DNA from: Clostridia bacterium
Lineage (GTDB): Bacteria; Bacillota; Clostridia; Oscillospirales; RGIG8002
Length of the DNA: 34,499 nucleotides
Reading direction: 5' to 3'
NCBI GenBank assembly: GCA_017453725.1
Contig: JAFTEJ010000138.1
Location: 1 to 34,499 of the forward strand
This document shows positions 1-34,499 of the stretch, piece after piece. The position numbers and the translations under genes were made by a program. The notes under the pieces were generated by a model. The model had not been told where the DNA came from, ran no database searches, and was given only the letters and a program-made list of their open reading frames with translations. Numbering within the stretch: the stretch's first letter is position 1; every line of letters starts with the position of its first letter.

Positions 1-260
1 GACAGCCCGTGGCGGCCGCGCCTCGTTGGCACCCCCCTCCTCTCGCAGGGCGTCGGTATTGCCTCCCTCTGAGGTGGGAGGTGGCATCTGAGGCGAAGCC
101 GAAGATGACGGAGGGAGAGATAACGACGGTTCTCCTTCTGCATCCACGTTGTGCCGGAGACGAGAATCAGACGCGTCGGTAGGGGCGTTCCCTCCCTCAG
201 TCTCGGACGGCAAGCCGTCCTCGACAGCTCCCTCGTCTGAGTGAGCTCCGCCTTCGGCGG
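1..260 (-). repeat. Composite B+A palindromic repeat, copy 1 (inside coding sequence)
   Basis: This stretch matches 10713-10975 along almost its whole length in the same orientation. It contains a degenerate B-like end (1-37), the linker CAGGGCGTCGGT (47-58), a left A unit (61-124, ending GGAGGGAGAGATAAC) and an inverted right A unit (188-249, starting TTCCCTCCCTCAGTCTC). Each A unit holds small hairpins such as GGACGGCAAGCCGTCC. Only the spacer between the A units differs strongly between the two copies. On the minus strand it is read through without a stop. Confidence 0.85.
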
Positions 261-384
261 GGGCTTCATCTTGAGGTGTGGGGTCCTTCGCTTCGCTCAG
301 GATGACAGAATCGGGCGCGGGAACGCCGGCTTCGGCGGGAACGCGCTTTTCTTCCGTTTCATTCAATTCGTTCATATCCGGCAT
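1..384 (-). CDS. N-terminal part of an unrecognised protein with a repeat-encoded Pro/Ser/Glu-rich segment (continues beyond the window)
   Basis: The minus strand is open for 128 codons from an ATG at 384 to the window edge. An AAGGAGG site lies 8 bases before that ATG, and the gene follows the phosphoesterase gene after 77 bases, so it probably ends the same operon. The product starts MPDMNELNETEEKR and then becomes low-complexity and acidic. From about residue 26 most of it is a translation of palindromic repeats: a family B half-unit gives VILSEAKDP, and a composite repeat gives segments such as DEGAVEDGLPSETEGG and EPSLSLPPSSSASP. The same segments occur inside the YfhO-family protein encoded at 9604-12483. 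No domain, signal peptide or membrane segment is visible in the part present, so no function can be given. It could be a membrane or surface protein with a long disordered cytoplasmic head. The start is well supported by the ribosome binding site. Confidence 0.72.
   Translation of the reverse strand, partial: MPDMNELNETEEKRVPAEAGVPAPDSVILSEAKDPTPQDEAPAEGGAHSDEGAVEDGLPSETEGGNAPTDASDSRLRHNVDAEGEPSLSLPPSSSASPQMPPPTSEGGNTDALREEGGANEARPPRAV
280..308 (-). repeat. Family B half-unit inside coding sequence
   Basis: The minus strand reads TGTCATCCTGAGCGAAGCGA followed by AGGACCCC, which is the same core as the intergenic copies at 12544, 31361 and 34398. Here it lies in the open reading frame of the partial gene at 1-384 and encodes part of its N-terminal segment. 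Confidence 0.85.
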
Positions 385-461
385 CGCTTCCGCCTCCTTC
401 CGCAAAGAACGCCCCGTGCAGACGCGCAGCCGCACGCCCTGCGGGGCGTATTTCATCAAAT

Positions 462-1499
462 CTATTCCGCGCCGTAAGCGCCGTCCTCATAGGCGGCGAC
501 GGTGAAGACCTTCGTATAATACTCGCGCGGCGCGTCCTGCCTGAGGGTTATCAGGCGGCAGCCGCGGATCATATCGTCCCCGTACGACGCGAAGGACGCG
601 CCCGGGCATTGGATGATATCGATCCCATTGACGGAGCCGATGAAGGCGTTGGCGTGGTCGTGCCCGACCGCGACGCCGACTACCCCGCCGAGCGAGGCGA
701 GGACGTCCGTCTCGCCGCTGTTCACCGTCGGCGGACAGGGGAACTCGCCGAGGTAGCCTTCGGCGTTGTCGTTCAGCCGCAGGGCGTAGTTCTTTCCGCC
801 GTAAGCCTTCGTACCGGCGGTGCCTTCGGGCAGTTCGCTCTCGCGCAGAAGGTCGAACCCCTCCGGCGGGATAATATGCTGGAACACCATCGACGGCACG
901 ACGCCGTTCGCGTTATACTCCGCGGCGGCCGCCTTCATCCATTCGAGCTGGTCGGCGTGAACGTGGTCGTAGCCGCCGTTGACGGAGTCGTAGCCGCCGG
1001 AATCGATCATCCAGAGATAAAACGCGGCGCGGCTCCCGTCGGACGACATGACCGGGATAACGCAGTTTCCGAGCCCGCTGAGCTCCGGCGCGGAGTCGAC
1101 GGTAAGGCAGTCGCCGACGCTCCGGTAGACCCCGTGCATAACTTCCTTGGTCATACCGTATTCGTCGTCGTGGTTGCCGAAGACGTAGGCGTACGGCGTA
1201 CCGCGCTCGACGAGCGGCGCGAGCAGCGCCTCGGCGCCCTTGCGGAACTTCTTTTCCTCGCCTTCGATGACGTTGTCGCCGAGCAGCACGACGAGGTCGG
1301 GCCTGTTCAGATCGAGCATCGCGGATATGAACTTCATCATGCGTTCGTTCGGATTCTCGCCGTCCTGGCAGTCCGCGAGGACGAGTATTCTGAATTCACC
1401 GTTATCGTTGAACTTCAATTCCTTTACCTCCTCCGCGCAGCCGGAGAACGCGGCGAGCGCGAGCGTTATCGAGAGAAGCGCGGCAATCAGACGTTTCAT
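462..1499 (-). CDS. Calcineurin-like metallophosphoesterase lipoprotein
   Basis: The 345-residue product begins with a lipoprotein signal peptide: KR, a hydrophobic stretch, then AAFSGC with Cys21 as the likely lipidated residue. The mature protein is therefore probably anchored outside the cell membrane. The metallophosphoesterase motifs follow in order: LADCQ (Asp43), LLGDN, FGNHDDE, QHI and a C-terminal VGHDHAN. These residues normally bind a two-metal centre that hydrolyses phosphoesters. The first motif has Gln where many family members have His (DxH), as seen in some extracellular phosphodiesterase-like members. The substrate cannot be told. It lies 4 bases after the EmrE-like pair, at the end of the glycan cassette, so a role in wall polymer or lipid-phosphate turnover is possible but only inferred. 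The ATG is preceded by GGGGTGA, an acceptable ribosome binding site. Confidence 0.85.
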   Translation of the reverse strand: MKRLIAALLSITLALAAFSGCAEEVKELKFNDNGEFRILVLADCQDGENPNERMMKFISAMLDLNRPDLVVLLGDNVIEGEEKKFRKGAEALLAPLVERGTPYAYVFGNHDDEYGMTKEVMHGVYRSVGDCLTVDSAPELSGLGNCVIPVMSSDGSRAAFYLWMIDSGGYDSVNGGYDHVHADQLEWMKAAAAEYNANGVVPSMVFQHIIPPEGFDLLRESELPEGTAGTKAYGGKNYALRLNDNAEGYLGEFPCPPTVNSGETDVLASLGGVVGVAVGHDHANAFIGSVNGIDIIQCPGASFASYGDDMIRGCRLITLRQDAPREYYTKVFTVAAYEDGAYGAE

Positions 1500-1503
1500 A
1501 TGC

Positions 1504-1860
1504 TCACCCCAGAAGCGAATACACGGCGATGCCGCCGATTATCAGCGCGAGCGCAAGAACTTTTTTAACGTTCAGCTTCTCTTTGAATATCGTCAAACCG
1601 AAGATCGTTACGTAGATATAGCTCGTCGCCTCGAGCACCGGCCCCATGGAAAGCGGGATCACGCGGTACGCGAAGATAGACAGAAAGGTCGTGCCGACAA
1701 AAAGCACGTAGGCGAATATAACGAGCGGGTTGAGGTATTCCTTTATGCGCGACGGATAGGTCTTCAGCGCCGCCTTTTTCAGCATGACCTGCGAGATCGC
1801 GCTGATGAAAACGCCGGCGAGCAAGATACATGCGTAAAGCAGAGTCTTTCCGTCCGTCAT
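1504..1860 (-). CDS. Half-size EmrE/ArnF-like membrane transporter subunit
   Basis: A 118-residue, very hydrophobic protein with four predicted membrane segments, roughly at residues 6-26, 46-66, 72-93 and 99-117. This is the size and layout of small multidrug resistance proteins and of the ArnE/ArnF undecaprenyl-phosphate-sugar flippase halves. The segment PLSMGPVLEATSYIYVTIFG, with a following Glu-Lys pair (KEKL), fits the DMT/EamA half-domain pattern. Its ATG overlaps the stop of the gene before it by four bases (ATGA), so the two are translationally coupled and probably make a heterodimer. Next to a polyprenyl-phosphate glycosyltransferase and two GT-C proteins, flipping of a lipid-linked sugar is more likely than drug export, but this is inference. 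The open frame continues upstream of this ATG, but that part only shadows the overlapping partner gene. Confidence 0.82.
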   Translation of the reverse strand: MTDGKTLLYACILLAGVFISAISQVMLKKAALKTYPSRIKEYLNPLVIFAYVLFVGTTFLSIFAYRVIPLSMGPVLEATSYIYVTIFGLTIFKEKLNVKKVLALALIIGGIAVYSLLG

Positions 1861-2291
1861 TCCGCATCGCCCGCCTTTCCGTCTGGATCCGGCGCGGATC
1901 CATGAGACTCCCCGGCGGGAGCTTCTCCCGGCTTCTCCTGAGGCTGCTCCGGTTCGCGGGCGAAGATCACGACGCCGGCGATCACCATCGCGGCGCCGGC
2001 GAGCTTGCCGACCGTCACCGGCTCGCTGAATATCAGCGCGCCCCAGATTATTCCCCAGACGACAGTAACCGCTTTGTTGGCGAACGCCGTCGTCAGCGGA
2101 AGCCTCTTTATGACCTGCTGCCAGCCGATCGCGTAGACGCCGAGCAGCAGGATTATGCACGCGTAGCACAGGCAGAACTTGAAGCTCATGAACGGCTGCT
2201 TCGCCGCAAGCTTGCTCGCAATGCCGCTGAGCGAATACAGCATCAGCATGACGTGCAGTATGAGCAGGTATTTCAGATTGCCTTTTTTCAT
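1857..2291 (-). CDS. Half-size EmrE/ArnE-like membrane transporter subunit with acidic tail
   Basis: A 144-residue protein with four predicted membrane segments in residues 1-110, again one DMT half-domain. Diagnostic features are a long hydrophobic stretch starting at LKYLLILHVMLMLYS and the PLTTAFANKAV...IFSEPVTVGK pattern common to EamA/SMR proteins, with a Glu next to Pro in the third to fourth segment. After residue 111 it carries a cytoplasmic tail of about 33 residues rich in Pro, Glu, Gly and Asp that is not part of the family fold. The start is set by GAGGTG 6 bases before the ATG, 10 bases after the ATP-grasp gene. The paired organisation with the following overlapping gene resembles arnE-arnF. 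The likely job is to move undecaprenyl-phosphate-linked sugar from the inner to the outer face of the membrane; a small-molecule exporter is the alternative. Confidence 0.82.
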   Translation of the reverse strand: MKKGNLKYLLILHVMLMLYSLSGIASKLAAKQPFMSFKFCLCYACIILLLGVYAIGWQQVIKRLPLTTAFANKAVTVVWGIIWGALIFSEPVTVGKLAGAAMVIAGVVIFAREPEQPQEKPGEAPAGESHGSAPDPDGKAGDAE

Positions 2292-2301
2292 GCTTCACAC
2301 C

Positions 2302-3450
2302 TCATTCCGCGGGAAGGTACGGCAGAAGCTCAGCCGCCGTTCCTGCGCGCATCAGGAAGTGCCCGAAGCGGTTGGAGCTATCGGTAACCTCTCCGCCGCA
2401 AGGACGTATGTCAGAGTCTACTATGAATTCCGGGTGCTCGCGCTGAAGCCGCGCGAACGCCTCCGCGTCCACGGCCGAAAAGATAAACCGCACAGCAGAA
2501 GCCGCTTTCGGCGCGATCGATTCCGGCAGCGCGGGCTTTTCGCCGAGCGCGACCTCTGCGACTGCGCGCACGAAGTCGTAGCCTGTGGAAAGCTCCACCA
2601 GATCGCTGCCTATGAAATCGCCGCCCATGCGGCCGCCGATCTCGATAATGCGTATCCTGCCGTCTTCATCGATCTTCAGTTCGCTGTGGGAAGCGCCGTT
2701 TTTCAGCCCGAGCGTGTCCAGCGCGTGAACGACCACGGCTTTAACACGCTCGAGCGTTTCCGCGTTGACCTGCGCAGGCTCGAGATGGCCGGTCTCTATG
2801 AAATGCGGAGCACCGGTTGTAAACTTCTGCGTCAACGCAAGGAAGCGGTGGTCGCCCCGGTATGAAATGAATTCAACGCTGTATTCCCGTCCGCCGGCGA
2901 ACTCCTCAATCAAAACCTTTTTCTCAAAGCTCTGCCCGAGCGCCGCCTCGACTGCGGAAGATAAAAGCTCCGGCCCTTCAAGCTTGAATATGCCGCGGCT
3001 GCCGCTGCGGTCGGTCGGCTTAACGATCACCGGATACGTCAAATCGAGCGCATCAAGATCGGTATCCGCGTCCGCGAGGATGCTTCTCGGGCTCGGATCT
3101 CCGCCTCTCTCAAACGCAGCTCGCATAAGGTGCTTGTTTGTGCTGCGTTCGACCGCGTCGGGCGTGTTGCCGATAAGCCCAAGCGCGTCCGCGACGTAGC
3201 CTACGGTTATCATCGCCAGATCGGAGGCAATGCTGCATATACCGTCGACGCCGACCTCGCGGCAAACCTCGAGTATTTTCTCTTTTTCAACTATGCTTAT
3301 CGGGTAGAACACGTCGGCGCTCTTTTCGCCGACGTCTCCCGCCGCCCATGCGAAAACGTGGGTCTCAACGCCCATGCTCTTCGCCTTCAGTATCAGCGGC
3401 TCCTGAAGCTCCGAAGCGCCGATTATCGCGAGCTTACGCATTGTTTTCAT
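2302..3450 (-). CDS. ATP-grasp domain ligase of a glycan cassette
   Basis: The 382-residue product has the three parts of carboxylate-amine ligases. A PreATP-grasp/Rossmann-like N-terminus (LAIIGASELQEPLI) comes first, then the ATP-grasp core with PVIVKPTDRSGSRGI as the nucleotide loop (about residues 140-155) and VLIEEFAGGREYSVE, then the metal-binding segment HSELKIDEDGRIRIIEIGGR followed by MGGDF. Enzymes of this type use ATP to activate a carboxylate as an acyl-phosphate and join it to an amine or thiol. It overlaps the upstream aminotransferase gene by 17 bases and follows amino-sugar genes, so it may attach an amino acid or other acid to the amino group of the sugar; the substrate is unknown. 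Start choice: GAGGTG lies 4 bases before the first ATG and too far from the second ATG three codons later. Homology to PurK/PurT-type enzymes is only at fold level. Confidence 0.85.
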   Translation of the reverse strand: MKTMRKLAIIGASELQEPLILKAKSMGVETHVFAWAAGDVGEKSADVFYPISIVEKEKILEVCREVGVDGICSIASDLAMITVGYVADALGLIGNTPDAVERSTNKHLMRAAFERGGDPSPRSILADADTDLDALDLTYPVIVKPTDRSGSRGIFKLEGPELLSSAVEAALGQSFEKKVLIEEFAGGREYSVEFISYRGDHRFLALTQKFTTGAPHFIETGHLEPAQVNAETLERVKAVVVHALDTLGLKNGASHSELKIDEDGRIRIIEIGGRMGGDFIGSDLVELSTGYDFVRAVAEVALGEKPALPESIAPKAASAVRFIFSAVDAEAFARLQREHPEFIVDSDIRPCGGEVTDSSNRFGHFLMRAGTAAELLPYLPAE

Positions 3451-4483
3451 TCAACACCTCGTTTATCACGCTGCAAATCCTGTCTTTTTCGCCGTCGCTT
3501 AAAAGCAACGGGAAATTAATAATCTGTGTCTCGTGCAGATCTGCTCCGGGATAATCGCCCTCGTCGCCGAAAAGACATGTAACATTCGGATACCAGTCGC
3601 TTACCGGCAATCCTTCAGCCAGACAGCGGCGGATGATCGCGCTTTTCTTTTCCGAATCGGATATCAGCATACAGAATCTCCACGGCACAGCGCCTTCCGA
3701 AAAAGGATAAAACGCCGCGCTGTGCTGCACGAGAACTTTCTCATAGTATTTCAGCGCCTCTCTGCGCAAACGTATTACAGCGTCGGCATTTTCAAGGCCT
3801 TTCCGCAGGAATGCACGCTCGGTATCAGATATTGAAAAAATGAATTCGTCTCTGCAGGCGTTTTGAAGTTCGTCATATATTACGCGTTCGAGCTTCGTGC
3901 CGCGCCCCTCATTGCGGAGCACGCGGTAAAGCTTCGAGAACAGCGCCAACTCCCTGCCTCCCGACCTACGCGGAAGCAACTTTTCTGCCGTTTCGAGCCC
4001 GAGGATGTCGTTTTTACCGACGACATATCCGCCGAAGCCGAGATCCACGGTCTTGGAATACCCGGTGCTGTAAACCGCGTAATCGCCCTGCTCACCAAGC
4101 GCATAACGATTTGTCTCCGCGCCCATTGCCGACGCGCAGTCCTCTATCAGCAGAATCCCGCGCTCTGAGCAGAACGAGGCAATTTCCGCTAGATCGCCGA
4201 CGGGGTTGCCGTACATATGCGGCACGACTGCCGCGACGGTATCATGCCCGGCCGCAGATGAAAACGTTTCCGCAGTGGCGTTGCCGCTCACGGGATCAAC
4301 ATCGCAGAAGCGAACGCGCATGCCCGCGTAAAGCACGGGGTATACTCCGGCATAGCAGATATTCGCGGGGACGATTACCGTTCCTGTTTTTTCCACGGCA
4401 TGCTTCAGAATCAGATAGATGCCGACTGCTGCCCTACCTACAAAGAGGCGGTTGTCCGTTTTTTTCTCCATTGCTTCTATCAC
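3434..4483 (-). CDS. DegT/DnrJ/EryC1-type PLP aminotransferase
   Basis: A 349-residue fold-type I aminotransferase of the sugar-nucleotide group. The pyridoxal phosphate sites are visible: IEDCASAMG with Asp115 facing the pyridine nitrogen, and STGYSKTVDLGFGG with Lys144 as the Schiff-base lysine. It is only distantly similar to the WecE-type enzyme encoded at 6455-7594, is shorter at its N-terminus, and probably acts on another substrate, or could be a PLP enzyme that does not transaminate. The proposed start is GTG, giving a GTGA overlap with the stop of the upstream epimerase gene, the usual sign of coupled translation. An ATG four codons later is the alternative; neither has a good ribosome binding site. 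It is embedded in the run epimerase-aminotransferase-ATP-grasp, which points to synthesis of a modified amino sugar or of an amino-compound decoration. Confidence 0.87.
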   Translation of the reverse strand: MIEAMEKKTDNRLFVGRAAVGIYLILKHAVEKTGTVIVPANICYAGVYPVLYAGMRVRFCDVDPVSGNATAETFSSAAGHDTVAAVVPHMYGNPVGDLAEIASFCSERGILLIEDCASAMGAETNRYALGEQGDYAVYSTGYSKTVDLGFGGYVVGKNDILGLETAEKLLPRRSGGRELALFSKLYRVLRNEGRGTKLERVIYDELQNACRDEFIFSISDTERAFLRKGLENADAVIRLRREALKYYEKVLVQHSAAFYPFSEGAVPWRFCMLISDSEKKSAIIRRCLAEGLPVSDWYPNVTCLFGDEGDYPGADLHETQIINFPLLLSDGEKDRICSVINEVLNENNA

Positions 4484-5481
4484 AGCGTTGCGGGACGCTG
4501 TCCCTCAACGATATAGTGGTAATTATGGTAGCGCTTCGACTCCCACTCCTTCTTGTAGTCGCGGTACATAGCGTAGATGTCACTGTATTCGGGCTTCCAA
4601 CCGAGCTCTCTCTCCGCCTTCGAAATATCGTAAATATAGCCGCGTGTGAGTCCGGGCTTTTCCGGACACATGATAACGCGGCTCTTGCCGCTCTCCGTTT
4701 CGAAGATTTCCGCTACCGCGAGCGCCTCCTCGTATTGGGAGTATCCGACTCCGGCGGCTATATTGTATATCCCTCTCGCTTCCGGAATCTTTGCTGCAGC
4801 GGCAAGCGCGGAAACAACGTCCTTTATATAGATATGGTCACGCTTTATCGTCTGGTCTCCCCAAACCTCTATATCGTCGCCGCGCAGCGCCTTCTCGAAG
4901 AAAATCTCGAACGTGCTCTTTTTGTAAGTGTGATCTGCGTTGAGATGGCCGAGTATCTCACCATAGCCGTGGACTCCGGTGAGTCTGAGCGCCACTGCGT
5001 TCAGGCCGAAGTCCTTGTTGTAGTACTCCACAAAGTTCTCCGCGGCAATCTTGGAGATGATATAAGGCGAGTGGTCGCCCTTGAAGCTGATTGGGTCCAT
5101 CTCTGAAATAACCGTCTTGTCAACGTCGTTATACACCTTATGCGAAGATGTGACAACAACCTTTTTTATGTTGTTCTTTCTTGCATATTCAAGTGTTCTG
5201 TAGACGCCGATCGTGTTAACCTCAAAGAAGCGCTCGACCGGTGTTTCAAGTTCGGCGAGGCATGCGGCGAGGTCAATCACCGCATCCACTCCCTCGGTCG
5301 GAAGACTGTCAAAAGAGGCTTCGTCGCCGATGTCAAAATAGCGGAACGGCACGTTGTTCTCCTCAAAAAACCGTGCAACCTTTTCGGATCTTCCGAGCGC
5401 GAGGATGTCTTCGCCCCGCGAAACCATTTCTGTGCAAAAATATCTGCCGACATATCCTGTTGCTCCGATAACGAGAATCAT
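4480..5481 (-). CDS. NAD(P)-dependent epimerase/dehydratase (extended SDR)
   Basis: The 333-residue protein has an N-terminal nucleotide-binding motif GATGYVG (Gly6, Gly9, Gly12), the catalytic Ser in VVTSSHKVY near residue 112, and the catalytic pair Tyr140/Lys144 in SPYIISK. This defines an extended short-chain dehydrogenase that oxidises, dehydrates or epimerises nucleotide sugars. The C-terminal part, with RDHIYIKDVVSAL and YNIAAG, is the usual substrate-binding half. It overlaps the GT2 gene by ATGA and the next aminotransferase gene by GTGA, so all three are translated together. Which sugar it acts on cannot be said; UDP- or dTDP-hexose 4-epimerase, or a ketoreductase supplying the neighbouring aminotransferase, are the main options. 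The base composition here is visibly lower in GC than in the housekeeping genes, as in the other cassette genes. Confidence 0.88.
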   Translation of the reverse strand: MILVIGATGYVGRYFCTEMVSRGEDILALGRSEKVARFFEENNVPFRYFDIGDEASFDSLPTEGVDAVIDLAACLAELETPVERFFEVNTIGVYRTLEYARKNNIKKVVVTSSHKVYNDVDKTVISEMDPISFKGDHSPYIISKIAAENFVEYYNKDFGLNAVALRLTGVHGYGEILGHLNADHTYKKSTFEIFFEKALRGDDIEVWGDQTIKRDHIYIKDVVSALAAAAKIPEARGIYNIAAGVGYSQYEEALAVAEIFETESGKSRVIMCPEKPGLTRGYIYDISKAERELGWKPEYSDIYAMYRDYKKEWESKRYHNYHYIVEGQRPATL

Positions 5482-6434
5482 TCCTGTTCCTCCTTTGATT
5501 CGTTCGCGTTTTTTTTGCCGTTGACAACGCTTCTGACAACATAAAGCGGACGCCGCTTGACTTCGTCAAAAACATATCCTATATAGATACCTATGATACC
5601 AAGCGCCATCAGTATCAGACCGCCGATAAGGAATATCGACACGAAAAGGCTCGTCCATCCCGACGGCACGTTGCCGGTCACAAAGAACTGTATCACCTTC
5701 ACTATTGCTACAACGAACGCTACGAACGCAATCAAAAAGCCAAGCTTCGAGGCGAATCTCAGCGGTTTGTTCGACTGAGACGTGATGAACTCGGTCGCCA
5801 TATTGATTTTACGCTTGAAGTTGTACGAAGACTTGCCCTCGTAACGCTTGTCGGCGTCAATATCTATTGCGGCCTGCCTGAATCCGAGCCACTTGATAAA
5901 GAGCGTATACGCTCTGTTCTGCTCGCGCATACCGCAGTATGCATCTATAACTTCGCGGCGGGATATGCTGAAATTGCATATAGAACTGTCGAATCTTCCG
6001 TCGGTAAGGCGGTTATACACCTTATAAAAGAATTGCGAGAAAAACTTGACAATCCCTTTATCCTTGCGTCCCTTGCGCTTAGCGAAGACGACATCGTAAC
6101 CCTCTGCCGCCTTTGCGTAAAGATCGGCGATCCCTTCAGGGCGATCTTGAAGGTCGCAGTCCATAACCACCACCCAGTCTCCGTCGCAGTAATCGAGCCC
6201 TGCGGTTATCGCGCGGATTTGACCGAAGTTCCTCGAAAGCTCCACCCCGACCACGTGGGGATTGGCGGCACAGGCTTTCTGCACCTCTTTCCATGAGCCC
6301 TTCGGACAACAATCGTTGACGAGTACAATCTCATAATCGTCCGCAAGCTGCGACACGGTTTTTGCAACGCGCTCGCAAAGCGGCACAACAGCTCCCGGAC
6401 AACCGTAAACCGGCACTACAACCGATATTTTCAT
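5478..6434 (-). CDS. Family 2 glycosyltransferase of the ArnC/GtrB/DPM1 type, polyprenyl-phosphate sugar synthase
   Basis: A 318-residue enzyme with a GT-A catalytic domain in residues 1-225 and two C-terminal membrane segments (about 231-252 and 262-287). The start VVVPVYGCPG, the Asp in VNDCCPKGSW and the metal-binding MDCDLQD (Asp92, Asp94) fit the family that transfers a sugar from a nucleotide onto undecaprenyl or dolichyl phosphate on the cytoplasmic face. The helical NRAYTLFIKWLGF region followed by RYEGKSSYNFKRK is a typical signature of this subgroup. GGAGGGG lies 7 bases before the ATG. It follows wecE by 20 bases and overlaps the epimerase gene. Together with the EmrE-like pair and the GT-C proteins it gives the load, flip and transfer steps of a lipid-linked sugar route. 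Donor sugar unknown; dTDP-4-amino-4,6-dideoxygalactose is a reasonable guess. Confidence 0.9.
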   Translation of the reverse strand: MKISVVVPVYGCPGAVVPLCERVAKTVSQLADDYEIVLVNDCCPKGSWKEVQKACAANPHVVGVELSRNFGQIRAITAGLDYCDGDWVVVMDCDLQDRPEGIADLYAKAAEGYDVVFAKRKGRKDKGIVKFFSQFFYKVYNRLTDGRFDSSICNFSISRREVIDAYCGMREQNRAYTLFIKWLGFRQAAIDIDADKRYEGKSSYNFKRKINMATEFITSQSNKPLRFASKLGFLIAFVAFVVAIVKVIQFFVTGNVPSGWTSLFVSIFLIGGLILMALGIIGIYIGYVFDEVKRRPLYVVRSVVNGKKNANESKEEQE

Positions 6435-6454
6435 ATGATCCCCTCCAACGTTAA

Positions 6455-7594
6455 TTATTCGGCAACGCCGTTGAAAAAGCCAAGTACCTTTTCTATAACA
6501 TATTCGCAGTCGCTTTCGCTGAGACCGTAATACATAGGCAGACGCGCAAGGCGTTCGCTCTCCTTTGTCGTGTAGACGTCCTCGCCGTGGAAACGTCCGA
6601 ACTTCAGCCCTGCCGGCGCACTGTGCAGCGGGATATAATGGAAAACGCTGGTTATCCCGTATTCACGCAGATGAGCGATAAAGCGTGTGCGCTCTTCAAG
6701 GTCGCGGCATTTTATGTAAAACATATGCGCATTGTGAGTGCAGCCCTCCGGTATCGTCGGGATGTCTATGCGTCCGGCGTCCGCCAGCGGTTTGAACGCT
6801 TCATAGTACGCGTTCCATGTGCGCAGACGGTCCTTGTTTATCTCGTCCGCGACCTCGAGCTGAGCCCAGAGGTAGGCCGCGTTAAGATCGCTCGGCAGGC
6901 AGCTGTCGCCGAAGTCCACCCAGGTGTACTTATCCACCTGACCGCGGAAGAACTTCGAGCGGTTGGTGCCCTTCTCGCGCAGGATCTCGGCGCGTTCGTT
7001 GAATTCCGGACGGTTTATGACGATCGCGCCGCCCTCGCCCATCGAATAGTTCTTCGTCTCGTGGAAGGAATAGCAGCCGAAATCGCCTATCGTGCCGAGC
7101 GCTCTGCCCTTGTAGGTGCTCATGACCCCCTGCGCGGCATCCTCCACGACGAAAAGTCCGTGCCTTTGCGCGATATCCATAACGGCGTCCATATCACACG
7201 CCATTCCGGCGTAGTGGACGACCGCGATCGCACGCGTCCTGTCGGTTATCGCTTCTTCGATTTTCTTCTCGTCAATATTCATCGTATCCGGGCGTATATC
7301 GACAAAAACCAGCGTCGCGCCCGCGAGCACGAAGGACGTTGCGGTACTCGAGAAGGTATAACTCGGCAGTATAACCTCGTCTCCCGGCTTAATGCCGCAG
7401 AGCAGCGCGGACATATCCAGCGCCGTCGTGCCGCTGGTCGTCAGCAGCACCTTCTGCGCGCCGAAACGCTCCTCCATCCAGCGGTTGCAGCGCTTGGTGA
7501 AGTCGCCGTCGCCGCAGATCTTGTGTGAATCGACCGCCTGCTTCATATAATCAAATGCGGTTTCTATATATGGCGGATAATTGAAAGATACCAT
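6455..7594 (-). CDS. wecE: dTDP-4-amino-4,6-dideoxygalactose transaminase (WecE/RffA family)
   Basis: The 379-residue product is very close to WecE from start to end: the opening FNYPPYIETAFDYM, the loop KICGDGDFTKRC, EDAAQGVMSTYKGRALGTIG with Asp152, and SFHETKNYSMGEGG with the Schiff-base Lys181. WecE transfers an amino group from glutamate to dTDP-4-keto-6-deoxyglucose, giving dTDP-4-amino-4,6-dideoxy-D-galactose, used in enterobacterial common antigen and other surface glycans. The genes that make the keto sugar (rmlA, rmlB) are not in the window. The start is the ATG at 7594, which has GGAGGGG 5 bases upstream; a TTG five codons earlier overlaps this site and is rejected. It lies between a GT-C gene and the polyprenyl-phosphate glycosyltransferase gene. 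The family call is strong, while the exact sugar is inferred from similarity alone. Confidence 0.93.
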   Translation of the reverse strand: MVSFNYPPYIETAFDYMKQAVDSHKICGDGDFTKRCNRWMEERFGAQKVLLTTSGTTALDMSALLCGIKPGDEVILPSYTFSSTATSFVLAGATLVFVDIRPDTMNIDEKKIEEAITDRTRAIAVVHYAGMACDMDAVMDIAQRHGLFVVEDAAQGVMSTYKGRALGTIGDFGCYSFHETKNYSMGEGGAIVINRPEFNERAEILREKGTNRSKFFRGQVDKYTWVDFGDSCLPSDLNAAYLWAQLEVADEINKDRLRTWNAYYEAFKPLADAGRIDIPTIPEGCTHNAHMFYIKCRDLEERTRFIAHLREYGITSVFHYIPLHSAPAGLKFGRFHGEDVYTTKESERLARLPMYYGLSESDCEYVIEKVLGFFNGVAE

Positions 7595-7637
7595 CTTTTT
7601 CCCCTCCAAAATCTCCCTTTATATTTTTACAACCTTA

Positions 7638-9599
7638 TCAGACGTAAACGAACGCACGAAGGCAGTTGACGAAGGCGTAAATATCAAAGACCAGCACTCC
7701 CGCCACCGCAAGGTACGCAGCGTATCTTTTGAGCTTGTCCCCCACGTGCGGAATCGCGCCGAGCAGACCGTTGATCCCGTATGCGATGATCGCGAAGAGC
7801 AGCGGCGCGGCGGTTATTACATACCGCCCCTGCGGCTGATAGTCGCTCGCCCAGGAATAGTATACCGAGATCGCCACGGTCAGCGCCGCGCAGAAAAGAG
7901 CGACAACCGCTCCCGTGACGCGTGCGGAATCGCGCTTCTTACGGTCGCGGAAAAGGGCGAAAAGCGACGCGGCGGCCGCAACGCAGAGTAATATCCAAAT
8001 ATAAGTGTAAACGTATTCATCGGCAAACACCGACATATATCCGAACGTATAGAACGTGCTCTTGAACGTGCGCTCGATCCAGTCTGTGCCGTGAAGCATT
8101 CCGAGAATCGAATAGCCCTGCTTCTGCATCGTCATGCGCATAGAAGGCTTCAGGTCGGCGCGGGCGTACATTTCCGCGTACGGCCGCGAGGCATTCAACG
8201 CGAATATATCTCCGTTATAAAGCACGGCGTTGCGGATGAAGTACCAGCCGGAAACAAGCAGGACAATCCCCGCTATCAGCAGTCCCCGGAGCAGGAAGCG
8301 CTTGAAGGTCACCCGCTTGCGGTTGACTATATGCCACGCAAAGTAAAGTATCACGCTGCCGAGCGCGAACGGGTAAGCGAATTCATATGAGAGCAGGCAG
8401 AGCCCCGTCCCGACGCCGAGCCAGACACAGCTGCGGATACTCCACTCGTTCTGCATACCGTACACCCAAACGTATATCATGAACATAACGGTGAAGAGCG
8501 AGAAAGCGTCGAGATTGACGTAGCTGCCGAGAAATACTATCTGCGGAGTCAGCGCAGTCAGCGAAATGAATATCCATCGCGTCGGCTGCTTAGTCAGCCG
8601 CTTTGAAACGCAGATCGCGAAATATGCGACGCCGGTCATCGAAAGCACGCTCACCAGGCGCGCGGCAATCCACAGCGCCGAAGACGAGATCGTGAAGAAG
8701 GACGTCACCTTCATAAACAGCGCCTGAAGCAGATACGGCAGCGACATTGAAAAACCGTAGGATATCCCCCATATAGGATTGCGGATGGATTCCTCGTACC
8801 CGTAAGGCAGAGAACCGTTTACGTATATGTATTTCGGCACGTCATAACGCATTATTTCGTCCGGCGCGTACTGAGCGTGCAAGAACACGAGCGACCAGAC
8901 AAAATACGAAGCGAAGCATACTAAAAGGAAAACCTTTTCGTTTACGGAAAGCTTTTCATGCGGCAGCCAGGTCGACAGCCCGTTTCTTATCTTTCCGGGA
9001 ACCGGGTCGGCATCCGCACGGCGTTTTTCGTCGGCGGCATATGCGCAGAACACAACTGCGGCGGTCAAAAGGATCGTGACCGCCAGCCTGCCGAAGTTCC
9101 TGCCGCTCAAGTCGCGCACGGAACTCGCGGAGGAAGCGGTGACGCCGACGCTCTTGAGTCTGAACGCGCCGTTGACGTCGAGACGCAGACCTTCGCATCC
9201 CTCGGCGCCGACCGGAAAAACGACTCGGCTCTCACCCGCTTTAGCGACGTGCGTCTCCTTCATCGCTTCGGAGAACTGCCCGCCTGCAGGCGCGTAGTAA
9301 AACTCGATAAAGGTACCTGCTTCAAGCGGTTCGGCAAAATCCACTGCAAGCGCGGAAGTCTCCTTGCCGAGCGTTGAAAAGAGGAGCTGCGGATCGGCGT
9401 TTTCGGGCGTATAGGAATCGCCGTCTACTGAGTAACCCTCGACGTTCTTCAAACCGCCCGGATATACAGACTCAACTGCCGCGCTTTCGGAAAGCTCGTA
9501 TCCGATGACGTCGAGCGAAGCGTACCAGACCGCCGCTTCGACAAGCACCAGACACAGCAGCACGGCCAACCATACAATCCTGCGTTTTTTCAGTACCAT
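7638..9599 (-). CDS. Multi-spanning GT-C type glycosyltransferase (DUF2142-like)
   Basis: A 653-residue membrane protein. One N-terminal membrane segment (about 9-27) is followed by an extracellular domain of roughly 140 residues rich in beta-type sequence, a second segment near 170-187, a cytoplasmic loop, and then about ten further segments from residue 222 on. The first outer loop of the polytopic part has AQYAPDEIMRYD with Asp247/Glu248, the place where GT-C enzymes of the PMT/ArnT/DUF2142 type carry catalytic acidic residues. Such enzymes take a sugar from a polyprenyl-phosphate carrier outside the cell. The gene begins 4 bases after the yfhO stop without a clear ribosome binding site, so it probably depends on coupling. 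The acceptor is unknown; a teichoic acid or another wall polymer is likely from context. It could also be a polysaccharide polymerase, which looks similar. Confidence 0.75.
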   Translation of the reverse strand: MVLKKRRIVWLAVLLCLVLVEAAVWYASLDVIGYELSESAAVESVYPGGLKNVEGYSVDGDSYTPENADPQLLFSTLGKETSALAVDFAEPLEAGTFIEFYYAPAGGQFSEAMKETHVAKAGESRVVFPVGAEGCEGLRLDVNGAFRLKSVGVTASSASSVRDLSGRNFGRLAVTILLTAAVVFCAYAADEKRRADADPVPGKIRNGLSTWLPHEKLSVNEKVFLLVCFASYFVWSLVFLHAQYAPDEIMRYDVPKYIYVNGSLPYGYEESIRNPIWGISYGFSMSLPYLLQALFMKVTSFFTISSSALWIAARLVSVLSMTGVAYFAICVSKRLTKQPTRWIFISLTALTPQIVFLGSYVNLDAFSLFTVMFMIYVWVYGMQNEWSIRSCVWLGVGTGLCLLSYEFAYPFALGSVILYFAWHIVNRKRVTFKRFLLRGLLIAGIVLLVSGWYFIRNAVLYNGDIFALNASRPYAEMYARADLKPSMRMTMQKQGYSILGMLHGTDWIERTFKSTFYTFGYMSVFADEYVYTYIWILLCVAAAASLFALFRDRKKRDSARVTGAVVALFCAALTVAISVYYSWASDYQPQGRYVITAAPLLFAIIAYGINGLLGAIPHVGDKLKRYAAYLAVAGVLVFDIYAFVNCLRAFVYV

Positions 9600-9603
9600 A
9601 CGT

Positions 9604-12483
9604 TTATAGCGCGGTCACGCGGACTCGCGCATCCTCCCTTCCGTTCCTGCGCCTTCTGCGGCGCGAAAGCAGCGCGTCGGCGGCGAGGTAGACGATGAAG
9701 ACTCCGGCGGCGGCCGCCGAGACCTTCGCGCCCGTGACGACGCCGGGGCTGACGTACTTAAACTCCACGGTGTGCTCCCCTTCGCCGACGAGCACCGCCA
9801 TAAAGCTGACGTTCACGCGCTCTATCTCGGCTTCGACTCCGTCGACGTAGGCCGTCCAGCCCGCGTCGTATGGGATCGAATAGAATACGTAGTTCTCGCG
9901 CTCCATATCTATCACGGAGGTGAAGCTGTTTTTGCCGAACTCCCAGCTCTTCGACGCCGTGGCGCGGCGCTTTTCCGCGTTGGCGGCGTGCGAAAGCTCG
10001 CTGTACTGGAGCGTATAGAAGGGCGCGGTGTTCATAAAGCGGGAGAAATAGTCGATGCGGTCGTCGTCCACGACCATCGCGGCGAGCATTATATGCGATT
10101 TCGACTCGTTGTTCAGCGCGTCGTAATCGGAGCGCGGGATCGCGTTGTCGTAGCAGAAGCCCATAGGGATGAACTGGTTGTTTTCCCACACGTCGAAGGC
10201 GCCGATCTCGCCGACGTAGGTCAGCCAGCCGCGGTCCTCGAAAAGGCTGCGCTGCTTATCGTCGTCCAGCAGGTAACGGACGGAAAGCAGCGAGCGCAGC
10301 GCCCCGTGTTCTATCGGCACGGCGGTCGCGACGTCGCGTTTTATTCCGAGCGAGTCGTAAAAATCGATCGTGGACGTCGGCACGACGCTGTGGAAGCTCG
10401 AAAGTCCGGGTGTGTGCATGAATATAGACAGATTGCGCACGCCGTCGTAGTTCTCGAGGCGGGAGTTTTCCATCCCCTCGAGCTTGATGTTTTCATATGA
10501 GTAAAGGTAGTTTTTCTCGTAAAAATCGGGGCTGAACGCCTTTGAGTAGCCCATCTGTTCGTAGAAGGTCCACGCCAGGAACGCGAACAGGCAGGTAAGC
10601 GCCAGCACCGCTATGCCGTAGCGCTTCTTCGATGACCACCTGACGATGAAGCCCTGCCCCTTGCCCCCGCGCCTGAAGAAGCGGCGCCTGCCGGAAGCTT
10701 CCGAATCGGCGCTGTCATCCCGAGGAGGCGCAGCCTCCGAGGTACCCCCCTCGATTTGCAGGGCGTCGGTCTTGCCTCCCTCTGAGGACGGAGGCGGCGT
10801 CTGAGGCGAAGCCGAAGATGACGGAGGGAGAGATAACGACGGCTCTCCTTCTGTCAAAGCGTCGTTCCGGAGACGGAGGTCAAGCGAAGCCGCGGGGATT
10901 TTCCCTCCCTCAGTCTCGGACGGCAAGCCGTCCTCGACAGCTCCCTCGTCTGAGGGAGCTCCGCCTTCGGCGGCAAGCGCGGCGGCGTTCTTACCTTCCG
11001 CCTCCGCTTTCTCCGTCTTTTTCGCGCCTATCTCAAAGGCGGCGGAGGTGCCCGCGGCGTCCGAGTCGAGGTCGCGGAAATACATCGGGCGCATTACGCG
11101 CGTGACCAGAATCACCATCGCTATGCAGAGCGCGAGGAAGAAAACGTAAAGCCAGAAGCGGTCTGGATACTGCTCCAGCCCCTTGAACACGTCGCCTATG
11201 CCGTCGACCTTTTCGAGATTCGCCGGGTTGATGAGCACCCAGACGACGCCGGAAAGTCCGACCGGGAGCGCGAGCGCCGCGGAGGCGATTATCGTTCCCT
11301 TGATTCCCGCCTTCCAATTTGTATCGCGGCGGTCGAGCGCGATCGCGGTCGCCATCGCCATGAACAGTATCGCCATATACCACCAGCGGGTATAGTAATT
11401 CGACTTAAAGAGCAGGAACACCGCGTTGAACAGCGGCACGAACGAACACACGCAGCAGAGCACGAGCAGCATCGAAAGCCAGTCGCGCTTCTTCTCTTTT
11501 TTCGTGCGCAGGTACGCCCACACGCCCGTCACCGAGAAGAGCGGCAGTCGCGCGGAGGTGGATGTCCAGTTCGGTATCCAGGAGTCGCTCCCGCGGTGGA
11601 AGAAGTTGAGGTCGCCGGGGATCTCCGGCGGGAATATCATTCCGCGCGCGATCTCGAAATACCGCTTTGTCGCGGAGAAGAACCACATATAGTAGCTGTT
11701 GCTGAACGCCTCGTTCGCGCGCGGGAAGTCCGCCAGCGCCACGAGCGTCGGCACGAGTATCACCGCCGCCGCCGCGACTCCGAGCACCGACTCGAGCGCG
11801 ACGCGGCCGAAGTTTTTGAGCGAGAATTTCAGATCCTTCCCGATCAGGCGCAGGATATAGTAGATTATCACGAAGGCCGCCACGCCGGGCAGGAAGAAGT
11901 AGCTGTAAAGCGCGGTCAGGAAGACCGTTATCCCGAACCACCCGCGCTTCCCCTCCTCCACGCAGGCGTCGAAGGCGAGGATGACGAAGGGGAAGATCGC
12001 CACGACGTCGTGGAAGTGGTTGAAGACGAGGTTGAACATCTGGAAGCCGGAAAAGGCGTAGAGTATGCCGCCGGTATAGGCGAAATACTTGTTGCTAACC
12101 CGCTTGCGGATGACGAAGAACGCGCCCATAGCCGCGAGGCCTATCTTCAGGCAGTAGAGCGGCGCGATGAGGTATACCGTCCATGTGTGCGGGAACAGCA
12201 GCGTTATCAGGAAGAACGGGCTGCCGAGCAGGTAGAACGAATACGACGAAACGGTATTGACGCCCATATCCGTGTTCCAGTTCCAGAAGAATTCGCCGCT
12301 GTGTATCGCGCGGTTTATCTCGCTGTAAAAGGGTATCTGCTGGAGCTGGAAATCGCCGAAAAAGAGCTGGTAGCCGCCCGTCATTATCATCACGGGCAGA
12401 AAGACCGACAGCGCCAGTCCCGCGGCAAGCAGGAAGACGGTCAGTCCGTCGTGTTTTCCGAAAAAGCGTTTTTTCAGCAGCAT
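9604..12483 (-). CDS. YfhO-family GT-C membrane glycosyltransferase with repeat-encoded loop
   Basis: A 959-residue protein with about a dozen membrane segments in its first 480 residues, two more near 490 and 610, an extracellular C-terminal domain, and a last segment near 930. The early loop GDFQLQQIPFYSEINRAI with Asp44, followed by a WNWNTDMGVN segment, is characteristic of YfhO, which in Bacillus glycosylates lipoteichoic acid from an undecaprenyl-phosphate sugar. The start is ATG at 12483 with AAGGAG 6 bases before it; the open frame extends 37 codons further, but only through an intergenic repeat. The striking part is residues about 480-600, a linker rich in Glu, Ala, Gly, Pro and Ser between two membrane segments. 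It is encoded by a composite palindromic repeat that is normally intergenic and also occurs in the gene at 1-384. The linker is expected to be disordered and cytoplasmic. Confidence 0.88.
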   Translation of the reverse strand: MLLKKRFFGKHDGLTVFLLAAGLALSVFLPVMIMTGGYQLFFGDFQLQQIPFYSEINRAIHSGEFFWNWNTDMGVNTVSSYSFYLLGSPFFLITLLFPHTWTVYLIAPLYCLKIGLAAMGAFFVIRKRVSNKYFAYTGGILYAFSGFQMFNLVFNHFHDVVAIFPFVILAFDACVEEGKRGWFGITVFLTALYSYFFLPGVAAFVIIYYILRLIGKDLKFSLKNFGRVALESVLGVAAAAVILVPTLVALADFPRANEAFSNSYYMWFFSATKRYFEIARGMIFPPEIPGDLNFFHRGSDSWIPNWTSTSARLPLFSVTGVWAYLRTKKEKKRDWLSMLLVLCCVCSFVPLFNAVFLLFKSNYYTRWWYMAILFMAMATAIALDRRDTNWKAGIKGTIIASAALALPVGLSGVVWVLINPANLEKVDGIGDVFKGLEQYPDRFWLYVFFLALCIAMVILVTRVMRPMYFRDLDSDAAGTSAAFEIGAKKTEKAEAEGKNAAALAAEGGAPSDEGAVEDGLPSETEGGKIPAASLDLRLRNDALTEGEPSLSLPPSSSASPQTPPPSSEGGKTDALQIEGGTSEAAPPRDDSADSEASGRRRFFRRGGKGQGFIVRWSSKKRYGIAVLALTCLFAFLAWTFYEQMGYSKAFSPDFYEKNYLYSYENIKLEGMENSRLENYDGVRNLSIFMHTPGLSSFHSVVPTSTIDFYDSLGIKRDVATAVPIEHGALRSLLSVRYLLDDDKQRSLFEDRGWLTYVGEIGAFDVWENNQFIPMGFCYDNAIPRSDYDALNNESKSHIMLAAMVVDDDRIDYFSRFMNTAPFYTLQYSELSHAANAEKRRATASKSWEFGKNSFTSVIDMERENYVFYSIPYDAGWTAYVDGVEAEIERVNVSFMAVLVGEGEHTVEFKYVSPGVVTGAKVSAAAAGVFIVYLAADALLSRRRRRRNGREDARVRVTAL
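10713..10975 (-). repeat. Composite B+A palindromic repeat, copy 2 (inside the YfhO-family gene)
   Basis: It holds a B unit (10713-10742, TGTCATCCCGAGGAGGCGCA), the linker CAGGGCGTCGGT, a left A unit (10774-10837) and an inverted right A unit (10899-10971). The order, orientation and reading frame are the same as in the copy at 1-260. It is read on the minus strand without stops, giving SDEGAVEDGLPSETEGG, GEPSLSLPPSSSASPQ and SEAAPPRDDS. Confidence 0.9.
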
Positions 12484-12504
12484 AGGGTTCTCCTTATGAT
12501 GCGG

Positions 12505-12637
12505 ATTTGTCATTATGACGCGTTTGTCATTATGACGCGGGTTTGTCATCCTGAGCGAAGCGAAGGATCCCCCTCCCGCAGCAGCCGTCTGCAAAAGGTG
12601 CGGGATTCCTCTCCGGCTTCGCCGGCTCGGAATGACA
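12505..12637 (+). repeat. Intergenic family B inverted pair with short tandem repeats
   Basis: This fills the gap between tatD and the YfhO-family gene. Two direct copies of TTTGTCATTATGACGCG lie at about 12507-12540, each with the palindrome GTCATTATGAC. They lead into a B pair: TGTCATCCTGAGCGAAGCG at 12544 and its inverted partner ending CTCGGAATGACA at 12637, with a CCGGCTTCGCCGG hairpin in the right half. No gene or promoter is apparent here. Confidence 0.85.
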
Positions 12638-12657
12638 GGAGAGTTGCTATCGTTTCT

Positions 12658-13431
12658 TTATTGACGTTCTTCTATCCCGAAAAACCTCAGCGCGTTCTCA
12701 AACGTGATCTCCGCGAGCTCGTCGGGCGTGACGCCCTTGATCTCCGCCATCTTCTCGGCGACGAAGCGGACGAACGCCGGCTCGTTGCGCTCGCCGCGGT
12801 GCGGCTCCGGCGACATATACGGACCGTCCGTTTCTATCATCAGCCGCTCGAGCGGCACGGCGGCGCAAGCCTCGCGGACGCGGTGTGCGTTCTTGAAGGT
12901 TATGACGCCGGTGAAGGAAACGTGAAAGCCCATCGCGACGTATTCCCGCGCGGTCTCGGCGCTGCCGCCGAAGCAGTGCACCACGCCGCGGCGGACTCCG
13001 CTCGCTTTGACGAGCTCCAGCGTATCGGCGCAGGCGTCGCGGGAGTGGATTATCACGGGCAGGTCGGCCTCCTTCGCGAGCTCAAGCTGGCGGGCGAAGG
13101 CGCGTTTCTGCGTTTCCTCGTCGGTGTCGTCGTAGTGGTAATCGAGCCCGATCTCACCTATCGCGACCGTCTTCGGCTTCGCCGCGAGCTCGAGCAGCTC
13201 GGCGCAGTCGGCTTCGGAAAAGCCCGCCGTCTCCGACGGATGCACGCCGACGGCGGCGTAAACGAAGGGGTACTTCTCGCTCAAAGCGACCGCCGCGCGC
13301 GCCTCCTCCATATTCGCGGAGGGGTTGAGTATCAGCTCCACCTCCGACTCGGCGAGGCCGTGCAGGAGCTCCTCGCGGTCCGCGTCGTAGCGCGGGTCGT
13401 CCATATGTACGTGGGTATCAAAAAGCCTCAT
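12658..13431 (-). CDS. tatD: TatD-family metal-dependent deoxyribonuclease
   Basis: The 257-residue TIM-barrel hydrolase shows all metal ligands of the family: FDTHVHMDD (His7, His9), IGEIGLDYHYD (Glu93), VIIHSRDA (His129), VVHCFGG (His152) and the late Asp in METDGPYM. TatD enzymes are 3'-5' exonucleases linked to DNA repair and quality control, acting in the cytoplasm. Length and domain layout are normal. It follows metG by 32 bases; a metG-tatD pair is a common order in Firmicutes, which supports both calls. The ribosome binding site is weak (GAGTG about 7 bases before the ATG), so expression may rest on coupling to metG. It probably belongs to the same transcript as the downstream glycan genes, although an intergenic repeat pair separates them. 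Confidence 0.95.
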   Translation of the reverse strand: MRLFDTHVHMDDPRYDADREELLHGLAESEVELILNPSANMEEARAAVALSEKYPFVYAAVGVHPSETAGFSEADCAELLELAAKPKTVAIGEIGLDYHYDDTDEETQKRAFARQLELAKEADLPVIIHSRDACADTLELVKASGVRRGVVHCFGGSAETAREYVAMGFHVSFTGVITFKNAHRVREACAAVPLERLMIETDGPYMSPEPHRGERNEPAFVRFVAEKMAEIKGVTPDELAEITFENALRFFGIEERQ

Positions 13432-13463
13432 ATCAGGTCACTCTTTTTCTCTGACGCTCCGTA

Positions 13464-15035
13464 TCATTCTTTTCCGGCGAAGATCTCGGCAAGCAGCTTC
13501 TCCTCGTCGATGCGGGCGAAGAGTATTCCGCAGTCCTCCAGCTCGGTGCCGGTCTGGAGCTGGCCGAAGCTTTCGAGCCTGTTCCAGTCCGCTTTGCAGT
13601 CGAATATGGAAAGAATCTTCTCCGAGGTCGCGGGCATGAACGGCGCGAGCAGAACGGCGGCGTGACGTATCGTTTCGAGCAGGTTATAGATGACGACGCC
13701 GAGGCGTTCGCGCCCCTCGTCGGTCTTCGCGAGCACCCAGGGGGCGGTCTCGTCGATATACTTGTTCGCCCTGCCGAGCAGGTCGAAGACGGCGCCGACG
13801 GCGTCCGCGACGCGCAGCTCGTCCATCTTCGCGCAGACTGTGTGCGCCGCTTCGCGGCAGGCGGCGATAAGCTCGTCGTCGACCGGCTCGCCCTCGAGAA
13901 TCGGGGTGGGCGTTTCGCCGTCGAAATACTTCTTCGTCATCGCGACGGTGCGGCTGACGAGGTTGCCGAGGTTGTTCGCCAGCTCGGTGTTATACTTGCG
14001 GATGACCGCTTCGTAGGTTATCGTGCCGTCGGCTCCGTAGGGCATCTCGCTGAGCAGGTAGAGGCGGACCCCGTCGACGGTGAAGTATTTGCAGAGCTCG
14101 TCGGCGTAGATGGTGTTGCCCTTCGACTTGCTCATCTTGTCGGTGCCGTTGAGCAGCCACGGGTGACCGAATATCTGCTTCGGAAGCGGCTCGCCGAGCG
14201 CCATCAGGATTATCGGCCAGTAAATGGTATGGAAGCGCAGGATGTCCTTGCCGATGATATGGACGTCCGCGGGCCAGTATTTCTTATACGCTTCGCCCTG
14301 CTTATCCTTGTCGACGTCGTAGCCGAGGGCGGTGATGTAGTTGGAAAGCGCGTCGATCCAGACGTAGACAACGTGCTTCGGGTCGAACTCGACCGGCACG
14401 CCCCACGTGAAGGAGGTGCGCGAAACGCAGAGGTCGCTGAGTCCCGGCAGCAGGAAGTTGTTGACCATCTCCTTGCGGCGGCTTTCGGGCATAATGAACT
14501 CCGGATGCTCCTCGATGTGTTTGAGCAGACGGTCGGCGTATTTGCTCATACGGAAGAAGTAGGCTTCCTCCTTCGCCTCGACGACCTCGCCGCCGCAGTC
14601 GGGACATTTTCCGTCGACGAGCTGGCTCTCGGTGTAGTAGGTCTCGCAGGCCACGCAGTATTTGCCGGAGTATTCGCCCTTGTATATATCGCCCTGCTCA
14701 TAGAGCTTCGTGAATATCTTCGCGACGGCGCGCTCGTGGTCGGGGTCGGTCGTGCGGATGAACTTGTCGTAGCTGGTGTTCATCAGGTCCCAGACCTCTT
14801 TTACCTCGCCCGCGACGCGGTCGACGTACTCCTTCGGCGCGACTCCGGCGGCCTCGGCGGCCTCCTGGATCTTGACGCCGTGCTCGTCGGTGCCGGTGAG
14901 GAAGAAGACGTCCTTGCCGCGCAGACGGTTGTAGCGGGCGATGCAGTCGGTGAAGACCGCTTCGTAGGTGTTGCCTATATGCGGCTTGCGCGACGTATAG
15001 GCGATGGCTGTGGTGATGTAGTATTTTTCGTTCAT
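13464..15035 (-). CDS. metG: Methionyl-tRNA synthetase (short form)
   Basis: The 523-residue class I synthetase charges tRNA-Met with methionine. Visible are the HIGH-type motif in RKPHIGNTYE (residues 19-22), the zinc knuckle CVAC/CPDC (Cys127, 130, 144, 147), the KMSKS loop in GTDKMSKSKGN (300-304) and the anticodon-binding helical domain at the C-terminus. The protein ends soon after that domain, so it lacks the extra C-terminal tRNA-binding (EMAP-like) domain found in longer MetG proteins. Start choice: ATG at 15035 with AGAGGT 7 bases before it; a TTG two codons earlier is less likely. It lies 29 bases after the DUF975-like gene, probably in one transcript, and is followed by tatD. Confidence 0.97.
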   Translation of the reverse strand: MNEKYYITTAIAYTSRKPHIGNTYEAVFTDCIARYNRLRGKDVFFLTGTDEHGVKIQEAAEAAGVAPKEYVDRVAGEVKEVWDLMNTSYDKFIRTTDPDHERAVAKIFTKLYEQGDIYKGEYSGKYCVACETYYTESQLVDGKCPDCGGEVVEAKEEAYFFRMSKYADRLLKHIEEHPEFIMPESRRKEMVNNFLLPGLSDLCVSRTSFTWGVPVEFDPKHVVYVWIDALSNYITALGYDVDKDKQGEAYKKYWPADVHIIGKDILRFHTIYWPIILMALGEPLPKQIFGHPWLLNGTDKMSKSKGNTIYADELCKYFTVDGVRLYLLSEMPYGADGTITYEAVIRKYNTELANNLGNLVSRTVAMTKKYFDGETPTPILEGEPVDDELIAACREAAHTVCAKMDELRVADAVGAVFDLLGRANKYIDETAPWVLAKTDEGRERLGVVIYNLLETIRHAAVLLAPFMPATSEKILSIFDCKADWNRLESFGQLQTGTELEDCGILFARIDEEKLLAEIFAGKE

Positions 15036-15064
15036 ATTCAATACCTCTTTTTGGTTTTTATTTT

Positions 15065-15931
15065 TTATTCAACCGTGTATTCGATGTTTTCATCTTCAGA
15101 AGAACCGCCGGTAAGAATCTCATCGGCGTAAGTGGCGTAGCACATCGAAACAAACGGCGCGACGATTATCGTGCCGGCGCCGTAGCAGACAAAGTACGCT
15201 ATCAGCATCAGCGGTATCAGCGAAAGCTGAAACACAAGCAGTCCCCCGGACTGCCCGCGCATTCGCTCCTTGCTCTCGCGGGTCGCGCGGACCGCGCTTA
15301 TATCGCCTTCCGAATAAATATACGGCGCGAGGAACAGGCGGTTTGTAACGTATACGAACAGCACCGCGCAGGCGACCGCCGCCACAACGCTGAAGCTCAT
15401 AAGCACACCCGCGGCGCCGGCGTGTCCGTCGCTGTATATCATCGAGCCGACGACGCTCATGCCGAGCGGCGCGGCGAAGCAGAGCAGCCCCCACTTCAGA
15501 TAGTGCAGCCCCGTGTAAATATATATCCAGAGCGAACGCCCGACGCTTTTCGGCGAGCCGTATTCGTTGAGGGCGTAGCCGATCGTCTGCGGCGTGCCCT
15601 TGACGACGGCGTAGTGCCATTTCAGCGTTCCGAAGCGCAGCGGTACGGAGAGCAGGAATGTCACGAGCAGTCCGCCGGCGAAGACGCACATCAGCTTAAC
15701 GACCGCCCAGCGGTCGCTGAGCAGCTCCTTGATATAGGCGTCTATGGCCTCGGTCGAAAGCAGATTCTCCGCGGAAATGAGCTTGACGCCCACGGCGTTA
15801 TAGACCGCGCTCTGCAGAAATGTGACCGCAAGGCTGATCAGCTCCGCGATCAGCGCCAGCACCGCGGCCGCCCAGAAGCGCCCCATAAGCCTCATTATCG
15901 CTTTTCTTCTCACAAGAGATCGGTTTATCAT
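15065..15931 (-). CDS. DUF975-like integral membrane protein
   Basis: A 288-residue protein with about six membrane segments. The end of the protein, with FLAPYIYSEGDISAVRATRE, KERMRG and a following hydrophobic helix pair, matches the pattern of DUF975 proteins from Clostridia, where a short cytoplasmic helix holds an ALxxSxxLMKG-like motif. No enzymatic residues are known for the family, so the role is unknown; envelope-related functions are often assumed. The start is placed at the ATG at 15931 because GGAG lies 9 bases upstream and because the longer frame, opening at 16000, would begin inside the predicted promoter. It is the first gene of the long minus-strand series and is followed after 29 bases by metG. 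Confidence 0.75.
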   Translation of the reverse strand: MINRSLVRRKAIMRLMGRFWAAAVLALIAELISLAVTFLQSAVYNAVGVKLISAENLLSTEAIDAYIKELLSDRWAVVKLMCVFAGGLLVTFLLSVPLRFGTLKWHYAVVKGTPQTIGYALNEYGSPKSVGRSLWIYIYTGLHYLKWGLLCFAAPLGMSVVGSMIYSDGHAGAAGVLMSFSVVAAVACAVLFVYVTNRLFLAPYIYSEGDISAVRATRESKERMRGQSGGLLVFQLSLIPLMLIAYFVCYGAGTIIVAPFVSMCYATYADEILTGGSSEDENIEYTVE

Positions 15932-15990
15932 AGGTTTTTTCTCCGGTCCGTTTTGCGCGGCGGCGCAAAACTGCATAGTATACATCGTAT

Positions 15991-16019
15991 ATTTTACCAC
16001 GTCCGGCGAAAATTAGCAA
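15991..16019 (-). promoter_or_regulatory. Predicted sigma-A-type promoter for the DUF975-metG-tatD-glycan series
   Basis: On the minus strand a -35 TTGCTA (16019-16014) is followed after 17 bases by a -10 TAAAAT (15996-15991). A second possible -10, TATACT, lies slightly downstream. The start codon of the DUF975-like gene is about 60 bases further. Confidence 0.55.
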
Positions 16020-16052
16020 GAAATATTTGCAGCCCGCCCGAAGGCGCGCCTC

Positions 16053-16254
16053 TGTCATCCTGAACGCAGCGGACGCCCTTGCCTCCCTCTGGGAGGGAGG
16101 TGGCATCTGAGGCGAAGCCGAGGATGACGGAGGGAGAGATAACAACAGTTTGCCATTTGTAAAAAGCAACTTCCAAACGAGAAACTACGTTATCTCTCCC
16201 TCAGTCTCAAAGGGCTCCGCCCTTCTCGACAGCTCCCTCCCAGAGGGAGCCGAG
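16053..16254. repeat. Family B half-unit followed by a complete family A fold-back element
   Basis: A B unit (TGTCATCCTGAACGCAGCG) is followed by the clearest A element of the window. The left A unit (16081-16143) and right A unit (16189-16254) are inverted copies of one another, with the inner arms GACGGAGGGAGAGATAAC and GTTATCTCTCCCTCAGTC differing at one position. Each unit has its own hairpins (CTCCCTCTGGGAGGGAG; AAGGGCTCCGCCCTT). About 45 unrelated bases lie between the arms. With the C element that follows, it fills the 510-base gap between the phosphohexomutase and DUF975-like genes. Confidence 0.9.
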
Positions 16255-16255
16255 A

Positions 16256-16410
16256 CCGCGCGAAGCGCGGCAATACGTTCAAACCGCGCCCGTTCGGGCG
16301 CGGTTTGTTCCTTAATACCGCCGCAGGCGGTATATCATACGCAAAGCGTATATCATATCGCCAAAGGCGATATATCATTGCGAACGCCTCAGCGTTCGCC
16401 CGGGGAAGGC
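16256..16410 (+). repeat. Family C hairpin mosaic, copy 1
   Basis: Modules in order: hairpin CCGCGCGAAGCGCGG, linker CAATACGTTCAAA, hairpin CCGCGCCCGTTCGGGCGCGG, linker TTTGTTCCTTA, then a chain of small hairpins (ACCGCCGCAGGCGGT, ACGCAAAGCGT, ATCGCCAAAGGCGAT), each followed by an ATATCAT-type spacer, and the end hairpin GCGAACGCCTCAGCGTTCGC followed by CCGGGGAAGGC. It stops about 30 bases before the 3' end of the phosphohexomutase gene. Confidence 0.9.
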
Positions 16411-16441
16411 TTCCGACGCCCGCTCGTGACAGGCGTCCCGC

Positions 16442-18106
16442 CTACGCCTCGATAAACCTCTGCATTCTCGCCAAAACCGCCTGCGCCTCTGCGTCGGCGG
16501 CCGCGGCGGAATCCGCCTTCGCGCTGACGTAGACCTTCAGCTTCGGCTCGGTGCCGGAGGGGCGGACGGTCAGACGCGCCTTCGAATCGGTGAAGGAAAG
16601 CACCTTCGACGGCGGGAGCCCCTCGATGCCGGCGGAATAGTCCTTCGCGACCGGGGTTTCGCCCTCGCGGAGGGTAATGCCCTCCTTCGCGAGGCGCGCG
16701 ATTATCGCGTCCATCTGCGCCTTGCCGCTGATGCCCTCGAAGACGAAGGTCTTGAGCGTTTCTCTGTAATAGCCGTATTTCTCATAGAGCTCGGCGAGCC
16801 TGTCGAGCAGCGACTTGCCCTGCTTGTGATAAAACGCGGTCATCTCGCATATGAGCAGCGAAGCGACGACGGCGTCCTTGTCGCGGACGTATCCGCCGGG
16901 GAGGTAGCCGTAGCTCTCCTCGAAGCCGAAGACGTAGCGTTCGCCCTCGCCCGCCGCCTCGAGCCTGCCTATCTCCTCGCCGATATACTTGAAGCCGGTC
17001 AGCAGCTCCTTGACGGTCGCGCCGTGGTCGGCGGCGACCGGCTGCGCCATAGGCGTTGAAACTATCGTGGTGACTATCTCCGGACGCGCCGGCATAGTGC
17101 CCGCCGCCTCGCGTCTGCCGAGGATATAGTCGATGAGCAGGATGCCCATCTGGTTGCCGTTTATAAGCGTGAAGCCGCCCCTGCCGTCCGGCACCGCGGA
17201 GCCGACGCGGTCGCTGTCGGGATCGGTGGCGAGCACGAGGTCCGCGCCCACGCGCTTCGCCTTTTCGACCGCGAGCGAAAGCGCCGCCGCTTCCTCGGGG
17301 TTGGGGTAGGTGCAGGTCGGGAAATCGCCGTCCGGCAGCTCCTGCTCCGGCACGACGGAGACGGTCCTGAAGCCCGCCGTCGCGAGCACGCGGCGGACGG
17401 GCTTGTTGCCCGCGCCGTTGAGGGGGGTATAGACTATCTTAAGGTCGCCGCTGACTCCCGTCGAGCAGGCGAAGACGGCGTCGTCGTAAGCCTTTATCAC
17501 GTCGCCGCCGATGAAGGTCACGCGCCCGTCCGCGACGGCGGAGTCGAAGTCAGCCGCTTCGACCGCGAAGGGGTCGTCGTATTCGCTGATGCGGGCGTAG
17601 ATGGCGTCCGCGGCGGCGTTGGTTATCTGGCAGCCGTCCGCGCCGTAGACCTTGTAGCCGTTATACGCCGCGGGGTTGTGCGACGCGGTGACGACCACGC
17701 CTCCGCTGCACTTCAGCTCGCGCACCGCGAAGGAAAGCATCGGGGTAGGCATCAGTTCGGGATACATATAAACGCGCACGCCCTTCGCGGCGAAGACCGC
17801 CGCCGCTTCGCGCGCGAACTCCGACGAGCCGTTGCGCGAATCGTGCGCTATCGCCGCGGAAGCGTCCGCGCCGAACTCCGCGAGCAGGTAGTCCGCGAGT
17901 CCCGCGGTCGCCCTGCGGACGGTGTATACGTTCATCCTGTTCGTGCCGGCGCCGAGCTTGCCGCGCAGGCCGCCCGTGCCGAACTCCAGGTGCTTGTAGA
18001 ATCTGTCTTCTATGGCTTTTTCGTCCTCCGCGACGTCGAGCAGCTCCGCTTTCAGCGCTCCGCCGCAAAGGGACTTCCACTGTTCATAGAGTTTTTTGAT
18101 TTCCAT
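16442..18106 (-). CDS. Alpha-phosphohexomutase (phosphoglucomutase/phosphomannomutase)
   Basis: The 554-residue enzyme carries the four signature loops of the family: the phosphoserine loop VTASHNPAAYNG with Ser142, the metal loop TDPDSDRVG (Asp295, 297, 299), the sugar-binding loop GFEESYGYLPG, and the phosphate-binding RPSGTEPKLKVY at the end. It interconverts hexose 1- and 6-phosphates in the cytoplasm and so feeds nucleotide-sugar synthesis; the EESYG loop and length fit the PgcA-type phosphoglucomutase of Firmicutes rather than GlmM. GAAGG lies 7 bases before the ATG. A clear promoter lies upstream and is divergent from that of polA. It may supply glucose 1-phosphate for the surface glycan genes nearby, but that is inference. 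Confidence 0.93.
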   Translation of the reverse strand: MEIKKLYEQWKSLCGGALKAELLDVAEDEKAIEDRFYKHLEFGTGGLRGKLGAGTNRMNVYTVRRATAGLADYLLAEFGADASAAIAHDSRNGSSEFAREAAAVFAAKGVRVYMYPELMPTPMLSFAVRELKCSGGVVVTASHNPAAYNGYKVYGADGCQITNAAADAIYARISEYDDPFAVEAADFDSAVADGRVTFIGGDVIKAYDDAVFACSTGVSGDLKIVYTPLNGAGNKPVRRVLATAGFRTVSVVPEQELPDGDFPTCTYPNPEEAAALSLAVEKAKRVGADLVLATDPDSDRVGSAVPDGRGGFTLINGNQMGILLIDYILGRREAAGTMPARPEIVTTIVSTPMAQPVAADHGATVKELLTGFKYIGEEIGRLEAAGEGERYVFGFEESYGYLPGGYVRDKDAVVASLLICEMTAFYHKQGKSLLDRLAELYEKYGYYRETLKTFVFEGISGKAQMDAIIARLAKEGITLREGETPVAKDYSAGIEGLPPSKVLSFTDSKARLTVRPSGTEPKLKVYVSAKADSAAAADAEAQAVLARMQRFIEA

Positions 18107-18133
18107 AACCGTACCTTCTTTCTTTCAACGGAT

Positions 18134-18162
18134 ATTCTACCACTATGTCGGGAGTTTTTCAA
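18134..18162 (-). promoter_or_regulatory. Promoter of the phosphohexomutase gene
   Basis: The minus strand has a -35 TTGAAA (18162-18157) and a -10 TAGAAT (18139-18134) with a spacing of exactly 17 bases, about 30 bases before the start codon. It is divergent from the polA promoter, about 20 bases away. Confidence 0.7.
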
Positions 18163-18182
18163 GAAAAAAATGTCTTTTGATG

Positions 18183-18211
18183 TTGTGAGGAAGCCGATTC
18201 GGTGTTATAAT
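18183..18211 (+). promoter_or_regulatory. Promoter of polA
   Basis: A -35 TTGTGA (18183-18188) and a consensus -10 TATAAT (18206-18211) are separated by 17 bases. The GTG start of polA follows about 36 bases later, giving a short leader that contains the ribosome binding site GGAGGT. Confidence 0.72.
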
Positions 18212-18247
18212 TATAAAAATGCGAGAAAAACATCGGAGGTGACGGCG

Positions 18248-20776
18248 GTGAAAACGCTGCTCATAGACGGCAACAGCCTGCTCAACCGCGCGTTCTACGG
18301 CGTGCGCCCGCTTTCCACGAAGGAGGGCGTGCCGACGAACGGCGTATTCGGCTTTATGAACATACTTTTCAGGCTGCTCGCCGACGTCGCGCCCGACTGC
18401 GCCTGCGTCGCCTTCGACTTAAAGCAGCCGACCTTCCGGCATAAGATGTACGCCGAATACAAGGCGGGGCGGCACCCGACCCCGGACGAGCTGCTCGCGC
18501 AGTTCCCGGTGCTGAAAGAGCTGCTCGACGCCTACGGCGTTCCGCGCCGCGAAGTCCCCGGCTACGAGGCGGACGACATAATCGGCACGCTCTCCGAAAA
18601 GCTCGGCGGCGAGGTCTTCATCGCCACGGGCGACCGCGACGCCTTCCAGCTCGTGAGCGACCGCGTGACCGTCCTGCTCGCCGGCTCGAAGGTCGCCGGA
18701 GGCGAGACGATGCGCTGCGACCCCGCGAAGATAAACGAGCTTTACGGAGTCGCGCCCGCGCAGCTCCGCGACGTCAAGGGACTGATGGGCGACAGCTCCG
18801 ACAACATCCCCGGCGTCAAGGGAGTCGGCGAAAAGACCGCCTGCGAGCTGATACGCCGCTACTCCGACCTCGAGGGCGTCTACGCGAACATCGACGAGCA
18901 GAAGGGAGCGCTCCGCGAGAAGCTCGAGCGCGACCGCGAGGTCGCCTTCCTCAGCCGCGAGCTCGGCACGATATGCCTCGAAGCGCCGGTGGAGACCGAT
19001 CCCGACGCCTATCTGATAAAGCCCTACGACCCCGCGGCGCTCGCCGCCGCTTTCAAAAAATACGAGCTTGAGAAATTCATCGAAAAGCTCGGACTCCGGA
19101 ACGCCGCGCCTGCCGAAGCCGCGCCCGCCGCGCCGGCTCCGGAGGCGAGCGAAGCGGACGCCGCCGCCTTCGCTTCCGCGCTCGGCAAGCTCGAAAGCGC
19201 GGACGTTCACCTCGACTTCAACGCCGGCGAAGCCGCGCTCTGCGGCGTTTCGCCGCTGCTCTGCCGCGACCTTGAAGGCGCGGTGAGTGCGCTTTCCGCC
19301 TACGGCGGTACGCTGCGCGTCAACGACCATAAGCGGCTCTGCCGCGTCTGCGCGGAGCTTTCGCTTCCCGCGCCGAAGGTCGTCTTCTGCGCCTCGATAG
19401 GCGGCTACCTGCTCTATCCCGACCGCAGCGACTACTCCGTATTCGCGCTCGCGCGGCTGCTCGGGCTTCCCCGCCCCGCGAAGGAGGACTCCGCGGCCGC
19501 CGCTTCGCTGCTGCCGGCCGTCTGCGACGCCGTCGCCGCCGAGCTCGAAAGCGACGGGATGACCGTGCTGATGCGCGATATGGAGCTCCCGCTCGCGGGC
19601 GTTCTGACCGATATGGAACGCGCCGGCTTCACCGTCGACGTCGACGGGCTGAAGGCGTTCGGCGCCGAGCTTTCCGAACGCGCCGAGGCGACGCAGACCG
19701 AAATATACCGCCTCGCCGGCTGCGAATTCAACCTCAACTCCCCGAAGCAGCTCGGCGACGTGCTCTTCAACCGCCTCGGACTGCGCGGCGGGAAGAAGAC
19801 TAAGACCGGCTGGTCGACCGACGCCGAAACGCTCGGCAAGCTGCGCGGCGAAAGCGAAATAGTCGACCTCGTGCTCGAATACCGCACGCTGACGAAGCTC
19901 GTTTCCACCTACGTCAACGGTCTTTCCGAAGCCGCCGGCGACGACGGCCGCGTGCACACGACCTTCCTGCAGACGGAGACGCGCACCGGGCGCATCTCCT
20001 CGCGCGAGCCGAACCTGCAGAACATCCCCGTCCGCACCGAGCTTGGCAGCAACATGCGCCGCTTCTTCCGCGCCGCCGAAGGCTGCGTGCTGGTTGACGC
20101 CGACTACTCCCAGATCGAACTGCGCCTGCTCGCCGCGCTTTCCGGCGATGAGAATATGATCGCCGCCTTCCTTTCCGGCAACGACTTCCACCGCGAGACC
20201 GCCGCCCGCGTCTTCGGCATCCCCGCCGATATGGTCACGCCCGAAATACGCGGCCGTGCGAAGGCTATCAACTTCGGCATCGTCTACGGGATGGGCGCGT
20301 TCACCCTTTCGAAGGACCTGAAAATCAGCGTCTATGACGCGAAAAACTATATTGAGAACTACTTCCGCACCTACCCGAAGGTCAGGCAGTGGCTGGACGC
20401 GAGCGTCGCCTCCGCGAAGGAGACCGGCTACGCCCGCACCGCGCTCGGCCGCCGCAGACGGCTGGAGGGAATCAACGGCGGCAACGCCGTCATGCGCAGC
20501 TTCGAGGAGCGCGTGGCGATGAATATGCCCGTTCAGGGCACCGCCGCCGACGTCATCAAGCTCGCGATGGTCAACACCGCGGCACGCCTGCGCCGCGAGG
20601 GCTTCGGGGCGCGGCTGATACTCCAGGTGCACGACGAGCTCATCGTCGAGGCTCCGGAAGCCGAGGCCGAAGCCGTCGGCAGTCTGCTTAAAGAGGAAAT
20701 GGAAAACGCCTATTCCTGCGCCGTCCCGCTTATCGCCGAGGTCGGCGTAGGGAAAACGTGGTACGAAGCGAAATGA
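18248..20776 (+). CDS. polA: DNA polymerase I
   Basis: An 842-residue repair and replication polymerase. The N-terminal 5'-3' exonuclease domain is seen in LLIDGNSLLNRAF, the metal site of GYEADDIIGTL, ATGDRDAFQL and the helix-hairpin-helix GVKGVGEKTACEL. The polymerase part has motif A DYSQIELRLLA (near residue 620), motif B with RAKAINFGIVYGMG (near 675) and motif C QVHDELIVEA (near 795). The middle 3'-5' exonuclease domain (about 300-480) is degenerate: the DxE pair of proofreading enzymes is not found, and the region starts with an Ala/Pro/Glu-rich linker. Proofreading is therefore probably absent, as in Taq and several Firmicutes enzymes. The start is GTG with GGAGGT 7 bases upstream; the open frame before it overlaps the divergent gene and is not used. 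Confidence 0.97.
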   Translation: MKTLLIDGNSLLNRAFYGVRPLSTKEGVPTNGVFGFMNILFRLLADVAPDCACVAFDLKQPTFRHKMYAEYKAGRHPTPDELLAQFPVLKELLDAYGVPRREVPGYEADDIIGTLSEKLGGEVFIATGDRDAFQLVSDRVTVLLAGSKVAGGETMRCDPAKINELYGVAPAQLRDVKGLMGDSSDNIPGVKGVGEKTACELIRRYSDLEGVYANIDEQKGALREKLERDREVAFLSRELGTICLEAPVETDPDAYLIKPYDPAALAAAFKKYELEKFIEKLGLRNAAPAEAAPAAPAPEASEADAAAFASALGKLESADVHLDFNAGEAALCGVSPLLCRDLEGAVSALSAYGGTLRVNDHKRLCRVCAELSLPAPKVVFCASIGGYLLYPDRSDYSVFALARLLGLPRPAKEDSAAAASLLPAVCDAVAAELESDGMTVLMRDMELPLAGVLTDMERAGFTVDVDGLKAFGAELSERAEATQTEIYRLAGCEFNLNSPKQLGDVLFNRLGLRGGKKTKTGWSTDAETLGKLRGESEIVDLVLEYRTLTKLVSTYVNGLSEAAGDDGRVHTTFLQTETRTGRISSREPNLQNIPVRTELGSNMRRFFRAAEGCVLVDADYSQIELRLLAALSGDENMIAAFLSGNDFHRETAARVFGIPADMVTPEIRGRAKAINFGIVYGMGAFTLSKDLKISVYDAKNYIENYFRTYPKVRQWLDASVASAKETGYARTALGRRRRLEGINGGNAVMRSFEERVAMNMPVQGTAADVIKLAMVNTAARLRREGFGARLILQVHDELIVEAPEAEAEAVGSLLKEEMENAYSCAVPLIAEVGVGKTWYEAK

Positions 20777-20795
20777 CTGCCGCGCAAGCGCGGAG

Positions 20796-20963
20796 ACCTC
20801 CCTCAGACGAGGGAGGTGGATTGACGGAGCGAAGCGACGGCAAGACGGAGGGAGTGAAAAGCCCTGCCTCTGTCGCAACTTCTGTGTTTCAGATGACGTT
20901 TTCCCTCCCTCAGTCTCGAAGGGCGCTGCCTTCTCGACAGCTCCCTCATCTGAGGGAGCTGCC
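20796..20963. repeat. Family A fold-back element between polA and rimI
   Basis: The left unit starts CCTCCCTCAGACGAGGGAGG and ends GACGGAGGGAGTGAAAA; the right unit starts TTTCCCTCCCTCAGTCTCGA and ends CTCCCTCATCTGAGGGAGC. The two are inverted relative to each other. The last hairpin ends about 12 bases before the AAAGGAG site of rimI, so it would lie in the mRNA leader of that gene if transcription comes from polA. This element fills most of the 210-base gap; no promoter is evident. Confidence 0.87.
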
Positions 20964-20986
20964 CGGGCGTCAGCAAAGGAGATACA

Positions 20987-21445
20987 ATGTCAAACTCACC
21001 CGACATCACCATATACCCCTTCACCCCTGCCGACCTCGACGCCGTGCTCGAAGCCGAGCGCGTCTGCTTCGCGCACCCGTGGACGCGGGACGACTTCGAG
21101 GCCGCGCTCTCCGTCCGGGGCTACCGCGGCTTCGTCGCGCGCGAAGACGGAAAGCTCGCCGCCTACGCGGTCGTTATGGTGCTCGCGGACGAGGCGACGG
21201 TCGCGAACGTCGCCGTCCTGCCGGAATACCGCCGGCGCGGGATCGCGAAGGCGCTGCTCACCGCCTCCCTCGACTCCTGCCGCGAAGACGGCGCGGCGGT
21301 CTGCTTCCTCGAGGTGCGCGAATCCAACGGCGCGGCGCGCAAGCTTTACGAAAGCTTCGGCTTCGCCGAGATCGCGGTGCGCCGCGGCTACTACGACTCC
21401 CCCGTCGAGGACGCGATAATCATGAAAAAGGAGCTGGGCGAATGA
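20987..21445 (+). CDS. rimI: Ribosomal-protein alanine N-acetyltransferase (GNAT)
   Basis: The 152-residue GNAT protein has the acetyl-CoA binding loop in VLPEYRRRGIAKALL (residues 78-91), preceded by the beta-strand TVANVAV, and the C-terminal NGAARKLYESFGF and YYDSPVEDAIIMKKEL pattern typical of RimI. RimI acetylates the N-terminal alanine of ribosomal protein S18. The ATG has AAAGGAG 5 bases before it. Its stop overlaps the tsaD start (ATGA), which repeats the conserved order rimI-tsaD; in many Firmicutes tsaB lies just before rimI, but here an A repeat and polA take that place, so tsaB and tsaE must be elsewhere. Confidence 0.92.
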   Translation: MSNSPDITIYPFTPADLDAVLEAERVCFAHPWTRDDFEAALSVRGYRGFVAREDGKLAAYAVVMVLADEATVANVAVLPEYRRRGIAKALLTASLDSCREDGAAVCFLEVRESNGAARKLYESFGFAEIAVRRGYYDSPVEDAIIMKKELGE

Positions 21446-22440
21446 GAATCCTCGCGATAGAAACCTCCTGCGACGAGACCTCCGCCGCCGTCACCGACGG
21501 CAGACGTGTGCTTTCAAACGTCGTTTCGACTCAGATAAGCGTACACCGCGTCTACGGCGGAGTAGTGCCGGAAATCGCCTCGCGGCTGCACATCGAATCG
21601 ATAGTGCCGGTCACGGAGCAGGCGCTGCGCGAAGCCGGGATGACCTACGCCGACGTCGACGCCGTCGCGGTCACGAACCGCCCCGGGCTCATCGGCGCCC
21701 TGCTGGTCGGAGTCAACTTCGCGAAGGGGCTCGCCGCCGCGCTCGGCAGACCGCTCATCCCCGTCCACCATATGCGCGGCCACATCGCCGCCAACTACAT
21801 AACCCACCCCGACCTCGAGCCGCCGTTCCTCTGTCTGACCGTTTCCGGCGGACACACCAACCTCGTCGCCGTCCGCGGATACACCGACTTCGAAACCCTC
21901 GCGCGCACCCGCGACGACGCGGCGGGTGAGGCGTTCGACAAGGCGGCGCGCGTGCTCGGTCTGCCCTACCCCGGCGGCGCGGAGATGGATAAGCTCGCTT
22001 CGCTCGGGAATCCCGACGCCTATAAATTCACCGCGCCGGTGGTACACGGCAGTCCGCTCGACTTCTCCTTCTCCGGCGTCAAGACCGCCGTGGTCAACCT
22101 CGCGCACCACGCGGAGCAGACGGGCGAAACGCTCTGCGTCCCCGACGTCGCCGCTTCCTTCACGAAGACGCTGGTCGGCGTGCTGACTGCACACGCGGAG
22201 GCGGCGCTGGAGCAATACGGCTTTGACACGCTCTGCCTCGCCGGCGGCGTCGCCGCGAACTCCCACCTGCGGGGCTCCCTCGCGGCTATGACGGAGCGGC
22301 GCGGCGTGCGCCTTCTCGCGCCCGCGCTTGAGCTTTGCGGAGACAACGCCGCTATGATAGGCGTGCAGGCGGCGTTCGAATACGCCGACGGCGTCCGCGC
22401 CGATATGTCGCTCAACGCCGAAGCCACCGCGGAGCTGTGA
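21442..22440 (+). CDS. tsaD: tRNA N6-adenosine threonylcarbamoyltransferase
   Basis: The 332-residue product matches TsaD (Kae1/Gcp) throughout: ILAIETSCDETSAAV at the start, VYGGVVPEIASRLH, the metal-binding HHMRGHIAANY (His110, His114), LTVSGGHTNLV, DFSFSGVKTA, LAGGVAANSHLR and GDNAAMIG. With TsaB and TsaE it transfers the threonylcarbamoyl group to A37 of tRNAs that read ANN codons, an essential step for accurate decoding. Length is normal. It is coupled to rimI by a four-base overlap. The 458 bases that follow are repeats, not coding. Confidence 0.96.
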   Translation: MRILAIETSCDETSAAVTDGRRVLSNVVSTQISVHRVYGGVVPEIASRLHIESIVPVTEQALREAGMTYADVDAVAVTNRPGLIGALLVGVNFAKGLAAALGRPLIPVHHMRGHIAANYITHPDLEPPFLCLTVSGGHTNLVAVRGYTDFETLARTRDDAAGEAFDKAARVLGLPYPGGAEMDKLASLGNPDAYKFTAPVVHGSPLDFSFSGVKTAVVNLAHHAEQTGETLCVPDVAASFTKTLVGVLTAHAEAALEQYGFDTLCLAGGVAANSHLRGSLAAMTERRGVRLLAPALELCGDNAAMIGVQAAFEYADGVRADMSLNAEATAEL

Positions 22441-22468
22441 TTTGATAATTCGTCATACGGCAAACGCC

Positions 22469-22643
22469 TGTCATTCCGCGCGTAAGCGAGGAACCCCACG
22501 CCTTAAACATCTGTCATTCCGAGCGTAAGCGAGGAATCCCACACCTTAAACGCCTGTCATTCCGAGCGTAAGCGAGGAACCCCACGCCTTTCGCAGACGG
22601 CCGCATACGGCGGGGGATCCCTCGGCGCCACCTCGGGATGACA
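22469..22643 (+). repeat. Tandem family B repeat (43-base period) closed by an inverted B end
   Basis: Units start with TGTCATTCCG at 22469, 22512 and 22555, exactly 43 bases apart, each with GCGTAAGCGAGGAA and CCTTAAACGCC-type tails. The third unit is followed by a diverged spacer and then CCTCGGGATGACA, the inverted B end, at 22643. The array therefore looks like one B inverted pair whose left half was amplified. Confidence 0.93.
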
Positions 22644-22661
22644 GAAACGCAACGCTCGCCG

Positions 22662-22776
22662 TCAATGCGCGGGCGATTAAAATCTCCCCTACGGCGCCGC
22701 GCGGAGCGCGGCCCTGCCTCCCTCCGGGAGGGAGGCGGCATCCGGGGCGAAGCCGGGGATGACGGAGGGAGAGACG
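22662..22776. repeat. Family D unit next to a single family A unit
   Basis: The D unit (22662-22710, minus orientation) contains the linker CGCCGTAGGGG, a GATTTTAATC palindrome and the hairpin CCGCGCTCCGCGCGG; it matches 34310-34342 and, in part, 33251-33292. The A unit that follows (22715-22776) is a lone left half with CCTCCCTCCGGGAGGGAGG and GACGGAGGGAGAGA; the usual inverted right half is absent. Confidence 0.85.
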
Positions 22777-22883
22777 GCGTTCGCCGGAAGCGAACGCTAT
22801 CGTTCAAATCGGCTCCGCCGATTTGTTCCTTACCTATTCACTATTCACTTTTACTTATTCACTGCGAACGCCTTGCGTTCGCC
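22776..22883 (+). repeat. Family C element with AT-rich centre, in the leader of apgM
   Basis: It contains the hairpin CAAATCGGCTCCGCCGATTTG, the linker TTCCTTA, a centre of CTATTCACTATTCAC-type heptamer repeats, and the end hairpin GCGAACGCCTTGCGTTCGC. It is the inverted form of the element at about 33172-33242. The end hairpin finishes two bases before the AAAGGAG ribosome binding site of apgM, so the repeat supplies the leader of that gene. Confidence 0.88.
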
Positions 22884-22898
22884 AAAGGAGCGATACCT

Positions 22899-24104
22899 AT
22901 GAAATACGTCGTCGTGCTCGGAGACGGGATGGCCGACCGCCCTCTCGCCGAGCTTGCAAACAGAACGCCGCTGCAGGCGGCGAAAAAGCCCAACATCGAC
23001 TCCCTCGCCCGCTTCAGCGAGATGGGACTCGTCAAAACCGTGCCCGACGGGATGAAGCCCGGCAGCGACGTCGCCAACCTCGCCGCGATGGGCTACAACC
23101 CCGCCGCTTGCTACACGGGGCGTTCGCCGCTGGAGGCGGTCAGCATGGGCATAAAGCTGAAGGATACCGACGTCACCTACCGCTGCAACCTCGTCACGCT
23201 CGGCGGGGGCGGGCCCGGCGAAGGCGTTATGGCGGACTACTCCGCCGGCGAAATAACCACCGCCGAAAGCCGCGAGCTCGTCAGCTTCCTCTCCGAAAAG
23301 CTGAGCGAGGAAGGCTTCCGCCTCTACCCCGGCGTCAGCTACCGCCACTGCCTCGTCTGGGACGGCGGCTCGACCGACGTCACGCTCACGCCGCCGCACG
23401 ACATACTCGGCAAAAGCACCGCCGGCTACCTGCCGAAGGGCGAGGGCGCGGAGCGCCTGCTCAAGCTTATGCGCGACAGCGCGGAGCTGCTCAAAGACCA
23501 CCCGGTCAACGCCGCCCGCCGCGCCGCCGGCAAGAACACCGCCGACTCCCTCTGGGCGTGGGGCGAGGGCACGAAGCCCGCGATACAAAGCTTCCGCGAA
23601 CTGCGCGGGCTGAAGGGCGCGGTCATCTCCGCCGTCGACCTGCTCAAGGGCATCGGCATCAGCGCCGGCATGGAGAGCATCGACGTCGAGGGCGCGACCG
23701 GCACGGTCGACACGAACTTCGACGGCAAGGCCGAGGCGGCGATAGAAGCGTTCAGGCGCGGCGCGGACTACGTCTTTATCCATATGGAGGCGCCGGACGA
23801 ATGCGGCCATCAGGCGGACGTCGCGGGCAAGGTGCGTTCGATAGAGCTGATAGACGAAAAGGTCGTCGGAAGGCTGCTGCGCGAGCTGCCGGAGGTCTGC
23901 GGCGAGTTCTCGATGCTCGTCATGCCCGACCACCCGACTCCGATAAGCATACGCACGCACTGCTCCGACCCCGTGCCGTTCATGATATACAGAAGCGGCC
24001 GCGACTGCGGCAACGGCGCGGAGCGCTACGACGAAGACTCCGCCGCGAAGACGGGACTGTTCGTCCCCTCCGGCGCGGCGCTGACGGACAGATTCCTGGG
24101 TTGA
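22899..24104 (+). CDS. apgM: Cofactor-independent phosphoglycerate mutase, archaeal (ApgM) type
   Basis: The 401-residue enzyme of the alkaline phosphatase superfamily interconverts 3- and 2-phosphoglycerate in glycolysis. Seen are the metal-binding VVVLGDGMADRP (Asp9), the catalytic serine in MKPGSDVANLAAMGYNP (Ser56), TGRSPLEAVSMGI, the late metal sites HMEAPDECGHQAD and MPDHPTP. These patterns fit the ApgM group and not the longer GpmI enzyme. The ATG has AAAGGAG 8 bases before it, directly behind a repeat hairpin. No promoter could be identified in the repeat-filled upstream gap. A strong terminator follows 50 bases after the stop. In other Clostridia this family often serves amino acid (serine/threonine) pathways next to homoserine genes; no such neighbours are present here. 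Confidence 0.93.
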   Translation: MKYVVVLGDGMADRPLAELANRTPLQAAKKPNIDSLARFSEMGLVKTVPDGMKPGSDVANLAAMGYNPAACYTGRSPLEAVSMGIKLKDTDVTYRCNLVTLGGGGPGEGVMADYSAGEITTAESRELVSFLSEKLSEEGFRLYPGVSYRHCLVWDGGSTDVTLTPPHDILGKSTAGYLPKGEGAERLLKLMRDSAELLKDHPVNAARRAAGKNTADSLWAWGEGTKPAIQSFRELRGLKGAVISAVDLLKGIGISAGMESIDVEGATGTVDTNFDGKAEAAIEAFRRGADYVFIHMEAPDECGHQADVAGKVRSIELIDEKVVGRLLRELPEVCGEFSMLVMPDHPTPISIRTHCSDPVPFMIYRSGRDCGNGAERYDEDSAAKTGLFVPSGAALTDRFLG

Positions 24105-24154
24105 CAGCCGCCGCGAACGCAGCGCGATATGCTCTCTTCGCTCAAATTAAAGAA

Positions 24155-24183
24155 CAAAACGGCTCCCGTCGGGAGCCGTTTTG
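24155..24183. terminator. Intrinsic terminator, probably bidirectional
   Basis: A perfect 13-base-pair hairpin, arms CAAAACGGCTCCC and GGGAGCCGTTTTG around GTC, lies between convergent genes. The stem carries A residues on its left flank and T residues on its right, so it can end apgM on the plus strand and the ABC exporter gene on the minus strand. Confidence 0.88.
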
Positions 24184-24190
24184 AATTATT

Positions 24191-24340
24191 CAAATCGGCA
24201 AAGCCGATTTGCTCCTTAATACCGCCGCAGGCGGTATATCATGCCGGCGGTACGCCGGTATATCATACGCGAAGCGTATATCATATCGCCGTAAGGCGAT
24301 ATATCATTGCGAACGCCCCAGCGTTCGCCCGGGGAAGGCT
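24191..24340 (+). repeat. Family C hairpin mosaic, copy 2
   Basis: Modules: CAAATCGGCAAAGCCGATTTG, the linker CTCCTTA, then four small hairpins (ACCGCCGCAGGCGGT, CCGGCGGTACGCCGG, ACGCGAAGCGT, ATCGCCGTAAGGCGAT), each followed by an ATATCAT-type spacer, then GCGAACGCCCCAGCGTTCGC and CCGGGGAAGGC. It has one hairpin more than the copy at 16256. Like that copy, it ends just before the 3' end of a minus-strand gene. Confidence 0.9.
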
Positions 24341-24355
24341 TTCCGCCGCCCGCTT

Positions 24356-26959
24356 TTACTCTGTGCGTAATGCCTCCACGGGGTCTTTCTTCGCCGCAAG
24401 GCGCGACGGGATAAGCCCCGCTACGAGCGTCAGCAGCATACTGACCGCGATGAGCGCGACGGCTCCGACGGTCGGCAGCGCCGCGAGCCCGGAGATATCC
24501 GTCAGCGATTTGAGCACGATATTCGCCGGGATGAGCAGTATCAGCGTTATCAATATGCCCATAACGCCGGCGGTAAGCCCGATGATGAGCGTCTCCGCGT
24601 TGAAGACGCGCGAAATATCCTTCTTCGAGGCGCCGATGGAACGCAGTATGCCTATCTCCTTCGTGCGTTCCAGCACGGAGATATAGGTAATGACCCCTAT
24701 CATTATAGAAGAAACGACCAGCGAGACGGATACGAACGCGATGAGTATATAACTGATGGCGTTGATTATCGTCGTGACCGATGTAAGCAGCAGCCCGATA
24801 TAGTCGGTGTAGCGTATCTCGTAGCCCTCTCCCATACGCTCGTTATAGCCGGCGATGACCTCCTCTATCGAGTCCTTCGACTCGAAATCCTTCGGGTATA
24901 TGCTTATAACGGAGGGCGTATCGAGATCGACGCCGCCGATCTTGCGCATAACGCTCTCGTAGGTATCGCCCGAAGCCGCCGAAAGCGCGGCGATCGCCGC
25001 GGCGCGTTCCTCCTCGGAAAGCCCCGCGAGGTAAGCCTGCTGCTCCTCGGGAAGCGCGGAGACGTCGAACCTGCCGCCGGTGAACGCCATTCCGGTCAGC
25101 ACGTCGGTTTCGGGATCGGCGCGCTGCGCCTTGACTATCTCGCTCTCGTTGACGCGGTTGATCAGATGCTCCGTCAGCTCGTGTGTGTAGCCGACCATGC
25201 CGCCGCGGAGCATCGTGACGAGCGCGTTCTCGGCGGGACGGATGACGCCGACTATCTTTATCTCCTCGGCGTTTTCAAGCTTCTTCGCGACGTAGTCGCC
25301 GTCGGCGGACATATCGACCCAGCGTTCGCCGAGCCGCGTATAGTAGTCACAGTTGAGCATCAGCCTGAAGCGCAGTCCGAGCAGCTCTTCGTAGCTGTAT
25401 TCCGCTTCCTCCGTCTGCGGCATCTCGCCGCCGTTCATAAGCGCCTTGAACATCTGCTCAAGCTCGGCGGCGTCCTTCAGTCCGAGGGCGTAAAGCGTAT
25501 AGTCGCTGACGCGGTTATACTCGTCGACGACGATGACGGCTTCGTCGTAGCCCTCCGGCATCCTGCCGGCGAGCACGTCGAACTGCTCATTCATAAACTC
25601 GCGGTTGCCCATCATCTCGCGCCAGATGTTCGAGTTCGAAAGCCCGGACGAGGCTAAGGGATTCGTCTGCGCCATCGTGTTCATGCCCATGAAGTCGAAG
25701 ACGGCGGAGGGGTTGACGCGCGTGACTCCGCCGGCGCCGTCGACGTTGTAAAGATTCAGGTCAATATCGTAGGCGTACTGTATATCGGTCGTCAGCGCGT
25801 CGAGGCCGCTTTCGCCGCCGTCGATGAACGTCTTGAAGGATTTCAGGTCGTTCGTCTGCACCTCGCTGAGCATCGTTTTGAGCATATCGCTCATCATGTT
25901 TGAGGAATAAACGCGGTCGAGCGGGCGCTCCTCGGGCACGCCGCGCGCGCCGCGCAGGCTTTCGAGCAGCGAAGCGACGTCAACCGACTGCTTCTCTATC
26001 GTTATCGGGTAGCCGGAAAGGGTATCCTTCTCGACGCGGTGGATGTAATTCGTCGCGCCGTGGCTCATCGCGAGGATGAGCGAAATGCCGATGATGCCGA
26101 TGCTCCCGGCGAAGGAGGTCAGCACCGTGCGCCCGCGCTTCGTGAACAGGTTCTTAAGCGAAAGCGAAAGCGCCGTGGCGAAGGACATCGAATGCGCCTT
26201 CGCGCGTTTTTTCTTCTCGCGGCGCGCCTTGCGGTCAGCCTTCGCCTCAGCCTTCGCCTCCGCCTTCAGCGCCGCGGAGGCGTCGAAAGGCACGGTGTCG
26301 TCGGTTATGCGGCCGTCGAGCAGGCGGACGGTGCGGGTCGCGTATTTCTCCGCGAGTTCGGGGTTGTGGGTGACCATTATCACGAGGCGGTCGCGGGCGA
26401 TTTCCTTGAGTATCTCCATAAGCTGGACGCCGGTTTCGGTGTCCAGCGCGCCGGTCGGCTCGTCGGCGAGGATTATCTTCGGGTCGTTGACGAGCGCGCG
26501 GGCGATCGCGACGCGCTGCATCTGACCGCCGGAAAGCTGGTTCGGCTTCTTGCCGACCTGATCGCCGAGCCCGACCTTCTCGAGCATCCTGCGGGCGCGT
26601 TCGCGGCGCTCCGCCTTCGGCACGCCGGAAAGGGTCAGCGCCAGCTCGACGTTCGAAAGCACGCTCTGGTGCGGGATGAGGTTATAGCTCTGGAAGACGA
26701 AGCCGACGGAATGGTTGCGGTAGGAATCCCAGTCGAGGTCGGTATACTCCTTCGTGCTGACGCCGTCGATGAAGAGGTCGCCGTCGGTGTACTTATCCAG
26801 TCCGCCGATGATGTTCAGCATCGTCGTCTTGCCGCAGCCGGACGGACCGAGCACCGCGACGAATTCGCTTTCGCGGAAGCCGACGCTGATACCCTTCAGC
26901 GCCTCTACCGCGGAGCTTCCCTCGTCGTAGGTCTTCACTATGTTTTTCAGTTCAAGCAT
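24356..26959 (-). CDS. ABC exporter with fused ATPase and FtsX/MacB-type permease
   Basis: The 867-residue protein starts with a complete ATPase: Walker A GPSGCGKTT (38-46), Q-loop FVFQSYNLIPHQSV, signature LSGGQMQRVAIARAL (142-156), Walker B IILADEPTGALD and the switch histidine VTHNPELAEKY. A charged Ala/Lys/Glu linker (about 230-255) leads to the permease: one membrane segment near 285, a large extracellular domain of about 420 residues, and three segments in the last 170 residues. This is the MacB/LolD-E type layout, in one chain. Such systems move lipoproteins, peptides or antibiotics, or transmit force across the membrane; in Clostridia they often sit with bacitracin-type sensor kinases, which are absent here. 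AAGGAG lies 8 bases before the ATG. The substrate is unknown. Confidence 0.92.
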   Translation of the reverse strand: MLELKNIVKTYDEGSSAVEALKGISVGFRESEFVAVLGPSGCGKTTMLNIIGGLDKYTDGDLFIDGVSTKEYTDLDWDSYRNHSVGFVFQSYNLIPHQSVLSNVELALTLSGVPKAERRERARRMLEKVGLGDQVGKKPNQLSGGQMQRVAIARALVNDPKIILADEPTGALDTETGVQLMEILKEIARDRLVIMVTHNPELAEKYATRTVRLLDGRITDDTVPFDASAALKAEAKAEAKADRKARREKKKRAKAHSMSFATALSLSLKNLFTKRGRTVLTSFAGSIGIIGISLILAMSHGATNYIHRVEKDTLSGYPITIEKQSVDVASLLESLRGARGVPEERPLDRVYSSNMMSDMLKTMLSEVQTNDLKSFKTFIDGGESGLDALTTDIQYAYDIDLNLYNVDGAGGVTRVNPSAVFDFMGMNTMAQTNPLASSGLSNSNIWREMMGNREFMNEQFDVLAGRMPEGYDEAVIVVDEYNRVSDYTLYALGLKDAAELEQMFKALMNGGEMPQTEEAEYSYEELLGLRFRLMLNCDYYTRLGERWVDMSADGDYVAKKLENAEEIKIVGVIRPAENALVTMLRGGMVGYTHELTEHLINRVNESEIVKAQRADPETDVLTGMAFTGGRFDVSALPEEQQAYLAGLSEEERAAAIAALSAASGDTYESVMRKIGGVDLDTPSVISIYPKDFESKDSIEEVIAGYNERMGEGYEIRYTDYIGLLLTSVTTIINAISYILIAFVSVSLVVSSIMIGVITYISVLERTKEIGILRSIGASKKDISRVFNAETLIIGLTAGVMGILITLILLIPANIVLKSLTDISGLAALPTVGAVALIAVSMLLTLVAGLIPSRLAAKKDPVEALRTE

Positions 26960-27094
26960 TTATGTCACTCCTTGCTTGTGGGTATAATACCATAATAATA
27001 TTAACGATGTGTTAAATCTCTGCTGTTTTTTTGCGAAAACCGTATTCGATACTATTTTATTCCCGCGGCAATCGTATGTCAACCATTTTTCATC

Positions 27095-27122
27095 TTGCAT
27101 TATCGAAAAAATCAGCTATAAT
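27095..27122 (+). promoter_or_regulatory. Predicted promoter of the polysaccharide deacetylase gene
   Basis: A -35 TTGCAT (27095-27100) and a consensus -10 TATAAT (27117-27122) are 16 bases apart, about 43 bases before the start codon. The remaining 205 bases between the divergent ABC exporter and deacetylase genes are AT-rich and hold no repeat, unlike most gaps in the window. Confidence 0.62.
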
Positions 27123-27164
27123 AGTATTTGTAGAATTATGATTTTTCCAACGGGAGGAAATGAT

Positions 27165-28616
27165 ATGGCAGGAACACACTTCAAAAAGCGCGCGCGCGTA
27201 CGCAAAAAGCGCATCGCGACAGCCGTTATCGCGCTGATCGCGGCGGTCGCGGTCGTCATCGGGCTCATCTCGCTGGTCGCGAACCGCCAGACGCTCGAGG
27301 GCGCGGAGATCAGGGAGGAACTCTCCATAGAGAACAATATCGCCTCGATAACCCGCACGGAGGAGCAGCGCTACTACAGCCTCCGCGTGTTCAAGCCGGA
27401 CTTCGACGCAAAGAAGCTGCCCGAAGCTATGAAGAAGTATTACGACGATACCGAAGCCGACTTCCGCGCTCAGCTCGACGACCTGCTCGCGCGTAAGGAG
27501 CTTTCGCGCAAGGATAAGGCGACGCTGGATCTGCGCTACGACGCCGAGTCGTTCCAGCAGTTCACGACCTACGTCGTCACCGCCGACGTCCACGTCGCGG
27601 AGGGAAGCGAAGCCAACGGCACCTTCAGCCGCCGCTACGCCGTCGTCGACTCCACCGGCGCGGAGTACGTCGCCGCCGACCTCTTCAAGGAGGACTACGA
27701 CTACAAGACCGTCCTCGCCGCGAAGATCGCCGCCAAGGTCGATGACAAGGACGTCCTCGGCGCCATCCTCGATATCGAGGAGCCCTTCACCGACAACGTC
27801 TTTATGACGGGCGACGGACTGCGCGTCGAGTTTGACGAGCCCGTCGGCGCGGGCATCAAGGCGGGCGACGCGGTCACCATCGAGTATAAATACATCTACT
27901 ACGGGCTGAACTTCGAGCTGCCGGACAAATACAAGCCGCCGGAGCCGAACCCGATCGATCCCAAGAAGGAAAAGGTCGTCGCGCTGACCTTCGACGACGG
28001 CCCGAGCAAGACGGTCACGACCAAGCTGCTCGACCTGCTCGACGAATACGACGTCAAGGCCACCTTCTTCGTCGTCGGCGACTTCATCGAGGCGAACCCC
28101 ACGGTGCTTCAGGATGAAGTCCGGCGCGGGCACACCATCGGGCTTCACACCCTCCACCACGACTATAGCTGGGTCAAGGATACGCAGGGCGCGATACAGA
28201 ACCTCCAGGATGAGGAGGATATGATCTACGAGCTCTGCGGCGTGCGCCCCTACCTCTTCAGACCGCCCGGAGGAATTATGAACACCAAGCTCCTGCAGGC
28301 GCTCGCCAGACCCGCGATCATCTGGGACGTCGACCCGGAGGACTGGAAATACAAGGACGCCGACCACGTCTACAACGAGGTTATGAATCAGGTCACGAGC
28401 GGCGACATCGTCCTCTCGCACGATCTCTACGAAAGCACCTACCAGGCGTATACGCGCATAATCCCCGCCCTCAAGGAACGCGGCTACCGCTTCGTCACCG
28501 TCGACGAGCTGCTCGGGATAACCGACCCGTCGATCGAGGGCGCGTACGCGGGCGAGTTCATCTACTACCGCACGCTCGCCTCCAAGCTCCGCAAGGAAGG
28601 CAAGTTCGGCGACTGA
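27165..28616 (+). CDS. Membrane-anchored polysaccharide deacetylase (PdaC-like)
   Basis: The 483-residue protein has a basic N-terminus and one membrane anchor (about 17-39), then an extracellular region of about 220 residues resembling the DUF4163/DUF3298 part of PdaC and RsiV proteins, then a NodB-type deacetylase domain (269-470). The catalytic motifs are TFDDGPS (Asp277, Asp278), HTLHH (metal His328 and His332), FRPPGG (Arg366), WDVDPEDWK and VLSHDLY (His419). Such enzymes remove acetyl groups from peptidoglycan amino sugars outside the cell, giving lysozyme resistance. RPPGG replaces the more usual RPPYG, and SHD the usual LHD, both tolerated in the family. GGGAGG lies 7 bases before the ATG. 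It is the first gene of the plus-strand run, with its own promoter. Confidence 0.92.
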   Translation: MAGTHFKKRARVRKKRIATAVIALIAAVAVVIGLISLVANRQTLEGAEIREELSIENNIASITRTEEQRYYSLRVFKPDFDAKKLPEAMKKYYDDTEADFRAQLDDLLARKELSRKDKATLDLRYDAESFQQFTTYVVTADVHVAEGSEANGTFSRRYAVVDSTGAEYVAADLFKEDYDYKTVLAAKIAAKVDDKDVLGAILDIEEPFTDNVFMTGDGLRVEFDEPVGAGIKAGDAVTIEYKYIYYGLNFELPDKYKPPEPNPIDPKKEKVVALTFDDGPSKTVTTKLLDLLDEYDVKATFFVVGDFIEANPTVLQDEVRRGHTIGLHTLHHDYSWVKDTQGAIQNLQDEEDMIYELCGVRPYLFRPPGGIMNTKLLQALARPAIIWDVDPEDWKYKDADHVYNEVMNQVTSGDIVLSHDLYESTYQAYTRIIPALKERGYRFVTVDELLGITDPSIEGAYAGEFIYYRTLASKLRKEGKFGD

Positions 28617-28620
28617 CGAT

Positions 28621-29271
28621 ATGAAAGAAGACATCTGCACCATCCCGATAAACGAAATATTCGACGAAAGCGCCGGCTGTCCCTTCTGCCGCCTGCGGAA
28701 AAAGCTTGAAGACCGCGCCCTCGACTACATCTCCGGCGCGGCGATGATGGAGCCGGACATCCGCGTGAAGACGAACGAAAAGGGCTTCTGCGAAAAGCAC
28801 TACGCGGGGCTCGTTTCGGTCGGAAAGCGGCTGCCGGTCGCGCTGATGCTGCAGTCGCACTGCAACGAGATACGCTTCTCGCTCTTCGGCGGCGGCGCCT
28901 CCGCGAAAAAGAAGGCGGAAAAGGCGCGGGCGTTCCATTCCGGCTGCTACGTCTGCGACAGCGTCGACTTCAACTTCCGCAATCTGCTCGTGCAGTTCAC
29001 GCGGATGTATAAGGGCGACGACGACTTCCGCAAGGCGTTCACGCTGCAGCCGCAGCTCTGCCTGCCGCACTACGCCGACCTGCTTTCGGTCGGCGAGAAG
29101 GAGCTGGACAAGCGCTCCTTTGCGAAGCTCTCCGACGACTGCGACCTTATGCTCGCGCGCACGCTGAAGGAGGAGTACGACCGCATCAGCGCCTTCTGCA
29201 AGTCCTTCGACTACAACAGCGAAATAACGCCCGACGGCAAGGCAATCGAAAAAATGATCGACGTGCTGTAA
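28621..29271 (+). CDS. DUF6062-like protein with two CxxC/CxxH modules
   Basis: A 216-residue soluble protein of a family found in Clostridia and described only as a domain of unknown function. The striking feature is a duplicated metal-binding pattern: Cys20-Cys23 with Cys57-His60, and Cys109-Cys112 with Cys147-His150, with nearly equal spacing inside each half (33 and 34 residues between the pairs). Each half would make a Cys3His site, for zinc or perhaps iron. The segments GFCEKHYAGL and QLCLPHYADL match each other, which supports an internal duplication. The gene starts 4 bases after the deacetylase stop without a good ribosome binding site, so it is likely coupled. No catalytic residues are recognised, and the DUF number is a recollection, not a search result. 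Confidence 0.8.
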   Translation: MKEDICTIPINEIFDESAGCPFCRLRKKLEDRALDYISGAAMMEPDIRVKTNEKGFCEKHYAGLVSVGKRLPVALMLQSHCNEIRFSLFGGGASAKKKAEKARAFHSGCYVCDSVDFNFRNLLVQFTRMYKGDDDFRKAFTLQPQLCLPHYADLLSVGEKELDKRSFAKLSDDCDLMLARTLKEEYDRISAFCKSFDYNSEITPDGKAIEKMIDVL

Positions 29272-29313
29272 CTCGCAAACAACAACGGGAAAGGATAATC
29301 GACACCGAACGAT

Positions 29314-30582
29314 ATGGGTAAAAACTGGATGCGGTTGGACAACGCCGCTTTGATCTTCCCCGCTATAAGCCATACGCGCTGGAGCAACGTCTTCCGCGTT
29401 TCCGCAACGCTGACCGAGCCGGTCGACCCGGCGCTGCTGCAGCGGGCGGCGGCGGACCTTATGCCGCGCTTTCCGTCGATGTACGTGCGGCTGAAGACGG
29501 GCGTCTTCTGGCACTACCTCGAGGCGCTGCCCGCGCCGCCGCAGGTGCGCGAGGACTTCGCGTTCCCGCTGACGCTGATGCAGAAGAAGGAGCTGAAGAC
29601 CTGCTGCATACGCGTCATATACTTCAAAAACCGCATCGCCGTCGAGTTCTTCCACTCACTGACCGACGGGACCGGCGGGATAATCTATCTTAAAACGCTG
29701 ACCGCGCGCTATCTTCATCTGAAATACGGCGCGGACGTTCCCGCGGAAGAGGGCGTGCTCGACCTGAACGAAGCGCCGCTCCCCGAGGAGCTGGAGGACA
29801 GCTTCCCGCGCTTTTCAAACGGCGTCGCGCTCGACGACCGCGAGACCGACGCGCTGCGCCTGCGCGGCACGCGCGAGCCGAATTTCCTGCATCTCACGAC
29901 CGGAATCGTGCCCGCCGGCGCGCTGAAGGCCGCCGCGCACAGATACGGGGTAACGGTAACCGTTTTCCTCACCGCCGTTATGGCGGAATCCATACTCGCA
30001 TACCAGACGGAGCGCTGTCCCGAGCGGCGCCGCCGCAAACCCGTCAGGATTACGGTGCCGATAAACCTGCGCCGCATTTACGGAAGCAAAACTCTGCGCA
30101 ACTTCGCGCTGACGCTCAACCCCGGAGTCGACCCGCGTATGGGCGACTACGACCTCGGCGAGCTCTGTTCCGTTATCGCCGCGCAGCTTAACGCGGAGGC
30201 GACTCCGCAGCGTATGGCGGGGCGCATCGCCGCCAACGTCAATCCGCAGAATATATCGCTGATACGCGCCGTGCCGCTGCCCGTCAAAAGCTTCATAATG
30301 CGGCTGATATACAACCGCCGCGGCGAATCGAAGGGCTGTATCAACGTATCCAACCTCGGCGTAATACGCGTGCCGGAGGCGATGGCGCCGTTCGTGCGCC
30401 GTATGGAGTTCATCATCGGCACGCAGCGCAGCTACCCGAACAACTGCTCCGTGGCGACCTTCGGGGACGAAACGTATATCAATATGATACGGAACATACG
30501 CGAGCCGGAGCTGGAGCGCCGCTTCTTTTCGCGCCTTGTGGAGCTCAACGTGCCCGTCGCCGTGGAAACGAACTCGAACTGA
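29314..30582 (+). CDS. Condensation-like acyltransferase (alcohol acetyltransferase type)
   Basis: The 422-residue protein carries the HxxxD active site of CoA-dependent acyltransferases in EFFHSLTDGTGG (His114, Asp118), in the right position about a quarter into the chain, and later a segment NVSNLGVIRVP like the DFGWG region of the superfamily. This points to PapA/WES-like enzymes that pass an acyl group from CoA (or a carrier) to a hydroxyl or amine. Clostridial proteins of this kind are usually labelled alcohol acetyltransferases without proof. An AAGGA site lies 18 bases before the ATG, which is too far to be optimal; no other in-frame start exists before an upstream stop. It lies between the DUF6062-like gene and a zinc-ribbon membrane protein and may modify an envelope lipid or polymer; substrate unknown. 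Confidence 0.8.
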   Translation: MGKNWMRLDNAALIFPAISHTRWSNVFRVSATLTEPVDPALLQRAAADLMPRFPSMYVRLKTGVFWHYLEALPAPPQVREDFAFPLTLMQKKELKTCCIRVIYFKNRIAVEFFHSLTDGTGGIIYLKTLTARYLHLKYGADVPAEEGVLDLNEAPLPEELEDSFPRFSNGVALDDRETDALRLRGTREPNFLHLTTGIVPAGALKAAAHRYGVTVTVFLTAVMAESILAYQTERCPERRRRKPVRITVPINLRRIYGSKTLRNFALTLNPGVDPRMGDYDLGELCSVIAAQLNAEATPQRMAGRIAANVNPQNISLIRAVPLPVKSFIMRLIYNRRGESKGCINVSNLGVIRVPEAMAPFVRRMEFIIGTQRSYPNNCSVATFGDETYINMIRNIREPELERRFFSRLVELNVPVAVETNSN

Positions 30583-30583
30583 A

Positions 30584-30604
30584 CGGGCGCTTTTCACGCG
30601 CCCG
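30584..30604 (+). terminator. Short GC-rich hairpin after the acyltransferase gene, weak terminator or attenuator
   Basis: Arms CGGGCGC and GCGCCCG around a seven-base loop, followed by an AT-rich ATCATTATTATTT stretch rather than a clean T run. It may reduce, but probably does not stop, read-through into the next gene. Confidence 0.4.
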
Positions 30605-30630
30605 CATCATTATTATTTCAGGAGTATGCT

Positions 30631-31326
30631 ATGTATTGTGTCAAATGCGGAGTCAGACTGACCGACGGAGCGGCGGCCTGCCCGCTCTGCCGGACGCCGG
30701 TACGCGATCCCGACGGCGCCGAAGCCGCGCCCGCCGCGCCGACCTATCCCGAACGCTATCCCGCTCCTCCGAAAACCCGCCGCTATCCGATACTCGCGTT
30801 CCTCACCGCGCTTCTGCTCGCGGTGAGCCTTTCCGCGATGATCTACTGCCTGACGAACCTGCACGCGGTGAGCTGGTCGGGCTACGTTATGCTCGCCTGT
30901 GCGCTCGTCTATTTCGCCCTGCTGTTCCCCTTCTGGTTCGAGAAGCGCGAGCCGCTGATATTCGTGCCGATCGGGTTCGGACTGACCTGCGGCTATCTGC
31001 TCTATATCTGCCTTTATACCGGCGGAAGCTGGTTCCTTTCGTTCGCCTTCCCGGTAACTATGCTCGCGGGACTGCTGACGACGGCGAGCGTTCTGCTTTT
31101 CCGCTTCGGCAAGCGCCGCAGGCTGCTGAAAATAGGCGTACTGCTTACGGTCATCGGTCTGTCGAATATGCTGATAGAGTTCTTCCTCTGCATCACCTTC
31201 GATACGCGGATGTTCGCCTGGTCGCTCTATCCGGTCTGCTCATTCTCGCTGGTCGGGCTCGTTCTGATCCTCTGCTGCACGATACCGGGCTGGAGGGCGT
31301 ATCTGGAAAAAAAGCTGTTTCTGTAG
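30631..31326 (+). CDS. Zinc-ribbon membrane protein (DUF6320-like)
   Basis: The 231-residue protein begins with a zinc ribbon, YCVKCGVRL then ACPLCRTPV (Cys3, Cys6, Cys17, Cys20), continues with a Pro/Ala-rich linker to about residue 50, and then has six membrane segments. This layout, often directly behind an acyltransferase of the type found before it here, fits a family known to me as DUF6320; the number is from memory. The role is unknown, but linkage suggests that it works with the acyltransferase, for example as a membrane partner. AGGAG lies 6 bases before the ATG. It ends in GWRAYLEKKLFL. The 309 bases after it hold repeats and two odd sequence blocks but no gene. Confidence 0.82.
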   Translation: MYCVKCGVRLTDGAAACPLCRTPVRDPDGAEAAPAAPTYPERYPAPPKTRRYPILAFLTALLLAVSLSAMIYCLTNLHAVSWSGYVMLACALVYFALLFPFWFEKREPLIFVPIGFGLTCGYLLYICLYTGGSWFLSFAFPVTMLAGLLTTASVLLFRFGKRRRLLKIGVLLTVIGLSNMLIEFFLCITFDTRMFAWSLYPVCSFSLVGLVLILCCTIPGWRAYLEKKLFL

Positions 31327-31360
31327 CGGCGCGCCCGTCACCCCAACGCATCGCCTTATC

Positions 31361-31395
31361 TGTCATCCTGAGCCCGCAGGGCGAAGGATCCCCCA
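31361..31395 (+). repeat. Family B half-unit
   Basis: TGTCATCCTGAGCCCGCAGG followed by GCGAAGGATCCCC; the core matches the other B copies. A short CGCAGACGATCTGTCG stretch downstream may be a relic of the inverted half. Confidence 0.75.
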
Positions 31396-31469
31396 CCCCC
31401 CGCAGACGATCTGTCGTCCCTTTACTCTCCGTAGAATTGCCCATCCCGGCAAAAAATAATTTTTCACAC

Positions 31470-31562
31470 TTTCAACAGGGTTTTCAACAGGTAAAAGCCC
31501 GATTCGGCGCGTTTTCGACGGTTTTCGCCCGAAAACTTCAACGAAAACGGTCGAAAAACGCG
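31470..31562. other. Direct repeat TTTCAACAGG and long imperfect palindrome
   Basis: Two copies of TTTCAACAGG lie 12 bases apart (31470-31479 and 31482-31491). They resemble the core of a DnaA box in only part of the sequence. They are followed by an imperfect palindrome with 20-base arms (CGCGTTTTCGACGGTTTTCG at 31508-31527 and its near complement at 31542-31562) and an inner hairpin GTTTTCGCCCGAAAAC. This block sits about 70 bases before the NUDIX gene and belongs to none of the A-D families. It could be a regulatory site, a repeat relic or a termination structure. Confidence 0.55.
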
Positions 31563-31635
31563 AATATACGTTCTGTAATCTCACGCGAGCGGAGACGCTG
31601 AAAGCGCCGCGCCCGCGCCGAAAGGAGCTGCTCAA

Positions 31636-32220
31636 ATGGACGGCGAAAACACAAAAATCACCCCCGCCGAAGCCCCGCTCGACAAGACCGAAACGACGCT
31701 TTCCAGCGAATGCGTCTACGACGCGGGCTTCATTCAGGTTATGAGCGACCGCGCCCGCCTGCCGAGCGGCAGGGAGACCGGCCGCTGCTACGTCAAGCAC
31801 CCCGGCGGCGTCTGCGTCTGCGCGGTCGACGCCGAAGACAACGTCGCTTTCGTGCGACAGTACCGCTACGCGATGGCGCGCGAGGTGCTGGAACTCCCCG
31901 CCGGAAAGATAGACGCCGGCGAAAGCCCCGAGGAATGCGGCAGGCGCGAACTGCTTGAGGAGACCGGTATGACAGCCGAAAAGTTCATCCCGCTCGGCGT
32001 TATGTACCCCACCCCCGGCTACTCCAACGAGGGGATATACATGTTCCTCGCCGAAAACGCCGTCCCCGGCGAGGCGAAGCCGGACGAGGACGAGATCCTC
32101 GACCTCGTTTCGCTCCCATTCGACAAGGCGCTTTACCAGTCGCTGACCGGCGCGATAAACGACGCGAAGACGGTCATCTGCCTCGCGCGCGCCGAGCTGC
32201 GCAGAAGGAGGGGCAAATGA
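31636..32220 (+). CDS. NUDIX hydrolase, ADP-ribose pyrophosphatase type
   Basis: The 194-residue cytoplasmic protein contains the full NUDIX box GX5EX7REUXEEXGU at residues 90-112 (GKIDAGESPEECGRRELLEE followed by TGM), which binds magnesium and hydrolyses a nucleoside diphosphate linked to another group. The segment VRQYRYAMAREVLELPAGKI before it and the PTPGYSNEGIYMFLAE after it are typical of NudF, the ADP-ribose pyrophosphatase, so ADP-ribose or a nucleotide sugar is the likely substrate. AAGGAG lies 8 bases before the ATG. Its stop overlaps the prmA start by ATGA, so the two are translated together. Confidence 0.93.
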   Translation: MDGENTKITPAEAPLDKTETTLSSECVYDAGFIQVMSDRARLPSGRETGRCYVKHPGGVCVCAVDAEDNVAFVRQYRYAMAREVLELPAGKIDAGESPEECGRRELLEETGMTAEKFIPLGVMYPTPGYSNEGIYMFLAENAVPGEAKPDEDEILDLVSLPFDKALYQSLTGAINDAKTVICLARAELRRRRGK

Positions 32221-33122
32221 TCTACACAGACGTCGCGGCGCGTGTGAAGACCGCCGATACCGAAGCCGCCTCCGCCGTCTTCACGATGGCCTACGACGGC
32301 GGGATATGCGTCGAGGACTGCTCCGACATCGCCGAAGCCGCCGCTGTTATGCGTATGGACTACGTCGACCGCGAGCTTTCCGAGCGCAACAAGGGCTTCT
32401 CGATAATACACCTATACCTGCCGGAAACGGAGGACCTGGCCGCCGTGACCGACTTCATAAAGGAGCGCTTCGCCGAAGACGGCATAGACTACGAGCTTTC
32501 CTTCAACCCCGTCGCGGAGGAGGACTTCGCCAACGCCTGGAAGGCGTATTACGAGCCGGTCAGGACCGACGGGCGAATCACCGTCGTGCCTTCGTGGAAG
32601 GACTACGAGCCGGAAGACGGCGAGATAATCCTGAAGATGGACCCCGAAATGGCGTTCGGATCAGGCACGCACGAGAGCACGCGCCTCTGCCTCGGCGAGC
32701 TGGATAAGCTCGTCAGGCCCGGCTGCTCCGTGCTTGACGTCGGCTGCGGAAGCGGCATCCTCGCCATCGCTTCGATGCTGCTCGGCGCGGGAAGCGCCGA
32801 GGCGTGCGACGTCGACGGCATCTCCGTAGAGACCGCGAAGCGCAACTGCGGTAAGAACGGAGTCGAGGCAAAGGTCTACCGCTCCGACCTTTTCTCGGCG
32901 GTCGAAGGGCGCTTCGACGTCGTCTGCGCGAACATCGTCGCGGACATCATCATACGCATGGCGCCGGAGATAAAGGCGCATATGAACGCCGGCGGCGTCT
33001 TCCTCTGCTCCGGCATAATCGCCGAACGCGCGGGCGAGGTACGTTCCGCGCTTGAGGCGCGCGGCCTGACCGTCCTGCGCACCGACGAACTCAACGGCTG
33101 GGCCGCGATAGTCGCACGGTAG
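32217..33122 (+). CDS. prmA: Ribosomal protein L11 methyltransferase
   Basis: The 301-residue enzyme uses S-adenosylmethionine to methylate ribosomal protein L11. It has the PrmA N-terminal domain, the segment MDPEMAFGSGTHESTRLCL (from about 141) that shapes the active site, the SAM loop VLDVGCGSGILAIAS (172-186) and CANIVADIIIRMAPEI, in which Asn-Ile replaces the NPPY of other methyltransferases. Length and order are normal for PrmA. It is coupled to the NUDIX gene by a four-base overlap, and no dnaJ or rsmE gene, a frequent partner in Firmicutes, is present. An intrinsic terminator lies about 250 bases downstream, behind repeats. Confidence 0.94.
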   Translation: MIYTDVAARVKTADTEAASAVFTMAYDGGICVEDCSDIAEAAAVMRMDYVDRELSERNKGFSIIHLYLPETEDLAAVTDFIKERFAEDGIDYELSFNPVAEEDFANAWKAYYEPVRTDGRITVVPSWKDYEPEDGEIILKMDPEMAFGSGTHESTRLCLGELDKLVRPGCSVLDVGCGSGILAIASMLLGAGSAEACDVDGISVETAKRNCGKNGVEAKVYRSDLFSAVEGRFDVVCANIVADIIIRMAPEIKAHMNAGGVFLCSGIIAERAGEVRSALEARGLTVLRTDELNGWAAIVAR

Positions 33123-33130
33123 CTCACGCT

Positions 33131-33292
33131 TGTCATCCCGAGGAGGCGCAGCCGACGAGGGACCCCACAGGCGAACGCAGGGCGTTCGCAGTGAAGAGTG
33201 AAGAGTGAAGAGGTAAGGAACAAATCGGCAAAGCCGATTTGAACGTATTGCCGCGCTCCGCGCGGCGCCGTAGGGACGAGCATCGCTCGTCC
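33131..33292 (-). repeat. Family B half-unit, inverted family C element and family D unit
   Basis: B (33131-33170, TGTCATCCCGAGGAGGCGCA) is followed by a C element in the opposite orientation to the other copies: GCGAACGCAGGGCGTTCGC, a centre of GTGAAGAGTGAAGA heptamers, TAAGGAA, CAAATCGGCAAAGCCGATTTG, the linker GAACGTATTG, the hairpin CCGCGCTCCGCGCGG, and a D-type GACGAGCATCGCTCGTC hairpin. With the terminator it accounts for most of the 348-base gap after prmA; nothing was recognised in 33293-33368. Confidence 0.87.
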
Positions 33293-33368
33293 GCGAAGCG
33301 CGTCGCCGCGAGTTATGAGTTCTCCCGAAGCGAACGTTGCGGCGACAGCCGCGGAACAGAACAAAGAT

Positions 33369-33404
33369 AACGGCGTTTGTTCTTGACAAGCGCCGTTGTT
33401 TTTT
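33369..33404 (+). terminator. Intrinsic terminator closing the NUDIX-prmA transcript
   Basis: Arms AACGGCGTTTGT and ACAAGCGCCGTT form a 12-pair stem with one G-T wobble around TCTTG, followed by GTTTTTT. It separates prmA from the last gene. Confidence 0.85.
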
Positions 33405-33470
33405 AATGTCCTGTTTATCGGACACGTCATATGTTATCCTTAACGCATCAAACAGAAAGGATTGATAAAA

Positions 33471-34289
33471 ATGCCGGTTCGTTTATGCGCTTTAACTGAA
33501 AAAGTAACAGAGGAAGCATTTGTACGGATTGTCCGAAAAGAGCTGGACGCGGCAAATGACGCGTTTGCCGCCGAGAAAGACGGGAAAACATACGCCGTTT
33601 GCTCATCACCGATTCGCGACGCCGCGACAGGCGGCGAAATTGGGAAGTATGTCATCACCGTTTACTCAAATATCGAACAGCAGCGTAATGAGATTCTCGA
33701 TATTGACATCGTGCTTTCAAATGACGCGCCGTCGCTGCTTGAGTTTTGCAAAAAGCTGCCCAACTCCTCCGACTCAAACGAATACTACGAAGTTATCACG
33801 GAAGACGGCCGTCACCTCGCCGTTGAAACCGTGAACCGCTACGCAGTGCCGGACGAGCTCGAAGGAACAAAGCGCGAGGTGTACGCGTCGGCGCTCCCGT
33901 TCGAATTGACCGTTTTCCGCGACGAAGACGCTTACAACAGGTTTTGCGGGTTCGCGAAGCCGGTTAAAGCGGGCGGCGCCGACGTCGAGGTGCACGGACT
34001 CAGCACCACATTTACCTGTCCGTCGACGATTTTCAGAAACGGCGAAGACGATGCCCCCTGGTCGTTCGTAGCGGGAGAAATCAAAAACTTCCGCGAAATA
34101 ACGCTCGACGTTGACTCTGTCAGTTACAAGGCTTATCTTGTCGTTCTCCGTTCCGCGCTCGGCGATCTGCCGACCCTCGTCGGCAACGAGGTTTTTGACA
34201 CGAGTGAAATCGCCGTCGGGAAGATCGTGGGTATGAACGCCTATATCAAAGCAAACTTCATTAAAGATAAATACCCTAACATTAGGTAG
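33471..34289 (+). CDS. Unrecognised cytoplasmic protein of 272 residues
   Basis: A soluble protein without signal peptide, membrane segment or recognised motif. It seems to have three parts: an alpha/beta N-terminus with ITVYSNIEQQRNEI (to about residue 80), a middle with EVITEDGRHLAVETVNRY, and a C-terminus with VSYKAYLVVLRSALGDL and a hydrophilic end. Isolated Cys residues do not form a metal site. The gene is flanked by a strong terminator on the left and repeats on the right, so it is a single-gene unit, and its base composition is lower in GC than prmA, which could mean later acquisition. The ATG has AAAGG 10 bases upstream; a TTG three codons earlier is less likely. No convincing promoter was found, although TTATCGGACACGTCATATG upstream is AT-rich. 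No function is proposed. Confidence 0.8.
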   Translation: MPVRLCALTEKVTEEAFVRIVRKELDAANDAFAAEKDGKTYAVCSSPIRDAATGGEIGKYVITVYSNIEQQRNEILDIDIVLSNDAPSLLEFCKKLPNSSDSNEYYEVITEDGRHLAVETVNRYAVPDELEGTKREVYASALPFELTVFRDEDAYNRFCGFAKPVKAGGADVEVHGLSTTFTCPSTIFRNGEDDAPWSFVAGEIKNFREITLDVDSVSYKAYLVVLRSALGDLPTLVGNEVFDTSEIAVGKIVGMNAYIKANFIKDKYPNIR

Positions 34290-34309
34290 CCCGCGAACTC
34301 CCGCGCAAA

Positions 34310-34443
34310 CCGTAGGGGCGATTTTAATCGCCCGCGCATTGAGAGGAAACGCCGCAAAACTGTCATCCCGAGGACCCCCCGCCGAGAGCAGGGCGTTTGT
34401 CATCCTGAGCGGAGCGGGCGAAGCCGACGAAGTCGAAGGATCT
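34310..34443 (+). repeat. Family D unit and two family B half-units
   Basis: D: GTAGGGGCGATTTTAATCGC then CCGCGCATTGA (34310-34342), the same as the inverted copy at about 22662. B: TGTCATCCCGAGGACCCCCC at 34361 and TGTCATCCTGAGCGGAGCGG at 34398, the second with GAAGCCGACGAAGTCGAAGG in place of the shorter loop seen elsewhere. The last 56 bases of the window hold nothing recognisable. Confidence 0.83.
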
Positions 34444-34499
34444 TATAGACGAGCTATCCTTGACGGAAAACTGCGCCGACAAAGGCACAAAAACAAAAA

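Follow-up and report, generated by a model that had tools for sequence, protein, structure and literature searches.

Intergenic hairpin arrays with modular, exchangeable arms in rumen Clostridia

Four elements in the window and the plan of the family

The window, a stretch of 34,499 nucleotides (contig JAFTEJ010000138.1 of Clostridia bacterium assembly GCA_017453725.1), carries four copies of a hairpin-rich repeat. We compared the MAG that contains it (G000; 1.64 Mb, fragmented, 75% complete) with its three congeners G001, G002 (98% complete) and G003 (Clostridia bacterium RGIG8183, 97% complete). Genomes were searched with a covariance model of the core, R1, and with a generic covariance model of two stems 7 nt apart, R2; the DNA around the matches and the orthologous sites were cut out as L-numbered stretches, on which the anatomy and all comparisons are based. 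As the original prediction had placed them, elements were found at 16256, 22776, 24191 and 33172 (inverted), each recovered by R1 with E values from 3.9e-13 to 3.6e-16. Their parts are as follows.

16256-16270 (+): element 1, outer hairpin H1, CCGCGC-GAA-GCGCGG
16271-16279 (+): element 1, linker CAATACGTT
16280-16307 (+): element 1, core hairpin CAAA-CCGCGCCC-GTTC-GGGCGCGG-TTTG (R1 match 16272-16314, +, E 3.9e-13)
16308-16314 (+): element 1, TTCCTTA linker, which is spacer 0 of the arm
16315-16379 (+): element 1, three-hairpin arm (loops GCA, AAA, AAA) with ATATCAT spacers, lacking unit 2 of element 3 (R2 match 16310-16356)
16380-16399 (+): element 1, terminal hairpin GCGAACGC-CTCA-GCGTTCGC
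22777-22797 (+): element 2, outer hairpin H1, GCGTTCGC-CGGAA-GCGAACGC
22798-22804 (+): element 2, 7-nt linker TATCGTT
22805-22825 (+): element 2, core hairpin CAAATCGGC-TCC-GCCGATTTG (R1 match 22797-22832, +)
22826-22863 (+): element 2, TTCCTTA, then an arm of bare heptamers (CTATTCA type) with a lag-7 period
22864-22882 (+): element 2, terminal hairpin, immediately 5' of AAAGGAG/ATG; G002 has an empty site at the orthologous position
24155-24183 (-): element 3, left core hairpin CAAAACGGCTCCC-GTC-GGGAGCCGTTTTG, terminator-like, with a degenerate left arm (R1 match 24148-24191, -)
24184-24190 (no strand): element 3, palindromic 7-nt core linker AATTATT
24191-24211 (+): element 3, right core hairpin CAAATCGGC-AAA-GCCGATTTG (R1 match 24183-24218, +)
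24212-24218 (+): element 3, CTCCTTA
24219-24308 (+): element 3, four-hairpin arm (loops GCA, GTA, GAA, GTAA) with ATATCAT spacers (folding energy, R2)
24309-24328 (+): element 3, terminal hairpin GCGAACGC-CCCA-GCGTTCGC
33171-33189 (-): element 4, terminal hairpin
33190-33213 (-): element 4, heptamer arm (CTCTTCA on the - strand)
33214-33220 (-): element 4, TTCCTTA
33221-33241 (-): element 4, core hairpin CAAATCGGC-TTT-GCCGATTTG (R1 match 33214-33249, -, E 3.6e-16)
33242-33265 (-): element 4, linker CAATACGTT and outer hairpin CCGCGC-GGA-GCGCGG

The four elements were expected to share conserved linkers. They do belong to one family, but the linkers are not constant, since CAATACGTT, TATCGTT, AATTATT and TTCCTTA or CTCCTTA all occur. 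The centers consist, as foreseen, of three or four hairpins with ATATCAT-like spacers (elements 1 and 3) or of heptamers (elements 2 and 4); this difference is real, but the two kinds are not unrelated, the ATATCAT and CTATTCA centers both being arrays of 7-nt spacers, with or without hairpins. Heptamer arms gave an autocorrelation of 0.56 at lag 7 versus 0.24-0.30 at other lags. The arm of element 3, which has a second, outward-facing core on its left side, had a folding energy as single-stranded DNA of -39.2 kcal/mol versus -19.7 +/- 2.7 for shuffled sequences (z -7.3). Other abundant intergenic repeats (TGTCATCC/TTCCGAGG..., CTCCCTC...GAGGGAG and GTAGGGGCGATC...GATCGCCC) form composite blocks with these elements, at 10713-10748, 16065-16139, 22462-22590 (a 43-bp unit in three tandem copies), 22700-22774 and 33131-33166 of the window.

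The sequence TTTGTTCCTTA occurred 10 times in the MAG and 0 times in the reversed control, and all 10 occurrences were elements with a CAAA-stem-TTTG core hairpin. Genome-wide, R1 gave at least 82 matches in the MAG and at least 33-79 in each of the three congeners, counts that are lower bounds and include palindromic cores read on both strands; the family thus has tens of copies in each of the four genomes. The common plan starts with a core hairpin (CAAA-stem-TTTG), which leads via TTCCTTA into an outward arm, and ends with a terminal hairpin; the arm has about four short hairpins with array-specific 7-nt spacers between them or, in the alternative state, bare heptamers. The complete form in the congeners is mirror-symmetric about a central AATTATT: on its left stand, from the outside inward, a terminal hairpin, four hairpins, TAAGGAA and a core hairpin, and on its right follow a core hairpin, TTCCTTA, four hairpins and a terminal hairpin. 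Among 108 parsed arms, the spacer types were ATATCAT, ATATCAC, ATTTCAC, ATTTACC, ATTTAGC, AAATCAT and CTTCATT, and in each type one 7-mer was kept along the whole arm. Hybrid arms with both hairpins and bare heptamers were found in L085 and L087 of G001 and, at locus 1, in the left arms of both G000 and G001; together with the shared 7-nt period, they indicate that hairpin and heptamer centers are two states of one heptamer frame. Note that slippage in replication was considered as the origin of bare heptamers and rejected, as a hairpin and one 7-mer would be lost together.

Outside the genus, 36 other genomes of the order had only weak R1 matches. At E<=1e-3, R2 matched at least 53 of 147 genomes of the order, at least 42 of them at <=1e-5, while in a phylum-wide sample of 249 genomes, which differs from the order sample in sampling and in the candidates scored, R2 at <=1e-5 matched its own genome and none of the other ~248. 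R2 abundance among the genera of the order sample (G005-G146) ranged from 0 to more than 20 matches. Other genera of the order show the same 4+4 layout with different cores. In several of these, the core contains the outermost spacer and half-stem in inverted copy, over 10-12 bp, the two varying in step (TTATATTCGCC with GGCGAATATAA in L184/L185, TTTTATTCGCC with GGCGAATAAAA in L187, TTCTATTCGCC with GGCGAATAGAA in L183/L190, and TGAATTGCCTTA with TAAGGCAATTCA in L205). In L184-L205 the long-range stem of 10-12 bp cannot form together with the local hairpin, which would allow a switch or a closed multibranch fold. The family was absent from phage records; in viral contigs, the core pattern had 0 matches and the ATATCAT array pattern occurred in 1 short contig.

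Insertion sites and ends of the elements

Terminal hairpins vary by locus: GCGAACGC ends are common in G000, and some ends are host sequence. We judged inverted copies of gene ends by comparing the gene ends between orthologs. In L091 of G001 the end reads TGTTTTGTATGTGAC-TTAA-GTCACATACAAAACA, and its distal half encodes VFCM-stop. This gene end is conserved also in G000 and in G002. The proximal half is confined to G001: here the gene end leads, through a 4-base turn, into GTCACATACAAAACA, which repeats its final 15 bases perfectly in inverted orientation, and then comes the arm. Inverted copies of gene ends also occur in L118 of G003 (11 bp, with the stop codon in the loop) and in L167/L136 (with the stop TAG inside the stem), and a similar copy lies in L101. 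Such copies are the product expected of fold-back synthesis, which is likely to have given rise to these ends.

Comparison of orthologous sites revealed presence and absence of whole elements. The site of element 2 is empty in G002, that of element 4 in both G001 and G002, and the G002 site corresponding to the G001 element at ~9735 of L085 is empty as well. No target-site duplication was seen at any of the empty or replaced sites compared, most of which are composite; a 7-bp target duplication as the source of the spacers was rejected because none was seen at the empty sites.

These polymorphic sites, the many scattered intergenic copies and the symmetric ends are what would be expected if the elements were non-autonomous transposons of the MITE or REPIN type, moved by a host transposase, with the internal variation acquired later. 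We regard this, the strongest of the alternatives, as possible though doubtful, because no target-site duplication was seen at the clean empty sites and the terminal hairpins are locus-specific and perhaps host-derived. Terminal inverted repeats common to all copies, which would mark a MITE, were not found, nor was a repeat-flanked cognate RAYT/Y1 transposase in the genome, which would mark a REP or REPIN system. A linked TnpA-REP (Y1) transposase had been suggested for these repeats, but the Y1_Tnp domain (PF01797) gave 0 matches in G000, G002 and G003, and the link was rejected. G001 has one full copy and one fragment, and stretches L127 and L128 contained neither an R1 nor an R2 element. 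As the elements encode no protein and the search turned up no dedicated transposase, they are most likely passive or non-autonomous.

Gut-1 and the nature of the hairpins

Part of the family has been catalogued before as RNA. Gut-1 (RF01706) was described from human gut metagenomes and rated by its discoverers as 'certainly RNA' (Weinberg et al. 2010, PMC2864571); between its three hairpins stands the 7-mer GUGAAAU, which is the ATTTCAC spacer read as reverse complement. With the Rfam model, matches above the gathering cut-off of 50 bits were obtained on contigs C79 (69.9 bits), C98 (61.0), C12 (57.3) and C100 (51.4) of G000 and in L085 (58.5), L184 (55.4) and L091 (54.6). The arm of element 3 stayed just below the cut-off, with 49.1 bits on the - strand (24231-24309), and the arm of element 1 reached 42.4 bits, also on the - strand. 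The Rfam model describes a single ncRNA, with one arm, on the inward strand and from the human gut only, whereas here it corresponds to one arm type of a mirror-symmetric repeat that also uses other spacers, has tens of copies per genome, occurs in rumen Clostridia and extends order-wide.

On the outward strand, 121 of 183 triloops were GNA and 10 were TNC; tetraloops were GNNA in 16 of 31 cases and TNNC in 0, and the closing pair was C-G in 206 of 221 loops. The heptamer arms L040 (G018) and L044 (G005), from other genera, were kept outside these hairpin statistics. GNA and GNNA loops on G-C stems form extraordinarily stable DNA mini-hairpins (PMC4686876), and in the promoter hairpins of the N4 virion RNA polymerase a C:G closing pair with a 5'G/3'A loop is needed for supercoil-driven extrusion (PMC4496689). 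The covariation count on set A3 is biased, its sequences having been picked for perfect stems; we used instead 197 distinct unselected units, cut out by their spacers and not by pairing. Their 1140 pairs comprised 1079 Watson-Crick pairs and 61 others, of which 43 were A-G, 6 were A-C (the wobble of the other strand) and 5 were G-T. That wobble pairs are so rare on both strands speaks against constraint on an RNA. Tandem G-A mismatches persist in homologous units, which suggests selection on the structure beyond correction by template switching. Folding energies of DNA versus RNA are not decisive because the parameter sets contain no triloop bonus, and the available parameters do not distinguish GNA from TNC loops, so that the argument for DNA rests on loop statistics and the literature. 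On this basis the arrays are probably structures of the DNA itself.

It is unlikely that the arms are structured ncRNA genes (Gut-1 RNA) or RNA regulatory elements, with the stem changes as RNA covariation. The Gut-1 scores of up to 69.9 bits speak for it, as do two-sided stem changes that keep complementarity, albeit in the set chosen for perfect stems. However, the matches stand as head-to-head mirror pairs around a single core (C98 and C100 of G000, C170 of G187), the pairs are almost free of wobble, the DNA-type GNA loops lie on the strand opposite to the Gut-1 model, some arms follow right behind intrinsic terminators of tRNA genes (L183, L185, L209), and stems and spacers vary freely between orthologous sites. 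More tentatively, Gut-1 might be one arm of a protein-free, order-wide class of DNA elements and not an RNA gene, the arms being assembled on a 7-nt ruler from mini-hairpins of d(cGNAg) type that can be exchanged, lengthened by fold-back copying of flanking host DNA and read by a dedicated enzyme or DNA-binding partner. The class is a variant of the small palindromic intergenic repeats, one part of the class having been filed earlier as RNA.

Exchange of arms and turnover of hairpin units

Modularity and the exchange of arms were directly evident at orthologous loci. At locus 3, the left flank plus core of G001 and G002 are identical at 96.6%, and the stretch that begins with the terminal hairpin and enters the right gene at 95.6%; between these, the right arms, of ATTTCAC and ATTTACC type, have 59.5% identity (95th percentile of shuffles, 53%). 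At locus 1, orthologs agree at 100% in the right arm, 98.8% in the right flank and 89% in the left flank, but at 61% in the left arm. A third species at swapped loci tells which arm is older: at locus 3 the more distant G003 has a G001-type arm at 83%, and at locus 1 a remnant of the left arm of G001 survives in G000 with 92% identity. The locus 1 site of G003 has bare heptamers. Similarly, at the site of L088, between conserved genes, G001 has arms of ATTTAGC type where G002 has an array of ATATC[AG]C type. No donor copies of the replaced arms were identified.

Change at the level of single hairpin units, whose growth was part of the original prediction, was seen too: precisely unit 2 of element 3 is missing from element 1, and stems turn up again in other slots, for example GCGCC in slots 1-4 and GACGGC in slots 2-4 of G003 arms. 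The proposal of cassette exchange in place of point mutation held for the blocks replaced between conserved flanks at loci 1 and 3, but compensated point changes inside slots occur too, for example from ATACCGCC to ATACTGCC. In L070 of G000 (41-410), near-identical tandem copies of ~276 bp occur, one of which has an extra 21-bp (three-heptamer) duplication inside its heptamer arm, a recent heptamer expansion.

The constant 7-nt spacing, the array-specific 7-mers, the roughly four units per arm, the hybrid arms, the GNA turns on the outward strand and the fold-back copies at the ends might all reflect an enzyme that writes hairpins stepwise, each step adding a hairpin and a 7-nt copy. We hold this to be rather improbable: most arms of the same type share their unit order between copies, which indicates that arms mostly spread ready-made, and no candidate enzyme was identified. 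Divergence of one ancestral repeat by point mutation and compensation can practically be dismissed, for it explains the compensated changes inside slots but is contradicted by block replacement between identical flanks and by the differing 7-mers at one site, as at loci 1 and 3.

The reading we favor, with moderate confidence, is that of non-coding, modular DNA hairpin arrays that diversify by recombination and fold-back copying. The core has a single CAAA-stem-TTTG hairpin or a pair of them, and one arm or two leave it outward via TTCCTTA; judging from its loops, the outward strand, when single-stranded or negatively supercoiled, would fold into d(cGNAg)/d(cGNNAg) mini-hairpins. Elements spread as copies. 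Whole arms are replaced between copies with common core and terminal hairpins, as seen directly, the simplest route being homologous recombination or gene conversion, and single units are gained or lost between direct 7-mers, as the pattern shows. Fold-back copying would add neighboring DNA in inverted form, among it the final codons of an adjacent gene, as in the ends described above. A host role, such as insulation between transcription units or protein binding, may be envisaged. On this reading, Gut-1, a catalogued candidate RNA, would become a piece of an abundant DNA repeat, and the arrays would be natural, strand-conserved series of the most stable small DNA hairpins known. The comparisons give direct evidence that hairpin cassettes are swapped and point to backward copying of host DNA as a source of new hairpins, which makes it testable how intergenic palindromic repeats arise.

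Each BOX module has its own fixed sequence, 45-60 bp long, and TIRs and TSDs are present. Small dispersed repeats and heptamer STRRs in cyanobacteria were reportedly described by Elhai et al. in 2008, a study cited in PMC3116915. BOX elements of Streptococcus pneumoniae (boxA-boxB(n)-boxC) are likewise modular, intergenic and hairpin-rich, with central modules varying in number between conserved ends; compared with their description (PMC3049150), the present arrays are set apart by hairpins of 15-25 bp, free stems, fixed 7-nt spacing and no TSD at the sites examined. REP/BIME/REPIN sequences with RAYT (PMC2817692, PMC3116915) share scattered intergenic palindromes, mosaic order and compensated stem changes, but our family has no Y1 transposase in two near-complete carriers, no GTAG/CGTC foot and another architecture. 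Cyanobacterial small repeats, STRRs and TAACTGA heptamers (PMC4679880) resemble it in bare heptamer arrays and very small repeat-associated hairpins, whereas the present family combines the two, hairpins alternating with heptamers within a single regular and symmetric element that has a core. The N4 promoters (PMC4496689) are also small DNA hairpins with 3-nt loops, C:G closing and a 5'G...3'A loop, but they are single phage hairpins, and the link to a polymerase is absent here.

Several minor observations were made at individual sites. TTCCTTA with bare heptamer arms is also present in other families of the order (L044 of G005 and L040 of G018). Arrays of G001, G002 and G003 near 9b-type loci abut TGTTCCACGTGGAACA, whose perfect outward extensions differ by species. 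In L197 (G141, contig C71), at ~1455-1695, the same 16-bp palindrome TGTTTCACGTGAAACA (parS-like) stands on both sides of a hairpin array.
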